From Haloferula rosea (GTDB lineage: Bacteria > Verrucomicrobiota > Verrucomicrobiia > Verrucomicrobiales > Akkermansiaceae), in the NCBI RefSeq assembly GCF_016595525.1, contig NZ_JAENII010000013.1:62001-126000 (forward strand): a stretch of 64,000 bases of DNA, read 5' to 3'. Positions 1-64,000 of this stretch are shown here, in pieces. Below the pieces are notes generated by a model. It was not told where the DNA came from and made no database searches. It saw only the letters and a program-made list of their open reading frames with translations. Position 1 is the first letter of the stretch. Every line of letters begins with the position of its first letter. The translations under genes were made by a program, and so were the position numbers.

Positions 1-879
1 CAGAGGACCGAGGGTCTGAGGGAGGAGCTGATCGGGGTGGTGGCCCAGCTTGAGGCGTGGATCGATTTCCCCGAGGAGGACATCGATCCGGCGACGGGTG
101 AGGCCTTGCTGGCCCGGATGGCTTCGGTGACGGAAGGAATCCGGTCGCTGCTGTCGACGGCGGATCAGGGGCGGGTCCTGCGGGAGGGATTGCGGACGGT
201 GATCTGCGGTCTGCCGAATGCGGGGAAGTCGAGCTTGCTCAACGCCCTGCTGGGTGAAGACCGGGCCATCGTGAGCGATGCGGCGGGAACGACCCGGGAC
301 ACCATCGAGGAGATGCTGGTGGTCGAGGGCATCCCACTCCGCGTGGTGGACACGGCGGGTTTGCGGGTGGCCGAAGGTGAGATCGAGGAGGAGGGGATTC
401 GTCGGACCCGGAAGGAAGCGGGGCGTGCGGATCTGCTGATCGTGGTGGCGGATGCGAGCCTGTCGCCGGATGACGCTTTGCCCGGGGATCTGCCGGATGC
501 ACCACGGACCATCCGGGTGCTGAACAAGGTGGATCTGGGCATTCACCCGCAGTGGAACGATGTGGAGGATTTGCAGGTGTCCTGCGTGGATGGTGCGGGA
601 CTTGGCGAGCTGCGCGGTCGGATCCGGGAGTTGGCTGAGTTTGGTGAGGCGGACTGGGGTGAGCACTCGGTCGCGATCAATGCCCGCCACCGTGATCGCT
701 TGAAGCGGGCGGAAGAGGCGCTGGATCGGGCAGCGGACAGTTTGCGTGCGCAAGCGGACCCGGAGATCGTTGCACTCGATCTACGGGAGTCACTGGACTT
801 GCTCGGTGAGATTGCCGGTCGGGTGGATACCGAGGAGATTCTGGGTTCCATTTTCAGCCAGTTCTGTATCGGAAAATGA
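1..879 (+). CDS. mnmE: tRNA uridine-5-carboxymethylaminomethyl modification GTPase MnmE (5'-truncated by window edge)
   Basis: MnmE works with MnmG to install the cmnm5 group on wobble uridine 34 of several tRNAs. The reading frame is open from base 1, so the N-terminal folate-binding domain (roughly the first 160 residues of a usual ~450) lies outside the window. Visible are the helical region and the inserted Ras-like G domain: G1 GLPNAGKSS near base 208, then GTTRD, DTAG and NKVD. The protein ends in the family's FCIGK tail, whose Cys is catalytically important. The stop overlaps the ATG of the sirtuin gene (ATGA), indicating translational coupling. Confidence 0.97.
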   Translation, partial: QRTEGLREELIGVVAQLEAWIDFPEEDIDPATGEALLARMASVTEGIRSLLSTADQGRVLREGLRTVICGLPNAGKSSLLNALLGEDRAIVSDAAGTTRDTIEEMLVVEGIPLRVVDTAGLRVAEGEIEEEGIRRTRKEAGRADLLIVVADASLSPDDALPGDLPDAPRTIRVLNKVDLGIHPQWNDVEDLQVSCVDGAGLGELRGRIRELAEFGEADWGEHSVAINARHRDRLKRAEEALDRAADSLRAQADPEIVALDLRESLDLLGEIAGRVDTEEILGSIFSQFCIGK

Positions 880-1565
880 ACATCGTGATCCTCACTGGAG
901 CGGGCATTTCCGCGGAGTCCGGCGTGCCGGTCTTCCGTGGCGACGACGGGTTGTGGGAAGGTCACCGTGTCGAGGATGTGGCCACGCCCGAGGGCTTCCG
1001 GCGCGATGCGGAGAAGGTGCATCAATTCTACAATCAAAGGAGGCGCAAGGTGCAGGCGGTGGAACCGAATCCCGCTCACCGGGCGCTGGCCCGGCTGGCG
1101 CGCGAAGGAAGCCACCGGGTGGTGCTGATCACTCAGAACATCGACGACCTCCATGAGCGGGCGGGCTCACCCGAGGTCCTGCACATGCATGGGGAACTTC
1201 TCAAGAGCCGTTGCGAGGAGTGTGGCAAGGTCTCGGTGTGTCGGCATGACCTGTCGCGCGCTTCGATTTGTGATGCCTGTGGCGGCATTGATTGTCTGCG
1301 TCCGCACGTGGTGTGGTTTGGCGAAATGCCGATCCATCTCGATTGGATCCAGCAGGAGCTCGAGCGGGCGGATGAGTTCGTGTCCATCGGGACATCGGGT
1401 CGGGTCTATCCCGCGGCAGGCTTCGTGGAGATTGCGAACGAATCGGGGGCGAAGACTCTGGAGCTGAACCTGGATCCGAGTGAGGTAAGTGGGGCCTTCG
1501 ATGTCAGTCGTCATGGACCGGCCGGTGAGCTGGTGCCCGCCTGGGTGGATGGGCTGATCGGCTGA
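876..1565 (+). CDS. cobB: NAD-dependent protein deacylase, sirtuin class (CobB)
   Basis: This 229-aa Sir2-family protein removes acyl groups from lysines using NAD+ in the cytoplasm. Visible are the NAD-binding GAGISAESG (residues 8-16), QNID (87-90), catalytic His105 in HMHGE, and zinc Cys pairs at 113/116 and 132/135. Tyr52 and Arg55 in FYNQRRR match the residues that let E. coli CobB and human SIRT5 accept succinyl- and malonyl-lysine. The sequence resembles E. coli CobB throughout, including RPHVVWFGEMP. The start is the ATG overlapping the mnmE stop. The acyl specificity is inferred from those two residues. Confidence 0.95.
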   Translation: MNIVILTGAGISAESGVPVFRGDDGLWEGHRVEDVATPEGFRRDAEKVHQFYNQRRRKVQAVEPNPAHRALARLAREGSHRVVLITQNIDDLHERAGSPEVLHMHGELLKSRCEECGKVSVCRHDLSRASICDACGGIDCLRPHVVWFGEMPIHLDWIQQELERADEFVSIGTSGRVYPAAGFVEIANESGAKTLELNLDPSEVSGAFDVSRHGPAGELVPAWVDGLIG

Positions 1566-1683
1566 TGGAGACGTGGGGGAGGAGGATTTCCGCGCGATCC
1601 TGCGGGGATCCGGGCTGGCGGCTGGGAATCTTCCTAAGATTGAGGGTTTGCAATTCGTAGGAAAACTCGGACGCTTTTCACGA

Positions 1684-4335
1684 ATGCAATCAAGACTCCC
1701 ATGGATCCTGCTGGCCTGGGCGGGCGGGATGTTCCTGCCGGCAGCGGAAGAGCGTGCGGAGATCGTGACGCCATCGGTGCTGATCGAGGATCTGGGTGAT
1801 GAGAGTTATCCGGTCCGGGTGCGTGCCAGCTACGAGCTCTGGGAGTTGGGTGCGGATGTCCGAGCTCTGCTTGAGGAAGCCGCTGAGAGTGCGGATCCCG
1901 AGGTGTCCCTGCGTGCGGGTGAGTTGCTCAGGAAGATCCAGCTGGGGATTCTTCCGGACAGCCCGGCGGAAGTGGTCGCCCTGGTCGAACGCTACGATCA
2001 GGCATCGGCGACCGAGAGGCTCGAGATCATCCGGGAGCTCAAGGAGCTGCGTGCCTGGCGGCAGGTGCTCAAGATCCACGAACTGGAGACCGACCCCGAG
2101 ACGCTGCGTCGGATCGCCGGGGAGATGGCCGGGGTGTCGGTGATGGCTGCACGGGATCTCCTCGCGGAGGACGAACCGAATTTCAAGCAGGCGAAGGAGT
2201 TGCTTGAGTTGGGTCGGCCGGAAGCCGCCCAGCTGATGGCTCTGGCGGATTTCCACCGGGTGCGTGGCACCTTGGACGAGGAACTGGCGAAGGCGAGCAA
2301 GCTGCAGGGAGTGGCCGGACCGCTCTGGCGCTACGTGCTCCACTCGGCGGCGGGAAATCGGCAGGCGGCGGCGCGGGAGGCTGAGGCGGCGGGCGATCCT
2401 TTGGCGGCTGCGAGGCTGCGAATGCTGGATGGGGATCCATCCGGGTGGTTGGTGCATGCGCCGGTGCCGTCCGGTGAGATTCCCCCGACGGCCTTGGACG
2501 CCTACCGCAAGGCAGCCGCAGCATTGTGGCGGGGGAAGGAGGTGTCACCGCCCTTGGTCAGGGAGCTGGTGTCGTCGATCCGGACGAACTTCGATGACGA
2601 AAGCTGGCTTTCACTGGGAGTCCTTTATGCCTTGGGCGAGCGGGAAAAGGCTGACCCACTCCTCGTGAAACTTTCTCCCACCACGGCCTTCCTTACCTTC
2701 GACAGCGCCGAGCGGGTTGACGAGGCGGTCGAGATCTTTGGCATCGATCCACGCAATCCCGACTTCCGCGGGTGGATGGAGAAGCGTTTCAAGGTTTTGA
2801 TCGATGATCCCGATGAGATGGAAGACGAGCTTTCCGAGATCTCACAGCTTGCCGGCTTCATGGAGCGCCGTGGCATGCACCATGAACTGCACGAAGCGAT
2901 GGTCGGGTCCCTGGTCGAGCTGGGGAAGGCGGATCCGGAGTGGTTCATGGAAGTGATCGGCGAGTTGGGATCACGCTATTCGATGGCGGGGGCGATCCGT
3001 CCCGTGCTGGCAGCGGCGGCAGAGTTCGGGGCGAATGACGATGCGCGCTGGCAATTGATCCGTGACAGCCTTTTCGGGGATTCGAGGTATTCCGATGGTT
3101 TGTGGGAATCGGCTTCCGCGTTCGATGCGGATCTGACCCATGCCGCACGTGTCGAGCTGATGGCCAAGCTGCTTGGGCGCCTTCCTGATGATGGTGAGGC
3201 GCAGAAGTGGTGGGAATGGCAGCTCGAGCAGACGGGGAACGGGCCGAAGATGGAGAGGGCGGAACGCTACGGTCTGTTGCTCGCCGTGAGTGCGTTGAAT
3301 TCCGATGCCGACCTCTTCATGCTGCTGTGTGATGAACTCAAGGCGGCAGGGTTTACGCTCGATGATCTGGGGGGATACAGCGATGAGTTTCGCTTCGCGA
3401 GTTTCGAGGTCTTCTGTCTGGGGTCGGTGGGTCGATGGGATGAGGTCGCGGCGGTGTGGCGGAGGGACGTCGAGCGCAACCCGGCCAACGCCATGAAGCA
3501 GGCCTACCTGGCGGGTGCCCTGCGCCGTGCAGGCAAGCTTGAGGAGGCGAGAGTCCATGATGAGATGGCCGAGCGGCTTGCGCTGGGTGATCCGAGGACG
3601 ATGCGTTCGATCGGCCAGGCCTACGCGAGTTCCGTGGATTTCGAACGGGCGATGGAGTGGTGGATGCGCGCCGCCACCCAATCAGTGGAGGTCGACCAGG
3701 AATTTTACTACTCGGCTTTGCTTGTGGCGAACGAGTCGAAGCAGCAGGGGGATTGGAAACTGGCAGCCTCGCTGGGCGAGATGTATTTGCTCTACCAGGT
3801 GATGAAGGGTGAGGTGTCCGATCAGCCATCCGCGTTTTCGCGGGGTCGACTCGAGGTCGAGATGGCGCGTGCCTTCAGCCGTCTCAAGGATGATCGCGAG
3901 CAGTCAGTCAAGACCCTGACGCGTTGTCATCAGAGTGGATTGACCGATGGTTCCATGGCCGACTTCTTTTTCCCGGGGTTGCGAGAGGTCGGGCTCAACA
4001 AGTTGCACGATGAGTGGTTCGAAACGACTTGGGAGGCGTTCAGCCAAGTGCTGAAGCGCTACCCGAAGAGTCACAACACGATGAACTCGCTGGCATGGAC
4101 GGCGGCGCGTGCGAACCGGCGTCTGGCTGAGTCGAAGACCATGCTCGAGGAGGCGCTGGATTTGCTCCCACGCCAAGCGGCTTATCTGGACACCATGGGC
4201 GAGATCCACTTTGCCCAGGGAAACCGGGAGAAGGCACTCGAGTGGTCCCGCCGGGCGGTCATCCGCCAGCCTGGGGACGAAACCCTGCTGCGGCAGTTTG
4301 ACCGATTCGAGAGTGGTCCGCTGCCACTTGATTGA
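1684..4335 (+). CDS. large exported HEAT/TPR-repeat protein of unknown function
   Basis: The product is 883 aa from ATG 1684. That start was chosen because [17 protein letters not shown] followed by a small-residue region looks like a signal peptide; the frame is open upstream to 1573 but codes nothing recognisable. The first ~130 mature residues resemble HEAT-like helical repeats ([16 protein letters not shown]). The long middle is alpha-helical. The last ~300 residues contain TPR-like repeats, including an N-S-L-A-W-T segment and a terminal [14 protein letters not shown] repeat. No catalytic motif is visible. It probably acts as an envelope scaffold; the specific role is unknown. Confidence 0.75.
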
Positions 4336-4384
4336 TTTCCAGGCTTGCCCCGGGCGGAAGTTCATCCAAGCATACGCCCCCGAC

Positions 4385-4472
4385 GGAGAGGTGGCAGAGT
4401 GGTCGAATGCACCGGTCTTGAAAACCGGCAGACCGAAAGGTCTCGTGGGTTCGAATCCCACCCTCTCTGCCA
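4385..4472 (+). tRNA. tRNA-Ser, anticodon UGA
   Basis: A complete class II cloverleaf can be folded by eye. The acceptor arms are GGAGAGG (4385-4391) and CCTCTCT (4462-4468), with a G.U closing pair. The anticodon stem is CCGGT/ACCGG, with loop CTTGAAA and anticodon TGA at 4419-4421. There is a long serine-type variable arm, and the T stem is GTGGG/CCCAC around TTCGAAT. The discriminator is G4469 and CCA is encoded at 4470-4472. It reads UCA and UCN codons. Confidence 0.97.
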
Positions 4473-4515
4473 GACCCCATGCCCGGTGTGACCGGGCATG
4501 GGGTCTGGCATTTTA
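4468..4515 (+). terminator. very strong intrinsic terminator fused to the tRNA-Ser 3' end
   Basis: Arms 4468-4487 and 4491-4510 form a perfect 20-bp inverted repeat with a GTG loop, followed by TTTTA. The 5' arm begins inside the tRNA: its first bases are the last acceptor base, the discriminator and the CCA. Confidence 0.9.
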
Positions 4516-4568
4516 GGGTGAGGGGCGCGGGCTTGTGCTGGCGTCGAGGTTCGCGCAATCTGGTATGT

Positions 4569-5201
4569 GTGAAGGTGCTTGCGCTCTTGTTGTGGGTTTT
4601 CGTTTGGATCTGCGCGGCAGGATTGGAGGCAGAGGTGGTCGACGAACCCTTGCCGCCTGAGGAGGTGATTGAGCTTTTCGAGAGCTTCCGTGCAGGGGGC
4701 GACGATCAAGCTGTCTCGGCCAATTTCGAGCGGCTCCGAGCTGCCGGTACGGAGAAATTGCCCTATTTGTTTCGCCAGTTGGGCCGGCGTCAGAAGGCGA
4801 ATCAGCCGGTGTTCCAATCGAGTTCGATGGAACCTCCTACGATGGGTGACGTAGCCATGCTGCTGATCCGGGGCATGTTCGTCGATCCGATTCCCAAAGG
4901 CTACATGGGTTATGAGCCGTTCGACAAGACGACCGTTGAGAACTGGGTCATGATCCGTGCGAAAGCCGGGAAGAGTGTGGCGCAGGTGCGGCTTGAGGCG
5001 GCCGAGTATTCACTGGCCAAGGCCGAGAAGGAGCACGCTGATGAATTCGATAGCGAAGTGGTGGCCTTCTTCCAGGAACGGGTCGACCGCTTGAAGGCTG
5101 AGCTGGAGTCAGACCAGAACGAGGACCCAGCAGGAGGGGAGTCGATGGGGAATGACCCGATTGAGGGGGGTGAGACTACTTCACCGAAAACCGGAAAGTG
5201 A
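4569..5201 (+). CDS. small exported hypothetical protein
   Basis: The product is 210 aa from GTG 4569, read as MKVLALLLWVFVWICAAG, a typical signal peptide. The frame extends up to an ATG at 4479, but that codon lies in the tRNA terminator hairpin and is rejected. The mature part is acidic and helical. It contains a PPEEVIELFESFRAGGDD segment near the N-terminus and a Lys/Glu-rich, possibly coiled-coil C-terminal half, followed by a low-complexity Glu/Gly tail. No family was recognised. Its last 26 bases overlap convergent galM. Confidence 0.6.
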   Translation: MKVLALLLWVFVWICAAGLEAEVVDEPLPPEEVIELFESFRAGGDDQAVSANFERLRAAGTEKLPYLFRQLGRRQKANQPVFQSSSMEPPTMGDVAMLLIRGMFVDPIPKGYMGYEPFDKTTVENWVMIRAKAGKSVAQVRLEAAEYSLAKAEKEHADEFDSEVVAFFQERVDRLKAELESDQNEDPAGGESMGNDPIEGGETTSPKTGK

Positions 5202-6261
5202 GGCGGTGTTCATAGGTCTTGCCGGGGCGGAGGATGCAATCCGGGAAGTCGGGGTGGTTCGGGGCGTCGGGGAAATTCTCGGTTTCCAGACACAGGCCTG
5301 ATCCGGGTTGGTAGCAGGCTCCGCCTTTGCCGGGCACGGTGTCGTCGAGGAAGTTGCCGCTGTAGAAATGGACGCCGGGTTGGTTGGTGAAGACTTCCAT
5401 GATCCGGCCGGTCGCGGGGTCTTCCACCCGTCCGGCGAAAGCCATGCCATCCGGTCGGGCGTCCCGGATGATCCAGCAGGCGTCGTAACCATTGGCGTTC
5501 TTGAGGGCCTCGAAGTCGTCCTTGATGCGATCTCCGACACGCGTGTGCCGCGTGAAGTCCATCGGAGTGCCACTCACCGGGTGGCGCTCGCCCGTAGGAA
5601 TCAGGCCGACGGTGGCCGGAAGGTATTCGTCGGCGGCCAGGGTGAGGAGGTGATCGTGGATGAGCGACGAGGGATCACCACTAAGATTCCAGTAGGTGTG
5701 GTTGACGATGTTGATGGGGGTGGCGGCGTCGGTGGTGGCGCTGACATTCCATTGAAGCTCGTTGTCCTCGGTGAGGAGGTAGGTCACCCGGGTCGTCAGG
5801 GTGCCGGGGTAGTTTTCCTCGCCGGCGGGTGAAAGGTATTCGAAGGTGATGGATGTCGAGTCGTGCTCAATGACCGTCCACATGCGGCGGTTGAATCCGA
5901 TGTTGCCGCCGTGGAGGTGGCACGGGATGCCGCCGGGATCGTTGTTGGTGGCGAGTTGGTAGGGGATGCCGTCGAGCTCGAATTTCCCGTGGGCGATCCG
6001 GTTTCCGAATCGACCGACGGTGGCGCCATGGCTCGGGTTGGTGTCGAGGGCGTAGGGTTCGGCGGAATCGTAGCCGAGGACGACGTCGGCGAGTTTGCCC
6101 TCGCGATCGGCGATTTCGAGGCTGATCAGGGTGGCTCCGAAGTTGCAGATGACCGCCTTGGTGCCATGGGAGTTTCTCAGCGTGTAGCAGCGGGCCTCCG
6201 TCTCATCCGGAAGGATGCCGAAGGATTCGCAGGCGGGTGAGAGTGGGGTTTGGGTCTCCAT
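5176..6261 (-). CDS. galM: aldose 1-epimerase (mutarotase)
   Basis: GalM interconverts alpha- and beta-anomers of glucose and galactose, feeding sugars into the Leloir pathway. The 361-aa length is normal for the family. Signature segments visible are GRFGNRIAHGKF, CHLHGG, the catalytic-His motif NHTYWNLSG, and a C-terminal GLCLETENFPDAPNHPDFP containing the catalytic Glu. There is no signal peptide, so it is cytoplasmic, unlike some secreted mutarotases. It is a single gene whose 3' end overlaps the preceding plus-strand gene by 26 bp. Confidence 0.95.
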   Translation of the reverse strand: METQTPLSPACESFGILPDETEARCYTLRNSHGTKAVICNFGATLISLEIADREGKLADVVLGYDSAEPYALDTNPSHGATVGRFGNRIAHGKFELDGIPYQLATNNDPGGIPCHLHGGNIGFNRRMWTVIEHDSTSITFEYLSPAGEENYPGTLTTRVTYLLTEDNELQWNVSATTDAATPINIVNHTYWNLSGDPSSLIHDHLLTLAADEYLPATVGLIPTGERHPVSGTPMDFTRHTRVGDRIKDDFEALKNANGYDACWIIRDARPDGMAFAGRVEDPATGRIMEVFTNQPGVHFYSGNFLDDTVPGKGGACYQPGSGLCLETENFPDAPNHPDFPDCILRPGKTYEHRLTFRFSVK

Positions 6262-6374
6262 GGCGGAGGAGATTTCACGAAAATTCGGGCGAAGGGTAAA
6301 GGGTTTGAATGCGGGTCGTGAAATCCGGCAATTTCCTTTTGGAAACCGGCAAAGGCTGGAAGAGGATAGGGACC

Positions 6375-6818
6375 ATGAGCGGCAGTGAATTCAAGGAAGC
6401 GGACCCGAAAGCATGGATGACGGCGGTTTTGGCCGATTTCGGCTGCGAAACGGGCACGCTCCATCGGGCGGATGGCGAGTGGCTGGACCTGGTGGCGGCG
6501 ATCGGAGTGCCCGAGCCCCTGATGCCGGTGATCCAGCGCATTCCCTTTGGCAAGGGCATCGCGGGCGCCGCGGCTTCGACCCGCGAGCCGGTCGAACTCT
6601 GCAATTTGCAGGAGGATCTGGGCGGTGTGGCCAAGGAGGGTGCGCGGCAGACGAAGGTGTCGGGCTCCCTGGCAGTGCCGGTATTCTCGGCGGAAGGGGA
6701 TGTGGTCATCGGCACGCTCGGAGTGGGAAAGCGGGAGCCGTATGAGTTCACCGAGCAGGAAAAGGCTGAATTGGCACGGCGGGCCGGCGAGGTGGCGTTC
6801 GTTTGGGAAGCCGAGTAG
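6375..6818 (+). CDS. GAF-domain protein
   Basis: This is a 147-aa single-domain protein. The GAF fold is suggested by IPFGKGIAGAAASTREPVEL, SLAVPVFSAEGDVVIGTLGV and a C-terminal helix (FTEQEKAELARRAGEVA). ATG 6375 was preferred over 6309 because a GAGGA-like ribosome-binding site precedes it and the residues upstream show no family character. Such free GAF proteins include methionine-(R)-sulfoxide reductases, but no clear catalytic Cys set is seen: the only cysteines are in GCET and LCNLQ. The ligand is unknown. Confidence 0.75.
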   Translation: MSGSEFKEADPKAWMTAVLADFGCETGTLHRADGEWLDLVAAIGVPEPLMPVIQRIPFGKGIAGAAASTREPVELCNLQEDLGGVAKEGARQTKVSGSLAVPVFSAEGDVVIGTLGVGKREPYEFTEQEKAELARRAGEVAFVWEAE

Positions 6819-6862
6819 GAACGGACTTCGGGGGTGATGGTGGTTTTGTCCACGCCAGACGA

Positions 6863-6890
6863 TTGACCGGACCGAAGCGATTGTTAGTTT
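6863..6890 (+). promoter_or_regulatory. putative khpB promoter, possibly leaderless
   Basis: TTGACC (6863-6868), a 16-bp spacer and TAGTTT (6885-6890) end only six bases before ATG 6897. No Shine-Dalgarno sequence fits if transcription starts at the usual distance. Confidence 0.5.
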
Positions 6891-6896
6891 GAGAGC

Positions 6897-7361
6897 ATGA
6901 AAGCGGAGGAAGCAGCCAGCAAGATTCTCGATACGATGCTCGGGCATCTCGGGTTCCATGCGAATATCGAGGTGCAGGAGACGGAGGAAGGTCCGTGCCT
7001 TCAGATTTCAACCAGCGAGAGCAAGTTCCTGATCGGGAGGGATGGTGAAAGGCTCGATGACCTGCAGTATCTGGTGAACCGGGTGCTGAAGAAGCATTTC
7101 CCCAAGGCCCCGAGGATCAAGGTGGACTGTGAGCATTACCGGGCGATTCAGGAGGACCATTTGATCGAGGAAGTCCGGGGGTTGGCGGAAAGAGTGAAGG
7201 CTTCGGGCAAACCGTTCCGTATGAGGCCGCTCAATGCCTACTATCGTCGGTTGGTGCACAAGGCACTGGTCGATCATCCGGAAGTCGAGAGTGTGTCTCC
7301 CGGTGGGGATGACCGACTCAAGCGGATCAACCTGCGGGTGAAGAAAAAGAGCGAATCATGA
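6897..7361 (+). CDS. khpB: Jag/KhpB-type KH-R3H RNA-binding protein
   Basis: The 154-aa protein carries a KH domain with the GxxG loop in FLIGRDGERLDDLQYLV (about residues 40-60). An R3H domain follows, with the RxxxH signature in PLNAYYRRLVHKAL (about 108-121). It lacks the Jag-N domain of Firmicutes KhpB. Family members bind RNA and affect cell division and envelope genes. In many bacteria the gene sits beside yidC/rnpA; here it heads a doxX-thioesterase operon instead. The stop overlaps the next start (ATGA). Confidence 0.85.
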   Translation: MKAEEAASKILDTMLGHLGFHANIEVQETEEGPCLQISTSESKFLIGRDGERLDDLQYLVNRVLKKHFPKAPRIKVDCEHYRAIQEDHLIEEVRGLAERVKASGKPFRMRPLNAYYRRLVHKALVDHPEVESVSPGGDDRLKRINLRVKKKSES

Positions 7362-7828
7362 AGAAGTTTTGGTTTGATTGCGGAACCCGCGATGCGGTCG
7401 CGTCCGGTGGCCTCCTCGTCCTGCGTGCCGGCATCGGTCTGATGATGTTGGTGGGCCATGGCTGGCCGAAGATTGCGGCCTTCGAGGCGAAGAAGGATGT
7501 CTGGCCAGTGCCTGGTGTCTGGCCTCTCTCGCTCATATCGCCGCCGGTCAGCATGATGGCCACTCTGGCGGCCGAAGTCGGGGCAGCGGCGTGCATCGTG
7601 TTGGGTCTGGCGACCCGACCGGCCGCTTTCCTGCTGGGGTTCGCCATGGTGATCGGCGCCTTTCAGGTCCACGCGCTGGATCCGTTTTTCATGCCTCGCG
7701 ATCCGGGTCCGTCGAAGGAGCCGGCATTGCTTTACCTGATCCCGTGTCTCGCCTTGATCGTTTCGGGCGCCGGCGGGTATTCCGTCGATCGGATGCTCTA
7801 CAAGGAGAAGAAGAAGCGCTTTTTCTGA
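7358..7828 (+). CDS. DoxX-family membrane protein
   Basis: The 156-aa protein has four predicted transmembrane helices: around residues 15-35, 58-78, 83-103 and 125-145. The DoxX layout shows in GLLVLRAGIGLMMLVGHGW near the N-terminus and EVGAAACIVLGLATRPAA in helix 2. Family members are inner-membrane proteins linked to quinone or redox functions, but most have no defined reaction. It is translationally coupled to khpB upstream and lies 3 bp from the thioesterase downstream, so the three are probably one operon. Confidence 0.85.
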   Translation: MKKFWFDCGTRDAVASGGLLVLRAGIGLMMLVGHGWPKIAAFEAKKDVWPVPGVWPLSLISPPVSMMATLAAEVGAAACIVLGLATRPAAFLLGFAMVIGAFQVHALDPFFMPRDPGPSKEPALLYLIPCLALIVSGAGGYSVDRMLYKEKKKRFF

Positions 7829-7831
7829 CCG

Positions 7832-8179
7832 ATGGAAACCCAGCGTCTCGTCCTGCCTGAAGACCTGAATCATTTCGGATTCTTGTTTGGCGGGCGTTTG
7901 CTCGCGTGGGTCGACGAAGCTTGTTGGATCGCGGCGTCACTGGACTACCCGCATTGCCAGTTTGTGACGATCGGGATGGATGGAGTGGAGTTCCGTCACT
8001 CGGTGAGGCAGGGCACGATCCTGTCGATCCACTGCACCAAGGAAAAGGAAGGGGCGAGCTCGGTCAGCTACAAGGTCGAGGTGTTCAACCGTCGGAACCC
8101 CGGGGCACCGCCCATCTTCACAACGTTGGTGACCTACGTCAGTGTGGATGACACCGGTCGGAAGCGGGCGATCCGCTAG
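7832..8179 (+). CDS. hotdog-fold acyl-CoA thioesterase, YciA-like
   Basis: This 115-aa cytoplasmic hotdog protein probably hydrolyses acyl-CoA. The family signature NHFGFLFGGRLLAWVDEACW (from residue 13) contains Asn13, the FGG turn and the catalytic acid Asp28. A central-helix and strand pattern follows. The substrate chain length cannot be read from sequence. It starts 3 bp after doxX, as the last gene of the khpB operon. Its stop overlaps the stop of the convergent hydrolase pseudogene. Confidence 0.88.
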   Translation: METQRLVLPEDLNHFGFLFGGRLLAWVDEACWIAASLDYPHCQFVTIGMDGVEFRHSVRQGTILSIHCTKEKEGASSVSYKVEVFNRRNPGAPPIFTTLVTYVSVDDTGRKRAIR

Positions 8180-8982
8180 GGCTGTGGGTTCTCGACGAAG
8201 TCCTTGATGGTCTCGATGACTTGCGGACCGGCGAGGTAGAAAAGGTCGTTGTGACCCGCGCCCGGGACGCCGGTGAACTGCTTGTGCTTGGATGGGCTGG
8301 CGGCGTGGAGTTCGCGGCCGTGACTGACGGGAATAATGCGGTCGGCTTCGCCATGGATGACAAGCAGAGGCGTCTGATTTCGTCGAATCCGCTTCAGGTT
8401 CGGGAAGCGGTTGCCGGGCAGGAGGTATTGGGCGGGGGAGTGGATGGCGAAGGTCTAGGTGAAAGGGGAGATCAGCACCAGGGCGGCGGGTTGTTTCGTC
8501 CGCGTCAACCACACGGAGGGCCCGCTACCGACGGATCGGCCGACGACCACGATGTCGCCGGGAGCGACGCCCTGTTGGTCGGTTAGAAAGATCCATGCAG
8601 CGTCGATCGCGTCTTCCGCCCCGGACTCGCTCGGGCTTCCCGGCGACTGGCCATAGCCGGGGAAGTCGTAGGCGAGGACCCCCCAGCCAAGATCCTTCCA
8701 CGCTTGATAGAGGGTGATCGACTGGCCGATGTCCTCGGCATTGCCGTGCGAGTAGAGCACGGTCGGTTTGCCAGCCTGGGCGGGATAGTGGAAGGCCGCG
8801 ACCGGATTCCCGGAGGCGGAGGGGATCATGACGAGGGCCGACGCGTCTGAAGTGTAGCTTGGCCGGGGCGGCATGAAGATCAGACGATCGGCCATGCTGC
8901 AGGCGAAGAGAACGAGGCAGCCGTAGCCGACGGCGAGAATCCGCAGAAGGCGGAACCACCACGATTGGAAGATGGCTGCCAT
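8176..8982 (-). pseudogene. alpha/beta-hydrolase lipoprotein interrupted by an in-frame amber stop
   Basis: Read through, this is a 268-codon hydrolase. It has an N-terminal membrane/lipobox segment (LVLFAC), the oxyanion-region motif YSHGNAED, nucleophile Ser150 in GRSVGSG, a catalytic-Asp motif IHGEAD and a catalytic-His motif GAGHND. One TAG codon (plus-strand 8455-8457) interrupts the conserved SPFT-S-TF region right after SPFT, leaving a 175-aa fragment without Asp and His. The frame is intact on both sides, so a single TCG-to-TAG change explains it. No start-site context for the distal part is visible. It could be a recent pseudogene, a sequencing error, or readthrough. Confidence 0.88.
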
Positions 8983-8998
8983 CGGGTCGGGAGTGGGG

Positions 8999-10075
8999 TC
9001 AACGCTGGGGCTGATTGGCGGCCTGCACGGCCTTCATCAGGTCCATCATGGTCTCCGGTGTGCCCGCTTCGAAGCTGTCTGCGAAGGACTGGAGCGCCTG
9101 CTTGGGCATCACGCCGGGGTTGGCTGCCATTTCTTTGGCGGTGGCGATGGCTTCGTCCTTGCGGTCCAGTTTCCACAGCATGCGCGCCCGGCTTCCCTTG
9201 GCGAAGAGGTCCTCAGCGGGGGCGTTCTTGAAGATCTCGACCATCGATTCGAGAAAGGGCGCGGGCGGCGCGGGCTCGAGGGTGTCGATCCGTCGGGTGA
9301 CGACCGAGGCGCACATCAGGGCCACCCGACGGTCGTCGATGCCTTCAAGCAGGGTGTTGGCCTTGTCCCAGTCCTCGATCATCACGGCGTGGTCGACCTT
9401 CATGCGGGGCAGGTGGGTGAAGGTCGGGTCGAGGGCTTCGAGGTCCTCGATGGCCTGCATCATGGCATCCGCATCCTTGTTCTTCTCGGCGGTGGTGAAG
9501 GCTCGCAGGATCTCGCGGACCTTGCCGCTGTTTTCCTGTGCGTTGCGCATTGCCTTGATGGCGGCTGCCGAGCGGTCACCGCCGGCAAGGAGTTCCACCA
9601 CGGTCGATTCCTTGAGCTGGGAAGGGTGGGTGGTCAGCAGCAGTTCCCCATCACGGACGAGGAAGGCGTGAGGGATGCCGCGGATGCCGGCTGCGGTGAG
9701 CCAGTCCTTTTCAAAGGCACCACCCTTGCCGACGTAGGCGACCGGGTAGGACATGCCCTCGCCACGGCCCTTGACGAAGTCAGCAACCTTGTCGCGGCCA
9801 TCTTCCCAGACGTTCATGCCGATGACGCGCAGGCCTTCATCGTGGTATTTGTCGTAGAGTTCGTCGACGTGGGGAATGACGGCGATGCAGGGTCCGCACC
9901 AGGTGGCCCAGCATTCGAGAATGTAGAGCTTTCCGGGTTCCCAGTCGGCGAGAGCCTTTCCTTGGAGGAACTCCGCTTGGGAAATGGCTTCGGGGGTGAC
10001 CTTGTCTCCCGGCTTCAGTGCCTGGGCGTGGAGACCGAGGGTGAGGCATGCGAGGGAAGCGACGATGGCTTTCAT
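8999..10075 (-). CDS. exported TlpA-like thioredoxin-domain protein
   Basis: The 358-aa protein has a signal peptide (MKAIVASLACLTLGLHAQA). A TlpA/ResA-type thioredoxin domain covers about residues 20-165, with active site WCGPC (Cys60/Cys63) and the cis-Pro loop GIPHAFLV. A ~190-residue helical C-terminal extension follows that I do not recognise. It is probably a periplasmic thiol-disulphide oxidoreductase. It lies upstream of the broken hydrolase on the same strand, 16 bp apart, so the two were probably co-transcribed. Confidence 0.88.
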   Translation of the reverse strand: MKAIVASLACLTLGLHAQALKPGDKVTPEAISQAEFLQGKALADWEPGKLYILECWATWCGPCIAVIPHVDELYDKYHDEGLRVIGMNVWEDGRDKVADFVKGRGEGMSYPVAYVGKGGAFEKDWLTAAGIRGIPHAFLVRDGELLLTTHPSQLKESTVVELLAGGDRSAAAIKAMRNAQENSGKVREILRAFTTAEKNKDADAMMQAIEDLEALDPTFTHLPRMKVDHAVMIEDWDKANTLLEGIDDRRVALMCASVVTRRIDTLEPAPPAPFLESMVEIFKNAPAEDLFAKGSRARMLWKLDRKDEAIATAKEMAANPGVMPKQALQSFADSFEAGTPETMMDLMKAVQAANQPQR

Positions 10076-10123
10076 GCTGAAACTACTGCCGTCTGTCCCT
10101 GCTCCTGGCCATGATGTTTTTCG

Positions 10124-10148
10124 AGAAAACGCGGGGAAATGCTCCGCG
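10124..10148 (-). terminator. possible terminator after the ABC exporter gene
   Basis: Read on the minus strand, CGCGG and CCGCG arms with a 9-base interior are followed by TTTTCTC. It sits 47 bp beyond the exporter stop. The stem is short, so confidence is limited. Confidence 0.45.
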
Positions 10149-10194
10149 CCGCCGTGGTGCTCCAGTGTCTCCCCGGCTCGATGGGGCGGGGCAT

Positions 10195-11979
10195 TCAGGA
10201 AGGGTCCACCTCGGTCGGGGCCTGCTGATTGAGGAAGGACTTGCGACAGAGTTCCGCGTATTTCCCTTCCTTGGCGAGGAGTTCGCTGTGGGTGCCCTGT
10301 TCGATGACCCGGCCGTGCTCGAGCACGTAGATGCGGTCGGCGTTCTGGATGGTCGACAGGCGGTGAGCGATGACGAAGGCGGTGCGGTTGGCCATCAGGG
10401 CATCGAGTGCCGCCTGAATCTCGCGCTCGGTTTCCGAATCCACGGATGCCGTCGCTTCGTCGAGGAGCAGGATGGGGGCGTTCTTGAGCAGGGCACGGGC
10501 GATGGAGAGTCGTTGTTTCTCTCCGCCGGAGAGCTTCACGCCGCGTTCGCCGACGTGGGTGTCGAGCTGCTTGGGGAGATTGCGCACGAAGGCCCCGGCG
10601 TGGGCGGCATCGATGGCGGTCCAGATTTCCTCCTCGGTCGCGTTGCGCTTGCCGAGAAGCAGGTTCTCCCGCACCGATCCATTGAAGAGGAAGGGCTCCT
10701 GGGTCACGTAGGCGAGTTTTTCGCGCAGCGAGGTTTTCGCCAGTTCGGCGATGTCCTGACCGTCGATGGTGATGGCGCCGCCGTTGTGCTCGTAGAAACG
10801 GTTGAGCAATGACAGCACGGTGGATTTGCCGGCACCCGTCGAGCCGACCAGCGCCACCGTCTGCCCGGGAGGGGCGTGGAGCGTCACTTCATTGAGCGTG
10901 GGTTGCTCGTCGTAGGAGAAGGAGACCTGGTCAAAGCGCACGTCGGCGTGAATCTCAGCGGGGAGGCGTTTGCCACGATTCGCGTTGGCTTCGTTGGCCG
11001 AGTCGAGGATCTCGAAGACCCGGTCGCCGGCGGCGCGCGAGCTGAGGATCATCTGGTTGAGCTGACGGAGCTTGGTGACCGGCTCGTAGAAAAGGCTGAT
11101 GAGGAGGAAAAAGAAGATAAGATCGCCGAGGTCCATCCGTCCTTCGATGACCGCTTGGCCTCCGAACCAGAGCACCAGCACGTAGCCAACCATGCTGATG
11201 AACGACATCGACGGGTTGTACACCGCCCACCACGACATCAGTCGCAGGGTGGTCTTCCGGATCTGGTGGGAGAGCCGGTTGAAATTGGCGTGCTCCTCGC
11301 TTTCCGCGGCGTATGACTTGATCTGCCGGATGCCTGCGATGTTGTCGTGGAGGAGGGAATTCAGGGCCGAGGTGGCATCGCGCTCGGCCTTATGGCGGTG
11401 GCGGGCGTCCTTCGAGTAGATCCATGCCCCGAGCACGAGGAAGGGGATGGGCAGGGTGGCCCAGAGTGCGACCTGCCAGTCGGCGAGGTACATGGCCAGT
11501 CCCACGGCGACCAGCTGGATGAAGGAGACCAGCCCCAGTTCGATGCCATCGATGAGCACGCGTTCCATCGAAGTCACATCCTCCACGACCCGTGTCATGA
11601 TGTCGCCGGTCCTCCGCGAATCGAACCACCTGAGGGGCAGGCGCTGGATCTTCCGATAGAGGTCCGAGCGGATGTCGTAGATGACGTTCTGCTCGAAGTG
11701 GTTGTTGACGAAGATTCTCGCGCAATTGAGTCCGTCCTTGATGAGGAAGCTGAGAAGTCCGAGCAGCACCCAGAAGCCCAATTCCATCTGACGAGCGGGA
11801 TCCGGGAGGATGTCGTTGATGACGACGCGGGTCACCGAGGGGAAAAATATGACGGAAACCGCCATCACGGTGGCACAGACGAACTGGGCACCCGCGAGGA
11901 GCGGATAGCGGCGGAGGTAGGAGAAGACTCGGAGAACGGAATGCATCGTTGGCTGGGGCACCGTTGTGGCACTGTCCAT
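10195..11979 (-). CDS. MsbA-like ABC exporter (fused permease-ATPase)
   Basis: This 594-aa half-transporter has an N-terminal six-helix ABC membrane domain (about residues 15-320) and a C-terminal ATPase. The ATPase shows Walker A GSTGAGKST, signature LSGGEKQR, Walker B ILLLDEATASVD and a switch His in AHRLST. Homodimers export lipids such as lipid A core, or drugs. The start was placed at ATG 11979 (MDSATTV); the frame stays open to 12111 but would run through the divergent gene's promoter. Substrate unknown; MsbA is the closest textbook match. Confidence 0.92.
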   Translation of the reverse strand: MDSATTVPQPTMHSVLRVFSYLRRYPLLAGAQFVCATVMAVSVIFFPSVTRVVINDILPDPARQMELGFWVLLGLLSFLIKDGLNCARIFVNNHFEQNVIYDIRSDLYRKIQRLPLRWFDSRRTGDIMTRVVEDVTSMERVLIDGIELGLVSFIQLVAVGLAMYLADWQVALWATLPIPFLVLGAWIYSKDARHRHKAERDATSALNSLLHDNIAGIRQIKSYAAESEEHANFNRLSHQIRKTTLRLMSWWAVYNPSMSFISMVGYVLVLWFGGQAVIEGRMDLGDLIFFFLLISLFYEPVTKLRQLNQMILSSRAAGDRVFEILDSANEANANRGKRLPAEIHADVRFDQVSFSYDEQPTLNEVTLHAPPGQTVALVGSTGAGKSTVLSLLNRFYEHNGGAITIDGQDIAELAKTSLREKLAYVTQEPFLFNGSVRENLLLGKRNATEEEIWTAIDAAHAGAFVRNLPKQLDTHVGERGVKLSGGEKQRLSIARALLKNAPILLLDEATASVDSETEREIQAALDALMANRTAFVIAHRLSTIQNADRIYVLEHGRVIEQGTHSELLAKEGKYAELCRKSFLNQQAPTEVDPS

Positions 11980-12018
11980 CCTTTGTAAAGTCACGTTTGG
12001 GAAACCTGCATTTAAGGG

Positions 12019-12048
12019 TTGCCGGGGGGGGGCGTCGGTCCCTAGTTT
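12019..12048 (+). promoter_or_regulatory. putative promoter with a nine-G tract in its spacer
   Basis: TTGCCG (12019-12024) and TAGTTT (12043-12048) are 18 bp apart. A run of nine G residues occupies 12024-12032. The -10 hexamer matches those proposed upstream of khpB and of the thyA-glmS small RNA. Confidence 0.5.
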
Positions 12049-12085
12049 TCGCCTCCAAGAAGCCCAATCTTTCTTAGAAAAACCT

Positions 12086-12880
12086 ATGGCCAATATCTTT
12101 GCGATCCTCACTGCCGTTGTCCTCGCGGCCTCCGCCTACGTCGCCTACAAGAACAAGGAGATGTATACTGTTGAGATTGAAAACCGGGAAGAGGAGCAGG
12201 GACGCCTCAAGAAGAGTCAGGAGCGACTCAAGGGACTTCAGGATGACCGCGACGCTACCATTGATGAGCGGAAGGGAGTCGAGGAAGACACGATCGCCAA
12301 ACAAAAAACCGAGGCCGATCAGAAAGAGAAGAATGCCGGTTTGAAATCCGCCATCGATTCCGGTCGCGAAGCAATCGCCGACAATCAGGTCAAGATCGAC
12401 GAATTCAAGGAAAAGACCAAGGAGCTGGGTGAGCTCAGCGAGATCGCGGGCAAGATCGAGCGGATGAGTAACGAGATCGCCGGTCTTGAGGACGACAAGG
12501 CCAATAAAACCGCCACCCTCGCCAATCTGATCAGTGAGAAGAACGGCACCGAAGCCTCGATCGACCGCTACCAGGAGATCAACACCAAGGTGTCCCAGAA
12601 GAAGTCCTACTTCAGTAGCACCCGGATCACTGCCATCTACGGCAACTGGGGTTTTGTGACCCTCGGAGCCGGCAACAGCGCGGGCGTGGTCGCCGGTTCG
12701 CGTCTGAACGTCGTTCGCGGCGGTGAAACGGTCGCCAAACTTCAAGTCCGTTCGGTGGAAGCCGGTCGAGCTTCAGCCGACATCGTGCCCGACTCGCTGG
12801 CCGAGGACACGGTCCTGATGGTGGGAGACAAGGTGGTGCCATCCAACGATGGTGAAGCCAAAGCCCAAGCCGCCAACTGA
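12086..12880 (+). CDS. membrane-anchored coiled-coil protein, paralogue 1
   Basis: The 264-aa product begins with one transmembrane helix (ANIFAILTAVVLAASAYVAY). A long Lys/Glu/Asp-rich coiled coil follows, about residues 30-175. The last ~75 residues form a compact beta-rich domain (GNWGFVTLGAGNSAGVVAG, then LMVGDKVVP) reminiscent of small barrels in FlgT-C-like proteins. The start ATG 12086 places the helix at the N-terminus; the open frame upstream holds the promoter. It shares architecture and C-terminal motifs with the next gene, so the pair arose by duplication. Function unknown. Confidence 0.8.
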   Translation: MANIFAILTAVVLAASAYVAYKNKEMYTVEIENREEEQGRLKKSQERLKGLQDDRDATIDERKGVEEDTIAKQKTEADQKEKNAGLKSAIDSGREAIADNQVKIDEFKEKTKELGELSEIAGKIERMSNEIAGLEDDKANKTATLANLISEKNGTEASIDRYQEINTKVSQKKSYFSSTRITAIYGNWGFVTLGAGNSAGVVAGSRLNVVRGGETVAKLQVRSVEAGRASADIVPDSLAEDTVLMVGDKVVPSNDGEAKAQAAN

Positions 12881-12921
12881 GTCGCCTCCGCAACGCAAAA
12901 CCTTTTCCAGTAAGAAACCCC

Positions 12922-13737
12922 ATGAAGGCACTTTTCTACGTTCTCTCGCTCCTCGCCATCGCAGCCGCCGCTTACTTCTCCAACATCAACAAGGAGAACT
13001 TCGTCGAGCAGCAGACGATCCGGGTCGATACGATCAACCAAAACAAGAAAGTCTCCGCCAATGCCGACAAGACCAAGGTCGAGTTGGATGAAGAGAGCAA
13101 GAAGCTGACCGATGCCAAGAGCGCCCGCGCCGAGGTGGAGGAAAGCATCGCCAGCCTCGAGTCGAAGGCTCGTGAGCTTGCCCGTGAGAAGGCCGAGATC
13201 GACAGCACGCTCGAAGAGCAGGCCGCTGAGCTCAAGGCCGGACAGGACAGTCTTGAGGCTGCCAAGGACGCACTGGTCAAACTCGGTTTCACCGGTGAAG
13301 TCACCGCTGACAACATCGATGGCAAGATCAAGGAACTTGAAGACACCCGCAAGGTGCTGATCGCCGACATCGAGGAACTCGATACCAACATTGATGCCGC
13401 CAACAACACCGTGGCCAAGAACCGCAAGGAGATTGGTCGCCTGGCGGGCAAGAAGGCCGAGCGTGACGCCCGCATCCGTCGCAATGCGATGGAGTCGGTG
13501 ATCACCGCAGTGGATCAGGACTGGGGCTTCGTGGTCATCGGCGCCGGATCGAACAGCGGATTCGCTCCTCAGAACCGGTTGATCGTGAAGCGCGACGGAC
13601 GGATGATCGCCGAGGTTAATCCATCTTCCATCGAGGCATCGCAGACGATTGCCGAGATTGACTTCGACACCGTGGTTCCCGGAGTGCGTCTCCAGCCCGG
13701 CGATCGGGTGATCCTCACCAAGCCGGCCACGAACTGA
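12922..13737 (+). CDS. membrane-anchored coiled-coil protein, paralogue 2
   Basis: The 271-aa product has an N-terminal helix (FYVLSLLAIAAAAYF), an extended coiled coil (about residues 35-190), and a C-terminal domain. That domain's QDWGFVVIGAGSNSGFAPQN and LQPGDRVILT align with the equivalent segments of the gene 41 bp upstream. Most of the protein would lie in the periplasm as a rod capped by the beta domain. The two genes are followed by an intrinsic terminator and form one transcription unit. I recognise no named family. Confidence 0.8.
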   Translation: MKALFYVLSLLAIAAAAYFSNINKENFVEQQTIRVDTINQNKKVSANADKTKVELDEESKKLTDAKSARAEVEESIASLESKARELAREKAEIDSTLEEQAAELKAGQDSLEAAKDALVKLGFTGEVTADNIDGKIKELEDTRKVLIADIEELDTNIDAANNTVAKNRKEIGRLAGKKAERDARIRRNAMESVITAVDQDWGFVVIGAGSNSGFAPQNRLIVKRDGRMIAEVNPSSIEASQTIAEIDFDTVVPGVRLQPGDRVILTKPATN

Positions 13738-13761
13738 GCTTCTCGAAGCCTGAAAATTTCC

Positions 13762-13797
13762 AGCCTCCGCAAGCTTGAAAGCTGCGGGGGCTTTTTT
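13762..13797 (+). terminator. intrinsic terminator of the coiled-coil pair
   Basis: AGCCTCCGC-AGCT pairs with AGCT-GCGGGGGCT around a TGAA loop with one bulge and one wobble, followed by six T residues. Confidence 0.82.
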
Positions 13798-13809
13798 ATG
13801 CTCACGTCC

Positions 13810-14001
13810 ATGAGATCACTCCTCGCCCTCGCCCTGTTGTTCGGCACGCTGCCGATGGTGTCCTGCACGACCAACGATCCGGATCTCAATCCGCAATCGA
13901 GTGCGCCTGAGAGTTCGTCTCGCCGCATCCCATGGAACAGCCCGGTGGCGGGACAGGGTGGTGGTGCGCTCGGCAGTCTGCCGCAGCAGCAACGCCGCTG
14001 A
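13810..14001 (+). CDS. small lipoprotein
   Basis: This 63-aa protein has a signal sequence (MRSLLALALLFGTLPMVSC) ending in a lipobox Cys. The mature part is only ~45 residues, rich in Ser, Pro, Gly and Gln. ATG 13810 was preferred over 13798, which touches the terminator T tract. No domain is visible. It ends 6 bp before the convergent rlmH stop. Confidence 0.65.
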   Translation: MRSLLALALLFGTLPMVSCTTNDPDLNPQSSAPESSSRRIPWNSPVAGQGGGALGSLPQQQRR

Positions 14002-14007
14002 GTTCGG

Positions 14008-14448
14008 TCAGCGATGGTAGGGTTCGCCACGCCGGTAGGTGGCGACACGGTAGAGCTGCTCGAGCAGGACGACGAGCGCGAGTTCATGCTGCAGCGTGAG
14101 GCTGGAGAGCTGCCAGATGGCGTCTGCCTGTCGGCGTAGTTCCTCCGTGTGTCCATCGGAGGCGCCGATGAGAAAGGAGACGTTCTTGACCTCTCCGTTC
14201 ATCTCAAGGGTTTCGAAGGTCTGGGCCCATTGCTCCGTGGTGAATGCCTTGCCTCGTTCGTCGAGGGCGATCCGATGGTGGCCCTTGCTGCGCTCCAGAA
14301 GGTCGGCTGAGACTTTCTCGGAGGATCCAGCCTTGAGGTGGATGAGCTCGAAGTTCCCGTAGCGGCTCAAGCGCTTGAGGTATTCCGCCACGCCGGTTTT
14401 CGCGTAGGCGAGCGAGGGTTTCCCGGCGACGAACAGGCGGACATGCAT
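14008..14448 (-). CDS. rlmH: 23S rRNA pseudouridine-1915 N3-methyltransferase RlmH
   Basis: RlmH is a SPOUT-class enzyme that methylates pseudouridine 1915 in helix 69 of 23S rRNA on assembled 70S ribosomes, using S-adenosylmethionine. The 146-aa length fits the family (~155). The knot motif FLIGASDGH and the C-terminal YRRGEPYHR are diagnostic. ATG 14448 (MHVRLFVAGKPS) was chosen over a start 36 bp upstream because it aligns with known N-termini. Confidence 0.95.
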   Translation of the reverse strand: MHVRLFVAGKPSLAYAKTGVAEYLKRLSRYGNFELIHLKAGSSEKVSADLLERSKGHHRIALDERGKAFTTEQWAQTFETLEMNGEVKNVSFLIGASDGHTEELRRQADAIWQLSSLTLQHELALVVLLEQLYRVATYRRGEPYHR

Positions 14449-14616
14449 CGGGCCCATCCAAGGCCAGTGCGGAACCCGAAGCAAGTGCGGTGGGGGGTGG
14501 GAGCTTTGAAGAGGGTGGATTTGCCTCCTTCACCGCGTTCGGTCGTGGAGGGCACCGTTGATGGTTCGATCATCGGGGCTTGCCGAGGAAGCCTCCGGGG
14601 TGAATAGTTCGGAGAT

Positions 14617-14931
14617 ATGAAGCATCTCCTCCCTCTGACTTTGATACTGGCCTCATGCGGTCCGGCCAAGCTCGACCCTGAGTCGGAAATTGCGCGGAAC
14701 CGGAAGATCATGGCGCTGCAGGAGAAGTTTGATCGCTTTGACTACAACGCCGACGGTGGTCTGACCTTGGCCGAGGTGAAGCAGGGGGTGAAGGAGTCCG
14801 ACGTCGGAGGGATCACCAATGAGGAGATTGTCAGCCTGTTCAAACACTACGACGTGAACAAGGACGGCTCGATTTCGCGCTGGGAATCCCAGCACGCCAT
14901 TGATTCCCCTCTGCCCGAGAATCAACCGTGA
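14617..14931 (+). CDS. EF-hand lipoprotein
   Basis: The 104-aa protein begins MKHLLPLTLILASC, a lipoprotein signal with the Cys at residue 14. Two EF-hand calcium loops are present, DYNADGGLTLAE and DVNKDGSISRWE, both with acidic residues at loop positions 1, 3, 5 and 12. It is probably a surface or periplasmic Ca2+-binding lipoprotein. The upstream TTGCCG ... TAGTTC sequence ends six bases before the ATG, as at khpB. Confidence 0.82.
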   Translation: MKHLLPLTLILASCGPAKLDPESEIARNRKIMALQEKFDRFDYNADGGLTLAEVKQGVKESDVGGITNEEIVSLFKHYDVNKDGSISRWESQHAIDSPLPENQP

Positions 14932-14971
14932 GTCCATCGGTCGTGCGGGCAGGCTGATGCTGGCCGGGTTC

Positions 14972-15007
14972 GAGTTGTGGCAAGCGCCTGAGTTGTGGCA
15001 AGCGCCT
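14972..15007. repeat. perfect 18-bp tandem duplication
   Basis: GAGTTGTGGCAAGCGCCT occurs twice with no gap (14972-14989 and 14990-15007), in the intergenic region downstream of the EF-hand gene. Confidence 0.95.
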
Positions 15008-15062
15008 GAAGGGCAGGCATGAAAATGCCCCAGCCGGGGCTCCACGGAGGAGTCGACTGGGG

Positions 15063-15104
15063 CGATGGGGAATTGGCTTCTCCCGATGGGGAATTGGCTT
15101 TTCC
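15063..15104. repeat. 21-bp tandem duplication with one mismatch
   Basis: Two adjacent 21-bp units (15063-15083 and 15084-15104) beginning CGATGGGGAATTGGCTT differ at one base (C/T). The block lies between the 18-bp duplication and the glyQS stop. Confidence 0.95.
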
Positions 15105-15110
15105 GATACC

Positions 15111-16691
15111 TCAGCGGATGCGCTCGAGGAGCCACGCGAGGAGTCCATCGATCGGCAGGCGTTCCTGCTCCATGGAGTCGCGGTGGCGGACGGTCACGGT
15201 GCCCTTCAGGTCTTCGCCGTTTTCGCCGAGGGTATCGAAGTCGATGGTCACGCAGAAGGGGGTGCCGACTTCGTCCTGACGACGGTAGCGGCGGCCCACA
15301 GCGCCGCCTTCGTCGTAGAAGACGGTCATCCAGGGTTGGAGGGTCTTCTGGATGTCACGGGCGATGCGGACCTGCTCTTCGTTCTTCTTGAGAAGCGGGA
15401 AGATGCCGACCTTGATCGGGGCGACCTTGGGTGAGAAGTGCATCACGTTGCGCGTCTCGGTCTTGCCCTTCTCGTTGGTGATTTCCTCTTCTTCAAAGGC
15501 CTCACAGATCAGGGCGAGCACGGTGCGGTCGCAACCGGCCGAGGGCTCGACGACATGCGGGATGAAGCGCTCCTTGGTTTCCTCGTCGAAGTATTCGAGC
15601 GGGCGACCCGAGCCTTTCTGGTGCTTGCCGAGGTCGTAATCGGTGCGGTAGGCCACGCCTTCCAGTTCCTGGATGCCGAAGGGGAACTCGTATTCGATGT
15701 CGTAGGTCTTCTTCGAGTAGTGTGCGCGCTCGCCGTCCGGCACATCGAGGATGTGCAGTTTCTCGCGTGGAATGCCGATTTCCTCGTAGAAGCAGAGGCG
15801 GGTCTCGAGCCACTCGTCGGTCAGGCGCATGCCGTCGTCGGGATGGCAGAAGAACTCGACTTCCATCTGTTCGAACTCGCGACTACGGAAGGTGTAGTTG
15901 CGCGGATTGATTTCGTTGCGGAACGACTTGCCGACCTGGGCGATGCCGAAGGGCAGCTTGATGCGGTTCGAGTCGTGGATGTTCTTGTATTGAACGAAGA
16001 TGGACTGGGCGGTCTCGGGACGGAGGAATGCGATGGCATTCGGGTCATTGTCATCGGCCGATGCTCCCATCTTGGTCTGGAACATCAGGTTGAAGTCCTT
16101 CGGTTCCGTAAGCAGCGATCCATTGTCAGGATTGAAACGGGTCGTGCCCTTGAGCACCTCCTGTTTCTCCTCGTTAAGAACGAGTTCCTTCGGTGAGACC
16201 TTCTTGTCCGGCATGAACTGGGCGTAGAACTGACGGGCGACCTTCTTCGAGGCGGCGGGGTCCTTGCCTTCGGGAACGAGAACGGCGAATTCGCGCTGGA
16301 CGCTCCAGCCGGTGTCCTGGAGCTCGGCGCCGGAATACCAAACTGCGGTGCCGTCCTGCTCGGGGACCTGGTCGGCGCGCAGGCGGGCCTTGGAAAGCAG
16401 GCAGTCGCTCATCGGGTCGCTGAATCCATCGAGGTGACCCGATGCCTTGAGGACCTGCTGCATGGTGAGGATGGAGCCATCCATGCCGAGCACATCGTCA
16501 CGTTCCTGCACGGTCTTGCGCCACCAGTAGTCCTTGAGATTGCGTTTCAGCTCGGCGCCGAGCGGGCCGTAGTCCCAGCATCCGTTCAGTCCGCCGTAGA
16601 GTTCGCCTGCTTGGAAGATGAAGCCGCGGCGTTTGCAGAGGGAGACGATCTTCTCCATCTTCTCGGGGTCGGTGTGGTCCTTGTTAGCCAT
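15111..16691 (-). CDS. glyQS: glycyl-tRNA synthetase, alpha2 (class IIa) type
   Basis: The 526-aa homodimeric enzyme charges tRNA-Gly. It opens with KRRGFIFQAGELYGG and WDYGPLGAELKRNLK, the class II motif 1 region of the archaeal/eukaryotic/Gram-positive type. Next come motif 2 FRNEINPRNYTFRSREFEQ and the motif 3 region PSAGCDRTVLALI. A C-terminal anticodon-binding domain completes it. This is not the alpha2-beta2 GlyQ/GlyS enzyme of Proteobacteria. It is divergent from tag. Confidence 0.96.
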   Translation of the reverse strand: MANKDHTDPEKMEKIVSLCKRRGFIFQAGELYGGLNGCWDYGPLGAELKRNLKDYWWRKTVQERDDVLGMDGSILTMQQVLKASGHLDGFSDPMSDCLLSKARLRADQVPEQDGTAVWYSGAELQDTGWSVQREFAVLVPEGKDPAASKKVARQFYAQFMPDKKVSPKELVLNEEKQEVLKGTTRFNPDNGSLLTEPKDFNLMFQTKMGASADDNDPNAIAFLRPETAQSIFVQYKNIHDSNRIKLPFGIAQVGKSFRNEINPRNYTFRSREFEQMEVEFFCHPDDGMRLTDEWLETRLCFYEEIGIPREKLHILDVPDGERAHYSKKTYDIEYEFPFGIQELEGVAYRTDYDLGKHQKGSGRPLEYFDEETKERFIPHVVEPSAGCDRTVLALICEAFEEEEITNEKGKTETRNVMHFSPKVAPIKVGIFPLLKKNEEQVRIARDIQKTLQPWMTVFYDEGGAVGRRYRRQDEVGTPFCVTIDFDTLGENGEDLKGTVTVRHRDSMEQERLPIDGLLAWLLERIR

Positions 16692-16794
16692 GATTCTGGT
16701 GGGGTGGATTGGTGGGCGGGGAGGAAATCAGGCTGGTGGCATCCGGGCAAGGCGGGATTGCGCTTCGGGGCAACGATCTCCAGCCTCAGCGCCC

Positions 16795-17346
16795 ATGGAG
16801 AAGACCCGTTGCCCGTGGCTGCCGCTTCAGCACGAACTTTATGTCGATTACCACGACCACGAATGGGGGGTGGCCTCGCGGGATCCGCGGCATTTGTTCG
16901 AAATGATTTGCCTGGAGGGGGCCCAGGCCGGGCTCTCGTGGTGGACGATCCTTCAGAAGCGGGCCCACTACCGGAAGGTTTTCCACGATTTCGAGCCCGA
17001 GAAGGTCGCGGGGATGACCGATCGTCAGTTGGAGAAGCTGGTGGCGGATCCGGGCATCGTCCGGCACCGGGGGAAGATTTTCTCGGTCAGGCAGAATGCC
17101 CGTGCCTGGCTCGGACTCGAGAATCCGGTCGACTGGCTGTGGGGATTCGTCGGTGGTGAACCGATCGTCAACCGCTGGGAGCGGCTGGCCGACGTGCCGG
17201 CGAGCACTCCGGAATCCGATGCCTTGAGCAAGGAGCTGCGCAGGGTGGGTTTCACCTTCGTCGGCTCGACGACGATGTATGCCTTCATGCAGGCGGCGGG
17301 GATGGTCGACGACCACACGCTGGATTGCTTCCGCCGGAGCGAATGA
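16795..17346 (+). CDS. tag: DNA-3-methyladenine glycosylase I
   Basis: Tag excises 3-methyladenine from alkylated DNA and starts base-excision repair. The 183-aa protein (start ATG 16795) matches E. coli Tag closely: Cys6 and His20 (RCPW, YHDHEWG) plus the C-terminal DHTLDCF His and Cys are the zinc-snap ligands. Glu41 and Trp49 in CLEGAQAGLSWW match the E. coli catalytic Glu38 and base-stacking Trp46. The longer upstream reading frame overlaps glyQS and is not used. Confidence 0.95.
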   Translation: MEKTRCPWLPLQHELYVDYHDHEWGVASRDPRHLFEMICLEGAQAGLSWWTILQKRAHYRKVFHDFEPEKVAGMTDRQLEKLVADPGIVRHRGKIFSVRQNARAWLGLENPVDWLWGFVGGEPIVNRWERLADVPASTPESDALSKELRRVGFTFVGSTTMYAFMQAAGMVDDHTLDCFRRSE

Positions 17347-17382
17347 CGGTCCCGAAGCGCGTCGGCTCCGGGACCTGGCCGC

Positions 17383-18807
17383 TTACCACGAGTAGTGGGC
17401 GGTGTAGGTGATGGTCTTCTCCTCGTCGGGCTCGAGTGGCACGGTGAACTCGATGGTGTTGGCGTCCTTCTTCTCGGATTCCATCGACGCATTCTCGAGC
17501 TTCCAGTTCGACCAGCGCCAGAGGTGCTCGCGCACGATGATGGTCTTGGCTTCCTTCGAGCGGTTCTTGACGGTGACCTCGACGGTTTCCTTCATCCAGT
17601 TCTCCCGGTCCTTGCGGCTGAAGTCCGTGATCTTGCGCTCACCGACGAGGTCGAAGGCATTTCCGGTGTAGAGACTGAGTTCTTCATTCCGAGGGGTGTG
17701 GTCGATGTTGTTCTCGCCGACGAACTCGAGGTTCCCGTCGTCGTCATCGGCACGATAGAAGCGCATGCGCCCGGCCGGTAGCGGCATGCCAAGACCGCTT
17801 TCCTCGTCGTTGGTGAATTCCCAGAAGATGGCGACGTCCTTGGGGAAGGTCTGGCCCTGAATCGGGTTGGTGTTTCGGCCGCCGTGGAAGCGATACATTT
17901 TGGCCGCATCATACACGTAGGACTTCTGCGCCTTCACTTTCGGGGCGCGCAGGAACTCGACCTGTTTGGTTTCCTTGTCCCGGATGGTGAGGGGCCGGGG
18001 CAGGGTGTAGAGGTGGAAGTCGTCGAAGGCCTTTTCCTCGACCTTTGCTTCCAGTGCATCCATTTCCATCATGGCGCGGCCGGCGCGTGCCATCGACATG
18101 GCGGGCTGGGGTTGGATGATGTTCACATCGCCGGCGACGAGCTTGATCTTCGCATCGGTGAAGCCGGTGCCACTACGGTTGTCCACGGTGACCCAACCGC
18201 TGAGGGTGGCGGTTTCACCTTTTTCGGGGGCGACGAAGTTGTAGTCGGCTTCCCAGCGGAATCCCTGGCTGAGGTAGGACAATTGGGCGTCGAGTTGAGC
18301 GGCCTCCTTCGAATGGATGTCCCAGGCGAGGGTGGGGCGGAGGATGGAATCGTCCCCGAGGGTGGGGAACAGGGGCTCGCCGGGGAGTTGGAAGCGCATC
18401 TTTCCGTCCACCTCGATGATGGGGGACTGGGGCTGGCCACCCGGGACGTGGCCGGAGCGGATGATCTTGCCCGAAGTGAGCTCGACGCGGCCATCCGGGT
18501 AGGTCTGGCGGAAGTCGATCGATTGGCCCTCGAAGTGACTGAGGAGGAGCGAGCGGCTGACGGGATCGTTGCGGTAGCTCTGTTCGAGGATGTTGAAGGT
18601 GACATTACCCGCGGGGTCGCGCAGCACGACCGAGTCGGCCTGCAGTCTGGCGGTGGCGCGATCGAAGGTGACGGGGTTCACGCCTGCCTTGAGGTCGAGT
18701 CCGATGGTCTCCCGGATCACGGCGAGGTCACGGTTGTAGATGGTCAGGGCGGTGTCGGCCTGGCACAGCGGCAGGCTCAGTGCGGTCAATAGAATCGAGT
18801 GTTTCAT
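17383..18807 (-). CDS. exported DUF4139-family protein
   Basis: The 474-aa protein has a signal peptide (MKHSILLTALSLPLCQA) and then a protein of the DUF4139 type. The N-terminal part (LTIYNRDLAVIRET) and the C-terminal conserved region (TVKNRSKEAKTIIVREHL, ending EEKTITYTAHYSW) fit it. These proteins are all-beta and mostly predicted to be exported; no activity is established. ATG 18807 was chosen over 18813, as both encode the same signal. It follows the downstream convergent tag gene by 37 bp. Confidence 0.8.
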   Translation of the reverse strand: MKHSILLTALSLPLCQADTALTIYNRDLAVIRETIGLDLKAGVNPVTFDRATARLQADSVVLRDPAGNVTFNILEQSYRNDPVSRSLLLSHFEGQSIDFRQTYPDGRVELTSGKIIRSGHVPGGQPQSPIIEVDGKMRFQLPGEPLFPTLGDDSILRPTLAWDIHSKEAAQLDAQLSYLSQGFRWEADYNFVAPEKGETATLSGWVTVDNRSGTGFTDAKIKLVAGDVNIIQPQPAMSMARAGRAMMEMDALEAKVEEKAFDDFHLYTLPRPLTIRDKETKQVEFLRAPKVKAQKSYVYDAAKMYRFHGGRNTNPIQGQTFPKDVAIFWEFTNDEESGLGMPLPAGRMRFYRADDDDGNLEFVGENNIDHTPRNEELSLYTGNAFDLVGERKITDFSRKDRENWMKETVEVTVKNRSKEAKTIIVREHLWRWSNWKLENASMESEKKDANTIEFTVPLEPDEEKTITYTAHYSW

Positions 18808-18864
18808 GATCATCAGGTATTGGCGGGGCGGGGGAGGATTGTGACAGCGAAATGAACAATTTTC

Positions 18865-20295
18865 TCAGAGGATGGGCGCGAACAGCCGGGCAGTGCGGCA
18901 GGCGAGCCGGAATCCGAAGGATCGATCGTCGAGGTCGGTGAGTGCTGCTTCGCGAGCGTGGTTGAAGTCCAGTTCGAGCATGTGGGTGACTTCATCGATG
19001 AAGCCGGGGTCGGTCGAAACCGCCGAGATCTCGAAGTTCAGACGGAACGAGCGGTTGTCGAGGTTGCCGGTGCCGATGAAGGCATAGCTGTCGTCGATGA
19101 GCATGACCTTTTGGTGGAGGAAGCCGCGGTGGTAGCGCATCAGCTTGACGCCGTAGGGGATGACTTCCTGATAGAAGGAGAACGCGGCCAGCCAGACCAT
19201 CAGGTGGTCGGCCTTCTCCGGAATGAGGATGCGGACATCGACGCCGCGGATGGCGGCTGCCTGAAGGGCGGTGAGCACGCCCTGATCGGGGACAAAGTAG
19301 GGGGATGCGATCCACAGGCGATCGCGGGCGTTGTTGCAGGCCTCCGCCACGACCAGCTGCCACGAGTCACCGATGTCGGCGGGGCCGGTCGGGATGATGG
19401 CGATGGTCTGGTCGGCGGTCTCGACGGAGCCGTTCCAGCTCAGCGGTGGGATTTCATCGGCGGCCCAGTTCCAGTCCTCGAGGAACACGAGCTGGATGGC
19501 CTGCACGGAGGGACCGCGGAGTCGCAGGTGGGTGTCGCGCCAGGCTCCGAACTTGAGATCCCGGCCGAGGTATTCGTCACCGACATTCAGTCCTCCGATG
19601 AAGGCTTCCTCGCCATCGACGACGACGATCTTCCGGTGATTGCGGAAATTGATCTGAAGGCGCGACCACCAGCGGCGGTTCACTCCGAACGAGTGGCAGA
19701 TGACTCCTGCATTGCGGAGGTCTTCGAGGTAGCTCGACGGCAGTTTGTGGGAACCGACCTCGTCGAAGAGGAAGTAGACCTTCACACCGGCGGTGGCGCG
19801 TTCGATCAGGGCTTCCTTGAACTTCGTGCCCACCCGGTCGTTCTTCACGATGAAGAAGTTGACGAGGATGTAGTGCTTCGCGCTGGCCATCGAGCGGAAG
19901 ATCGATTCGAAGGTGAGGTTTCCGTCGACCAGGATCTCGGCTTCATTTCCCCGTGTGAATGGGAGCCCACCGAGCAGCTCCGCAGCTCGACTGAATACCC
20001 CGGCAGGCTTGAATTCGTAGTGCTTCAGCCGCTCCTTCATCCCGCTCGAAAGTCGTTCGAGCTCCTGGTCCTCCTTTCGGCGAGCATGGACGTAGCCGGT
20101 GAACTTCTTCCGCCCGAACACCCAGTAGGAGGGGATGGCGACCCATGGAGCAACGACCATGCAGACGATCCATGCGATGGTGCCCTGAGCGGTCCTGCCG
20201 TGCATGATCACATGGATGACGTGGGCGAGACCCGCGACGTGCAAGCACAGCAGGCCGATGGCGGTGAGGCCGGGGATCCATTCCCATGGGTTCAT
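18865..20295 (-). CDS. cls: cardiolipin synthase (phospholipase D superfamily)
   Basis: Bacterial Cls condenses phosphatidylglycerol molecules, or PG with another lipid, into cardiolipin at the inner membrane. The 476-aa protein starts with two transmembrane helices (about residues 7-27 and 38-58) and has two HKD motifs: NHRKIVVVDGEEAFIGG near residue 217 and FLHQKVMLIDDSYAFIG near residue 396. The length and layout are standard. A second full-length cls-like gene begins beyond 62509 in this window. Confidence 0.93.
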   Translation of the reverse strand: MNPWEWIPGLTAIGLLCLHVAGLAHVIHVIMHGRTAQGTIAWIVCMVVAPWVAIPSYWVFGRKKFTGYVHARRKEDQELERLSSGMKERLKHYEFKPAGVFSRAAELLGGLPFTRGNEAEILVDGNLTFESIFRSMASAKHYILVNFFIVKNDRVGTKFKEALIERATAGVKVYFLFDEVGSHKLPSSYLEDLRNAGVICHSFGVNRRWWSRLQINFRNHRKIVVVDGEEAFIGGLNVGDEYLGRDLKFGAWRDTHLRLRGPSVQAIQLVFLEDWNWAADEIPPLSWNGSVETADQTIAIIPTGPADIGDSWQLVVAEACNNARDRLWIASPYFVPDQGVLTALQAAAIRGVDVRILIPEKADHLMVWLAAFSFYQEVIPYGVKLMRYHRGFLHQKVMLIDDSYAFIGTGNLDNRSFRLNFEISAVSTDPGFIDEVTHMLELDFNHAREAALTDLDDRSFGFRLACRTARLFAPIL

Positions 20296-20393
20296 GGAGA
20301 GACGTTAGGCGGGTTTGGAGGAGAAGGAAAGGATTCGGGGCGGGTTCGATCTTTGTGGTCGGCCTGGGGGCGGTTGGGGGATTGAATGGGGGC

Positions 20394-20789
20394 GTGACCT
20401 TGGATGTATCCACGCCCGCACTGCTGTTTCCGGCGATCAGTCTGCTGTTCCTTTCCTTCACGAACCGCTTTCTGCATCTGGCGGCCCTGATTCGGCAGCT
20501 CTATCGCGATTGGTTGGACAAGGAGGATGAACGCTTGCTGGCCCAGATCGCGAATCTACGGCGACGGCTGATCCTGATCCGCTGGATGCAGTTTCTCGGG
20601 GCCGTGAGTCTGTTCCTGTGTGTGGTCTCGATGGTCGCGGTGATGGCGACGTTGCAGGTGCCGGCGCAGGGGGCGTTCTGGGGGGCGCTGGTGCTGATGG
20701 GGGCCTCGCTGGCTTGCCTGATGGTGGAGGTATGGATCTCCGGTGGCGCACTGCGGATCATGCTGCGGGAACTGGAAGAGGGGCAATGA
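20394..20789 (+). CDS. DUF2721 membrane protein
   Basis: From GTG 20394 the product is 131 aa. It opens with DVSTPALLFPAISLLFLSFTNRF, the DUF2721 hallmark, and has three transmembrane helices (about residues 8-25, 65-85 and 92-115) with a basic cytoplasmic stretch between. The frame extends upstream into the divergent cls start and is rejected there. Function unknown. Confidence 0.75.
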   Translation: MTLDVSTPALLFPAISLLFLSFTNRFLHLAALIRQLYRDWLDKEDERLLAQIANLRRRLILIRWMQFLGAVSLFLCVVSMVAVMATLQVPAQGAFWGALVLMGASLACLMVEVWISGGALRIMLRELEEGQ

Positions 20790-20828
20790 GGCTTTTGAGT
20801 CGGCGGCTGAATCGGCTCGGGCTTTGCG

Positions 20829-20900
20829 GCGAGCTGAAGCTCGCGGTCCAATAGGAGCGGCTGTCGGTAATCGGGCCGAGTGGTGGACAGGAGTGTCCAC
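20829..20900. repeat. two small intergenic hairpins, possible interspersed repeat
   Basis: GCGAGC-TGAA-GCTCGC (20829-20844) and GTGGACA-GGAG-TGTCCAC (20883-20900) lie in the 129-bp gap before xseA. Neither is followed by a T tract, so they do not look like terminators. Confidence 0.4.
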
Positions 20901-20918
20901 GCTCACTAGGCTCCGGGC

Positions 20919-22289
20919 GTGGAGCTATTTTCATCAGGCAAGCCGTCGGAACCGAAGGCGCTGAGTGTCACCCAGCTGGTCCGGCGGATGAAAAATCTGC
21001 TGGAGATCGAACTGGGTGAGCAGTGGGTGGAGGGTGAGGTTTCGAACTTGCGCAAGCAGGGGAGCGGGCACTGGTATTTCTCGCTGAAGGACGAGCGGGC
21101 GCAGATTTCCTGCGCGATGTTCGGAGCACGTCGGAAGCCGGGAGCGGAGGTGCTGGAGGACGGGGTGAAGGTGCGGGTGTTTGCCGAGCCGAGTGTTTAC
21201 GAGGCGCGTGGTCAGCTGCAGATCATCGTCGCCAAGGTCGAGCGGGCGGGCTTGGGGGAGTTGCAGGCGCGCTTCGAGGCCCTGAAGCGGAAGCTGGATG
21301 CGGAAGGGCTGTTCGCGGCGGAGCGCAAGAAGCCGCTTCCGGGGTTTCCGCGGACGATCGGGCTGGTGACTTCGGGGACCGGTGCGGCCATTCGCGACAT
21401 GGCGCAGGTCCTCGAGCGCCGGGCGCCATGGGTGCAGCCGGTGATTTTCCCGGTCAGGGTGCAGGGCAAGGGGGCGGAGCGGGAAATCGCGGCCGCCATT
21501 CGCCAGCTGGGACGGGCCGCCGAGCATGGCTTGCCCGAGTGCGATCTGTTGATTGTCGGTCGGGGTGGGGGCTCACTGGAGGACCTTTGGAATTTCAACG
21601 AGGAGGTCGTCGCCCGGGCGATCGCGGAATGCCCGATCCCGGTGATTTCGGCGGTGGGGCATGAAATTGACTTCACGATCTCGGATTTCGTCGCCGACCT
21701 CAGGGCGCCGACGCCGAGTGCCGCGGCGGAGCTGGCGGTGCCGGACAGCGCCGAGCTGCGCTCCCGGTTCGAGATGCTGGGGCGTCGGATGCGGCGGCGA
21801 GTCGGGGACCGGATCGGTCGGCTGGATCTCGTGCTGGAGAATGCGCGGAGGGGAGTCCTTTCGAGGGGGGGCGAGCGTCTCCTGAGGGAGCCTGTGATGA
21901 GGTTGGATCAACTTGGGGCGAGACTTCGTGCGGCGGTGGAGGTGGCGTGGAAGGAGCAGGTGCAGAGGCTGAATGGATCCAAACGTGCCCTTGAGGCACT
22001 GCGGCCGGAGCGCCAGATTGCGCAGCGGATTCAGAGTCTGGATGCAATCGGCGGGCGTCTGACTCGCGCGACCCAGACGCGGGTGGTGGAGCTGGAGGAG
22101 CGTCTGGGGCATCTGGGTGGGTTGCTGCGTGCGCTCGGCCCGGAGTCAGCCTTTGAGCGTGGATTCTCGATCACGACGGATGCTGATGGGAAGATCCTGC
22201 ATTCCGTGGAGGAGGTCCGGAAGGGGCAGAAGTTGCGGACGAGGTTCAAGGATGGTGTGGTGGAAAGCACTGTGGATGAGGGAGGGTAG
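20919..22289 (+). CDS. xseA: exodeoxyribonuclease VII large subunit
   Basis: XseA, with the small subunit XseB, degrades single-stranded DNA in both directions. The 456-aa protein has the N-terminal OB-fold (WVEGEVSNLRKQGSGHWYFSLKD) and the catalytic domain with GFPRTIGLVTSGTGAAIRD and the GRGGGSLEDLWNFNEE motif. A long coiled-coil stretch and the C-terminal GFSITTDADGKIL follow. It starts at GTG 20919. xseB is not in the window; aat follows after one base. Confidence 0.95.
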   Translation: MELFSSGKPSEPKALSVTQLVRRMKNLLEIELGEQWVEGEVSNLRKQGSGHWYFSLKDERAQISCAMFGARRKPGAEVLEDGVKVRVFAEPSVYEARGQLQIIVAKVERAGLGELQARFEALKRKLDAEGLFAAERKKPLPGFPRTIGLVTSGTGAAIRDMAQVLERRAPWVQPVIFPVRVQGKGAEREIAAAIRQLGRAAEHGLPECDLLIVGRGGGSLEDLWNFNEEVVARAIAECPIPVISAVGHEIDFTISDFVADLRAPTPSAAAELAVPDSAELRSRFEMLGRRMRRRVGDRIGRLDLVLENARRGVLSRGGERLLREPVMRLDQLGARLRAAVEVAWKEQVQRLNGSKRALEALRPERQIAQRIQSLDAIGGRLTRATQTRVVELEERLGHLGGLLRALGPESAFERGFSITTDADGKILHSVEEVRKGQKLRTRFKDGVVESTVDEGG

Positions 22290-22290
22290 G

Positions 22291-22875
22291 ATGGAGGAAT
22301 GCGGCGACATCATTCCGCCCGAGGTGCTGCTTTCTGCCTACGCGCAGGGGGTCTTTCCCATGGCGGAGGAGGGTGAGCTGATGTGGTTCTCGCCGGTGCA
22401 GCGTGGGGTGATTCCCGTGGATGACCGGTTTCATGTGCCCAAGGGGCTGCGGCGTGCTCTGCGCCAGCGTCCCTTCGAGGTGCGCCGGGACACTGTGTTC
22501 GAGGAGGTGGTGAGGGCCTGTGCCGACCGCGATGAAACCTGGATCGATGATCGGATCGTGGCGAGCTACGTGAAGCTTTTCGAACTTGGCTACGCGCACT
22601 CCTTTGAATGCTGGGATGCCGACGGACTGCAGGGTGGGTTGTACGGGGTGTCGCTGGGTCGGGCGTTTTTCGGGGAAAGCATGTTCTCGAAGAGGACGGA
22701 TGCTTCGAAGGTGGCTCTGGTCGGACTGGTGGGCTGGCTGCGGGAGGGTGGATTCGAGCTGCTGGACACCCAGTGGATGACGGATCATCTGCGCCAATTC
22801 GGCGGCTACGAGGTGCCCCGGGCCGACTACCTCAAGCTGCTTCGGGGCGCGCTTTCGGACCTCGCTGTCCCATGA
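22291..22875 (+). CDS. aat: leucyl/phenylalanyl-tRNA-protein transferase
   Basis: Aat attaches Leu or Phe from aminoacyl-tRNA to proteins with N-terminal Arg or Lys, marking them for ClpS/ClpAP degradation (N-degron pathway). The 194-aa protein is slightly short for the family (~230). It has AYAQGVFPMAEEGELMWFSP near the N-terminus, the central HSFECWDADGLQGGLYGVSLG, and FFGESMFS and LDTQWMT. ATG 22291 follows a GGAGGG-type ribosome-binding site that lies inside the xseA end, so the two are coupled. Confidence 0.95.
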   Translation: MEECGDIIPPEVLLSAYAQGVFPMAEEGELMWFSPVQRGVIPVDDRFHVPKGLRRALRQRPFEVRRDTVFEEVVRACADRDETWIDDRIVASYVKLFELGYAHSFECWDADGLQGGLYGVSLGRAFFGESMFSKRTDASKVALVGLVGWLREGGFELLDTQWMTDHLRQFGGYEVPRADYLKLLRGALSDLAVP

Positions 22876-22983
22876 GTGGCATGCATGGGATTGCTGACGG
22901 AAACTGTTCTCGCCAATCCGGTTTCACTAGTCCTTGACCACGAGGGATGGGGAGAACAGCTTCGCCCGGAAAATTTCCGCGAC

Positions 22984-24168
22984 ATGAACATCCACGAGTA
23001 CCAAGCGAAGGAGCTTTTTGATCAATACGGCGTGCCCAGTCCGAAGGGGAAGGTGGCGTCATCGCCCGAAGAGGCATCCGCTGCGGCGGAGGAATTCGCC
23101 GGCTCCAAGCTGGTCATCAAGGCGCAGGTGCATGCGGGTGGTCGTGGCAAGGGGCACTTCAAGAACGGCTTCCAAGGTGGGGTGCATCTCATCGAGTCCC
23201 CCGCGCAGGCTGCTGAATACGCCGGCAAGATGCTCAATGAAACGCTCGTGACGGTGCAGACCGGCGAGGCGGGTCGCCTGGTTCGCAAGGTGATGGTCGC
23301 TGAAGCGGTTGACATCGAGCATGAATACTACCTCGCGATCCTGATGGATCGTGCGACGTCCCGTCCGGTGATCGTGGCATCGACCGAAGGTGGCATGAGC
23401 ATTGAAGACGTGGCTCACGACACCCCGGAGAAGATCATGCGTCAGTTCGTGCACCCGCTGCTCGGACTGCAGGGATATGAGATCCGCAAGATTGCCGCGG
23501 GGCTGGGTCTCTCCGGTGACATCGCCAAGCAGTTCGCGAAGCTGCTCAAGAATCTGTATTCGCTCTTCATCAAGTGCGATTGCTCGATGCTCGAGATCAA
23601 CCCGCTGGTGACGACTCCGGACGGCCGCGTGCTGGCTCTCGACGCGAAATTCGGCTTCGATGACAACGCGCTTTTCCGTCATCCGGACATCGTCGCGATG
23701 CGCGATACCGAAGAAGAGGATCCCCGCGAAGTGGCGGCCTCCGAGTTCGACCTGAACTACATCGGTCTCGACGGCAGCATCGCCTGTTTGGTGAATGGTG
23801 CGGGTCTTGCGATGGCCACGATGGACATCATCAAGCACTACGGCGGTGAGCCGGCGAACTTCCTCGATGTGGGTGGTGGTGCTTCCAAGGAGCAGGTGAC
23901 CGCCGCCTTCAAGATCATTCTCGGTGACCCGAACGTGAAGGGCATCCTGATCAACATCTTCGGGGGTATCATGGACTGCAACGTGATCGCCGAAGGGGTG
24001 GTTGCGGCCGCCAAGGAAACCGGATTGCCCCTGCCTCTGGTGGTGCGTCTGGAAGGAAACAATGTGGATGCCGGCAAGGCGACGCTGGCAGCGAGTGGTC
24101 TGAACATTGAGGCTGCGACCACGATGGCCGATGGTGCCGAGAAGATTGTCGCCGCCGTTTCCGCCTGA
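22984..24168 (+). CDS. sucC: succinate-CoA ligase (ADP-forming), beta subunit
   Basis: SucC with SucD interconverts succinyl-CoA and succinate with nucleotide phosphorylation in the TCA cycle. The 394-aa protein opens [12 protein letters not shown]. It has an ATP-grasp fold ([27 protein letters not shown]) and a C-terminal ligase-CoA domain ([19 protein letters not shown]). ATG 22984 is the canonical start; the upstream extension is not family-like. It lies 25 bp from sucD in a two-gene operon. Confidence 0.97.
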
Positions 24169-24193
24169 ACTTCAACGACAAGCTTACAAGACG

Positions 24194-25090
24194 ATGGCCA
24201 TTCTCATTGATGAAAACACCAAGGTCCTGATCCAGGGCATCACCGGCAGCTTCGGCGGACGCCACGCATCGCTTTCCCTCGAATACGGCACGCAGGTCGT
24301 GGCAGGGGTGACTCCCGGCAAGGGAGGACAGAAGTTCGAAGACCAGGTGCCGATTTTCGACACCGTGTCGCAGGCCGTGTCCGAGACCGGCGCGACCGCT
24401 TCCGCCATTTTCGTGCCACCGCCGTTCGCGGCTGATGCCATTCTCGAAGCGGTGGATGCCGGGGTCGAGTTGGTGGTTGCCATTACCGAAGGCATTCCCG
24501 TGATGGACATGATGCGGGTGAAGGAAGCGATGAAGGGCTCCAGCAGCCGTCTCATCGGTCCGAACTGCCCTGGTGTGGTGACTCCGGGTCACGGCGACAA
24601 GAGCCACGGCGGGTGCCGGATCGGCATCGCTCCGGGCTACATCCACAAGCGCGGCAACGTGGGCGTGGTTTCCCGTTCCGGGACGCTGACCTACGAGGCG
24701 GTGTTCCAACTGACCGAGCTTGGATACGGCCAGAGCACCTGTGTCGGCATCGGCGGTGACCCGATCAACGGTACGAGCCACATCGATGTGCTGAAGATGT
24801 TCAACGACGATCCGGAAACGGAAGCCATCATCATGATCGGTGAGATCGGCGGTGATGCGGAAGCGGAAGCCGCTCGCTGGGCGAAGGAGCACTGCAAGAA
24901 GCCGATCGCGGGATTCATCGCGGGTGCCACAGCGCCTCCGGGACGTCGGATGGGACACGCCGGTGCCATCGTCGGTGGAGAAGACGACACCGCGGAAGCC
25001 AAGAAGCGCATTCTTGCCGAATGTGGGATTGCAGTGGCTGAAACGCCGAGTGACATGGCCAAGGCCTTGCTCGAGAAGTGGGGCAAGTAA
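24194..25090 (+). CDS. sucD: succinate-CoA ligase, alpha subunit
   Basis: The 298-aa subunit binds CoA in a Rossmann domain ([17 protein letters not shown]) and carries the phosphohistidine in the C-terminal part, His in [24 protein letters not shown] and [10 protein letters not shown] are also diagnostic. ATG 24194 gives the usual N-terminus. With sucC it completes the enzyme, and an intrinsic terminator 25 bp downstream ends the operon. Confidence 0.97.
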
Positions 25091-25115
25091 ACGACCCGGC
25101 AATGCAGACTTTTGA

Positions 25116-25151
25116 GCAGGGTGTCCAAGCGTGGACACCCTGCTTTGTTTT
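25116..25151 (+). terminator. intrinsic terminator of sucCD
   Basis: Perfect 12-bp arms (25116-25127 and 25132-25143) enclose an AGCG loop, followed by TTTGTTTT. Confidence 0.92.
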
Positions 25152-25237
25152 ATCCATGGGTCGGAGCCGGGAAATGGCACAAACCGAGGGTATGCCGCTT
25201 GAATCGGGGATGATGAGCCGTAGGGTTCTTGTGACTT

Positions 25238-25846
25238 ATGGGAGATGAGGTCCGCAGAGCGTTGATTGTGGAGTGGAAGCCGAAGAGCCCGTTCGGGTTC
25301 GGGGAAGCTGGGAAGGACCGCATCTTCCTCCACATCAGCAATTTCGCGGATCGGGCCCGCTGGCCGGAAGTCGGTGACTGGGTGACTTTCGTTGATGGTC
25401 AGGACTCGGCCGGGCGTCCCTGTGCGGAGGAGATCGTGCTCCATGCGTCGGATAGTGACCTGAAACCGCGGCATCTGTTGGAGTTGTTGCTTCTTCTGGC
25501 TCTTCCGATCTTGTCGCTTCCTGCGTTCGAGGGCCTGTTGGATCTCTGGTGGATCATCTATTTCTGTACATTCACCTCGCTGGCGACCTGCATGCATCTG
25601 TGGTTCGACAAGCGTTTCGCCATTTCGGAACGCTCGCGGATTCCCGAAGCCACCCTGCACTTGTTCGAGTTGATGGGGGGCTGGCCCGGTTCATTTCTCG
25701 GGCAGCGGCTTCTTCGCCACAAGGTGTCGAAGAAGTCCTATCAGATGATCTTCTGGGCGATTGTGCTGGTGTACCAGTTGTTCGCACTCGACCTGATCTT
25801 CGGTGGATTGCTCTACAACGGGCTGCATTCACTGGGTGGATTCTGA
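25238..25846 (+). CDS. cold-shock domain fused to DUF1294 membrane domain
   Basis: The 202-aa protein begins with a divergent cold-shock/OB domain (about residues 5-70; FGFGEAGKDRIFLHISNF holds the RNP-like motifs). Three to four transmembrane helices and a DUF1294 region follow, the latter in MHLWFDKRFAISERSRIPE and ELMGGWPGSFLGQRLLRHK. The same fusion is common in bacteria; it would tether a nucleic-acid-binding domain to the inner membrane. The activity is unknown. It is a monocistronic gene after the sucD terminator. Confidence 0.85.
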   Translation: MGDEVRRALIVEWKPKSPFGFGEAGKDRIFLHISNFADRARWPEVGDWVTFVDGQDSAGRPCAEEIVLHASDSDLKPRHLLELLLLLALPILSLPAFEGLLDLWWIIYFCTFTSLATCMHLWFDKRFAISERSRIPEATLHLFELMGGWPGSFLGQRLLRHKVSKKSYQMIFWAIVLVYQLFALDLIFGGLLYNGLHSLGGF

Positions 25847-25943
25847 CCGGTTGTCGGGGTGGGTTGGAAAGCCCGGGGCGGGTATTGGAAGCAGGTCGGC
25901 CATTGATGTGGCATTTGTCAGACACTTGTGGCTGAATGTCCGA

Positions 25944-26381
25944 ATGGACGAATTCATGGAGGCTGCGATCGAGGAGGCCCGGACAAGCCAGGCCCAGGGC
26001 GGGATTCCGATTGGCAGCGTGCTCGTCCACAGCGGTGAGATCATCGGCCGCGGTCGCAACCGTCGTGTCCAGCGGGGGAGTGTGATCCTCCACGGCGAGA
26101 TGGATGCCCTGGAGAATACCGGTCGTCGGCCTGCTGCAGTCTATCGGGAATGCGTGCTCTACACGACCTTGTCGCCCTGTGCGATGTGCAGTGGAGCCGT
26201 GGTTCTGTATGGCATCCCGAAAGTGGTGATCGGGGAGAACCGAAACTTCACCGGTGAGGAGGAGTGGCTCAGGAGCCGTGGTGTGGAGGTCGAGATTCAG
26301 CGCGATGCGACCTGTGTGGGGATGCTTTCGCGCTTCATTCGGGAGCAGCCGATGTTGTGGAACGAGGACATCGGCAAGTAG
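25944..26381 (+). CDS. cytidine/deoxycytidylate-family deaminase, cytosine deaminase-like
   Basis: The 145-aa zinc deaminase has an HGEMDALEN motif (His zinc ligand, Glu proton shuttle) and PCAMCSGAVVLY (two Cys ligands). The arrangement and the C-terminal tail resemble yeast cytosine deaminase Fcy1 more than tRNA adenosine deaminase TadA, including IGENRNFTGEEEWL. It would convert cytosine to uracil or act on a related base. ATG 25944 is used; the upstream frame overlaps the DUF1294 gene. Confidence 0.82.
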   Translation: MDEFMEAAIEEARTSQAQGGIPIGSVLVHSGEIIGRGRNRRVQRGSVILHGEMDALENTGRRPAAVYRECVLYTTLSPCAMCSGAVVLYGIPKVVIGENRNFTGEEEWLRSRGVEVEIQRDATCVGMLSRFIREQPMLWNEDIGK

Positions 26382-26396
26382 GGCGTTGCCGGCCGA

Positions 26397-27668
26397 TCAG
26401 GAATCGGGCGACGACGCGCTCACGCTGGTTTCGGGAGTGTCCGGGGTCCCGTGTGTCTGTGGGATCCGCATGGTGAATCGGGTATCATCGCCCGGGACCG
26501 AACTGACGGTGATGGAGCCGCGGTGGGCCTCCACGGCACGCTTCACGATCGAGAGCCCCAACCCGGTGCCCTTGATTTCCTCCTGTGAGTGGTGTTTGGC
26601 GACCCGGTAGAATCGGCGGAAGATGTGGGTGAGGTCGGCGCTTGGGATGCCGACTCCGTCGTCCGCGACCCAGAGGCAGATCTCACCCTTCTCCTCAATG
26701 CACCCAACCTCGATGTTGAGACCGGCGCGTGGATTCTGTTTGAGCGCGTTTTCAACGAGATTGAAGAGGACCTGGGTCCAGTAGAAGCGGTCCCCGTTCA
26801 GGGTGAGTTCCTCGTCGGGCATCTCGACGGTGATGGTCGCCTTCTGGTTTCGGATCATGGACTCAAGGCGCTCCAACACGTCTTGAATGCAGGACCGCAT
26901 GCGGAAGGGCTTCATGTTGAGGGCGGAAGCCTCGCCGGATTCCAGTCGCGAGATCACGAGCATGTCCTCGACGATCCGTGCGATACGCTCGCTGTGCTTG
27001 CGCATGATCTTGAGAAAACGCCGGGTCATCTCGGGGTCATCGACCAGGTCGTCGTCGATCAGATTGGAAAGGTAGCCATTGATGATGGTGAGCGGCGTCC
27101 GGAGTTCGTGGGAGGCATTGGCCACGAAATCCTTTCGAATCTGCTCCGTGTGGTGTTCGGAAGTCACGTCGCGGATGACGACCCGGATGATGGGAGCGTC
27201 GTCAGGGGTGTCGGAAACGGGAGAGGCATCGATGACCAGAACGACGCTGCTACTTGCATCATGTTCGGTGGATGATTTGGTGGCGTGGGGGAGGACGACG
27301 CGGGTGACGATGGGTTCCCGGGTGCGCAGGCACTCGAGGAGGGGTTTCGAGAGTTTCGGGTTGAGGAAGACTTCCTGGACCCGCCGGTCGAGCAGTTCAC
27401 GGCCGGGAAACATCCCGATGGCCGATTTGTTGGCGAAGATGATTCGCGACTCGGCATCGATGAGCAGGAAACTTTCGGCGAGTGCATCGAGAAGGTGGTC
27501 ACGTTCTTGTCGGGCGTGCTTGAGATCCAGGTCGAGGCGGACTTTCCAAGCGGCGACTTCCTGCTGGAAGTCATGTCGGGCACGACGAAGACGAAGGGCG
27601 AGGATGGCCAGGGCGGCGAGAGCGGCGAGTGCGACGGCAAGCTCCAGATAGGTGAGGAAGTTCGGCAT
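26397..27668 (-). CDS. phoR: PhoR-type sensor histidine kinase
   Basis: The 423-aa protein has one N-terminal transmembrane helix (residues 5-26), a PAS domain (about 60-175), a HisKA dimerisation domain with phospho-acceptor His187 in SHELRTP, and a HATPase domain (N box NLVENALKQNP near 303, DDGVGIP, GTGLGLSI). This PhoR layout, lacking a large periplasmic sensor, fits phosphate-starvation signalling, normally gated through PstSCAB/PhoU. None of those genes is in the window. It starts 2 bp after the response-regulator stop. Confidence 0.85.
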   Translation of the reverse strand: MPNFLTYLELAVALAALAALAILALRLRRARHDFQQEVAAWKVRLDLDLKHARQERDHLLDALAESFLLIDAESRIIFANKSAIGMFPGRELLDRRVQEVFLNPKLSKPLLECLRTREPIVTRVVLPHATKSSTEHDASSSVVLVIDASPVSDTPDDAPIIRVVIRDVTSEHHTEQIRKDFVANASHELRTPLTIINGYLSNLIDDDLVDDPEMTRRFLKIMRKHSERIARIVEDMLVISRLESGEASALNMKPFRMRSCIQDVLERLESMIRNQKATITVEMPDEELTLNGDRFYWTQVLFNLVENALKQNPRAGLNIEVGCIEEKGEICLWVADDGVGIPSADLTHIFRRFYRVAKHHSQEEIKGTGLGLSIVKRAVEAHRGSITVSSVPGDDTRFTMRIPQTHGTPDTPETSVSASSPDS

Positions 27669-27670
27669 TC

Positions 27671-28348
27671 TCAGAGTGTCGCGACACGATAGCCAATGCC
27701 GCGGACGGTTTCAACCATGCCCGACTGGTCGCCGAGTTTCTGGCGCAGGCGCTTCATGTGGGTGTCGAGCGTGCGGCTGTGGACATCATCGCTGTATCCC
27801 CAGACGGAACGCAGGAGGTCGTTCCGATCCTGTGGTTTGCCGGCCCGCTCGGTGAGGAAGAGCAGCAGCTTGAACTCCGTGGAGGTGAGGTCGGTCGGTT
27901 CGCCGTGGAGGTAGAACTTGAGATCGTTCTTATCGAACTTGAAGGGGCCGTATTCGACCGTGACGGCACCGGGACTGGAATCGACCCGCTTGAGCACCGC
28001 CTGCACACGCAGGAGCAATTCCTTCGGCGAAAAGGGCTTGGTGAGGTAATCGTCCGCGCCTGCTTCAAGGCCTTGGATCCGGTCCTCGGTCTGGGCTCGC
28101 GCGGTGAGCATGATAACGGGGATGTTCCGACTGCGGGCATCCCGTTTGAGGTCCTTGAACACCGCGTAGCCGTCCTTGCCCGGCAGCATCAGGTCGAGGA
28201 TCACGAGGTCGGGAACCTCGTGGATCGCCAGGTCGGCGCCGGTGATCCCGTCGTGGGCCTTTTGGACTTCGTAGCCCGCCCGTTGAAGATTGAAGGTAAT
28301 CAGGTCCGCAATGTCCCTTTCGTCTTCGATGACCAGAATTCGCTGCAT
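27671..28348 (-). CDS. phoB: PhoB-type response regulator (OmpR family)
   Basis: The 225-aa protein has a receiver domain with phospho-acceptor Asp52 (VILDLMLPG), Thr82 and Lys104 (LTKPFSP). The C-terminal winged helix carries the PhoB-type recognition segment (SRTLDTHMKRLRQKLG) and a terminal RGIGYRV. It would activate phosphate-starvation genes when phosphorylated by its partner kinase. A single CTGTCAC half-site lies ~60 bp upstream on the minus strand; no full Pho box is clear. Confidence 0.85.
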   Translation of the reverse strand: MQRILVIEDERDIADLITFNLQRAGYEVQKAHDGITGADLAIHEVPDLVILDLMLPGKDGYAVFKDLKRDARSRNIPVIMLTARAQTEDRIQGLEAGADDYLTKPFSPKELLLRVQAVLKRVDSSPGAVTVEYGPFKFDKNDLKFYLHGEPTDLTSTEFKLLLFLTERAGKPQDRNDLLRSVWGYSDDVHSRTLDTHMKRLRQKLGDQSGMVETVRGIGYRVATL

Positions 28349-28468
28349 TTCGGGGAACCGATTAGAGCGGAATGGTCACATTCACAAAAGCACGCAGGTG
28401 ACAGAATCGTCGCAATGGCCGGGGAAGGCCGGATTTGCAACGATTCTGCGGAGATGGCCAGGAGGAGC

Positions 28469-29575
28469 TCAGGCCTCCCGGTGCTTGGCGTGCCACTCGT
28501 GGTAGATTTTCGGCGAGATCTCGGATGGTTTGATTTCCGAGCGCCCGCCCCAGAAGACATTGGTGTAGGAGACGGGAATCCCCTTGGACTCGAGGTGCTT
28601 GTCGATCGCCGCCTTGTGCTCGAGCACCTTGTCTTTCTCGGTGCCGTGGACCACGCCCATGATATTGACGTCGCCGAACTGGGGGCCACCTTCACGCCAG
28701 TAGCAGTGGGTCATGCAGTAGTGGCGGCCGACTTCCGCGCCGGCTTCGACTTCGCGTCCCTTCGGCACGGCCCAATGGAACAGGCCGTTGAACCGCGTCA
28801 CGCGCTTCCCGCTGGCGGAGGGTTTCACGTGTTCGAGGAAGGTGGAGAACCGACCGATGACTTTCTTCTCGTTGAGGGAACGCGCGACTTCGCAGAATCG
28901 CTCGAGGGAGACTCCGGCCTGCTTGGCTCGTCCATCCCACGGGTTCTCACAGATTTCCTCGGGGCTGAGTTCCTCTTTGAGAACGAGGAGGATCTCCCAT
29001 TCTTCGTCGGTGAGTTCGGCGGGGACGGTGGTCATCATGACGGCGGGGTCATCCGACTTGCTGCCGGGCGGCATGTTCTTGCGGCGCACGTGGCCGACCC
29101 CGAGCGCAAAGACGCCGTTGGCAGGCATCAGCAGGTATTCGTCGGCCCCGACAAGGCGTTTCAAGACGGTGGCATGCTCATCGAGGGACTCGCCGACCGG
29201 CACCTTGAGTGTCGTCCAGAGACGGTAGCCCGAACCGGATACCTCACTGTCGGTCGATCGGATGACCACGTGGCCGGAGAATGGATCCTCTTTGGCCATG
29301 AAGTCGAAGGCGTCGTTGAGTTTGTCTTCCGGGAGGCGCCACGCGACGAGCGCTCCGTGGGCCAGCTTGGTGGCGAGCATCGTCTGGCGGACACGCCGGA
29401 TCACGCCGGCTTCCACCATGGCGCGGATGCGTTCGATGACGACATCGAGTTCCACACCGCTCTGTTCGGCAATGATGTGGAATGGCTTTTCCTCGAATCC
29501 GGCGACGAGGTCTTCGGAAATGGAGAGGATCTTGGTGTTGATGGGGTCGGTGTGATCGACTGGGACCGTTGGCAT
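28469..29575 (-). CDS. siroheme decarboxylase-like protein, two AhbA/AhbB (Lrp-type) halves fused
   Basis: The 368-aa protein is two Lrp/AsnC-like units in one chain. The first (about residues 8-165) has an HTH (HIIAEQSGVELDVVIERI) and ALVAWRLP. The second (about 185-360) has its own HTH and FNGLFHWAVP, then MTHCYWREGG and IMGVVHGTEKD. These match AhbA/AhbB (NirDLGH-like) siroheme decarboxylases, which convert siroheme to 12,18-didecarboxysiroheme in the alternative haem or haem d1 routes. No other haem genes are adjacent. The biochemical role is inferred; it could instead be a regulator. Divergent from the truncated haemoglobin gene, with 116 bp between. Confidence 0.75.
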   Translation of the reverse strand: MPTVPVDHTDPINTKILSISEDLVAGFEEKPFHIIAEQSGVELDVVIERIRAMVEAGVIRRVRQTMLATKLAHGALVAWRLPEDKLNDAFDFMAKEDPFSGHVVIRSTDSEVSGSGYRLWTTLKVPVGESLDEHATVLKRLVGADEYLLMPANGVFALGVGHVRRKNMPPGSKSDDPAVMMTTVPAELTDEEWEILLVLKEELSPEEICENPWDGRAKQAGVSLERFCEVARSLNEKKVIGRFSTFLEHVKPSASGKRVTRFNGLFHWAVPKGREVEAGAEVGRHYCMTHCYWREGGPQFGDVNIMGVVHGTEKDKVLEHKAAIDKHLESKGIPVSYTNVFWGGRSEIKPSEISPKIYHEWHAKHREA

Positions 29576-29691
29576 GCGGAGAAACTAGGCGCTTCGATGG
29601 GGTCCGGCCACGCGGAAATTGCGCGAAATCCTGCATGGAGAAGCGCAAGGCTTGCCTTGTCCCGCTCCACGTCTGTTGCTTGAATCCAACC

Positions 29692-30087
29692 ATGGCAGAG
29701 AATAAACCATCGGTTTTCGAGCGAATTGGAGGTGAGGAAGGGGTCGAGCGTCTTGTGGGGAAATTCTATGACAGGGTGATCGCGGATCCGAAACTCGGGC
29801 GGTTTTTCCAGCATGTGCCAATGGAGCATCTGAAAACGATGCAGAAGGAGTTCTTCAGCGAGGCACTGGGTGGCCCGTTGTTCTACACCGGTCGCTCGCT
29901 GCGGCAGGTCCATGCCGGGAGAGGAATCCACAAGGAGCACATCCAGTGCTTCATCGAACACCTGCTGGCGACCCTCGAAGCGGAGCGGGCGGATCTGGAT
30001 CTCGACGATCAGGAGGTGAACCGGATCTACAGCCGCATCGCGATCGAGGCCGATCGGATCACCGACGACGTCGCGGAGAGCGGTTGA
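29692..30087 (+). CDS. truncated haemoglobin, group I (GlbN/trHbN-like)
   Basis: The 131-aa globin has Tyr26 at the B10-type position (KFYDRVIADPKL) and Gln51 near E7/E11. The strongly conserved ALGGP-YTG-QVHAGRGI stretch comes next, and then proximal His83 in KEHIQCF. This resembles M. tuberculosis trHbN, which handles nitric oxide and oxygen. ATG 29692 follows a short leader. It shares an upstream region with the divergent siroheme-decarboxylase-like gene, suggesting linked haem or NO biology, which is inference. Confidence 0.9.
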   Translation: MAENKPSVFERIGGEEGVERLVGKFYDRVIADPKLGRFFQHVPMEHLKTMQKEFFSEALGGPLFYTGRSLRQVHAGRGIHKEHIQCFIEHLLATLEAERADLDLDDQEVNRIYSRIAIEADRITDDVAESG

Positions 30088-30091
30088 GGCC

Positions 30092-31432
30092 TCAGGTTTG
30101 GGACTCCAGCCGTTGTTTCAACCAGGCGAGCGCGTCTTCCCGGGTGGCCAGGCGGCCTTCGAGCTGCTCGGTCTGCGCATCCTGTAGGATCTCCTTGAAG
30201 GCCGGGCCGGGAGTCATGCCGAGGTTGATCAGGTCGCGTCCGGTGACCAGCGGCTCGGGAATCAGCGGCTGGTTGGCGAATTCTTCCTCCTTCTGTTGGA
30301 GGAAATCATAGTTGTCGGTGAAACCGTTGGACGATGCACAGTCGACGCGGTGAAGCTCCATTTCCCGCTCGAAGGTCGAGGATGACATGAAGCGCTTCAG
30401 TTTGGCCGTGCGCATCTGCTGGACATTCATGAACTGCATGTGCCGTGAAACCATGAAGGACACATCCTCGATGACTTGGTTCGGGTAGCGGAGGCGACGG
30501 AGGATGTCGGCGGCCATCTCGGCGCCCAAGGCATCGTGGCCATTGAAGCGGATGCGCCCGTCGGCCTCATCGACGGTTTGGGTCGGGGGCTTCGCGATGT
30601 CATGCAGGAGCACTGCGAGGCAGAGTTCGAGCGGTGCGTGCTCGCCCAGCATGTCGAGCATGATGCGGGTGTGTGTGTAGACGTCGCCCTCCGGGTGCCA
30701 CTGGGGTGGCTGCTCGCAGCCGATGGTGGCCAGCACCTCGGGCATGAACTCAGCGATCAACCCGGAGTCGACGAGCAGGTCGAGTCCACGGGCCCGCTGA
30801 GGCGACACGAGGATCCTGGAGAATTCGTCACGGATGCGTTCGGGTGAGACCTTGGACAAGGTCGGAGCCAGCGTTTGAACGGCCTCCCAGGTGGCGGTTT
30901 CGATCTGGAAGTCGAGCGAGGTGGCGAATCGCACTGCCCGCATGAGCCGCAGGGCATCCTCCTCGAACCGCTGGGCGGGCACGCCAATGGCACGCAGGGT
31001 GCGCGCTTCGAGGTCGCTCCGACCGCCGACGAAATCGATCACTTCGTCGCTGGCGGGATCGAGAAACAAGCCGTTGACGGTGAAGTCGCGGCGCTGGGCG
31101 TCGTCCTCCGGTGTGGAGAAGGTCACTGAGTCGGGGTGGCGTCCGTCGTGATACGAGCCATCGGTCCGGAAGGTGGCGACTTCAGTGGGATGCCCACCGT
31201 GTTTGACGATCACCACCCCGAAGTGGGCACCCACCTCGTTCGAACCAGGGAAAAGCTTCAAGACTTCCGCGGGGGTGGCGGAGGTGGCGAGGTCGAAATC
31301 CTTGGGTTCGCGGCCGAGCAGGGCATCGCGCACGCACCCGCCGGCCAGATAGGCGATGAACCCTGAGTCGCGAAGGCGGCGGGCGAGGTCATTGGCAGCG
31401 GATCGCGGGGTCACGGGCGAAGATTTGGACAT
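30092..31432 (-). CDS. cca: CCA-adding tRNA nucleotidyltransferase
   Basis: The 446-aa class II nucleotidyltransferase adds or repairs the 3' CCA of tRNAs. Visible are GGCVRDALLGREPKDFDLAT with the DxD metal ligands, the RRDFTVN motif, the FEEDALRLMRAVRFA neck, and an HD-like segment (LLHDIAKPP) further on. The HD segment may give phosphohydrolase activity as in some CCA enzymes. The tRNA-Ser here encodes its own CCA, so the enzyme may mainly repair ends. It converges with the globin gene. Confidence 0.93.
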   Translation of the reverse strand: MSKSSPVTPRSAANDLARRLRDSGFIAYLAGGCVRDALLGREPKDFDLATSATPAEVLKLFPGSNEVGAHFGVVIVKHGGHPTEVATFRTDGSYHDGRHPDSVTFSTPEDDAQRRDFTVNGLFLDPASDEVIDFVGGRSDLEARTLRAIGVPAQRFEEDALRLMRAVRFATSLDFQIETATWEAVQTLAPTLSKVSPERIRDEFSRILVSPQRARGLDLLVDSGLIAEFMPEVLATIGCEQPPQWHPEGDVYTHTRIMLDMLGEHAPLELCLAVLLHDIAKPPTQTVDEADGRIRFNGHDALGAEMAADILRRLRYPNQVIEDVSFMVSRHMQFMNVQQMRTAKLKRFMSSSTFEREMELHRVDCASSNGFTDNYDFLQQKEEEFANQPLIPEPLVTGRDLINLGMTPGPAFKEILQDAQTEQLEGRLATREDALAWLKQRLESQT

Positions 31433-31553
31433 GGAGCCTCACGAGTCGAATCCTGATGCACAAAGGGTTGGAAATTCGAGGCGTGTCACAATGTCGCACC
31501 TGTCGGTTTTGTCGATTGCCAAGGAGGGTGGGTTCGGGTAGTCAGGCGGGGGT

Positions 31554-31578
31554 GAGGGGCGTGCGGGACACGCCCCTC
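31554..31578. repeat. 10-bp inverted repeat upstream of the HD hydrolase
   Basis: GAGGGGCGTG and CACGCCCCTC surround CGGGA. No T tract follows. The 208-bp gap between cca and the next gene otherwise shows nothing recognisable. Confidence 0.5.
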
Positions 31579-31640
31579 CGGCGTCTCCGGATGCCGATGT
31601 CGGCCCGGCGCAAATCTAACTACACCCGTTCGCTTCTTCC

Positions 31641-33341
31641 GTGGGATTGATTGATGCATTCAAACGATGGCAGCTGGCCAAAAAGGGCCTGTCGTCGGGT
31701 AAAAAACGTCGGGTCCAGAACGAGGCATCGGTGTCTGGTTCACTGGACCGCTCGATCTGGGTCAGGTTCTCGCTGTATCTCACATTCTGTGTTTCCGCGG
31801 CGGTCATCGTGATGCGGGCCCTCGCGGTGGGGGAAGAGGGCGCGGTGCCCTTGAGCGGTTCGTTGTTTGCCTTCTGCCTCGCCGTCAGCGCAGTGACGGT
31901 CATCGAGCTGAATCATACGAAGATCACCGAGCGGAACGGACGTGTCGTTCTTCTGCTCGGCGGGATCCTTGCCCAGCTCGCGCTGATCCGGGGAATGCAC
32001 TGGGTCGAGGCATCGAACCATCTGCCCGAGGAAGTCGGATTCCTGCTCACCCCCTTTGTGCTGGCGCCGATGCTCCATGCGGTACTGCTCGGTGGCCCGG
32101 CAGGTGTCTTTTCGGCAGTCTATGTGTCGCTGCTGGGCACGCTGCTGGTCCAGGATGACGGCAAGACGCTCTTCATGGCGGTCAGTCTGTTGTCGGGCCT
32201 GGTGGCAGCGCTGACGCTGCGGAGGACCCGGCGGCGGGTCCAGTTGTTGCGCGCGGGGTTTTACTCGGGCCTGATGGCTTTCATGCTCTCCGCCCTGTTC
32301 GGGGTGGTGAATCTCGGTGCGGGCACGATGGATGACTGGCGGATGATCGGTCAGGCTGCTGCGGCGGCCCTTGGGATGGGGATTGGTACGGCGCTTCTCG
32401 TAAGTGGCTTCCTTCCCGTGCTCGAGGGTATGTTCCAGCTGACGACCGACATCAGTTGGCTGGAGCTCAGTGATTTGAACCACCGCTTGCTGAAGCGGAT
32501 GCAGCTGGAGGCTCCTGGCACCTTCCACCACAGTCTGGTCGTGGCTTCCTTGTCCGAGTCGGCCGCTGAGGCGGTCGGGGCGAATGCCGCGCTGTGCCGT
32601 GTGTGCGCGTATTTCCACGATGTGGGGAAGCTGAGCAAGCCGGAGTATTTCATCGAGAACCAGGGCGACGGTGTGGAGAACCCACATGACTCGCTGACAC
32701 CCACGATGAGTGCTCTGATCATCGTGGCTCACGTGAAGGACGGCGTGGACCTCGCGCTGAAGCACCGTCTGAATCCGCGGGTGATCAACGTCATCCGTGA
32801 GCACCATGGCGACTCGCTGGTCAGCTATTTTTACCGCAAGGCCCAGGAGCAGAAGCGTGACGAGATCGAGAAGGTCGAGAAGAAGCTCGAGAATCCGGAG
32901 GACCTGCCGAAGATCGATCAGAAGAATTTCCGTTATCCCGGGCCGCGTCCGCGCAGCCGGGAGAGTGGCATCATCAGTCTGGCGGATGCGATTGAGAGTG
33001 CGTCCCGTACGTTGAAGAAGCCGACCCCGGCGAAGATCCGGGCCTTGGTCGAGGATCTCGTGGAAAAGCGGATCTGTGACGGGCAGTTGGATGACTGCGA
33101 GCTCACGATGAAGGATCTGGCTGTGGTGAAGAGCCAGTTCTGCAAGACACTGCGCAGCATGCTGCACAGCCGCATCGACTACCCGAAGGATGAGAAGGGC
33201 GCCAAGTCCGATGCCGGTCGGGGCTCGGATGCGGAGCGACGCGAGAAGCGGAAGAAGTCCAACAAGACCCAGCAGCTTCCTCCGCCCCATGAGGTGACGA
33301 AGGCGAAGAAGGTGGCTCCGGTCGCCAAAGCGGAATCATGA
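31641..33341 (+). CDS. PgpH-type membrane HD phosphohydrolase, short form
   Basis: The 566-aa protein has seven or so transmembrane helices (about residues 30-260) and then a 7TMR-HD catalytic domain. Its HD motif lies in GTFHHSLVVA ... FHDVGKLSKPEYF, with further metal His in IREHHGD. PgpH proteins hydrolyse cyclic di-AMP. Typical PgpH (~700 aa or more) also has an extracytoplasmic HDED domain after the first helix, which is absent here. The C-terminal ~80 residues are Lys/Arg-rich. It starts at GTG 31641 and is coupled to ybeY (ATGA). Confidence 0.85.
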   Translation: MGLIDAFKRWQLAKKGLSSGKKRRVQNEASVSGSLDRSIWVRFSLYLTFCVSAAVIVMRALAVGEEGAVPLSGSLFAFCLAVSAVTVIELNHTKITERNGRVVLLLGGILAQLALIRGMHWVEASNHLPEEVGFLLTPFVLAPMLHAVLLGGPAGVFSAVYVSLLGTLLVQDDGKTLFMAVSLLSGLVAALTLRRTRRRVQLLRAGFYSGLMAFMLSALFGVVNLGAGTMDDWRMIGQAAAAALGMGIGTALLVSGFLPVLEGMFQLTTDISWLELSDLNHRLLKRMQLEAPGTFHHSLVVASLSESAAEAVGANAALCRVCAYFHDVGKLSKPEYFIENQGDGVENPHDSLTPTMSALIIVAHVKDGVDLALKHRLNPRVINVIREHHGDSLVSYFYRKAQEQKRDEIEKVEKKLENPEDLPKIDQKNFRYPGPRPRSRESGIISLADAIESASRTLKKPTPAKIRALVEDLVEKRICDGQLDDCELTMKDLAVVKSQFCKTLRSMLHSRIDYPKDEKGAKSDAGRGSDAERREKRKKSNKTQQLPPPHEVTKAKKVAPVAKAES

Positions 33342-33805
33342 GCGTTCAGGTGAATGTCGGGAATCACCAGGACAAGGTCCGGGTGGGGGAACGGCTGTTG
33401 TTGGACCTGGAACGCTGCGGTCATGAGGCGGCTGCCCAAGTGCTGGCCGAGCACGTGAAGGTGGCGGGTGCGCCACTTACTTCACTTGAGGAGGTGGATG
33501 TGGAATTCGTGGATGACGAAGCAAGTGCCCGGGTCCATGAGGATTTCATGGGCGTTCCCGGGGCGACCGATGTCATCACGTTCGAGCACGGAGAGATCGT
33601 GATCGGCATCGAGGTGGTGCAGCGGCAGGCGGCGGAGTTCGGTGAACCGGAGGCCCGCGAGGCCTTCCGGTATCTGGTCCACGGACTCCTTCATCTGGCA
33701 GGTCACGAGGATGAGCTGGCGGAAGACCGGGCGGTGATGGAGAAAGCGCAGGAAGCGGTGGTGGCCAGATGCTGGACCGGAGGTCAGGATTTGTTCGGAT
33801 CGTAG
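33338..33805 (+). CDS. ybeY: endoribonuclease YbeY (16S rRNA 3'-end maturation)
   Basis: YbeY is a metal-dependent RNase involved in 16S rRNA processing and ribosome quality control. The 155-aa protein contains GVPGATDVITFEHGE and the metal site HGLLHLAGHED (His115, His119). The third ligand position, His in E. coli HGMLHLLGYDH, is Asp125 here. Adjacency to a PgpH gene is the common arrangement. It overlaps the convergent sulP stop by 22 bp. Confidence 0.92.
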   Translation: MSVQVNVGNHQDKVRVGERLLLDLERCGHEAAAQVLAEHVKVAGAPLTSLEEVDVEFVDDEASARVHEDFMGVPGATDVITFEHGEIVIGIEVVQRQAAEFGEPEAREAFRYLVHGLLHLAGHEDELAEDRAVMEKAQEAVVARCWTGGQDLFGS

Positions 33806-35652
33806 AAGATCCGGATGTCGGCCTGCTGTCCGCCGAGTAGCTGTTGGGCCCGCTTGAGTGCGTCTCGCGTCGAAATGTTCGGGTTGCTCGGGCGATTGAG
33901 GAAGATGTTGCTTTCTCCTGCCTCGCGGTCGGCATCGGCCTGGATGAGCGAGAGGGTGCCCGAGTTCTTGAGGACCCGGTAGACGTCGCGCGGGGCCCCG
34001 GAGATGAGCACGTGGCGGCCGTCGTTGCGCATGAACTTGATGAGTTCCTCAAGTGCGAGCACCGAGGTGGCGTCAAGGTGACGTGCGTTCTTCAAGCGGA
34101 GGATGAGGATCTTGAGCGACGGGTCGGCGGCGGTGCGCTGCACCTGGTTGCGGAAAAGCTCGGCGGCACCGAAGAAGAGGTCGCCCTCGACGTGAACGAT
34201 GGAGATCGCGGGATTCGGGCGCTTGCGTTTCTCGCCGATCTCACGGAGTTCGCCGCGGTCGCTGAACTCGTATTCGACAAGATGGGGGCGACTGGCCTTC
34301 CGCAGGAACAGGGTGATGGAGATCCCGACGCCGATGAAGATGGCGACGTGAAGGGGGGCGATGAGGGTGGCGGCGAAGGTGCAGATGACGACGGCGGCAT
34401 CGTCGGGCGTGGAGCGCAGGCACACGCGGATGTTCTGCGGGCTGATGAGGCTCAGCGCGATGGCGACCACGAGGGCGGCGAGGGCGGCCTTGGGGACGAA
34501 GTCGATGAGGGGTAGACCGACCGCTGGCAGCCAGGCGATCAGGAGGGCGGCAATGAGGATGATGATGCCGGCGTAGAGCGACGAGAATCTGGTGAATGCC
34601 CCCGAGTTGTAGTTGAGCATCGATCGCGTGAGCGAACCGGATGCGGGCATGCCCCCGGTGAAGGCGCATGCGACGTTGGCGGCACCGACGGCGAACATGT
34701 CCTGGTTGACCTCGGCCCGGTCTCCGGACTGCGAGGCGAGGGATTTCGCCATGACCGAGTTTTCCAGGCAGGCGAGGAAGGCGACGGCGAAGGCGACGCC
34801 GATCAAGGCCCCGATGTCGGAGAAGATCTGGCTGCTGGTGAAATCCGGGACGTGGGGAACAAGTTCGGCGAGCTTGAAGGTGGTGAAGGTGTCGAGCCCG
34901 TGGAAGAGTCCCTGGCGGTGGATCATGGGGCCGAAGATCGCCGAGCTGGTGACAAGGGAAATGGCGAACACCGGCCACCCCGGCTTCCATTTACGAAGGA
35001 GATAGTAGAGAGCAACCGTCGATCCGCCGATCACGAGGGGCTGCCACTGGGTGGCCCCTAGCGATGAGAAGAGGGCGATGACCAGGGTGATGAAGTTGCT
35101 CGGCGTTTGCGCATTCACTTCGGCGGATACCCCGAAGATGTGTTTGCACTGGTTGGCCATGATGAGGACCGCGGCGCCGCTCACGTAGCCGACGAGGACG
35201 GAGCGGGAGACATACTGCAGCAGGTCCGCCACCTTCAGGAGTCCTCCAATCAGGCAGAAGACACCGACCAGAAGAACCAGGAGCGGGATGAGTTCGATCT
35301 CCCGCACCCTCAAGGCCTGCTCGGCGGCGAAGAAGCTGAAGAGCATGAAGGCGGTGGCATTGGTCGGGCCGAGAATCGTGTGGCGGGATCCCGCGAAGAT
35401 GGGAGCGACGATGGCTGCTACGGCGGAGCAGATGATGCCGAAGGCGATGGGCAACTCGGCGATCGCCGCGTAGGCCATGCCCTGGGGGACAGCCAGCAGG
35501 GCAACGTTGGGTGCGGCACCCATGTCGGCCCGGAACTTGGCCTTGTTGTAGCGCTTGATGGGGCCGACCAGGACCTTGAAGTCGACGCTGTCCTCGCCGA
35601 AGAACCGGCGCAGTCCCCTCATGACGGGGTTGGACTTCGGCGAAAATCTCAT
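33784..35652 (-). CDS. SulP-family anion transporter with STAS domain
   Basis: The 622-aa protein has about 10-12 transmembrane helices. The SulP signature NVALLAVPQGMAYAAIAELP lies near residue 50, with GPTNATAF after it, and a C-terminal cytoplasmic STAS domain (about residues 470-575; ILRLKNARHLDATSVLALEE). SulP proteins move sulphate, bicarbonate or other anions; the substrate cannot be assigned. ATG 35652 was chosen; the 29-residue upstream extension is Pro/His-rich and unlikely. It lies 11 bp downstream of the LptF/G gene. Confidence 0.9.
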   Translation of the reverse strand: MRFSPKSNPVMRGLRRFFGEDSVDFKVLVGPIKRYNKAKFRADMGAAPNVALLAVPQGMAYAAIAELPIAFGIICSAVAAIVAPIFAGSRHTILGPTNATAFMLFSFFAAEQALRVREIELIPLLVLLVGVFCLIGGLLKVADLLQYVSRSVLVGYVSGAAVLIMANQCKHIFGVSAEVNAQTPSNFITLVIALFSSLGATQWQPLVIGGSTVALYYLLRKWKPGWPVFAISLVTSSAIFGPMIHRQGLFHGLDTFTTFKLAELVPHVPDFTSSQIFSDIGALIGVAFAVAFLACLENSVMAKSLASQSGDRAEVNQDMFAVGAANVACAFTGGMPASGSLTRSMLNYNSGAFTRFSSLYAGIIILIAALLIAWLPAVGLPLIDFVPKAALAALVVAIALSLISPQNIRVCLRSTPDDAAVVICTFAATLIAPLHVAIFIGVGISITLFLRKASRPHLVEYEFSDRGELREIGEKRKRPNPAISIVHVEGDLFFGAAELFRNQVQRTAADPSLKILILRLKNARHLDATSVLALEELIKFMRNDGRHVLISGAPRDVYRVLKNSGTLSLIQADADREAGESNIFLNRPSNPNISTRDALKRAQQLLGGQQADIRIFYDPNKS

Positions 35653-35663
35653 CAGGGGAAAGT

Positions 35664-36746
35664 CTAGCGGAAGCGGGCGCGGCGGAAAAGAAAGATGCCG
35701 AGGATGATGCAGAGAATATTCGGCAGCCAGAGAAGCCACTGGGTGTCCTCGCGGGTGGTGATCATCGAGCCGGCGACGAAGTAGGCGACACCAACGCCCA
35801 GGCTGAAGATCAGTCCGGTGGAGGTGTCACGGCGTCTCGCCTTGATCCCGAGCGGCACACCGATCATGGCGAAGGCGAGGCAGGCGAAAGAGGTGGTGTA
35901 GCGGCTCGTCTTATGGGCGATGAAGCGGGCGCGGTACTTCGCCGGCAGCGTGGGATTGTCCTCAAGGAACTGGTCGATCTCCTCGTTGCTCATCGCGCTC
36001 GGCTTCGGTTTTCTCCGACCATCATCCGAGTAGTCGACGACCATCCATTCGAGTTCCTCGGACAGCAGGGTGAAGTCCTCGGTCGGCGAAATGGGTCCGT
36101 CGGTGTAGGCACCGGTGAGGCGCAGGCGGATCTGCTTGTTTTCCTCGTCGACGACGGTCTCTGCGGTGTCGGCATGGATGTAGGCACCTCCGTCACCCTT
36201 GTCCTCATCATCCATCACGAAGATGTGGAAGTCATGGAACACGTCGCCCTCGCTGCCATGGGAGTAGATCTTGACGTTGTTGATCCGGCTTTGATCGACG
36301 CCTGCCTTCAGCAAGGTCCGGGGGTCCTTGATGATGGTGCGGGTGACCACGGTGTTGACCCGTTGCTTCGCCCAGGGGGCGATCTCGAGATTCAGCCACA
36401 GGCAGAGAGCGGACAGTGCCCCTCCGATGATGATGACGGGGGCGGCGATGCGGAAAAGGCTCATGCCGGCGACCCGGAACGCATTCAGTTCATTGTCGGT
36501 GGACAGTCGGCCGAAGACGAGGAGGACGGCGGACAGGAAACCCCACGGAATCGTGAAGATCAGTGAGACGGGCAGGACGCTGAGAATGAACTCGAATAGG
36601 ACCGAGATCGGGGCTCCGACTTCGACAAGCAGGGGACGGATCTCCTTGAAGAGGTTGCCGAGGACCAGCAGCACGCTGAGCAGCAAGATCGCGAAAAACG
36701 TCCCTGAGATGATGTGGCTGCCGATGTAGCGGTCGGAGATGCGCAT
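35664..36746 (-). CDS. LptF/LptG-family lipopolysaccharide export permease
   Basis: The 360-aa protein has the YjgP/YjgQ layout: two to three N-terminal helices, a periplasmic beta-rich jellyroll (about residues 125-260) and three C-terminal helices. MRISDRYIGSHIISGTFF and the LSTDNELNAFRVAGMS coupling segment are typical. LptF and LptG pair with LptB2 to extract LPS from the inner membrane. I cannot tell F from G, and no partner is in the window. It is the middle gene of an apparent nhaC-lptF/G-sulP unit. Confidence 0.9.
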   Translation of the reverse strand: MRISDRYIGSHIISGTFFAILLLSVLLVLGNLFKEIRPLLVEVGAPISVLFEFILSVLPVSLIFTIPWGFLSAVLLVFGRLSTDNELNAFRVAGMSLFRIAAPVIIIGGALSALCLWLNLEIAPWAKQRVNTVVTRTIIKDPRTLLKAGVDQSRINNVKIYSHGSEGDVFHDFHIFVMDDEDKGDGGAYIHADTAETVVDEENKQIRLRLTGAYTDGPISPTEDFTLLSEELEWMVVDYSDDGRRKPKPSAMSNEEIDQFLEDNPTLPAKYRARFIAHKTSRYTTSFACLAFAMIGVPLGIKARRRDTSTGLIFSLGVGVAYFVAGSMITTREDTQWLLWLPNILCIILGIFLFRRARFR

Positions 36747-36800
36747 GGAGGAGGGGTGAAGCTTGTGGTGTGCCGCTGTGGCTGTCGAGTGAGGATGCGG

Positions 36801-38345
36801 TCAAGCGCGACTCCGGCGGCGCAGGAGGAGGACCGTTAGGAAGAGGATGACGGCGGCAAGGCCGGTGGAGGCGGCGGGGTGGAGTCCGAGGGACATCATC
36901 AGGTAGGCGAATGCCGCGGCGCCAGCGGCGGTCAGGGCATAGGGGAGTTGGGAGAGGACGTGGTCGAGGGGCGAGCATCCCGCCGCGAGCGCGCTGACGA
37001 TGGTGGTATCGGAAAAGGGGCTGGCGTGATCTCCGAAGACAGCTCCGCCGAAGACGGCCCCGATCACGCCGGGAGCAATGACGAGGAGGGAACCGGGGTC
37101 GGCGGTCTGGACGAGCACGCCGAGTGCCAGAGGCATCAAGAGGGCCATGGTGCCCCAGGAGGAACCGGTGGTGAATGCGGTCAGGGCGGCGACGCCGAAT
37201 ACTGCCAGAGGTAGGGATGATGCGCTGAGTCCGTCGCCAAGGAGTGACTGGATGGCCTCGGCGGCGCCCAAGGTGCGGAAAACACTGCCCAAGGACCAGG
37301 CGAGGATGAGGATGATGAGGGCGGGAATGAGACCGGCGGCGCCTTTCTTGGCGGCATCCTGCCAGGGACGGGGTGAGTTCCGGGGATGGCACAGGCAGGC
37401 GGCGATGAGTCCGGCGAGAGCTCCTGCAATGAGAGCGGTGGGGCCTGCGTTGCTGCTTGCGGCACTGCGCCAAGCCTCCAGTGAGGTCCAATCGATGGGG
37501 GCTTCCGACCAGATCTGGAAACCTGCCGCGATGGAGGTGGCGAGCACGAGCAAAGGCACGAGGACTCTCCACGGGGCACCTGATGTCTGGGTCTCCTGGT
37601 TCGTCGCCACGTCCTTGGGCTGGAAGCGACGCATCGCTTTGGGTTCCCAGTCGAGGTGGATGGCGATGGGAATCAGCAGCAGGGTGAGCAGGCAGTAGGG
37701 GTTGGCGGGGATGGACTGGAAATACAGGCCGTAAGCATCGGCATCCGGCAGGCTGTCCTGAATGAGGGTGAGCTGGGTGGCGATCCAGGTGGAGATGAAC
37801 GCGACGCAGGCCACGGGTGAGCTGGTGGAATCGACCACCCATGCGAGCTTCTCGCGGGAAATCCCGGTTCGATCGACGGCGGGGCGGGCGATGCGTCCGG
37901 TGAGCATGCTGTTGGCCAGGCCGTCGAAGAAGCACAGCAGGCCGAGCCCATAAACCGAACCCAGCACGCGCTTCTGCGGGTTTTTGCTCCCGCGCAGCAT
38001 CCTTTCGAGGATGGCGGAGAATCCACCGGATGACTCGAGGACTCCGGCGAAGGCCCCGAGGAGAAGGGTAAAAAAGAGCGCTCCGATGTGCCAGGAACTG
38101 CTGATTTGTGGAATCAGATGGTCGGCAAAGGTGCTGCGGAGAGCTTCAATCGGGTGACCTCCGGTAGCGACCAAGGTGCCGCCGATCACGCCGGCCGCCA
38201 GCCCGGCAGCGGCGCTGCGGGTGGTCAAAATCACTGCCAGAGCGGCGATTACCGGCCAAAACGGGAAGATCCCGGAGCCCGCCGGCAGCTGGGCGACGGC
38301 CATGCTGAGGGCGGTGACGGCCAGCCAGATCCAGAGCGAACGCAT
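36801..38345 (-). CDS. NhaC-family Na+/H+ antiporter
   Basis: The 514-aa protein has about 12 transmembrane helices. The CFFDGLANSMLTGRIARPAVDR and WVVDSTSSPVACVAFISTWIA segments, and FTTGSSWGTMALLMPLA further on, are typical of the NhaC/YfkQ group of the ion-transporter superfamily. It probably exchanges Na+ for protons, or an amino or organic acid. The 54-bp gap to LptF/G allows co-transcription. The start at 38345 matches the first helix. Confidence 0.86.
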   Translation of the reverse strand: MRSLWIWLAVTALSMAVAQLPAGSGIFPFWPVIAALAVILTTRSAAAGLAAGVIGGTLVATGGHPIEALRSTFADHLIPQISSSWHIGALFFTLLLGAFAGVLESSGGFSAILERMLRGSKNPQKRVLGSVYGLGLLCFFDGLANSMLTGRIARPAVDRTGISREKLAWVVDSTSSPVACVAFISTWIATQLTLIQDSLPDADAYGLYFQSIPANPYCLLTLLLIPIAIHLDWEPKAMRRFQPKDVATNQETQTSGAPWRVLVPLLVLATSIAAGFQIWSEAPIDWTSLEAWRSAASSNAGPTALIAGALAGLIAACLCHPRNSPRPWQDAAKKGAAGLIPALIILILAWSLGSVFRTLGAAEAIQSLLGDGLSASSLPLAVFGVAALTAFTTGSSWGTMALLMPLALGVLVQTADPGSLLVIAPGVIGAVFGGAVFGDHASPFSDTTIVSALAAGCSPLDHVLSQLPYALTAAGAAAFAYLMMSLGLHPAASTGLAAVILFLTVLLLRRRSRA

Positions 38346-38526
38346 GAGGGAGTCTTACCGACATGAGGTATTTGGCAAGGTCATGACTGTTAGCGAAACC
38401 GAGGAAATATTCTTGCCGCATGGGGAGAGTCCGGGTTTTCTCCACCGCATCCGATCGCCTGCATCCCCAGTGGGTTATCGGGTCAGGCGGCACGCCGAAT
38501 GCTTGTTGCCTCAAAAACCACGACCC

Positions 38527-39138
38527 ATGCCCGACACGAGTAAGGACCTCAACGCCCCCATCATCAAACGCCGCAGCGCGATCGGAACTCTTGGACTCGG
38601 CGCGCTTGCGACCTGGGCAGGGACCTCGCCAGCTTCGGCCTTTTTCTTTGGGAAACAGGAGTCAGTGGATCTTTCAGGTTTGCCCTCCCAGTGGGTCGCC
38701 CTCCAGGGCCGCAACCTGAACGATTACGCCAATTATCTCGCGGGTCTCCGGCTGAAGTATGTCACTCCCCGGCAGGTGATCGAGGCTCATGCGAAACGGC
38801 GTGGATCGGTGTGGAACAGTCTCCCTCCCAAGCAATTGTGGAAGAACATGGTTCCGACCCTCAAGGCAGTCGACAAGGTCGGTGCCCAGATCGGACGGCC
38901 CGTCAAAGAAGTGATCTCCGCCTACCGTTCTCCTTCCTACAACGCCCGATGTGCCGGTGCGCGCCGTGGTTCGTGGCACCAGTCGAATGTGGCCGTCGAC
39001 GTGAAATTCCCGGTCAGCAGCTGGACCGTTTCGAAGACCTCCCGATCCCTGCGTTCACGGGGACTTTTCCAAGGGGGGGTGGGTCACTACTCGAGTTTCA
39101 CCCACATCGATACCCGCGGTCAGAACGTGGATTGGTAA
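38527..39138 (+). CDS. Tat-exported M15/DUF882-type metallopeptidase
   Basis: The 203-aa protein has a twin-arginine-like signal (KRRSAIGTLGLGALATWA, then SPASA). The M15-type zinc site follows: SAYRSPSYNARC, SWHQSNVAVDV (His and Asp ligands) and a C-terminal FTHID (HxD). YcbK-like enzymes cleave peptidoglycan stem peptides or remodel cross-links. ATG 38527 is chosen because the frame upstream runs back into the divergent NhaC gene. It probably acts in the periplasm. Confidence 0.87.
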   Translation: MPDTSKDLNAPIIKRRSAIGTLGLGALATWAGTSPASAFFFGKQESVDLSGLPSQWVALQGRNLNDYANYLAGLRLKYVTPRQVIEAHAKRRGSVWNSLPPKQLWKNMVPTLKAVDKVGAQIGRPVKEVISAYRSPSYNARCAGARRGSWHQSNVAVDVKFPVSSWTVSKTSRSLRSRGLFQGGVGHYSSFTHIDTRGQNVDW

Positions 39139-39263
39139 GGAGCGCTCCGCTGGGCTGCATCACGGTCTGAGGCCGGTTCCGGGTCGAACTTTCGGCTGGT
39201 TTTCGAGGGGCGATTTGATTGGATCCCGACCCCGCTGGCACAGGCTGGTCGGAACACTCTGGC

Positions 39264-40607
39264 ATGAATATCATCATTGTCGGCGCCGGTGAGATCGGAC
39301 GCCACCTCGCGGCCTCCCTTTCTCGTGAGGCGCACTGCATTTCGGTCATCGAGAATGACCCTGTCCTGGCGGACGAGCTGGAACAGAGCATCGATGCCAA
39401 GGTGGTTTGCTCGGATGGCACGAGTGTCAGTGCGCTCTTGGAGGCGGGTGTCGGGGAGTGCGACCTCTTCCTCGCTCTGACCAGCTCGAATACAGCGAAC
39501 CTGGTGAGTTCCTCGCTGGCGAAGAATCTGGGAGCACCCCAGGTCGTGTGCCGGGTTCACCCCAGTTTGCAGCGGGAGGAGTTCCTGTTTGATTTCAAGA
39601 AAACCTTCGGGGTGGATCACTTGTTTTCCTCCGAGCGGCTGGCGGCGATCGAGCTGGCGAAGTTCATCCGCAATCCGGATTCATTGGTGGTGGAGGAAAT
39701 CGCCCGCGGTCGGATCGAGCTCCAGCAGGTCGAGGTTGATGCCAAGTCCGATGCGGTTGGGAAGGCCCTCAAGGTGTTGAAGGCACCCGAGCGCACCCGG
39801 GTCGCCATGATTTCCCGAGGAGCGGCACACCTTGTGCCCAATGCGGACTCGGTGATCGAGGCAGGTGACATCGTGACGATTTTTGGTGAGCCCCGGAAGT
39901 TGAAGACGCTCGCGGAAAGGCTCCACCGCAAGGGGGATGGTGATGCGATGCGGGTGGTCATCTTTGGTGGGGGAGAGTATGGGTTTTCCCTCGCCCAGAT
40001 GCTGGAGGGCTCCGAGTGCCGGGTGCGGATCTTCGAGGAAGATGAGAACCTCTGCAAAAGCCTGGTCGACCGGCTGTCGAACACCACGGTGATCCACGCG
40101 GATGCCACGGTGGTAGCCGAGTTGCAGGAGGAGCAGGTCGACAGCGCCGAGTTTTTCGTGGCGACGAGTCCGCGGGATGAGGACAACGTGATGTCCTGCC
40201 TTCAGGCGCACACGCTGGGTGTGAAGACCTGTCTCAGTCTCATTCACCGGGCGGATTATGCCGATGCCATCAGTTCGTCCGGAAGGCACTTCGGGGTGCA
40301 GGCGGCGGTGAGTCCGCGGGATGCGACGCGGCGTGAGATCGAGCGGTTCCTGACGTCGGACCGGTTCCACCTGGTGAAAAAGCTCCCGGGTGCGGAGATC
40401 CTCGAGATGAGGGTGAGCGAAGGCTCGATCGCGAGCGGTCACATGGTGAAGGAAGTGGATTGGCCGGCGGAGTGCATCCTCGTCGGCCTGCTGCATGTAA
40501 CGCATTCGGACGTGCCGGGCCCGGACGACGTGCTCCAGACCGGCGATCACGTCTATGCCGTGGTTTCTCCCAAGGCGCGCAAGGCTTTCGTGAAGCTCCT
40601 CGGTTGA
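39264..40607 (+). CDS. trkA: Trk potassium uptake regulatory protein TrkA
   Basis: The 447-aa cytoplasmic protein has two RCK units. Each comprises a Rossmann N domain (IIIVGAGEIGRHLA; VVIFGGGEYGFSLA) and a C domain. NAD(H) and ATP binding gate the TrkH channel. ATG 39264 (MNIIIVGAGEIG) is the canonical start. Six bases separate its stop from trkH, so the pair forms an operon. Confidence 0.95.
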   Translation: MNIIIVGAGEIGRHLAASLSREAHCISVIENDPVLADELEQSIDAKVVCSDGTSVSALLEAGVGECDLFLALTSSNTANLVSSSLAKNLGAPQVVCRVHPSLQREEFLFDFKKTFGVDHLFSSERLAAIELAKFIRNPDSLVVEEIARGRIELQQVEVDAKSDAVGKALKVLKAPERTRVAMISRGAAHLVPNADSVIEAGDIVTIFGEPRKLKTLAERLHRKGDGDAMRVVIFGGGEYGFSLAQMLEGSECRVRIFEEDENLCKSLVDRLSNTTVIHADATVVAELQEEQVDSAEFFVATSPRDEDNVMSCLQAHTLGVKTCLSLIHRADYADAISSSGRHFGVQAAVSPRDATRREIERFLTSDRFHLVKKLPGAEILEMRVSEGSIASGHMVKEVDWPAECILVGLLHVTHSDVPGPDDVLQTGDHVYAVVSPKARKAFVKLLG

Positions 40608-40613
40608 ATCGCC

Positions 40614-42104
40614 ATGAACTTCAGGATTCTCGCCAAAGTGCTCGGCTTGCTGCTGCTGCTCCTCAGCGTGGCCATGTCGGTCTGTGCGGTATTCGCGAGG
40701 GTCGACCCGATGGCGGTCAAGCTGAACGCGACGTGGGCGCTGTTCACCTCGGCCGGGGTGACCTTCTTGGCCGGGGCCATTCTGATTCTGTCGGGACTGG
40801 GGAAATTCGACCGGATTCCCCGCCGTGAAGGGGTGGTGATCGTGGGTCTCGGGTGGGTGCTGTCGACGGTTTTCGGGGCTTTGCCCTACATGCTGTGTGA
40901 GCCCCACCTCAATTGGAGTCAGGCCTTGTTCGAGTCGGCTTCCGGTTTCACGACCACCGGGTCGACGGTGATTTCCGATCTCACGCTCTGGCCCCGCGGG
41001 ATTTTGCTCTGGCGGTCCGCCACTCAGTGGCTCGGAGGCATCGGGATCCTGGTCCTGTTCGTCGCCGTGCTTTCCTACCTCGGCGTGGCATCGAAGTCGT
41101 TGTTCCGGAACGAATCGTCCTTCAAGACGGGTGAGGCGTCGACCGCGCGGATTCGGGATACGGCGCTGACCTTGCTGAAGATCTATCTCGGGCTTACGGG
41201 GCTCTGTCTGGCCGGCCTACGGCTACTAGGTTTATCGTGGTTTGACTCGGTCAGTCACGCAATGACGACGGTGTCGACCGGGGGCTTCAGTCCTCACAAC
41301 GCGAGCATCGGGCACTACACGGGGTGGGGAAATGGCTGGGCCATTGAGCTGTGGCTGAGCGTCTTCATGGTGCTTTGCAGTCTGAATTTCCTCATCTTCG
41401 CGGTCATCGCGGCGAAGAACTGGAACCGTCTGCGTGAGGAGGATGACGCGCGTTGGTTCCTTGGCATCACCGTGGGCATCAGCCTGACCATCGGGCTCGG
41501 GTTGTTCGCGGATGCGCGCTACTCGATCGATCTGGTCGAAGCTCTGAGGGAGAGCTGGTTCATCGTGGTGTCCATCGCTTCGACGACGGGTTTTGGAACG
41601 GTCGACTACGAGTTGTGGCCGGCCTGGTGCAAGGCACTGCTGGCCATCCTGATGATCGTCGGCGGTTGTGCCGGTTCCACGGCAGGGGGGATGAAGGTCG
41701 GGCGGCTTGAGATTTTCCTGAAGTCCTCGGCTCACGAGGTCATCCGTGCGTTTCGTCCGAACCAGGTGTTCCGCTTGGTGGTCAATGGATCACCGGTGGA
41801 TGATGCGTCGCGGGCGAGGACGACCTCCTTCGTCGCCTTGTATCTCCTGATCATGGCACTCGGGTCGGTGGTGGTGGGGATTCTTGAGGCCGGACATGGC
41901 GTGGATCTCGAAACCTGTCTGGGGGCGGTGCTCGCGACCTTGTCGAATATCGGACCGGGTTTTGGCGACCTGGGACCGACGGAGAATTTCTCGCAGCTCC
42001 GGGAGCCGACCTTGGCCTTCCTTTCCGGTCTGATGATCCTTGGCCGTCTGGAATTGTTCGCGATTCTGGTGCTCTTCGTGCCGGCTGCCTGGAGGCGCTA
42101 CTGA
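40614..42104 (+). CDS. trkH: Trk potassium transporter TrkH
   Basis: The 496-aa membrane protein has the four M1-P-M2 repeats of the SKT family. Selectivity-filter segments include SASGFTTTGSTV, ATQWLGGIGILVL, TTVSTGGFS, ASTTGFGTVDY, GGCAGSTAGG and SNIGPGFG. It forms the K+ pore at the inner membrane and is regulated by the TrkA ring encoded immediately upstream. Confidence 0.95.
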   Translation: MNFRILAKVLGLLLLLLSVAMSVCAVFARVDPMAVKLNATWALFTSAGVTFLAGAILILSGLGKFDRIPRREGVVIVGLGWVLSTVFGALPYMLCEPHLNWSQALFESASGFTTTGSTVISDLTLWPRGILLWRSATQWLGGIGILVLFVAVLSYLGVASKSLFRNESSFKTGEASTARIRDTALTLLKIYLGLTGLCLAGLRLLGLSWFDSVSHAMTTVSTGGFSPHNASIGHYTGWGNGWAIELWLSVFMVLCSLNFLIFAVIAAKNWNRLREEDDARWFLGITVGISLTIGLGLFADARYSIDLVEALRESWFIVVSIASTTGFGTVDYELWPAWCKALLAILMIVGGCAGSTAGGMKVGRLEIFLKSSAHEVIRAFRPNQVFRLVVNGSPVDDASRARTTSFVALYLLIMALGSVVVGILEAGHGVDLETCLGAVLATLSNIGPGFGDLGPTENFSQLREPTLAFLSGLMILGRLELFAILVLFVPAAWRRY

Positions 42105-42194
42105 GCCCCTGAAACCTCGGTTTTTCCGACCTTTGTTCTTGGATCGGTGAGGTAGATGTGAATTTGTCATACACGTCAAACGTCAAGCCCTGTC

Positions 42195-43637
42195 ATGAAC
42201 TCACTTCCACGCCGGACCTTCCTACGCCAGTCCCTCGCAACCGCTGCTTCCACCGTCGCTCTGGTGGGTCGTGGCATGGCCGCACCGAGCGAGACCATCA
42301 ACGCGGCCGTGATCGGTTTGGGCAGCAGGGGCATGCTGCTTGCGAAGGAAGCGGCCTCCGTTCCGGGAGTGAAAATCACGTGGTTGATCGACCCGGATAC
42401 TTCCCACGCGAAGAACGGCCTGAAGATTGCACCGGATGCGAAGGTCGCCCAGGACATGCGCGAGGCGCTGGACGACAAGGATGTCGATGTCGTGATCATC
42501 GCCACCTGCAACCACTGGCACTGCCTCGCCGCCATCTGGGCATGTGAAGCAGGCAAGGATGTGTATGTGGAGAAACCCCTAGGCCACAGCATCGTGGAGC
42601 AGCGTCGCCTGATCGAGGTCTCGGAGCACTACAAGCGGATCGTGCAGGTCGGCACCCAGCAGCGTTCCGACCATATTCAGGAAGAGATCCGCGAGTATCT
42701 TCATGGAGAGAAGGCTCTCGGGGAAATCCAGTACATCCGGGCCAACCGCTACGGTCTCCGTGAGCCGGTCCCGGTGGCTCAGGGCAAGTGCAAGATCCCA
42801 TCCAGTGTCGACTACGACCTGTGGTGCGGACCGGCGGAGAAGCGTGAGCTCACCCGCAAGAACCTGCACTACGATTGGCACTGGGATTGGAACACCGGCA
42901 ACGGCGAGATGGGCAACTGGGGTGTGCACATTCTCGATGACGTGCGCAATGTCGGTCTTGCCGACAAGGTCGGTTTGCCGAAGCGGCTCTTGGTCGGCGG
43001 TGGCCGGATGATCTGGAAGGATGGAGGTGAGACGCCGAACGTCCATTTCGCCTACTACGACACCGGGTCGATTCCCGTGCTTTTCGATCTGACCAATCTC
43101 CCGATCAAGCCGGGCTCGAAGGCGGCACCGGGATACATGGGAACGCGCAGCGGCTACACCGTCCACTGTGAAGGCGGACGCTACAGTGGCGGCCGCGGTG
43201 GTGGAGCAGCCTACGACAACGACAACAAGCGAATCCGCAAGTTCAGTGGCAGCGGTGGCAAAGGCCACATGGCGAACTTCATCGATGCGGTGCGTCAGCA
43301 AAAGCGCTCGCTGCTCAAGGCGGACGTCCTTCAGGGCCACTACTCCAGCGCTTGGTGCGAACTCGCCAATGTCGGCTACAAGGCGGGCGGCGCCTATTCG
43401 AAGGATGCAGCGATCGAGGTGAATCGCTCGAAGTCCTCGTGGGAGGAACTGGTCGATCAAGCGAACGAGCGTCTGGTGGCCCATGGGGTTTCACTCGATG
43501 ATCCGAAGATCAAGTTGAGCCCCGTGCTCGAACTGGATCCGCAGTCCGAGCGTTTCACCGGTAAGATGGGTGAGGCGGCGAACCAGCATCTCGCCTGCAA
43601 CTACCGGAAGGGATTCGAACTTCCAGAAGTAGGATGA
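42195..43637 (+). CDS. Tat-exported Gfo/Idh/MocA-family oxidoreductase
   Basis: The 480-aa protein begins MNSLPRRTFLRQSLATAAST, a twin-arginine signal. A Rossmann domain follows (AAVIGLGSRGMLL) with the EKPLGHS catalytic-Lys motif and a C-terminal alpha/beta domain (DWHWDWNTGNGEMGNWGVH). Exported Gfo/Idh/MocA proteins are abundant in Planctomycetota and Verrucomicrobiota and act on glycans or sugars with NAD(P). The substrate is unknown. It is coupled (ATGA) to a secreted jelly-roll-like protein. Confidence 0.9.
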   Translation: MNSLPRRTFLRQSLATAASTVALVGRGMAAPSETINAAVIGLGSRGMLLAKEAASVPGVKITWLIDPDTSHAKNGLKIAPDAKVAQDMREALDDKDVDVVIIATCNHWHCLAAIWACEAGKDVYVEKPLGHSIVEQRRLIEVSEHYKRIVQVGTQQRSDHIQEEIREYLHGEKALGEIQYIRANRYGLREPVPVAQGKCKIPSSVDYDLWCGPAEKRELTRKNLHYDWHWDWNTGNGEMGNWGVHILDDVRNVGLADKVGLPKRLLVGGGRMIWKDGGETPNVHFAYYDTGSIPVLFDLTNLPIKPGSKAAPGYMGTRSGYTVHCEGGRYSGGRGGGAAYDNDNKRIRKFSGSGGKGHMANFIDAVRQQKRSLLKADVLQGHYSSAWCELANVGYKAGGAYSKDAAIEVNRSKSSWEELVDQANERLVAHGVSLDDPKIKLSPVLELDPQSERFTGKMGEAANQHLACNYRKGFELPEVG

Positions 43638-44290
43638 GATCATTCGTGATTGCGAGCCTCGCGCTTGTCGGATGGACGGGAACCGTGATGGCTGATCCCT
43701 CGACGCACCAGTTGTTCGCCGATTTCTCCTTCGAGAAGAAGGCCGATGTGGCCGACTGGCAGGTCCGCGAGGGAAGTGAATGGAGTCTTTCTCCTGAGAA
43801 GGGACTCTATCAGCTCACGAAGCCGGGCAAACAGGGTGAGTTCCGTCGTCCGATGTCCTGGAGTGTCTGGAAGGGGCAGCAGGTCGAGGCGTTCGAAGTG
43901 AGCGTGCGTGCCCGATGCCTCACTCCTACGAAAGTGAAGGGGCGCGATGTGCTCATCATCTTCGGCTTCCAGGATCCGGATCACTATTACTACGTCCACC
44001 TCTCGGCTGAGAATGCGAAGGTGCACAACATCTTCGCCAAGGTGGACGGGGGCGAGCGAACGCCGCTTCCGCTGAAGGGTGAGAGGGTGCCGCGTCTTCT
44101 GGAGGATGGATTTCAGACGCTGAAGGTGACGCATGACCCGGCGACTGGTGAAGTGGCTGCCTGGGTCGATGGAAAGCCAGCTCTGCAGGCCGTGGACAAG
44201 ACCTTCAGTGGCGGCTACGTCGGGGTGGGTTCCTTTGATGACACCGTGGATTTCGACCAGTTCACCTTGAAGGGCAAGGCTCGTAAGTAG
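43634..44290 (+). CDS. secreted LamG/DUF1080-like jelly-roll protein
   Basis: The 218-aa protein has a signal peptide (MRSFVIASLALVGWTGTVMA) and a beta-sandwich like family 16/DUF1080 modules. Evidence is DWQVREGSEWSL, FGFQDPDHYYYVHLS, LKVTHDPATGEVAAWVDGKP and GYVGVGSFDDTVDFDQF. Such domains bind or hydrolyse glycans (3-keto-glucoside hydrolases). No catalytic residues can be assigned by eye. Its start overlaps the oxidoreductase stop, suggesting joint processing of one sugar substrate. Confidence 0.75.
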   Translation: MRSFVIASLALVGWTGTVMADPSTHQLFADFSFEKKADVADWQVREGSEWSLSPEKGLYQLTKPGKQGEFRRPMSWSVWKGQQVEAFEVSVRARCLTPTKVKGRDVLIIFGFQDPDHYYYVHLSAENAKVHNIFAKVDGGERTPLPLKGERVPRLLEDGFQTLKVTHDPATGEVAAWVDGKPALQAVDKTFSGGYVGVGSFDDTVDFDQFTLKGKARK

Positions 44291-44443
44291 GGGTGGGCCT
44301 TGGTGCCGTCCGAGCGGGCCTCGACCCGGGTGGTCCGCTGAGGCTGGATCTCGAAGATCAGCGGGGCGATTCCTCTCCCTGCTTTTGGGGTGGTCATCGG
44401 AACGAAGCGGGCTAGGATGCCGCCCCCTGAGCGGGGAAACGAG

Positions 44444-44827
44444 ATGTCAGAACACGAAGGCAACGATGGATTGGAACTGGCCATGGCATGCGCCAAGGCC
44501 GCTGCGGAGATTCAGGCGGAGGATATCAAGGTCTGGGACTTGCGTGGCTTGTCGACGCTGACGAACTTCATGGTCGTTTGTTCGGGTACGTCGATGCCCC
44601 ACCTGCGCGCCATTTTGCGGGATGTGAAGGGCCACGTGCAGGATTGGACCGGAGAGCGTCCGGTGAATGCCGAGGGCAAGGCGGATACCCGCTGGGTGGT
44701 GCTGGATTACATCAATGTGATGGTCCACGTGATGCACGAAGAGCTGCGTGAGTTCTACGGCTTGGAACAGCTGTGGGGCGACGCCAAGGAGATCGCGGTG
44801 CCTGAGGCGGACGGCTCGGAGGGGTGA
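44444..44827 (+). CDS. rsfS: ribosomal silencing factor RsfS
   Basis: RsfS binds L14 and blocks subunit joining when nutrients are scarce. The 127-aa protein has AMACAKAAAEIQAEDIKVWD, FMVVCSGTSMPHLRAIL and DYINVMVHVMHEELREFYGLE, the family's core. ATG 44444 (MSEHEG) gives the usual length and is preferred over 44390. No nadD neighbour is present; cinA follows after 58 bp. Confidence 0.95.
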   Translation: MSEHEGNDGLELAMACAKAAAEIQAEDIKVWDLRGLSTLTNFMVVCSGTSMPHLRAILRDVKGHVQDWTGERPVNAEGKADTRWVVLDYINVMVHVMHEELREFYGLEQLWGDAKEIAVPEADGSEG

Positions 44828-44885
44828 GGTGATTTTCCTGCTCCGCGGAGTGGCGGTTCGTGCTCATCCGGCTTAGAAGCGGGGC

Positions 44886-46127
44886 GTGCGGATTGAGATT
44901 CTGAATACGGGCAGCGAGCTGCTGCTGGGGACGACCTTGAACACCCATGGCCGGTGGTTCGGTCAGCAGTTGTTCGATCTGGGCCTGCGGGTCCAGCGCC
45001 TGACGACGGTGCCGGATGGCGACGCGATCCGCGATGCGCTTGCGGAATCCGTCCAGCGCGCGGATGTCGTGCTGGTCACCGGTGGTCTGGGGCCGACGAG
45101 CGATGACATCACCCGCGAGGCGACGGCCGAAGTGCTGGGTGTGGATCTGATCGAAGACGAGGCGGCGATGAGGTCGCTCGAGGCCTTCTTCGCCCGCTTG
45201 GAGAAAACCATGGCGCCCGACAACCGCAAGCAGGCGCAGGTGCCGGTGGGGGCCGATGTGTTGCCGAATGGGAATGGGACGGCGCCTGGAATCTATGTGC
45301 CGCCGAGACTGAATGGGGCGGCCAACTGCGCGGTGTTTCTTTTGCCTGGTCCGCCTCGCGAGCTCTATCCGATGTTCAAGGCGGAGGTTGTGCCACGCCT
45401 GCGGTCGTTGGGAGGGATCGAGGAAAGCGGGGAGAGGATTCTCGAACTGAAAATGGTGGGAGTGGGGGAAAGCGATTTGCATCAGGCGGTGGACGAACCG
45501 CTCAACCAAGTGGAGGGATTGGAAGTGGGGTATTGTGCGCGGCTTGCCGAGGTGGACCTGCGTCTGATCGGCAAGCCCGAGGCGATCGAGAAGGGTCGCG
45601 CTCTCGTGATGGCCCGTTTTGAAGAGGACTGCTTCACGGACGATGGTTCGGAACTTGAGGAAGTGGTGGTCCGGACCCTAGCCGCGAAGGGGCTGACCCT
45701 GGCGACGGCGGAAAGTTGCACCGGTGGTCTGATCTCAAATCGGCTGACGGACGTGCCCGGTGCGAGCGAGGTATTCACCCACGGCTTCGTGACCTACGCC
45801 AATGAGGCCAAGGTCAACTGTCTCGGAGTCAGCGAGGATGACCTCGCGGCCCATGGCGCGGTCAGTGAACCGGTGGTACGGCAGATGGCGGAAGGCGCGC
45901 TCAAGGAATCGGGGGCGGACATCGCCGTTGCCGTGACCGGCATTGCCGGGCCCGGTGGAGGAACGGACGAGAAACCGGTGGGGACCGTTTTCCTCGCCGT
46001 GGCCTCACGGACGGGTGAGACCCGGGTGCACAAGCGGATGCACCTGCGCGACCGGAAGGCATTCAAGCGAACAGTGAGCCAGAACGCTCTCGATCTGGTG
46101 CGGCGGGAACTCCGCCACATCAGCTAG
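44886..46127 (+). CDS. cinA: CinA: NMN amidohydrolase / ADP-ribose pyrophosphatase
   Basis: The 413-aa protein has an N-terminal MoCF-like COG1058 domain (about residues 1-170; EILNTGSELLLG, TGGLGPTSDDITREA) acting on ADP-ribose. A C-terminal NMN deamidase domain (about 255-410) shows catalytic Ser in ATAESCTGGL and VTGIAGPGGGTDEKPVGTVF. It recycles pyridine nucleotides in NAD metabolism. The GTG start is at 44886. Confidence 0.95.
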   Translation: MRIEILNTGSELLLGTTLNTHGRWFGQQLFDLGLRVQRLTTVPDGDAIRDALAESVQRADVVLVTGGLGPTSDDITREATAEVLGVDLIEDEAAMRSLEAFFARLEKTMAPDNRKQAQVPVGADVLPNGNGTAPGIYVPPRLNGAANCAVFLLPGPPRELYPMFKAEVVPRLRSLGGIEESGERILELKMVGVGESDLHQAVDEPLNQVEGLEVGYCARLAEVDLRLIGKPEAIEKGRALVMARFEEDCFTDDGSELEEVVVRTLAAKGLTLATAESCTGGLISNRLTDVPGASEVFTHGFVTYANEAKVNCLGVSEDDLAAHGAVSEPVVRQMAEGALKESGADIAVAVTGIAGPGGGTDEKPVGTVFLAVASRTGETRVHKRMHLRDRKAFKRTVSQNALDLVRRELRHIS

Positions 46128-46144
46128 GCTCAACCCGGCTCAGC

Positions 46145-46510
46145 TCAGAACGGGATCTCGTCGGACTCGTCCGGTTCGTTGTCGAATGACGAGTCGAGCG
46201 AGGAAGCGCTTGGCTGAGCACCGCCGGAGTCGCCGCCGCTGGTCTTGGCGATCTTCCAGGCATTCAGGTTCACGTAGAAGCGGTCCTTGTACTCGTTGCC
46301 ACGGATATCGAAGGTGACTTGGACTTCATCGCCGATGGCGAGTTCGTCGAGCAGCTTGGTGCGGTCCTTGACGGTCTCGAACTTGACCATCTGGGGGTAG
46401 TTGCCATCGGGAACTTCGATGACGAATTCGCGTTTCGTGAAGCCGCTTGCGAATTCCTGCAGGTCGAGGAGGTGTTTAACGGTGCCGGTGAGTTCGAAGG
46501 AGTTGGCCAT
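46145..46510 (-). CDS. DUF3127 OB-fold protein with an SSB-like acidic tail
   Basis: The 121-aa protein has an OB-like beta domain (residues 1-90: FELTGTVKHLLDLQEF, FVNLNAWKI-type end) followed by a Ser/Gly linker and the tail DNEPDESDEIPF. That tail closely resembles the DDDIPF tip used by single-stranded DNA-binding protein to recruit partners. The protein itself belongs to DUF3127. It lies 4 bp after folA in a thyA-folA-DUF3127 operon. Single-stranded nucleic-acid binding is inferred, not shown. Confidence 0.82.
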   Translation of the reverse strand: MANSFELTGTVKHLLDLQEFASGFTKREFVIEVPDGNYPQMVKFETVKDRTKLLDELAIGDEVQVTFDIRGNEYKDRFYVNLNAWKIAKTSGGDSGGAQPSASSLDSSFDNEPDESDEIPF

Positions 46511-46514
46511 GGTC

Positions 46515-47000
46515 TTAGGTGGTTTGTGGGATGGATCGGTAGCGACGCACTTCGAAGGCGTCGTGGGATTCTAGGATTTCGGGCTCCGAAAAGCGCGGTT
46601 CGAAGGATGGAAACGTGGTGTCGCCCGGATGGCAATGGTGCACATGGCTGACGATGATTTCATCCAGGCATGGGAGGAACAGATCGTAGATCTGTGAGCC
46701 GCCGATGATGAAGATTTCGCCGTCGAGGTCGAGCTTCGACAGGTCCTCCGCGCTGTGAATCACGTCCACTCCCGGATGGGTCCACTCGGGGTTGCGGGTC
46801 AGGACGATGTTGCGGCGTTTCGGCAGGGGGCGCCCGATCGACTCGAATGTCGTGCGCCCCATGACGATGGGATGCCCCGAAGTCGTACGCTTGAAAAACG
46901 CCAGATCCTCGGGCAGGTGCCACGGGAGTGTCCCATCCTTGCCGATGATGCGCTCGGGAGTCATCGCCACGATGGCGGTCAGCTTGGGGGACTTGCTCAT
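46515..47000 (-). CDS. folA: dihydrofolate reductase
   Basis: FolA regenerates tetrahydrofolate from the dihydrofolate made by ThyA. The 161-aa protein has IVAMTPERIIGKDGTLPWHL with catalytic-type acid in PEDLAFFK, VMGRTTFESIGRPLP and the NADPH loop IIGGSQIYDLFLP. ATG 47000 (MSKSPKLTAIVAM) is used; upstream residues overlap the thyA end. It starts 4 bp after thyA stops. Confidence 0.97.
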   Translation of the reverse strand: MSKSPKLTAIVAMTPERIIGKDGTLPWHLPEDLAFFKRTTSGHPIVMGRTTFESIGRPLPKRRNIVLTRNPEWTHPGVDVIHSAEDLSKLDLDGEIFIIGGSQIYDLFLPCLDEIIVSHVHHCHPGDTTFPSFEPRFSEPEILESHDAFEVRRYRSIPQTT

Positions 47001-47004
47001 GGGC

Positions 47005-47814
47005 TCAGACAGACACCTGTGCCTTGATGTGGGGGTGGGGGTCGTAGCCTTCAAGCGAGAAGTGCTCGAAGGTGAAGTCTTCGAGCTCGGTGACCGAGGG
47101 GTCGATCTTCATCGTTGGTAGCGGGCGAGGGTCTCTCGTCAGTTGCTCGCGTGCCTGATCGAGATGATTGGCATACAAGTGGAGGTCACCGAAGGTGTGG
47201 ATGAAGTCCCTCGCTTCGAAGCCACAGACCTGGGCGATCATCTGGGTCAGGAGTGCGTAGGAGGCGATGTTGAAGGGGACGCCAAGAAAGAGGTCCGCGG
47301 AGCGCTGGTAGAGCTGGCATGAAAGCCCGGGCCGATCGGAGTCGGGCTCGTGAACGAAGAACTGGAACAGGCAGTGGCAGGGGGGGAGTGCCATGCGGTC
47401 GATCTCACCGGGGTTCCACGCGACGACGAGGTGTCGGCGGGAGTGAGGGGACCCACGAAGTCCGTGAATCAACTCGGTGATCTGATCGATGTCCCTGCCA
47501 TCCGGGCTGGGGAATGATCGCCACTGGCGCCCGTAGACGGGGCCCAGGTCTCCGTCTTCGTCGGCCCACTCATCCCAGATGCGGACGCCGTGCTCCTTCA
47601 GGTAGGCGATATTGGTGTCGCCTTTCAGGAACCAGAGCAGCTCGTGGATGATCGATCGGAGGTGGAGTTTTTTGGTCGTCAGGCAGGGGAATCCCTCGCG
47701 GAGGTCGTAGCGCACCTGACGCCCGAACACTGCAAGGGTGCCCGTGCCGGTCCGGTCGGCTCGTTTCTCGCCGTTTTCCAGAACGTCGCGGAGCAGCTCG
47801 AGGTAGCCTGTCAT
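47005..47814 (-). CDS. thyA: thymidylate synthase
   Basis: ThyA methylates dUMP to dTMP using methylenetetrahydrofolate. The 269-aa protein has [24 protein letters not shown], the catalytic Cys in [11 protein letters not shown], and [20 protein letters not shown] 47814 ([15 protein letters not shown]) aligns with family N-termini. It is the first gene of the thyA-folA-DUF3127 operon. A TTGCTC-N17-ACACTC sequence five bases upstream of the ATG is a weak promoter candidate. Confidence 0.97.
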
Positions 47815-47886
47815 GCGCTGAGTGTGACTGAGAGGGGAAATCGAGCAAGAAAAGGGGAGTGCCCGACCGGGGAAATCGTGAAGAAA

Positions 47887-47914
47887 TTGCGACATTTCCG
47901 TGATCGCGTAGTTT
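47887..47914 (+). promoter_or_regulatory. putative promoter of small RNA copy A
   Basis: TTGCGA (47887-47892), a 16-bp spacer and TAGTTT (47909-47914) place a start near 47921. The same spacing and -10 hexamer occur before khpB. The copy B counterpart is degenerate. Confidence 0.45.
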
Positions 47915-47926
47915 CGGAAACTACGC
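47906..47926. promoter_or_regulatory. 21-bp perfect palindrome over the small RNA promoter
   Basis: GCGTAGTTTC and GAAACTACGC surround one G. The palindrome covers the -10 hexamer and the likely start site, so it may be an operator; it is absent from copy B. Confidence 0.5.
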
Positions 47927-48060
47927 AGGCTGCCAAAGTCCCCACGTCAGCGCGAGCAAGTCCCCCCTGCGAAACGCTGGCACCCGATTTCCCCCCGAAT
48001 CATCCCCCCGAAAGCAAGTCCCCGGAGGCCGGTGTCCCCCACCAACCTCCGGGGATTTTC
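47921..48060 (+). ncRNA. candidate C-rich structured small RNA, copy A
   Basis: From the predicted start to the T tract this is ~140 nt. Stem 1 is CAGCG (47948-47952) with CGCTG (47975-47979), enclosing a C6 run. Two more C6 runs (47991-47996, 48004-48009) lie in a presumably unpaired linker. A terminator hairpin follows: outer arms CCCCGGAGG (48020-48028) and CCTCCGGGG (48046-48054), inner GGTG/CACC, then ATTTTC. The exposed C runs could pair with Shine-Dalgarno sequences. The strand is chosen from the T tract and promoter; no transcript data exist. Confidence 0.5.
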
Positions 48061-48160
48061 GCGTTCGAGGAGGACGAAACCGGTCATGCCTGTGAAGAAA
48101 TCGGGCCATTTCACGTGATCACGGAGTGGTGGCCGATGCTGCCTGTGGCATGATTCATCC

Positions 48161-48280
48161 ATCAGCGCGAGCCATCCCCCCCAAGCGAAGCGCTGAGACC
48201 CCAATTCCCCCCAAACCATCCCCCCGAAAGCAAGTCCCCGGAGACCGGCGTCCCCCGCCAATCTCCGGGGATTTTTCTTT
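48161..48280 (+). ncRNA. candidate C-rich structured small RNA, copy B
   Basis: This is a second copy ~214 bp downstream with the same order of parts. Stem CAGCG (48163-48167)/CGCTG (48191-48195) encloses a C7 run. Further C6 runs are at 48207-48212 and 48220-48225, followed by the terminator hairpin CCCCGGAGA (48236-48244)/TCTCCGGGG (48262-48270) and ATTTTTC. Relative to copy A two stem pairs change together (G-C to A-T outer, T-A to C-G inner), so pairing is kept. Homology extends upstream to about 48093, but the promoter hexamers are not preserved. Confidence 0.5.
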
Positions 48281-48298
48281 CCTGAGTCTGCAGGCGGG

Positions 48299-50140
48299 TC
48301 ACTCCACGGTGACCGACTTCGCGAGATTGCGCGGCTGATCGATTTCGCAGCCGCGGATGCGGGCGATGTGGTAGGCGAGGAGCTGGAGGGCGACGGTGGC
48401 GGGAATGGTCGAGACCAGTGGATCACAGGCGGGGACCCGGATGACATCATCCATGTAGGCGGCGGCTTCCTCGTCGCCTTCGGTGATGACTCCCAGGATA
48501 CGCGCCCCACGCGCCCGGCATTCCTCGACGTTACCGAGGGTCTTGTCCTTGCCCGGAATGTCGGTCGCAATCGCGATGACCGGCGTGCCCTCCTCAAGGA
48601 GGGCGATCGGCCCGTGTTTCAGTTCGGCGGCGTGGTAGCCTTCAGCATGAATGTACGAGATTTCCTTGAGTTTGAGCGCGCCTTCGAGGGCAACGGGATA
48701 CATGCATCCGCGACCGATGAAGAAAGCATGCTCGTTGTCGGCGTAGTGTCTGGCCAGTTCGGCGATGGCTTCATTCTGCGCGATGGTGGCACGTACGAAC
48801 TCGGGGATGGAATCGATCTGTTTCGCGAGGTGCATGCCTTGCTCGCGTGAGTAGCGGCGGCCTCGTGCGAGCTTCAGCGCGATCATCAACAGCACCGCGA
48901 CCTGACAGGTGAATGCCTTGGTCGAAGCGACCGAAATTTCCGGTCCTGCGTGAAGATAGACCCCGCGACCGGTTTCGCGTGCGATGGTCGAGCCGACGAC
49001 ATTGCACAGTCCCATGACAAAGGCCCCCTTCTGGTTGGCCTCGCGGACAGCGGCCAGTGTGTCGGCGGTCTCGCCGGATTGGGAAATGGCGACGACGAGG
49101 TCCGACCTGCCGATGAGCGGATTGCGATAGCGGAACTCGGCGGCCTGATGGACTTCCGCGTGCAGGTCGGCGAGGTCTTCGAAGGCATACTCGCCCACGA
49201 GACCGGCGTGAAGGGACGTGCCGCAGCCGAGAAGAACCACGCGGTTGATCTCCGCGAGGTCCCGGCTCGAGGTGCCCATGCCGGAGAGGACGGACGACCC
49301 GAGGTTGAAATCGAGTCGTCCACGGATCGCATTGGCGAGCGACTCGGGCTGCTCGTGGATCTCCTTGAGCATGAAATGCTCGTAGCCGCCCTTTTCCGCA
49401 GCATCGGCATCGAAGCCGAGCTCCGCGACTTCGCGGGTGACGGGCACGCTGTTGAAATCGCGGATTTCGACCCCGTCGGCGGTGACGATGGCGAGGTCGT
49501 TGTCTTCCAGATAGATGACCTGACGGGTGTGCGAAATGATCGCGGCGGCATCGGATGCAATGATGGTTTCACCATTGCCCACACCGATGACGATCGGGCT
49601 GCCTCGCCGGGCCGTGATGATCTGGTCCGGTTTGTCGGCGGCGATCACGGCGATCCCGAAGGTGCCTTCCACCTGATGAAGGGCGTCGCAAACCGCTTGC
49701 ACGAGATCACCCTTGTATCCTTGGCCGATCAGGTGGGCGAGGACCTCGGTATCGGTTTCTGAAAGGAACGTATGGCCGTCGGCTTCCAGTCGCTGACGGA
49801 GGGATCGGTAGTTCTCGATGATGCCATTGTGGACCAGTGCGATGCCCGAGTTGAGATCGTGATGGGGGTGCGCGTTGACTTCGGTCGGTGGTCCGTGGGT
49901 GGCCCAGCGAGTGTGGGCGATGCCGACATGCGCCTTCTCCAGATCGTCCCCGGTCCACGTCGTGCCGACGCGTTCGTCGAGGGCTGCGACCTTGCCGGCG
50001 GCCTTGCAGGTCTGGATGGAGCCATCAGTCACGATGGACAATCCCGCGGAGTCATAACCGCGGTATTCGAGCCGCTTGAGTCCGCTGACGAGTATGGAAG
50101 GAGCCGATGACTGGCCGATGTATCCGACGATGCCGCACAT
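48299..50140 (-). CDS. glmS: glutamine-fructose-6-phosphate aminotransferase (isomerising)
   Basis: GlmS makes glucosamine-6-phosphate from fructose-6-phosphate and glutamine, the entry to UDP-GlcNAc. The 613-aa protein has an N-terminal Ntn glutaminase (Cys2 in CGIVGYIG, EYRGYDSAGL, HTRWATHG) and two SIS domains (ISQSGETADTLAA; EISYIHAEGYHAAELKHGP), ending in the AKSVTVE tail. It is the last gene of a glmM / acyltransferase / glmS cluster. No glmS-ribozyme-like element is evident in the 44-bp gap upstream. Confidence 0.97.
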   Translation of the reverse strand: MCGIVGYIGQSSAPSILVSGLKRLEYRGYDSAGLSIVTDGSIQTCKAAGKVAALDERVGTTWTGDDLEKAHVGIAHTRWATHGPPTEVNAHPHHDLNSGIALVHNGIIENYRSLRQRLEADGHTFLSETDTEVLAHLIGQGYKGDLVQAVCDALHQVEGTFGIAVIAADKPDQIITARRGSPIVIGVGNGETIIASDAAAIISHTRQVIYLEDNDLAIVTADGVEIRDFNSVPVTREVAELGFDADAAEKGGYEHFMLKEIHEQPESLANAIRGRLDFNLGSSVLSGMGTSSRDLAEINRVVLLGCGTSLHAGLVGEYAFEDLADLHAEVHQAAEFRYRNPLIGRSDLVVAISQSGETADTLAAVREANQKGAFVMGLCNVVGSTIARETGRGVYLHAGPEISVASTKAFTCQVAVLLMIALKLARGRRYSREQGMHLAKQIDSIPEFVRATIAQNEAIAELARHYADNEHAFFIGRGCMYPVALEGALKLKEISYIHAEGYHAAELKHGPIALLEEGTPVIAIATDIPGKDKTLGNVEECRARGARILGVITEGDEEAAAYMDDVIRVPACDPLVSTIPATVALQLLAYHIARIRGCEIDQPRNLAKSVTVE

Positions 50141-50184
50141 GGTGAATGGGAAGTGGTGGGAGTGTTAGAGAAAAGGAAGGTGGA

Positions 50185-50988
50185 TCACTGCACGTCCCGG
50201 CTGACGATCGCGCCGGGGAGGGTGGAGGTGCCTGCGAACAACTTGCGCCCGGGATAGATGGAGGTGTTGATGCCGGTGTGCACGCGGTCACCGATGATGG
50301 TGCCGAATTTCCTGCGACCGGTGTCGACGAGTTCACCGGCGACCATGGTGCGGTGGTTGCCTCCGTCGTGCCGGAAGTTGGAAGTGATGGTGCCTGCGCC
50401 GAGGTTGGCATCGGCGCCGAGGATCGAGTCGCCGACGTACGAGAGGTGTCCGACATTCGTGCGCGAGAGAATGATGGAGTTCTTGATCTCGACGGATTGG
50501 CCGATGTGGCACTTGTCTCCGATCGAGGTGTTTCCGCGGATGTAGCAGTTCGGGCCGATCTTGCAGTTCTCACCGATGACGACATTTCCTTCGAGGTAGA
50601 CGCCGGGCAGGATGCGGCTGCCCTTGCCCAACTGGAGCGTGCCCTCCACGACGGCATTGGCGTGAACTTCGCCTTCGATGCGGTCTTCGGAAAGCGAGCC
50701 CACCCAGGATTCGTTGGCACGCAGCAGATCCCATGTCTGGACAATCATGAAGGAACCGGGAGCAACCACGGACTGGGACGGGTCGGGCGCTTCACCCGTC
50801 CATGCCAGCGGGGTGCCCGACTCATCGGTCAGGGTGCTGATGGACCCCGGCACGAGTCGTGACAGGTCGTCGGGATGAATCCACGCCCGGGCGGCGACGG
50901 TGATTCCTGTGAGACGTTGGTGGTGAGCCTGAAGTGTGATGTTTCCGATGGGAAACTCAGCAAGCGGTCGTTCAGCGAGGACGGGCAT
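50185..50988 (-). CDS. GlmU-like left-handed beta-helix acyltransferase without pyrophosphorylase domain
   Basis: The 267-aa protein has an unfamiliar ~90-residue N-terminal region and then hexapeptide repeats forming a left-handed beta-helix (about residues 95-260). GHLSYVGDSILGADANLGAGTI and GNHRTMVAG match the active region of the GlmU acetyltransferase half. The uridylyltransferase half and its GxGTRM-type loop are absent. Placed between glmM and glmS, it may acetylate glucosamine-1-phosphate, or be a regulator. The exact substrate is inferred. Confidence 0.78.
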   Translation of the reverse strand: MPVLAERPLAEFPIGNITLQAHHQRLTGITVAARAWIHPDDLSRLVPGSISTLTDESGTPLAWTGEAPDPSQSVVAPGSFMIVQTWDLLRANESWVGSLSEDRIEGEVHANAVVEGTLQLGKGSRILPGVYLEGNVVIGENCKIGPNCYIRGNTSIGDKCHIGQSVEIKNSIILSRTNVGHLSYVGDSILGADANLGAGTITSNFRHDGGNHRTMVAGELVDTGRRKFGTIIGDRVHTGINTSIYPGRKLFAGTSTLPGAIVSRDVQ

Positions 50989-51018
50989 GGCGGAGGCTTC
51001 GATGGGATCTGACAGGAA

Positions 51019-52374
51019 TCAAGCGGGGACCCCGATGTCTTTTTGGATCGCGTCGGCGAGTCGCTGTGCCCAGGTCGCGGTGGTGTCCGCGTCCTTGTGT
51101 TCCACCAGCACGCGGATCTTGTTTTCCGTCCCCGAGTAGCGGATCAGGTGCCGGCCATCTTCGCCGAATGCTGAGTCCGCTTCGGCGAGTAGCGATTGGA
51201 GTGACTCCAGTTCCTCCAAGGGAGGCTTCGAGGCGACGGGAAGGTTGATCAACTGTTGAGGAAACTCGCGCATGCAGCTGGCCAGTTCGGCCAGTGTGGA
51301 ACCGGTTCGTTTCATCATCGCGAGCACTTGGAGCGCCGAGAGGATGCCGTCGCCGGTGGTCGCCTGATCGGCAAAGATCAGGTGACCGGAATTCTCACCT
51401 CCAAAGGAATGGCCTTCCGCGCGGAGGGCCTCGATCACCTGACGGTCACCAACACCTGTGGTGAGCACGCTGATGCCTTCGCGCTTCATCGCTTCATGAA
51501 GTCCGAGGTTGCTCATCACAGTGGCCGCCATGGTGTCGCCTTTCAGTCTGCCTTGTTCCTTCAGGGAAATGGCACAGAGCGCGAGGATGCGGTCGCCGGA
51601 AACGGGAGTGCCCGTGGCATCGGTGAAAATCACGCGGTCGGCATCGCCGTCGAAGGACACGCCGAGGTCGGCCTGATGTTCCTGCACGAGTGCGCCGGCG
51701 GTCTCCGGATGGAGGGCTCCGCACCCTTCGTTGATGTTGACTCCGTCCGGATCGCAGCCGGTCTTGATGACTTCGGCACCCAGTTCGCGGAAGATGATGG
51801 GGGCGATGGACCAAGCGGCTCCGTGACCGCAGTCGACGACCACCTTGAGGCCGTGGAGGCTGATGTTGTTGGCCGTGTGTTTGGCATACTCGATGTAGCG
51901 ACCCCGGGCATCATCGATGCGGTAGGCCTTGCCTATGCGCTCGGGGGACATCGGCGTGGGCTCGGGTTCGTCCCCGAGAATGTAGCGCTCGATGACCTCC
52001 TCCAGCTCATCGGTGAGCTTGTAGCCATCCGGGCCGAAGATCTTCAGGCCGTTGTCCTGATACGGGTTGTGCGAAGCCGTCAGCATGATGCCGGCGGCGC
52101 AGCCCATCGACTTCGTGAGGTGGGCGATCGCAGGCGTCGGAAGAGGGCCGGGAAGAAAGACGTCCATGCCCATCGAGACGAGACCGGAGGTCAGGGCGGT
52201 CTCAAGCATGTATCCGGAGATCCGGGTGTCCTTGCCGATCACCACCCGGTTGCGGTTGGCACCGGATGAGCGCAGCACGGTGGCGATGGCTTTGCCAATA
52301 CGCAGGGCGACTTCTGGGGTGATGGGAAATTGGTTGGCCTGGCCGCGGATGCCGTCGGTTCCGAAAAGCTTCAT
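51019..52374 (-). CDS. glmM: phosphoglucosamine mutase
   Basis: GlmM isomerises glucosamine-6-phosphate to glucosamine-1-phosphate for UDP-GlcNAc. The 451-aa protein starts MKLFGTDGIRGQAN and has phospho-Ser in GIMLTASHNPYQDNG, the metal loop SFDGDADR and the sugar loop GGENSGH. ATG 52374 is used in preference to a start 39 bp upstream. The 30-bp gap to the acyltransferase suggests co-transcription. Confidence 0.96.
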   Translation of the reverse strand: MKLFGTDGIRGQANQFPITPEVALRIGKAIATVLRSSGANRNRVVIGKDTRISGYMLETALTSGLVSMGMDVFLPGPLPTPAIAHLTKSMGCAAGIMLTASHNPYQDNGLKIFGPDGYKLTDELEEVIERYILGDEPEPTPMSPERIGKAYRIDDARGRYIEYAKHTANNISLHGLKVVVDCGHGAAWSIAPIIFRELGAEVIKTGCDPDGVNINEGCGALHPETAGALVQEHQADLGVSFDGDADRVIFTDATGTPVSGDRILALCAISLKEQGRLKGDTMAATVMSNLGLHEAMKREGISVLTTGVGDRQVIEALRAEGHSFGGENSGHLIFADQATTGDGILSALQVLAMMKRTGSTLAELASCMREFPQQLINLPVASKPPLEELESLQSLLAEADSAFGEDGRHLIRYSGTENKIRVLVEHKDADTTATWAQRLADAIQKDIGVPA

Positions 52375-52591
52375 GGTCTGAAATTGAGAAATTATGGCAG
52401 AAAATGTCTGCAAAGGTGAATGTTAAGGTCGTCCATATTCGGGTGCAACCCCAATGAATCAGGCGGTGAAGAGGGCTTTGTCATGTTCTAGACTGGTCTG
52501 TGGCTGAAGGCACCAAAACGCATGATTTTTCCAAGGCTCGAGGCGGTGCTGGGTGATTGCCATCCGGCAGCGGGGGTGGGAGGCTGCAGTC

Positions 52592-53953
52592 GTGCAACGG
52601 GTGGCGGTAATCAATGTGGTCGGGCTTTCTACATCTCTCCTGGATGTGGGGATGCCGAGATTGAAGGCATTCTCGGACCGGGTCGGTTTGCAGTCGTTCC
52701 GGCCGGCATTTCCGGCGGTCACCTGCACCGCCCAGTCGTCGATGCTTACCGGTACCTGCCCTCGTGAACACGGGATCGTCGGCAATGGCTGGTATGACCG
52801 CGAGAGCGCCGAGGTGAAATTTTGGAAACAAAGCAATCATCTCGTCCACGGTGAGAAGATCTGGGATGCGCTGAAGCGCGAGAATCCCGAGTTCACCTGC
52901 GCCAAGTTGTTCTGGTGGTACAACATGTATTCCAGCGCCGATTATTCGATGACCCCGCGTCCGCTGTATCCCGCCGACGGGCGCAAGGTCTTCGACATCC
53001 ATACCCACCCGATGGACTGGCGTGAGGCGGTGAAGGCGGAGCTGGGTGATTTTCCCTTTCCATCTTTCTGGGGGCCGGGGGCCGGGATCGCTTGCTCGCG
53101 CTGGATCGCGGATGCGGCTCGCTGGACCGAGGAAAAGGCATCGCCGACCCTGAGTCTCGTCTACCTTCCCCACCTCGACTACGGGCTTCAGAAGTGGGGC
53201 CCCGGAGCGCCCGAAATGGCGGAGGAGCTAGCGTTGATCGACGGGGTCGCCGCTGACCTCATCGACTACTATGAGGGGCGTGGGATCCGCGTGATCCTGC
53301 TTTCCGAATACGGCATCTCCAAGGTGTCGAAAACTGTGCATCTCAATCGCTTGTTCCGGGAGAAGGGGTGGATTCAGGTGAAGGATGAACTCGGTCGGGA
53401 GACTCTGGATGCCGGGGCAAGTCGGGTGTTTGCGGTGGCCGATCACCAAGTGGCCCACGTCTACGTCAGGGAGCCCGGCATGCTGCGCGAGGTGAGGGGT
53501 TTTCTTGATGAGGTCGATGGCGTGGCGGAGGTCCGCGCTGCTGCGGAAATGTGGGGTAGCGCGGTGGGTGCCGAGCGGGCCGGGGACCTCGTCGCGGTGG
53601 CGGATCCGGAGGCCTGGTTCACCTATTACTACTGGCAGGACGACTCCAAGGCCCCGGACTTCGCCCGGACGGTGGATATCCACAGGAAGCCCGGCTACGA
53701 CCCGGCCGAGTTGCTGATCGACCCCTCCATTGGCAATCCCAAGTGGGAGCTCGCCAAGTTCCTCATGAAGAAGAAACTCGGGCTGCGCGGGTTGCTCGAG
53801 TTGATCCCCCTCGACGCGGTGCTGGTGAAGGGATCGCACGGGAGGGACGAGGTCGAGGAAGGCGAGCGGCCGGTGCTGATCGGTTCCGAGGTCAAAGTGA
53901 CGGCTGCAGAGGATGTCCACCGAGTGATCCTCCAAGCGGTCACGGGCGGGTGA
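52592..53953 (+). CDS. type I phosphodiesterase / nucleotide pyrophosphatase family protein
   Basis: The 453-aa protein belongs to the alkaline-phosphatase superfamily. Threonine nucleophile-type motif PAVTCTAQSSMLTGTCPREHG and metal-site segments VYLPHLDYGLQKWGP, LLSEYGI and VADHQVAHVYV are visible. The first metal-ligand segment reads VINVVGLS, with Asn8 where Asp is usual. GTG 52592 follows GGGAGG at 52578-52583. It resembles the phosphodiesterase of ebo-type gene clusters, but no other ebo gene is adjacent. Substrate unknown. Confidence 0.8.
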   Translation: MQRVAVINVVGLSTSLLDVGMPRLKAFSDRVGLQSFRPAFPAVTCTAQSSMLTGTCPREHGIVGNGWYDRESAEVKFWKQSNHLVHGEKIWDALKRENPEFTCAKLFWWYNMYSSADYSMTPRPLYPADGRKVFDIHTHPMDWREAVKAELGDFPFPSFWGPGAGIACSRWIADAARWTEEKASPTLSLVYLPHLDYGLQKWGPGAPEMAEELALIDGVAADLIDYYEGRGIRVILLSEYGISKVSKTVHLNRLFREKGWIQVKDELGRETLDAGASRVFAVADHQVAHVYVREPGMLREVRGFLDEVDGVAEVRAAAEMWGSAVGAERAGDLVAVADPEAWFTYYYWQDDSKAPDFARTVDIHRKPGYDPAELLIDPSIGNPKWELAKFLMKKKLGLRGLLELIPLDAVLVKGSHGRDEVEEGERPVLIGSEVKVTAAEDVHRVILQAVTGG

Positions 53954-53957
53954 AGGA

Positions 53958-54242
53958 TGTGGATAACTTGCGCTGCGGAGGGCGGCGATGAACGCTGATT
54001 GACGAGTGTCTGAGGTCGCACACTGAAGGGAGCGTTCGATTCAAACAAAACGGCAAGCAGTCTGTTAGGTCAAAGAAGCAGTAAGAACGTGGGTATCTCC
54101 CAAAGGATTAGATTGAGATAGCGAATGTGAATAACCGTTATTCACATTCATTCACAGTGGGAGGATCCGCGTAGGTTCGCCGGTGGACCTTGTTTGAAAC
54201 GTCTGTCGACTGTGAATAAGTCGCTGATGCGTTGTGAATAAA
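53958..54242. other. candidate replication origin: DnaA-box cluster
   Basis: The 314-bp gap 53954-54267 contains no gene. A perfect DnaA 9-mer TTATCCACA is on the minus strand at 53958-53966. TTATTCACA variants lie at 54126-54134 (-), 54138-54146 (+), 54211-54219 (-) and 54233-54241 (-), and TCATTCACA at 54148-54156 (+). The stretch between the first box and the others (about 54030-54125) is visibly more A+T-rich than the surrounding DNA. dnaA, dnaN and gidA are not adjacent. Confidence 0.55.
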
Positions 54243-54267
54243 TCTGGGTGCAATTCCGCAGCTGTGC

Positions 54268-56010
54268 CTATTCCGGTGCGGCGTAGTCGTGGACAAGTTG
54301 GTAGAAGAACGCGTCGTCGTCGGGTTGGGGAACGGTGAACTGAGCCTCCGATCCAGAGCCAATGATCGGATCTTCGGTGAGGACTTCATTCCAGTCGCTG
54401 AGATCTCCGCTGTTCCAGAGCGTGTAGGTGACGGCGCGGGAGGCAGGGAAGATGAGCTCGATCTCGTCGCCGATTCGCTGTGGATCCAGCGAGCAACCGG
54501 GGAGGGGAAACTGGCTCTCGCCCCGGAGGCCCGGACTGCCGAAATCGCTGCCGAATGGGGTCAGGGATTCGACGTAGTCGGAGCCGTAGGATTGGCCGTT
54601 GAGGGGGCGGTTTCCGACTGCGATTTCCAAAGCGACCCCGGCCCCGAAGGGGTCACCATCTTCATAGGCGATCGAGGCAACAAGGTCACCATTCTGGTCG
54701 AGGATGCTGATGACATCCCGGGTGTTGGTCAGGGTGAGGTCGCCGACGGAGTCGGACCAAACGGCGTCCGGGGTGCCTCCAGGAGCCGCCCCATTGAGAT
54801 CGGCGCTGACCCCGATGACGAAAAGGTCTCCGGGTTCGACCACTCCGGAGAAGGTTGCCTGGTTGTCCTGATCATCGACGATCAGCCAGTTCATCATGTT
54901 GATGGTGGATCCGGTGTGATTGAAGACCTCAATGTACTCGCCGGTTCCTTCCCCGACCTGGTCCGGGTTGGGCATGATTTCGGTGATGATCAGATGCCCG
55001 GTGGGGAGACCGGGGTCGGGATCCGAAAAGAGGGGAATGAGGTCGTTCAGGGCCTGGGTGATGAACGACCAATTTGACGCTGGAGCGTCGCGGACATCTG
55101 GATCGGTCTCCAGATGGATGAATCTCTCGGGAAAGACGGCGGTGACGGCTGCGGTCATGCAGGGCTCGGACGAACCATTGGTGTGCCGGCCCAGGGTGTT
55201 GTTCGAACCACTCAGGTTCGGGTCTTCTCCGGGTTCCTGATGGCTGACGGCATAGCGGGAGTCGTTGGCGTCGTCGGCGAGGATGATCTCGTTCATTCGG
55301 GTGGCCAGATCACGGGACAGGGAATTGCCGATCCAGACGTCCGAGGTGCCGTTGCTGACCACGGCATCCGAATCGTCCGAGCCATCCGCCATGCCGTGGA
55401 GGTTCAGGCTAACGGTGCGGTCGAAGTGCGCCTCGATGACATCATGGGCCGCCTGAAACAGGCTGTCAGGAGCATGAGCCATGTCCGAGATTCGGTAGGC
55501 TTCACCTTGAAGGTCGCCGTCACAGTCGGATGGCGTGGGCGAGTTGTTCCGGTGGGTGCCGGCCTGCATGTAGACCACGGCGTGGGTATTGATGAAGATG
55601 TCTGTCGCCGGGACGCGGACTCCGTCGTAGAGCGGGTGGGGGCATTGGACAACGAGGGCCCGTTCGGGGGTGAGATCGATGACGTACAAGCCGCCCCAGT
55701 GCTGGTTGCTGTCTCTCTCACGGAGGATGGCGAATGTGTCGGCCGAATTGTCGTCGGTGTAGGAAACCAGGTCGTAGTTCGCGGTGGCAGCCTCATCCGC
55801 TGCGGACTGGAGGTTCCCTTGGAGGATGTGCTCGAGGGCGGCTCGGAAGGCGTCGCGCTGGTCATCGGTGGGGAGTTGGTACTTGTCAGGGCTGGCTGCG
55901 GAAGGGATCGCGGTCCCGTCGATCAAGGCCTGGAGGTCGCCGTTCTCGACCAGGATTGGCGCCGAGTGGACCGACGAGATGATGAGAAATGGAAGGATTT
56001 TCCGGATCAT
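54268..56010 (-). CDS. exported lamin-tail-domain protein
   Basis: From ATG 56010 the product is 580 aa, with a signal peptide (MIRKILPFLIISSVHSA). The N-terminal ~330 residues are unrecognised. They contain PHPLYDG, VYMQAGTHRNNS and LNLHG, a His-rich pattern resembling a metal site. A lamin-tail domain covers about residues 355-470 (LIITEIMPNPDQVGEG, then YIEVFNHTGSTINMMNWLI). The end shows a beta motif (YTLWNSGDLSDWNEV). It is probably a secreted surface protein. The upstream 46-residue extension is rejected because it lacks a signal. Confidence 0.7.
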   Translation of the reverse strand: MIRKILPFLIISSVHSAPILVENGDLQALIDGTAIPSAASPDKYQLPTDDQRDAFRAALEHILQGNLQSAADEAATANYDLVSYTDDNSADTFAILRERDSNQHWGGLYVIDLTPERALVVQCPHPLYDGVRVPATDIFINTHAVVYMQAGTHRNNSPTPSDCDGDLQGEAYRISDMAHAPDSLFQAAHDVIEAHFDRTVSLNLHGMADGSDDSDAVVSNGTSDVWIGNSLSRDLATRMNEIILADDANDSRYAVSHQEPGEDPNLSGSNNTLGRHTNGSSEPCMTAAVTAVFPERFIHLETDPDVRDAPASNWSFITQALNDLIPLFSDPDPGLPTGHLIITEIMPNPDQVGEGTGEYIEVFNHTGSTINMMNWLIVDDQDNQATFSGVVEPGDLFVIGVSADLNGAAPGGTPDAVWSDSVGDLTLTNTRDVISILDQNGDLVASIAYEDGDPFGAGVALEIAVGNRPLNGQSYGSDYVESLTPFGSDFGSPGLRGESQFPLPGCSLDPQRIGDEIELIFPASRAVTYTLWNSGDLSDWNEVLTEDPIIGSGSEAQFTVPQPDDDAFFYQLVHDYAAPE

Positions 56011-56147
56011 ACCATGGAGACTGCCCTCCTCGCCCCGCGCTGCCAAGCGGGCAGTTTGACCATGCATGGGGCGTTCTCCCGTGGGAAAGGCCTCAAGGAT
56101 GCAGGACTGCCGGTGCGCTGGCGTCTCCGGCAGAGGTTTTCGCCCCA

Positions 56148-56176
56148 TTGACAGGCGGGTTCGGGTGGATTATCTG
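56148..56176 (+). promoter_or_regulatory. strong sigma70-like promoter of htpG, probably leaderless
   Basis: TTGACA (56148-56153), a 17-bp spacer and TATCTG (56171-56176) lie eight bases before ATG 56185. The intervening GCCGCGCC has no Shine-Dalgarno match. Confidence 0.6.
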
Positions 56177-56184
56177 GCCGCGCC

Positions 56185-58029
56185 ATGAGCGAAGCGACTA
56201 CTGAAAAGCATGTGTTCCAGGCCGAGATCCAGCAGCTCCTCGATCTGGTGGTTCACTCTCTGTATACGGACCGGGAGATTTTCCTCCGTGAACTGATTTC
56301 GAATGCCTCGGATTCGATGGAGAAGCTCCGCCACCTTGAGGGGACGGAGAAGGATATCCAGGATGCGGGGATTCCCTTGCAGGTCGAGATCACTACCGAC
56401 GAGGAGGCCGGCACCCTGACCATTCAGGATCACGGCATCGGCATGACCCGTGAGGAGCTCGTCGAGAACCTCGGCACCATTGCCCATTCGGGCACCAAGT
56501 CGTTCCTCGAAGCCCTCAAGGACAGCGGCAACAGCCCGGAGAACATGATCGGCCAGTTCGGGGTGGGCTTCTACTCCGCTTTCATGGTCGCCGACGAGGT
56601 GCAGGTCTACACCCGGAGCTGGCGTCAGAACGGCGAAGGTTTGGTGTGGACCAGCGATGGCAAGAGCGGCTACGAGATCGAGGCGGCTGACGGTGTCACC
56701 CGCGGGGTGAAGATTGTTCTCAAGCTCAAGGACGACCAGAAGGAGTATGCGAAGGAAGACCGGGTGAAGCACCTGGTCGAAACCTACAGCAACTTCGTCG
56801 GCTTCCCGGTGATGATCGGTGACAAGCGCATCAACGAGGTCGAGGCACTGTGGCTGAAGAACAAGAGCGAGATCAGTGACGACGAATACAAGTCGTTCTA
56901 TCAGTTTCAGGCGAAGGCATTCGACGAGCCGCAGTATCGACTGCATTTCTCGGCGGACGCCCCGATCGAAATCAACGCGCTGATCTTCGTGCCGTCGGAG
57001 AACCCCGAGCGGATGGGCATGCAGAAGATGGAGCCGGCGGTGGCACTGTATTGCAAGAAGGTCCTGATCGATCCCGAGCCGAAGAACCTGCTGCCCGAGT
57101 GGATGCGATTCCTCAAGGGGGTGATCGATAGCGCCGATCTTCCGCTGAACATCTCGCGCGAGACAATGCAGGACAGCGCCCTCGTGCGTAAGGTCGGCAC
57201 GGTGATCAGCAAGCGTGTGATCAAGATGTTCGAGAAGGAATCGAACGGCGATCCCGACAAGTATCGGGCGTTCTACAAGAAGTTCGACCGGTTCATCAAG
57301 GAGGGGGTCGCCACCGACTTTGCCAATCGCGATGCCTTGGCGAAGCTCCTTCGATTTGAAAGCTCGATGACCGAAGGGGACGCGGTAACAAGTCTGCCTG
57401 AGTACCTGACCCGCGCGAAGGAAGAGCAGGATGCCATCTACTACATCGTCGGTAGTAACCGCGAACAGATCGAGGCCAGCCCCTATTTGGAGGCATTCAA
57501 GAAGAGGGGTCTTGAGGTGATCTATTTCACCGACGCGGTGGATGAATATGTGGTCGACTCGCTGGGTGAGTTCGACGGCAAGAAGCTCGTGTCCGTTTCC
57601 AAAGGAGGTGTCGATCTGGAAGACACGGATCTCGACGGCGACGCGCTTTCCGAGGACGAGACCGCCGCTCTTTGCGATTTCCTGAAGAATGAGTTCGGTG
57701 ACAAGGTGACCAAGGTCGAGGCGGGCAAACGCCTGGTCGACAGCCCGGTGATCGCTTTGACACCTCAGGATGCGATGACCCCGCAAATGCGTGCGATGAT
57801 GAAGGCGATGGACGAGAACTTCAAAGATGAGGTGAAGGTCGACCTTGAGATCAATCCACGCCACGAGTTGATCAAGAAGCTTGCCGAAGCCAAGGATGCA
57901 CAGCCTGAGGTCGCCGCACTGGTCGCCGGCCAGCTGCTCGACAATGCACTGATGGCTGCGGGTCTTCTCGAAGACGCGAGGGACACCGTCAGTCGCATGA
58001 ACTCACTGATGGCCAAGGCGCTGGGTTGA
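56185..58029 (+). CDS. htpG: molecular chaperone HtpG (Hsp90)
   Basis: The 614-aa dimeric chaperone has the GHKL ATPase domain (about residues 1-220), with LRELISNASDSMEKLR, DHGIGMTREEL, GTIAHSGTKSFLEAL and GQFGVGFYSAFMVAD. A middle domain (LKGVIDSADLPLNISRE) and a C-terminal dimerisation domain follow. It remodels proteins under stress in the cytoplasm. It has its own promoter and terminator, so it is monocistronic. The ATG may be the first base of the mRNA. Confidence 0.97.
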   Translation: MSEATTEKHVFQAEIQQLLDLVVHSLYTDREIFLRELISNASDSMEKLRHLEGTEKDIQDAGIPLQVEITTDEEAGTLTIQDHGIGMTREELVENLGTIAHSGTKSFLEALKDSGNSPENMIGQFGVGFYSAFMVADEVQVYTRSWRQNGEGLVWTSDGKSGYEIEAADGVTRGVKIVLKLKDDQKEYAKEDRVKHLVETYSNFVGFPVMIGDKRINEVEALWLKNKSEISDDEYKSFYQFQAKAFDEPQYRLHFSADAPIEINALIFVPSENPERMGMQKMEPAVALYCKKVLIDPEPKNLLPEWMRFLKGVIDSADLPLNISRETMQDSALVRKVGTVISKRVIKMFEKESNGDPDKYRAFYKKFDRFIKEGVATDFANRDALAKLLRFESSMTEGDAVTSLPEYLTRAKEEQDAIYYIVGSNREQIEASPYLEAFKKRGLEVIYFTDAVDEYVVDSLGEFDGKKLVSVSKGGVDLEDTDLDGDALSEDETAALCDFLKNEFGDKVTKVEAGKRLVDSPVIALTPQDAMTPQMRAMMKAMDENFKDEVKVDLEINPRHELIKKLAEAKDAQPEVAALVAGQLLDNALMAAGLLEDARDTVSRMNSLMAKALG

Positions 58030-58060
58030 AGTGTCTGCTGAGTTCTAAAGTCCTCAATCA

Positions 58061-58096
58061 AAGCCTCCCGCTCCGCAGGGGCGGGAGGCTTTTTGG
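58061..58096 (+). terminator. intrinsic terminator of htpG
   Basis: Perfect 11-bp arms AAGCCTCCCGC (58061-58071) and GCGGGAGGCTT (58081-58091) surround a 9-base loop, continuing into a T tract. Confidence 0.92.
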
Positions 58097-58250
58097 TGTC
58101 GGCTCGAGGATCAGATCATCTTCTTTTCCTGTTCCACCGAGGGGCGGAGAGGCCCGACCTGTATCAGGGTTCTAGTCGTTGTGTCTGGTTTGTGGGCCGC
58201 CCTCTCATCGACTCTTACAGTCAAGGCGAAGGGGCTCCTCTCGCAGAGTG

Positions 58251-59426
58251 TCAGGAAGGAGTGCTCCGTATTCCCCGGAAGAGGTAGGGGAGCAGGAGAA
58301 GTCCAACCGCCAGCCAAAGGTAGGATCGTCTGGGTGAAGGGTGGTCAGGATCATGATGGGCTGGATCGGGCGTATTACCCCGGACATACGCGCGAAGCTG
58401 AAGGTTCTCTTCCGGGGTGAAAGCCACGGACGGGGTCTGCAGCAGGGACACGATGGAATCCGCGAGATCAGCACGCTTCCACTTCGTGAGGTCAGCGACG
58501 ATTCGTGGTGCCAGGTCGGCATGGTGGGTGAGTGCCAGGCGATAGGACTCGAGGATGCGGTCTTGTAGTCCCTTTGGAGAGTTCGTTCCTTGAACTGAGC
58601 ATGCGGCATGGATGGCATCCATCTCTTGGCGAGTCCTTTGTGGATTCGAAAAATAGAGTTCATCCAGACGATCGAGCCCTGCGGATCTTTCGGTCTCGAT
58701 GAATGCCGTGGCCCATGCGGCGGTCTGAAGTGTCAGGGAGAATTTTGCATTGGACTCGACTGCCTCCACGATGCGCCGCTTGTCTTCGGAGTCCTGGCTC
58801 TGGGCGAGAAACAGAATGTAGAGGGCATGCCACTCGGCGTAGCGGATGTTCGCGAGGTATTTCCGAATCTCGGTGGTGGGGATCGCCCCCGCCAGATCCC
58901 GGATCTGTGAATACGGAGCTCGGCCAACCTCCAGGTGGGCCAGCGTGGCGATCTGTGGATCCGGGTGGCGAAGGTAGGGCGCGAAGAATCTCGGCCTTGC
59001 GTCGGGTTGGTTCTCCCAGTGGGACCTCTGTCTGAGAATTTCTTCGACCAATGGCCGGAGTGCTCCGTGATCAAGGCCGACTCTTCGCCAAGCGGGCGGG
59101 TCCTGTGCCGGCTGGTAGACGCAAATGATGCTCTTCTCCTCGTCATTGGCCAGGATGCGGCGGCCCTGGCTATCGAGGAAAAGTTCAAGCGACGGCGGCG
59201 AAGAATCGCCCCCGAGAACCTTGGTGGTTTGAAGGGTGAATGGAGCGTCGGGGTTCTCCCGTGCGAGGACGACGGCACTGGATTTCAGCAAGTGGTCCGC
59301 CAGCGATTCGGTCGGGAAGGGAATGCAGATCTGGCATGCCCGTGCGGGTCCGACTGCAAATAGCCAGAGCAGTAGGAATACGATTTGGAGACGAGCGAGA
59401 AACATGGCCGGGCGTGAGATGTTCAT
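58251..59426 (-). CDS. exported hypothetical protein with CxxC and C-terminal membrane anchor
   Basis: From ATG 59426 the product is 391 aa, with a signal-like start (PAMFLARLQIVFLLLWLFAVG). Next to the cleavage region is ACQICIPFP with a CxxC pair. The body (about residues 60-350) is helical with HEAT-like character. The C-terminus has one transmembrane helix with flanking Arg residues (YLWLAVGLLLLPYLFRGIR), suggesting membrane anchoring at the end. No family was recognised. A TTG at 59432 would add two residues. The 327-bp gap upstream (59433-59759) shows no gene. Confidence 0.7.
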   Translation of the reverse strand: MNISRPAMFLARLQIVFLLLWLFAVGPARACQICIPFPTESLADHLLKSSAVVLARENPDAPFTLQTTKVLGGDSSPPSLELFLDSQGRRILANDEEKSIICVYQPAQDPPAWRRVGLDHGALRPLVEEILRQRSHWENQPDARPRFFAPYLRHPDPQIATLAHLEVGRAPYSQIRDLAGAIPTTEIRKYLANIRYAEWHALYILFLAQSQDSEDKRRIVEAVESNAKFSLTLQTAAWATAFIETERSAGLDRLDELYFSNPQRTRQEMDAIHAACSVQGTNSPKGLQDRILESYRLALTHHADLAPRIVADLTKWKRADLADSIVSLLQTPSVAFTPEENLQLRAYVRGNTPDPAHHDPDHPSPRRSYLWLAVGLLLLPYLFRGIRSTPS

Positions 59427-59691
59427 GTCCAATCCGATCTCAAGTCACGCTGAATCCGAGGCGCCGCTGGTCAGCGTTGGTTGAGGGTGAGGCCATCTTC
59501 ATGGTGTCGAATGTGCACTGCTGGAGTTCGCGCCCGGAGCGGACTCGGTAAAAGAGTCGACCCTCGATTGGGGACGATGGAATTTGGGACACTTTTGTGC
59601 GAAATGTCGGCAGGCCGTCGTTGCCCCCAGCCTGATACTCAGTCGCTGAGAATCATGCTCGGTGTGAGTGAAAGGTCACCGCCGTGACTAC

Positions 59692-59739
59692 GAAGAAAAC
59701 CTCTCTTCCCACACGCTCGATACGGAGAAGGGAGGCTTG
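59692..59739 (-). terminator. probable terminator of the outer-membrane protein gene
   Basis: On the minus strand, CCTCCCTTCTC pairs imperfectly with GGGAAGAGAGG, followed by TTTTCTTC, 20 bp beyond the stop. Confidence 0.55.
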
Positions 59740-59759
59740 AGTCCGGTTGATCTGCTCCG

Positions 59760-60548
59760 TTAGAAATTGAACACCAGACCGAGGTTCGGGCCGTAGGTCT
59801 TGGTGTTGTAGATGAACCCGGAGTCGTTGTAGTCAACGCCGATGCCACGGTAGGCGAGTGCGATGGAGGCGTGTTCGGTCAATCTGAAGTTCACGCCGCC
59901 GACGAGTTGCCAATACTCCTCGGAACCCACTCCGAAGCCGCCATAGGCACCGAGGGCAAAGAGCGTCCAGCGATCCGAGAGGTGGTGTCGGACACGCAGG
60001 CCGAGGATCGGATCGATCCACGTCTTGGATCCCGAGGCCGAGCGGTTCAGAACGCCACGCCGAACGGCAAAGGTGGTTTCGTTGAGTTCAAGCTCGAGGC
60101 TCGTCAGGGCGGCGCCCCCGAAGATGTCGAAGATGGTGCGCTCGTCTTCGTAGAGCTCATACCCGGTGGTCAGTGTGGTCATGAACTGCTCCTGCTTGAC
60201 GCCAAGGTAGCTCCTCTGGGTTGGTGCCACGGAGGAGGACATTTTCAGCCAGATGATGTCGCCATTGACCGACCAGCGGTTGCCCCGAGCTTCGAAGTTC
60301 GAGAAGAATCCAGCGTCGAGGTTGCTGAGAATGTCTGAGAACGGAATGTCGATGGGACCGGTAAGAGGGCCGACGCCGACGGTGCCGTCGACTCCCATCA
60401 TCGGGCTGTACATGCTGACGAGGAAGTCCCAGCCATTGGATTCGGCTGGAGCTGGCGCGATGACGGGATTCAGCTCAGGAGTGCCGGCGTGAACTCCGGA
60501 CGCAGTCGCGATCAAGGTGGCAGCCGCGATGATTCTTGAGGTCTTCAT
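59760..60548 (-). CDS. outer-membrane beta-barrel protein
   Basis: The 262-aa protein has a signal peptide (MKTSRIIAAATLIATASGVHA). Alternating-hydrophobicity strands follow, ending in the C-terminal Phe tail GLVFNF that the BAM complex recognises. It resembles a small porin-like or OmpW-like barrel, with conserved repeats such as WTLFALGAYGGFGVGSEEYW. ATG 60548 was chosen over a longer frame that lacks a signal. The transported solute is unknown. It is divergent from the phospholipase-D lipoprotein. Confidence 0.8.
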   Translation of the reverse strand: MKTSRIIAAATLIATASGVHAGTPELNPVIAPAPAESNGWDFLVSMYSPMMGVDGTVGVGPLTGPIDIPFSDILSNLDAGFFSNFEARGNRWSVNGDIIWLKMSSSVAPTQRSYLGVKQEQFMTTLTTGYELYEDERTIFDIFGGAALTSLELELNETTFAVRRGVLNRSASGSKTWIDPILGLRVRHHLSDRWTLFALGAYGGFGVGSEEYWQLVGGVNFRLTEHASIALAYRGIGVDYNDSGFIYNTKTYGPNLGLVFNF

Positions 60549-60745
60549 GGGATTCAGTGGTTGGATGCGAGGGCACGATCCATTTCGTGCGAGGGTAGAT
60601 TGATATGAGTATTGGGATGCCTTTTGCGATACAAATCCTGTTGGTCCCGTCCGAGGCATTCCCCGCTTGCGTGGTTCGTCACAGACCAGATAATTGAACT
60701 CCATCATCCCGGGTGCAGGGGCGATGCAAACCTCGTTATTTTCTG

Positions 60746-62302
60746 ATGATGATCACTCATGCTTCCCGCTTCCCGGTTCTGACATTGCTCGCGGTTGTCT
60801 TTCCGATCTTGGTGTCCAGCTGCGGTTCGGGTTATCGGGATGTCGAGCGGACGCCCAGCCGCGCCATGAAATCGGCAGCTCCGGGTGGGGTCTCCGGTCA
60901 GATTGAGGCGATAGCGAGACGGCACTCCGGCAAGTCGGGGTTTGCGGTGCTTGGAGGAAACCGGGAAGCGTACATCGACCGTGTGGCTCTCGCGGACTTT
61001 GCCACCAAGACCCTGGACGTGCAGTACTACATCTGGTCGGCCGATACGGCAGGGCTGCTTCTCGCGGACCGACTCGTGCGTGCGGCGGATCGTGGGGTCC
61101 GCGTCCGCTTCATGTTGGACGATGTGACCTTCAAGAACCGTGACAGTGCCACTGCGGCTCTTGCCGCGCATCCCAACATCGAGGTTCGGATCTTCAATCC
61201 GCATCGCAACCGCTCGCTGCGGATCCCGGAGTTCCTCACCAACTTCAAGCGTTTGAACAAGCGCATGCACAACAAGATCATGGTGATGGACAACTCCTGC
61301 GCGATCATCGGTGGGCGGAACATCGCTGATGAGTATTTCGGGCTGGGAGAGAGCTTCAACAACCGCGATCTCGATATCGCCGCCGTGGGACCAATCGTCC
61401 GTGAGGTTTCCTCAACCTTCGACGAGTTCTGGAACAGCGAGTCGGCGGTTCCCGTCGAGGAGTTTGTCCGGGAGAAACCAAACATGGATGATTTCCGCCG
61501 CCAGATCGTGGAACTGAGAAGCAACATCCGACCGGAACGCTGTCCGTTTCCGATCGACCAGGACATCGCCCAGCTCCGCACGCGGATCGATGCCATCATG
61601 AACAAGATGGTGTGGGCGCGAGGGGAGGTGCTTTTCGACAGTTACGAGTCGACCCAGGGGCGGGACGCAGGCGGGCGCATGGATCGCAAACTGTTTGCGG
61701 TGGTGGCCGGTGCCAAGCGGGATGTCCGCATGGAAGCGGCCTACTTCGTGATGCGGGATCGGGCAATCGAGGAGTTCAAGCGGCTTGAGGACGACGGGGT
61801 GGATGTCCGGGTGCTCACGAATGCCCTCGCCGGGAATGATGTGGTGGCGGCGCAAGCCGGTCACAGCAGGCGTCGCGCCCAAGTGATCCGGGCAGGTGTG
61901 GATGTGTATGAACTGAGGCCGGATGCTGTGGCTTTGCTCTCGCAGGTCGCTCCTCAGGCGAAGGACTCAAGGGCCGCGCTCCATACCAAGGCCTTTGTGG
62001 TTGATGGCAAAACCGCGTTTGTTGGCAGCTACAATCTCGACCCCCGGTCGGCGGAGATCAATTCGGAGATCGGGCTGTTGGTTCACAGCGAGAGATTTGC
62101 CAAGCAGGTCGGTGACTTCCTCGACCAGGGCGTGCGCCCGGAGAACGCTTATCGCGTGACGTTGGATCCCCGCGGGAAAACGGTCTGGCAGACTGAGATC
62201 GATGGGGAGACGCGGACGTGGATGCGTGATCCCGAGACGAGTTTCGGACGGCGCTTCATGAACGGCTTGTTTTCGTGGCTGCCGATCGAGAATCAGCTCT
62301 AA
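60746..62302 (+). CDS. phospholipase D-superfamily lipoprotein
   Basis: The 518-aa protein has a lipoprotein signal (ending PILVSSC). Two HKD motifs follow, RMHNKIMVMDNSCAIIGGRN and ALHTKAFVVDGKTAFVGSYN, about 240 residues apart. It resembles ClsC-type or secreted PLD proteins and probably acts on phospholipid head groups at the envelope; cardiolipin synthesis is one possibility. ATG 60746 and 60749 both begin MMITHASRFP; the first is used. It lies between two other envelope genes, with a cls-like gene facing it. Confidence 0.85.
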   Translation: MMITHASRFPVLTLLAVVFPILVSSCGSGYRDVERTPSRAMKSAAPGGVSGQIEAIARRHSGKSGFAVLGGNREAYIDRVALADFATKTLDVQYYIWSADTAGLLLADRLVRAADRGVRVRFMLDDVTFKNRDSATAALAAHPNIEVRIFNPHRNRSLRIPEFLTNFKRLNKRMHNKIMVMDNSCAIIGGRNIADEYFGLGESFNNRDLDIAAVGPIVREVSSTFDEFWNSESAVPVEEFVREKPNMDDFRRQIVELRSNIRPERCPFPIDQDIAQLRTRIDAIMNKMVWARGEVLFDSYESTQGRDAGGRMDRKLFAVVAGAKRDVRMEAAYFVMRDRAIEEFKRLEDDGVDVRVLTNALAGNDVVAAQAGHSRRRAQVIRAGVDVYELRPDAVALLSQVAPQAKDSRAALHTKAFVVDGKTAFVGSYNLDPRSAEINSEIGLLVHSERFAKQVGDFLDQGVRPENAYRVTLDPRGKTVWQTEIDGETRTWMRDPETSFGRRFMNGLFSWLPIENQL

Positions 62303-62508
62303 CAATCGGGTCTCATCATGCTGGAACCCGAGGTGGGTCCGAGCGCGCGGGCTCCTGATGATACCACTTTCCCGGGACGTGCGATGGCGACGGTGGCGCC
62401 CCCCCCGGAGCGGGTTCATTCGCGGTCGGAGCACCATGGCTCATCGAGTGACGGGGATGACCGTGCTCGGTGCCTTGCTGCCGTTCCGACCCCAGATTGC
62501 CCACCGGC

Positions 62509-63957
62509 TCACTGCACCGGTGCCGCGAGGTGGGAAACCCTGACCCAAAAGTTGAACCAAGCGCTCTTTTGCTCGAGTTCTCCGTGCTGGACCTTCCGCG
62601 CGTTGTCGAAGTCGGTTTCCAGCATGTTGATGACCTCGCCGGTGAACTCCTCGTCGTCAACGGCCATGGTCACCTCAAAGTTGAGGCGGAACGAGCGGTT
62701 GTCGAAATTGGCGGTTCCGATCGTGCAGTAGCGGTCGTCGATGACCGTGACCTTGTGGTGCATGAACCCCTTCTGGTAGCGATAGACCGCGATCCCTGCA
62801 GCGTGAAGATCGGGGACATAGGACCAGCTGGAGAGGTCGACCATGTGGCTGTCTCCTTTTTCGGGGATCAGGATCCTGACTTCGACACCGCGAAGGGCGG
62901 CGAGCTGGAGAGCGCTGATGAACTGGGCATCGGGAACGAAGTAGGGACTCGCGATCCACAATCGGGACTCCGCTTTGTTGATGGCGTGGAGAAAGAAGAG
63001 TGTGCAGGTTTCCAGTGGATCCACTGGTCCGGATGGAAGGCAGATCAAGCGCTTGTCGGCGCCGTTTGCCGCAGGGCGGGGGGTCCAGTTGAGCCCGGGA
63101 AGTTCCACCTTCGCTGCCCAGTGCCAGTCCTCGGCGAATGAGACCTGGATGGTCTGGACGACCGGACCTTCGACCCGCATGTGGGTGTCCCGCCAGTAGC
63201 CGACGTCCGGGTCGAGTCCGCGGTATTCGTCGCCAACATTCAGTCCACCGACCCAGGCTTCGATCCCGTCGACAACAAGGATCTTGCGATGGTTTCGGAA
63301 GTTGATCTGGAATCGGTTGGCGTCTCCCTGAGTGGTGTTGAACGGAAGGACCTGAACCCCCGCATCGCGGAGCGTGGTGAGGTAGTCCTTGGGCAGCTTG
63401 CTGCCGATCTCGTCGTAGAGCAGATGGCAGCGGACGCCCGCCCCGGCCCGTTCGACGAGAGCATCCCGGAGCTGGCGGCCGATTTCGTCATCGCGGATGA
63501 TGTAGAATTGGACGAGGACGTAATCCTTCGCACGGGCGATACCCTCGAGGATGGAGGTGAAGGTCTGGTCGCCATCAATCAGAAGCTCGGCATCGTTGCC
63601 GCGGGTCGCAGGCAGCTTGGCGAGATTTTCCACCACGTGGGGAGCGTTCTCCTCCCGGGGGGCGACAAGTTTTTGGTCGCGCAGGGACTGGTCAAAGGTC
63701 TCCCAGAAAGTGGCAAGTTCCTTGCGGTGGGTCCGGCGTGCGGTGACGTATCCCCGGAAGTCGCTCCTGCCGAAAACCCAATAGGCGGGAACGGCGACGT
63801 AGGGCATCGTGTTCAGTGAAATGGCCCACGCAATGGCCCCTTGGGAGGTCCGGGTCTCCATCACGGCACTGACGGAAGTGAGTGCTCCCGTGACGTGGGC
63901 GAGGACGACAAAGCCTCGGACCAGCCTTTTCCGGTTTCGGGCGGCGAACGCCCGCAT
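62509..63957 (-). CDS. cls: cardiolipin synthase-like protein (5' end uncertain)
   Basis: The 482-aa frame has two N-terminal transmembrane segments (about residues 14-34 and 45-62), then HKD motifs NHRKILVVDGIEAWVGGLN and FMHHKVTVIDDRYCTIGTAN. It is a paralogue of the cls at 18865-20295, with matching blocks such as RSFRLNFE and SPYFVPD. The frame stays open to the window edge, so an earlier start is possible, though MRAFAARNRKRLV is a plausible N-terminus. It converges with the PLD lipoprotein; the gap 62303-62508 has only a C8 tract. Confidence 0.88.
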   Translation of the reverse strand: MRAFAARNRKRLVRGFVVLAHVTGALTSVSAVMETRTSQGAIAWAISLNTMPYVAVPAYWVFGRSDFRGYVTARRTHRKELATFWETFDQSLRDQKLVAPREENAPHVVENLAKLPATRGNDAELLIDGDQTFTSILEGIARAKDYVLVQFYIIRDDEIGRQLRDALVERAGAGVRCHLLYDEIGSKLPKDYLTTLRDAGVQVLPFNTTQGDANRFQINFRNHRKILVVDGIEAWVGGLNVGDEYRGLDPDVGYWRDTHMRVEGPVVQTIQVSFAEDWHWAAKVELPGLNWTPRPAANGADKRLICLPSGPVDPLETCTLFFLHAINKAESRLWIASPYFVPDAQFISALQLAALRGVEVRILIPEKGDSHMVDLSSWSYVPDLHAAGIAVYRYQKGFMHHKVTVIDDRYCTIGTANFDNRSFRLNFEVTMAVDDEEFTGEVINMLETDFDNARKVQHGELEQKSAWFNFWVRVSHLAAPVQ

Positions 63958-64000
63958 CCGTTTCAGATGGCCAGGTTGATTCGTCCCTTCGTCGAGTGAA

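Follow-up and report, generated by a model that had tools for sequence, protein, structure and literature searches.

The locus and its two tandem elements

The window, that is, the whole 64,000-nt stretch of Haloferula rosea DNA analysed here, comes from a draft genome of 4.68 Mb in 69 contigs (order Verrucomicrobiales) and includes thyA (47005-47814, minus strand, with a conserved start at 47814) and glmS (48299-50140, minus strand). The 484-nt gap between these two minus-strand genes is filled by elements that read on the plus strand. There are two of them, each about 117 nt long and composed of a 5' hairpin, a linker with two C6 runs and a terminator hairpin. The predicted transcript of copy 1, with an inferred 5' end, spans 47946-48062 and comprises a 5' hairpin (47946-47981) with C6 in its loop (47962-47967), a linker whose two C6 runs (47991-47996 and 48004-48009) together span 47991-48009, and a terminator hairpin (48016-48058) with C5 at the tip (48036-48040). 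Copy 2, predicted at 48161-48278, likewise with an inferred 5' end, has the corresponding 5' hairpin at 48162-48196 with C7 in the loop (48176-48182), the linker C6 runs at 48207-48212 and 48220-48225 (together 48207-48225) and the terminator hairpin at 48232-48274 with C5 at the tip (48252-48256), the latter being terminator-like on the minus strand too.

A repeat search aligned 47962-48059 with 48178-48275 (98 nt, 87% identity, spacing 216 nt), and repeats further upstream are spaced by 214-215 nt, so that the duplicated unit takes in the promoter region. The original prediction, made from the bare sequence, had placed two copies of one element about 214 bp apart in this gap, and the spacing of 214-216 nt agrees with it. 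Its description of the parts also holds: the CAGCG/CGCTG stem is present in both copies, enclosing C6 in copy 1 and C7 in copy 2, and each copy adds a second and third C6 run and a G+C-rich hairpin that leads into T's on the plus strand. Both compensatory changes, GGAGG/CCTCC to GGAGA/TCTCC and GGTG/CACC to GGCG/CGCC, can be read in the sequence. The changes are real, but both sit in the terminator hairpin, a structure that any transcript end would keep; stronger evidence of a functional RNA is provided by the relatives.

Runs of at least five cytosines occur eight times in the 484-nt gap, against a mean of 1.2 and a maximum of 6 in 2000 single-base shuffles, and the gap has no G5 run. A coding function was rejected for either copy: ATG, GTG and TTG are all absent from copy 2, and the single GTG of copy 1 lies inside the terminator, ten codons from the end of the element. 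Nor is a dispersed repeat or mobile element favoured, the genome having only two copies of this type (hereafter family A), in one place. No Rfam family matched the elements at the gathering score; with E values up to 10, the region 47800-48350 gave seven matches, none of them meaningful and none to the 6C small RNA (Rfam RF01066). The rows for MIR4374 and Scr3202 lay far below the cut-offs of these families. Likewise, neither 6C nor any other family gave a meaningful match in 12 further loci at the gathering score or in seven loci at E values up to 1.

Structure, covariation and strand

Folding z-scores were -4.7 and -7.1 for stretches including the terminator and -5.6 and -6.6 for the trimmed stretches, against only -1.7 and 0.1 for two stretches that included the promoter without the terminator. 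Across the family-A and A-like copies described below, the full-length z-scores ranged from -4.9 to -8.4, and those of the pre-terminator part from -0.5 (genome G265) and -1.5 (G016) down to -6.1. The C runs are predicted to be exposed, with a mean unpaired probability of 0.90 over 271 positions compared with 0.33 at 290 other C positions, a comparison of predicted folds made without a shuffled control.

Covariation was scored in the terminator. In an alignment of 11 related copies, which was not fitted to the structure and was read with a structure drawn from copy 1, 94.3% of the cells are paired, and 7 of the 16 pairs show double changes with pairing kept. Double-change cells number 20 in these copies compared with 5.9 in shuffles, and the covariation score of 0.352, compared with 0.122 in shuffles, was reached by none of 500 shuffles; sliding the partner columns by one to three positions gave at most 0.122. 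From the family-A alignment, RNAalifold recovered no shared 5' helix, since the sequence of the 5' stem turns over; the evidence for the 5' hairpin comes from folds of single sequences.

In a terminator scan, the complete hairpin was recognized on the minus strand for both copies. The plus strand yielded only a five-pair stem, in copy 2; copy 1, with four T's in its plus-strand tract, gave no call there. Given the minus-strand call and its position 24 nt past the glmS stop, the hairpin of copy 2 could also end glmS transcripts. A sigma-70 consensus scan found no site in the elements; copy 1 has no clear -10 box, and CATGAT at 48149-48154 (plus strand) was picked by eye as a possible -10 box of copy 2.

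Relatives of the elements

A DNA search of 57 genomes matched five, the window's own included. Within the genus of the window's organism, thyA was located in 17 of 18 genomes; glmS was detected beside it, within 1.5 kb, in five (G000, which is the window's own genome, G002, G014, G016 and G017), and the gap carries the element in all five. By eye, no element was seen in the 750 nt upstream of thyA in the other 12. A covariance model built from seven copies gave strong matches (E<1e-12) at eight places in 6 of the 18 genus genomes, seven of the eight being the copies that built the model; the palindromic stem makes the model match these hairpins on their other strand too. Genome G001 holds two family-A copies on different contigs, C70 and C97, and the C70 copy has the same layout with no thyA or glmS match in the surrounding 6 kb. 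In G002, G014, G016 and G017, the 5' stem has a different sequence, which again forms a hairpin around C runs.

A second genus of the same family, g13, contains A-like RNAs in three genomes (G221, G256 and G265). They combine 5' hairpins with a C6 linker and a terminator that carries a C run close to the tip. C7-8 occupies the 5' loop in G256 and G265, and the 5' hairpin of G221 has no C run. Overall, family-A RNAs carry two to eight C runs at variable spacing and with little conserved flank. Eight weak matches of model R1 beyond both genera were also inspected: five had no C run and one had a single run, and two, L260 (G236, another genus; three C runs) and L264 (G053, another family; four), may be further C-run RNAs.

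Among the weaker matches of the first model we recognized a distinct RNA, family B, which begins GTAAGGGATAGTTGCACAGCCCCCC... and continues into a terminator with a C5-6 loop; it occurs alone or in tandem. Of 288 genomes in the order, a family-B model (16 copies) had matches in 28, namely 12 of the window's genus, 15 of g13 and, weakly (E 0.0066), one in another family, although the sole match in G014 is the family-A element and some of the g13 rows are A-like RNAs. The 5' GUAAGG and the C run are largely kept across both genera, and the terminator varies; of 12 g13 copies checked, 11 contain a single C run over the full match. Family B is present once in the window's own genome, on contig C68.

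Several other candidates were seen alongside. Just upstream of that family-B RNA lies a C5-loop hairpin, GGCGCCGGAACTCTCCCCCTCCGGCGCC, with its own copy of the promoter element (L327/L171, G000:C68 about 224290-224422, minus strand). At G003:C13 (L132) and G006:C71 (L119), C-run RNAs show a third layout, in which the terminator is different and the palindromes upstream are similar. A conserved C-rich RNA candidate, CGTCGGTCGCCTGCGAACCGAGCAGATTCTCCTCCCTCGCCC, stands behind the promoter element in three genomes (L331, L332 and L356, about 1545-1650, motif strand). Finally, locus L168 (about 3730-3960; G000:C1:15730-15960) contains tandem structured units, made up of CCAATTCCCCCC and a hairpin with GGTAGCACAGCCCCC and GGCACC, before a terminator. 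This locus and family B have GCACAGCCCCC in common, and no Rfam family matches it.

A shared element upstream of the C-run RNAs

The regions upstream of these RNAs have ACGYGATCRCGTAATGG in common. Of 43 such regions (11 of A or A-like RNAs and 32 of family B), 36 have their best-matching site 31-35 nt ahead of the RNA start, and the best match scores at least 13/17 in 33 of the 43, compared with 0.26% of single-base shuffles; the consensus was derived from the same RNAs that were scored, the regions are mutually related and the RNA starts were placed by us. The seven regions without the element at the expected distance are A_G016, A_G001b, B_L114, B_L115, B_L117, B_L118 and B_L130. In the window, copy 1 has the element at 47898-47914 (plus strand, 13/17) and copy 2 at 48113-48129 (plus strand, 15/17). 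The centre of the palindrome falls near -42 to -47 of the inferred RNA starts; class-II activators bind at about -41.5. The palindrome of copy 1 also scores 14/17 on the minus strand (47893-47909), facing thyA, whose start codon is about 80 nt downstream; judging from this arrangement, thyA and the small RNA may be divergently co-activated.

When 464 kb of the window's own genome were scanned with GAT fixed at positions 5-7, four sites reached 14/17: those of copy 2 and of a prepilin-like gene, the copy-1 palindrome read on the strand that faces thyA, and one seemingly intragenic site. A 16-mer version of the element, an exact match to neither window copy, occurs 29 times in 14 of the 18 genus genomes. 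Within 130 nt after it, C5 is found in 20 of 29 cases and C6 in 13, against a background of 9.5% and 2.0%, respectively, in 1189 windows from the same loci. Inspected by eye, the 29 sites precede 12 family-B RNAs, 3 copies of another C-rich RNA (L331, L332 and L356), 6 members of a small-protein family and 8 others. With family B set aside, the excess shrinks: 17 sites are left, of which 8 are followed by C5 and 2 by C6. Because six of these eight C5 sites belong to the one small-protein family, few independent mRNA families back the proposal that mRNA leaders take part in the system. When one mismatch was allowed in the window's own genome, C5 followed 8 of 29 sites: copy 2, the family-B RNA, the adjoining C5-loop hairpin, two genes with C-run leaders and three others.

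Looser patterns were less informative. Relaxed searches for the element returned mostly apparent coding DNA, and another form of the pattern, with two mismatches, was followed by C5 in 5 of 30 loci. A first pattern joining promoter and C5 gave no matches, its gap being too short for these RNAs. Co-occurrence of GATCRCGK with C6 in the window's own genome was set aside (16 found, overlapping rows counted, vs 9.1 expected): the reversed-pattern control was judged unfair because it contains CTAG, which to our knowledge is rare in bacterial genomes. The same weakness touches the reversed-pattern controls of other element counts, that of the 16-mer included. As the GATCRCGK counts are weak, we rely on the longer element with a background taken from the same loci.

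Messenger RNAs behind the element

Two genes of the window's own genome have leaders of the type CCCCCC-N-CCCCCC-GAACATGAA, and one of them is prepilin-like. The latter (L321, minus strand, G000:C44 about 272150-272312), whose product begins MKTASPRRRMDRPGLTLLEITVVL..., has two C runs in its leader behind the element; its N-methylation motif is under the Pfam cut-off, and similar DNA occurs in G002, G009, G012 and G013. The second is the gene start at L305 (minus strand, G000:C3 below 3938), which has the leader TATCCCCCCAACACCCCCCGAACATGAA and follows a one-mismatch copy of the element. The small-protein family (L335, L342, L343, L344, L350 and L351) is weakly conserved and has C-run leaders behind the promoter element; it measures 109-148 aa in the five members aligned with called frames, L344 being assigned by its leader, and the three tried had no Pfam match over the cut-off. 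Among the six products tried against Pfam, three had sub-threshold matches and the rest none. C runs appear both in small RNAs and in mRNAs behind the shared element; these mRNAs carry C runs, not G runs, and their families amount to only a handful.

Gene starts and Shine-Dalgarno use

Gene starts were sampled from 400 kb of contig C44 together with the window (464 kb in all), which gave 348 called genes, 114 of them with high-confidence ATG starts; the calls follow simple rules and do not come from a trained gene finder. At positions -18 to -4, Shine-Dalgarno-like words precede 6.1% of the 114 starts vs 10.5% in a control stretch, GGGG precedes 0.9% vs 3.5%, and GGGGG precedes none. CCCC, at 4.4% vs 11.4%, is not enriched either, and C-run leaders are therefore not a general feature of this genome, in which C is anyway the commonest leader base. 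The base directly before ATG is C in 59% of the 114 starts. In the first 60 nt of genes, G6 runs number 3 in 306 genes, compared with about 2.9 estimated from the within-gene rate, and just after the 5'-most start codons (0-40 bin) there are 24 C runs vs 5 G runs. The leader of glmS, whose start is fixed by the Met-Cys N-terminus, is C-rich and has no Shine-Dalgarno sequence. Akkermansia, a member of the same order as the window's organism, is placed among the 'SD-scarce' organisms in a published survey (PMC10783764). The suggestion in the original prediction that the C runs bind G-rich ribosome-binding sites is not supported by this sample, which has no Shine-Dalgarno enrichment and no GGGGG at -18 to -4 of its 114 starts, or by the 'SD-scarce' label of Akkermansia in that survey. 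Pairing to G tracts elsewhere than Shine-Dalgarno sites is possible.

What the C runs might do

From the sequence comparisons, it is very probable that the two elements are transcribed small-RNA genes of some kind, and they are probably tandem copies of a single such gene. The predicted plus-strand small RNA with a selected structure is backed by homologues, by covariation, by the exposure of the C runs and by the near-constant distance of the promoter element. At the level of sequence, the comparisons show a conserved anatomy, turnover of the 5' stem with the hairpin kept, covariation in the terminator and a promoter element common to most of the C-run RNAs examined.

As to function, we lean, tentatively, towards the small RNAs acting as decoys that offer repeated C runs to a factor which also reads C-run leaders. 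Under such a scheme, a dimeric activator would bind the palindrome, roughly as at class-II promoters, and would turn on a set of C-run small RNAs as well as a few mRNAs that have the same C runs in their leaders, near the start codon. Each C run would offer a binding site to the same trans-acting factor, probably a protein that binds RNA, and the family-A RNAs, with two to eight sites, would draw this putative factor off the C-run leaders in the manner of CsrB/RsmZ. Repetition, variable spacing, little conserved flank and the presence of similar runs in a few mRNA leaders fit multivalent binding of one factor. Two features of the relatives speak against decoys: the g13 family-B RNAs, of which 11 in 12 have a single C run, offer few sites for such a role, and the A-like RNA of G221 lacks the run in its 5' hairpin. 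CsrA itself (PF02599) was found in none of the 18 genus genomes, with 3 of 14 named genomes positive as a control. The complete picture, a Csr-like cytosine-run system with small-RNA families in at least two Verrucomicrobiota genera, one class-II-type activator, a titrated poly(C)-reading factor and C-run-leader mRNAs including the prepilin-like gene, strikes us as rather doubtful.

A nearly equal rival to decoys, and one that we find similarly conceivable, is antisense action of the 6C/B11 type, whereby the C runs would pair with G5-G6 tracts in untranslated or early coding regions, not Shine-Dalgarno sites, and block or destabilize the mRNAs. The mycobacterial B11 RNA makes a similar display of C6-7 in loops (PMC10470900), and the C runs here are accessible in the predicted folds. 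Set against this are the gene-start counts, with neither Shine-Dalgarno enrichment nor GGGGG upstream of the 114 starts and with early G6 runs at about the expected number, as well as the mRNAs behind the shared element, which have C runs instead of G runs.

It is improbable, in our judgement, that the elements have no small-RNA function and consist of duplicated terminators or intergenic DNA, with the conserved hairpins ending transcripts, those of glmS included, and with the C runs acting as DNA (possibly as a G-quadruplex) or being neutral repeats. Two observations are in keeping with such an origin: the terminator scan prefers the minus strand for each hairpin, that of copy 2 lying directly beyond the glmS stop, and the compensatory changes between the two copies are confined to the terminator hairpin. 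Nevertheless, the C70 copy of G001 keeps the layout with neither thyA nor glmS found within 6 kb, the 5' hairpin is kept despite its changed sequence, C-run linkers lie outside the terminator as well and the promoter element stays at a near-constant distance. A G-quadruplex on the opposite strand was considered and found weak: a single run, as in 11 of the 12 g13 copies of family B, cannot supply a four-run quadruplex, and this family, poor in C runs, keeps its promoter and its 5' sequence.

Rho prefers C-rich, G-poor single-stranded RNA, and the C-rich unstructured linkers between hairpins would suit a small RNA that traps Rho as a soluble rut site, but unbroken C5-C7 runs in short loops are not known to be needed for Rho, and we consider this highly improbable.

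Comparison with known systems

The decoy reading invites comparison with CsrB and RsmZ, RNAs that draw CsrA from GGA leaders. The possible likeness lies in a short motif repeated in the loops and linkers of small RNAs and found near the start codons of some mRNAs; here, however, the motif is C5-C7 instead of GGA, and CsrA was not found in the 18 genus genomes. The C-rich small RNAs of Firmicutes (FsrA, RoxS/RsaE, IsrR and LhrC) use single-stranded C-rich contact sites, sometimes several per RNA or genome, and target Shine-Dalgarno regions, whereas in the present case Shine-Dalgarno-like words are not enriched and no Rfam family was matched.

A similar display is that of the mycobacterial 6C/B11 RNA, a small RNA that presents unbroken stretches of six and seven cytosines in two of its loops; in B11, compensatory mutation showed that either loop pairs with a six-G tract in the eccB4 5' UTR (PMC10470900). 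The layout differs, the elements described here having C6-7 in a 5' hairpin, C5 in the terminator loop and two C6 linkers. They also belong to another phylum and to several families united by one promoter element, in a host without Shine-Dalgarno enrichment. No report of such RNAs in Verrucomicrobiota was among the matches listed in our searches of the open-access literature (Verrucomicrobia, Luteolibacter, Akkermansia; small or C-rich RNA).

Small RNAs with C loops are often explained by the blocking of Shine-Dalgarno sites. The recurrence of C-run RNAs in a lineage whose sampled genome lacks Shine-Dalgarno enrichment makes what the C run reads a directly testable matter, and the shared promoter element offers a handle on a regulon that takes in other C-run small RNAs and the prepilin-like gene. 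Collectively, C-rich small RNAs are known as a kind, and those described here stand apart in their separate lineage, their different layout, their several families and their common promoter.
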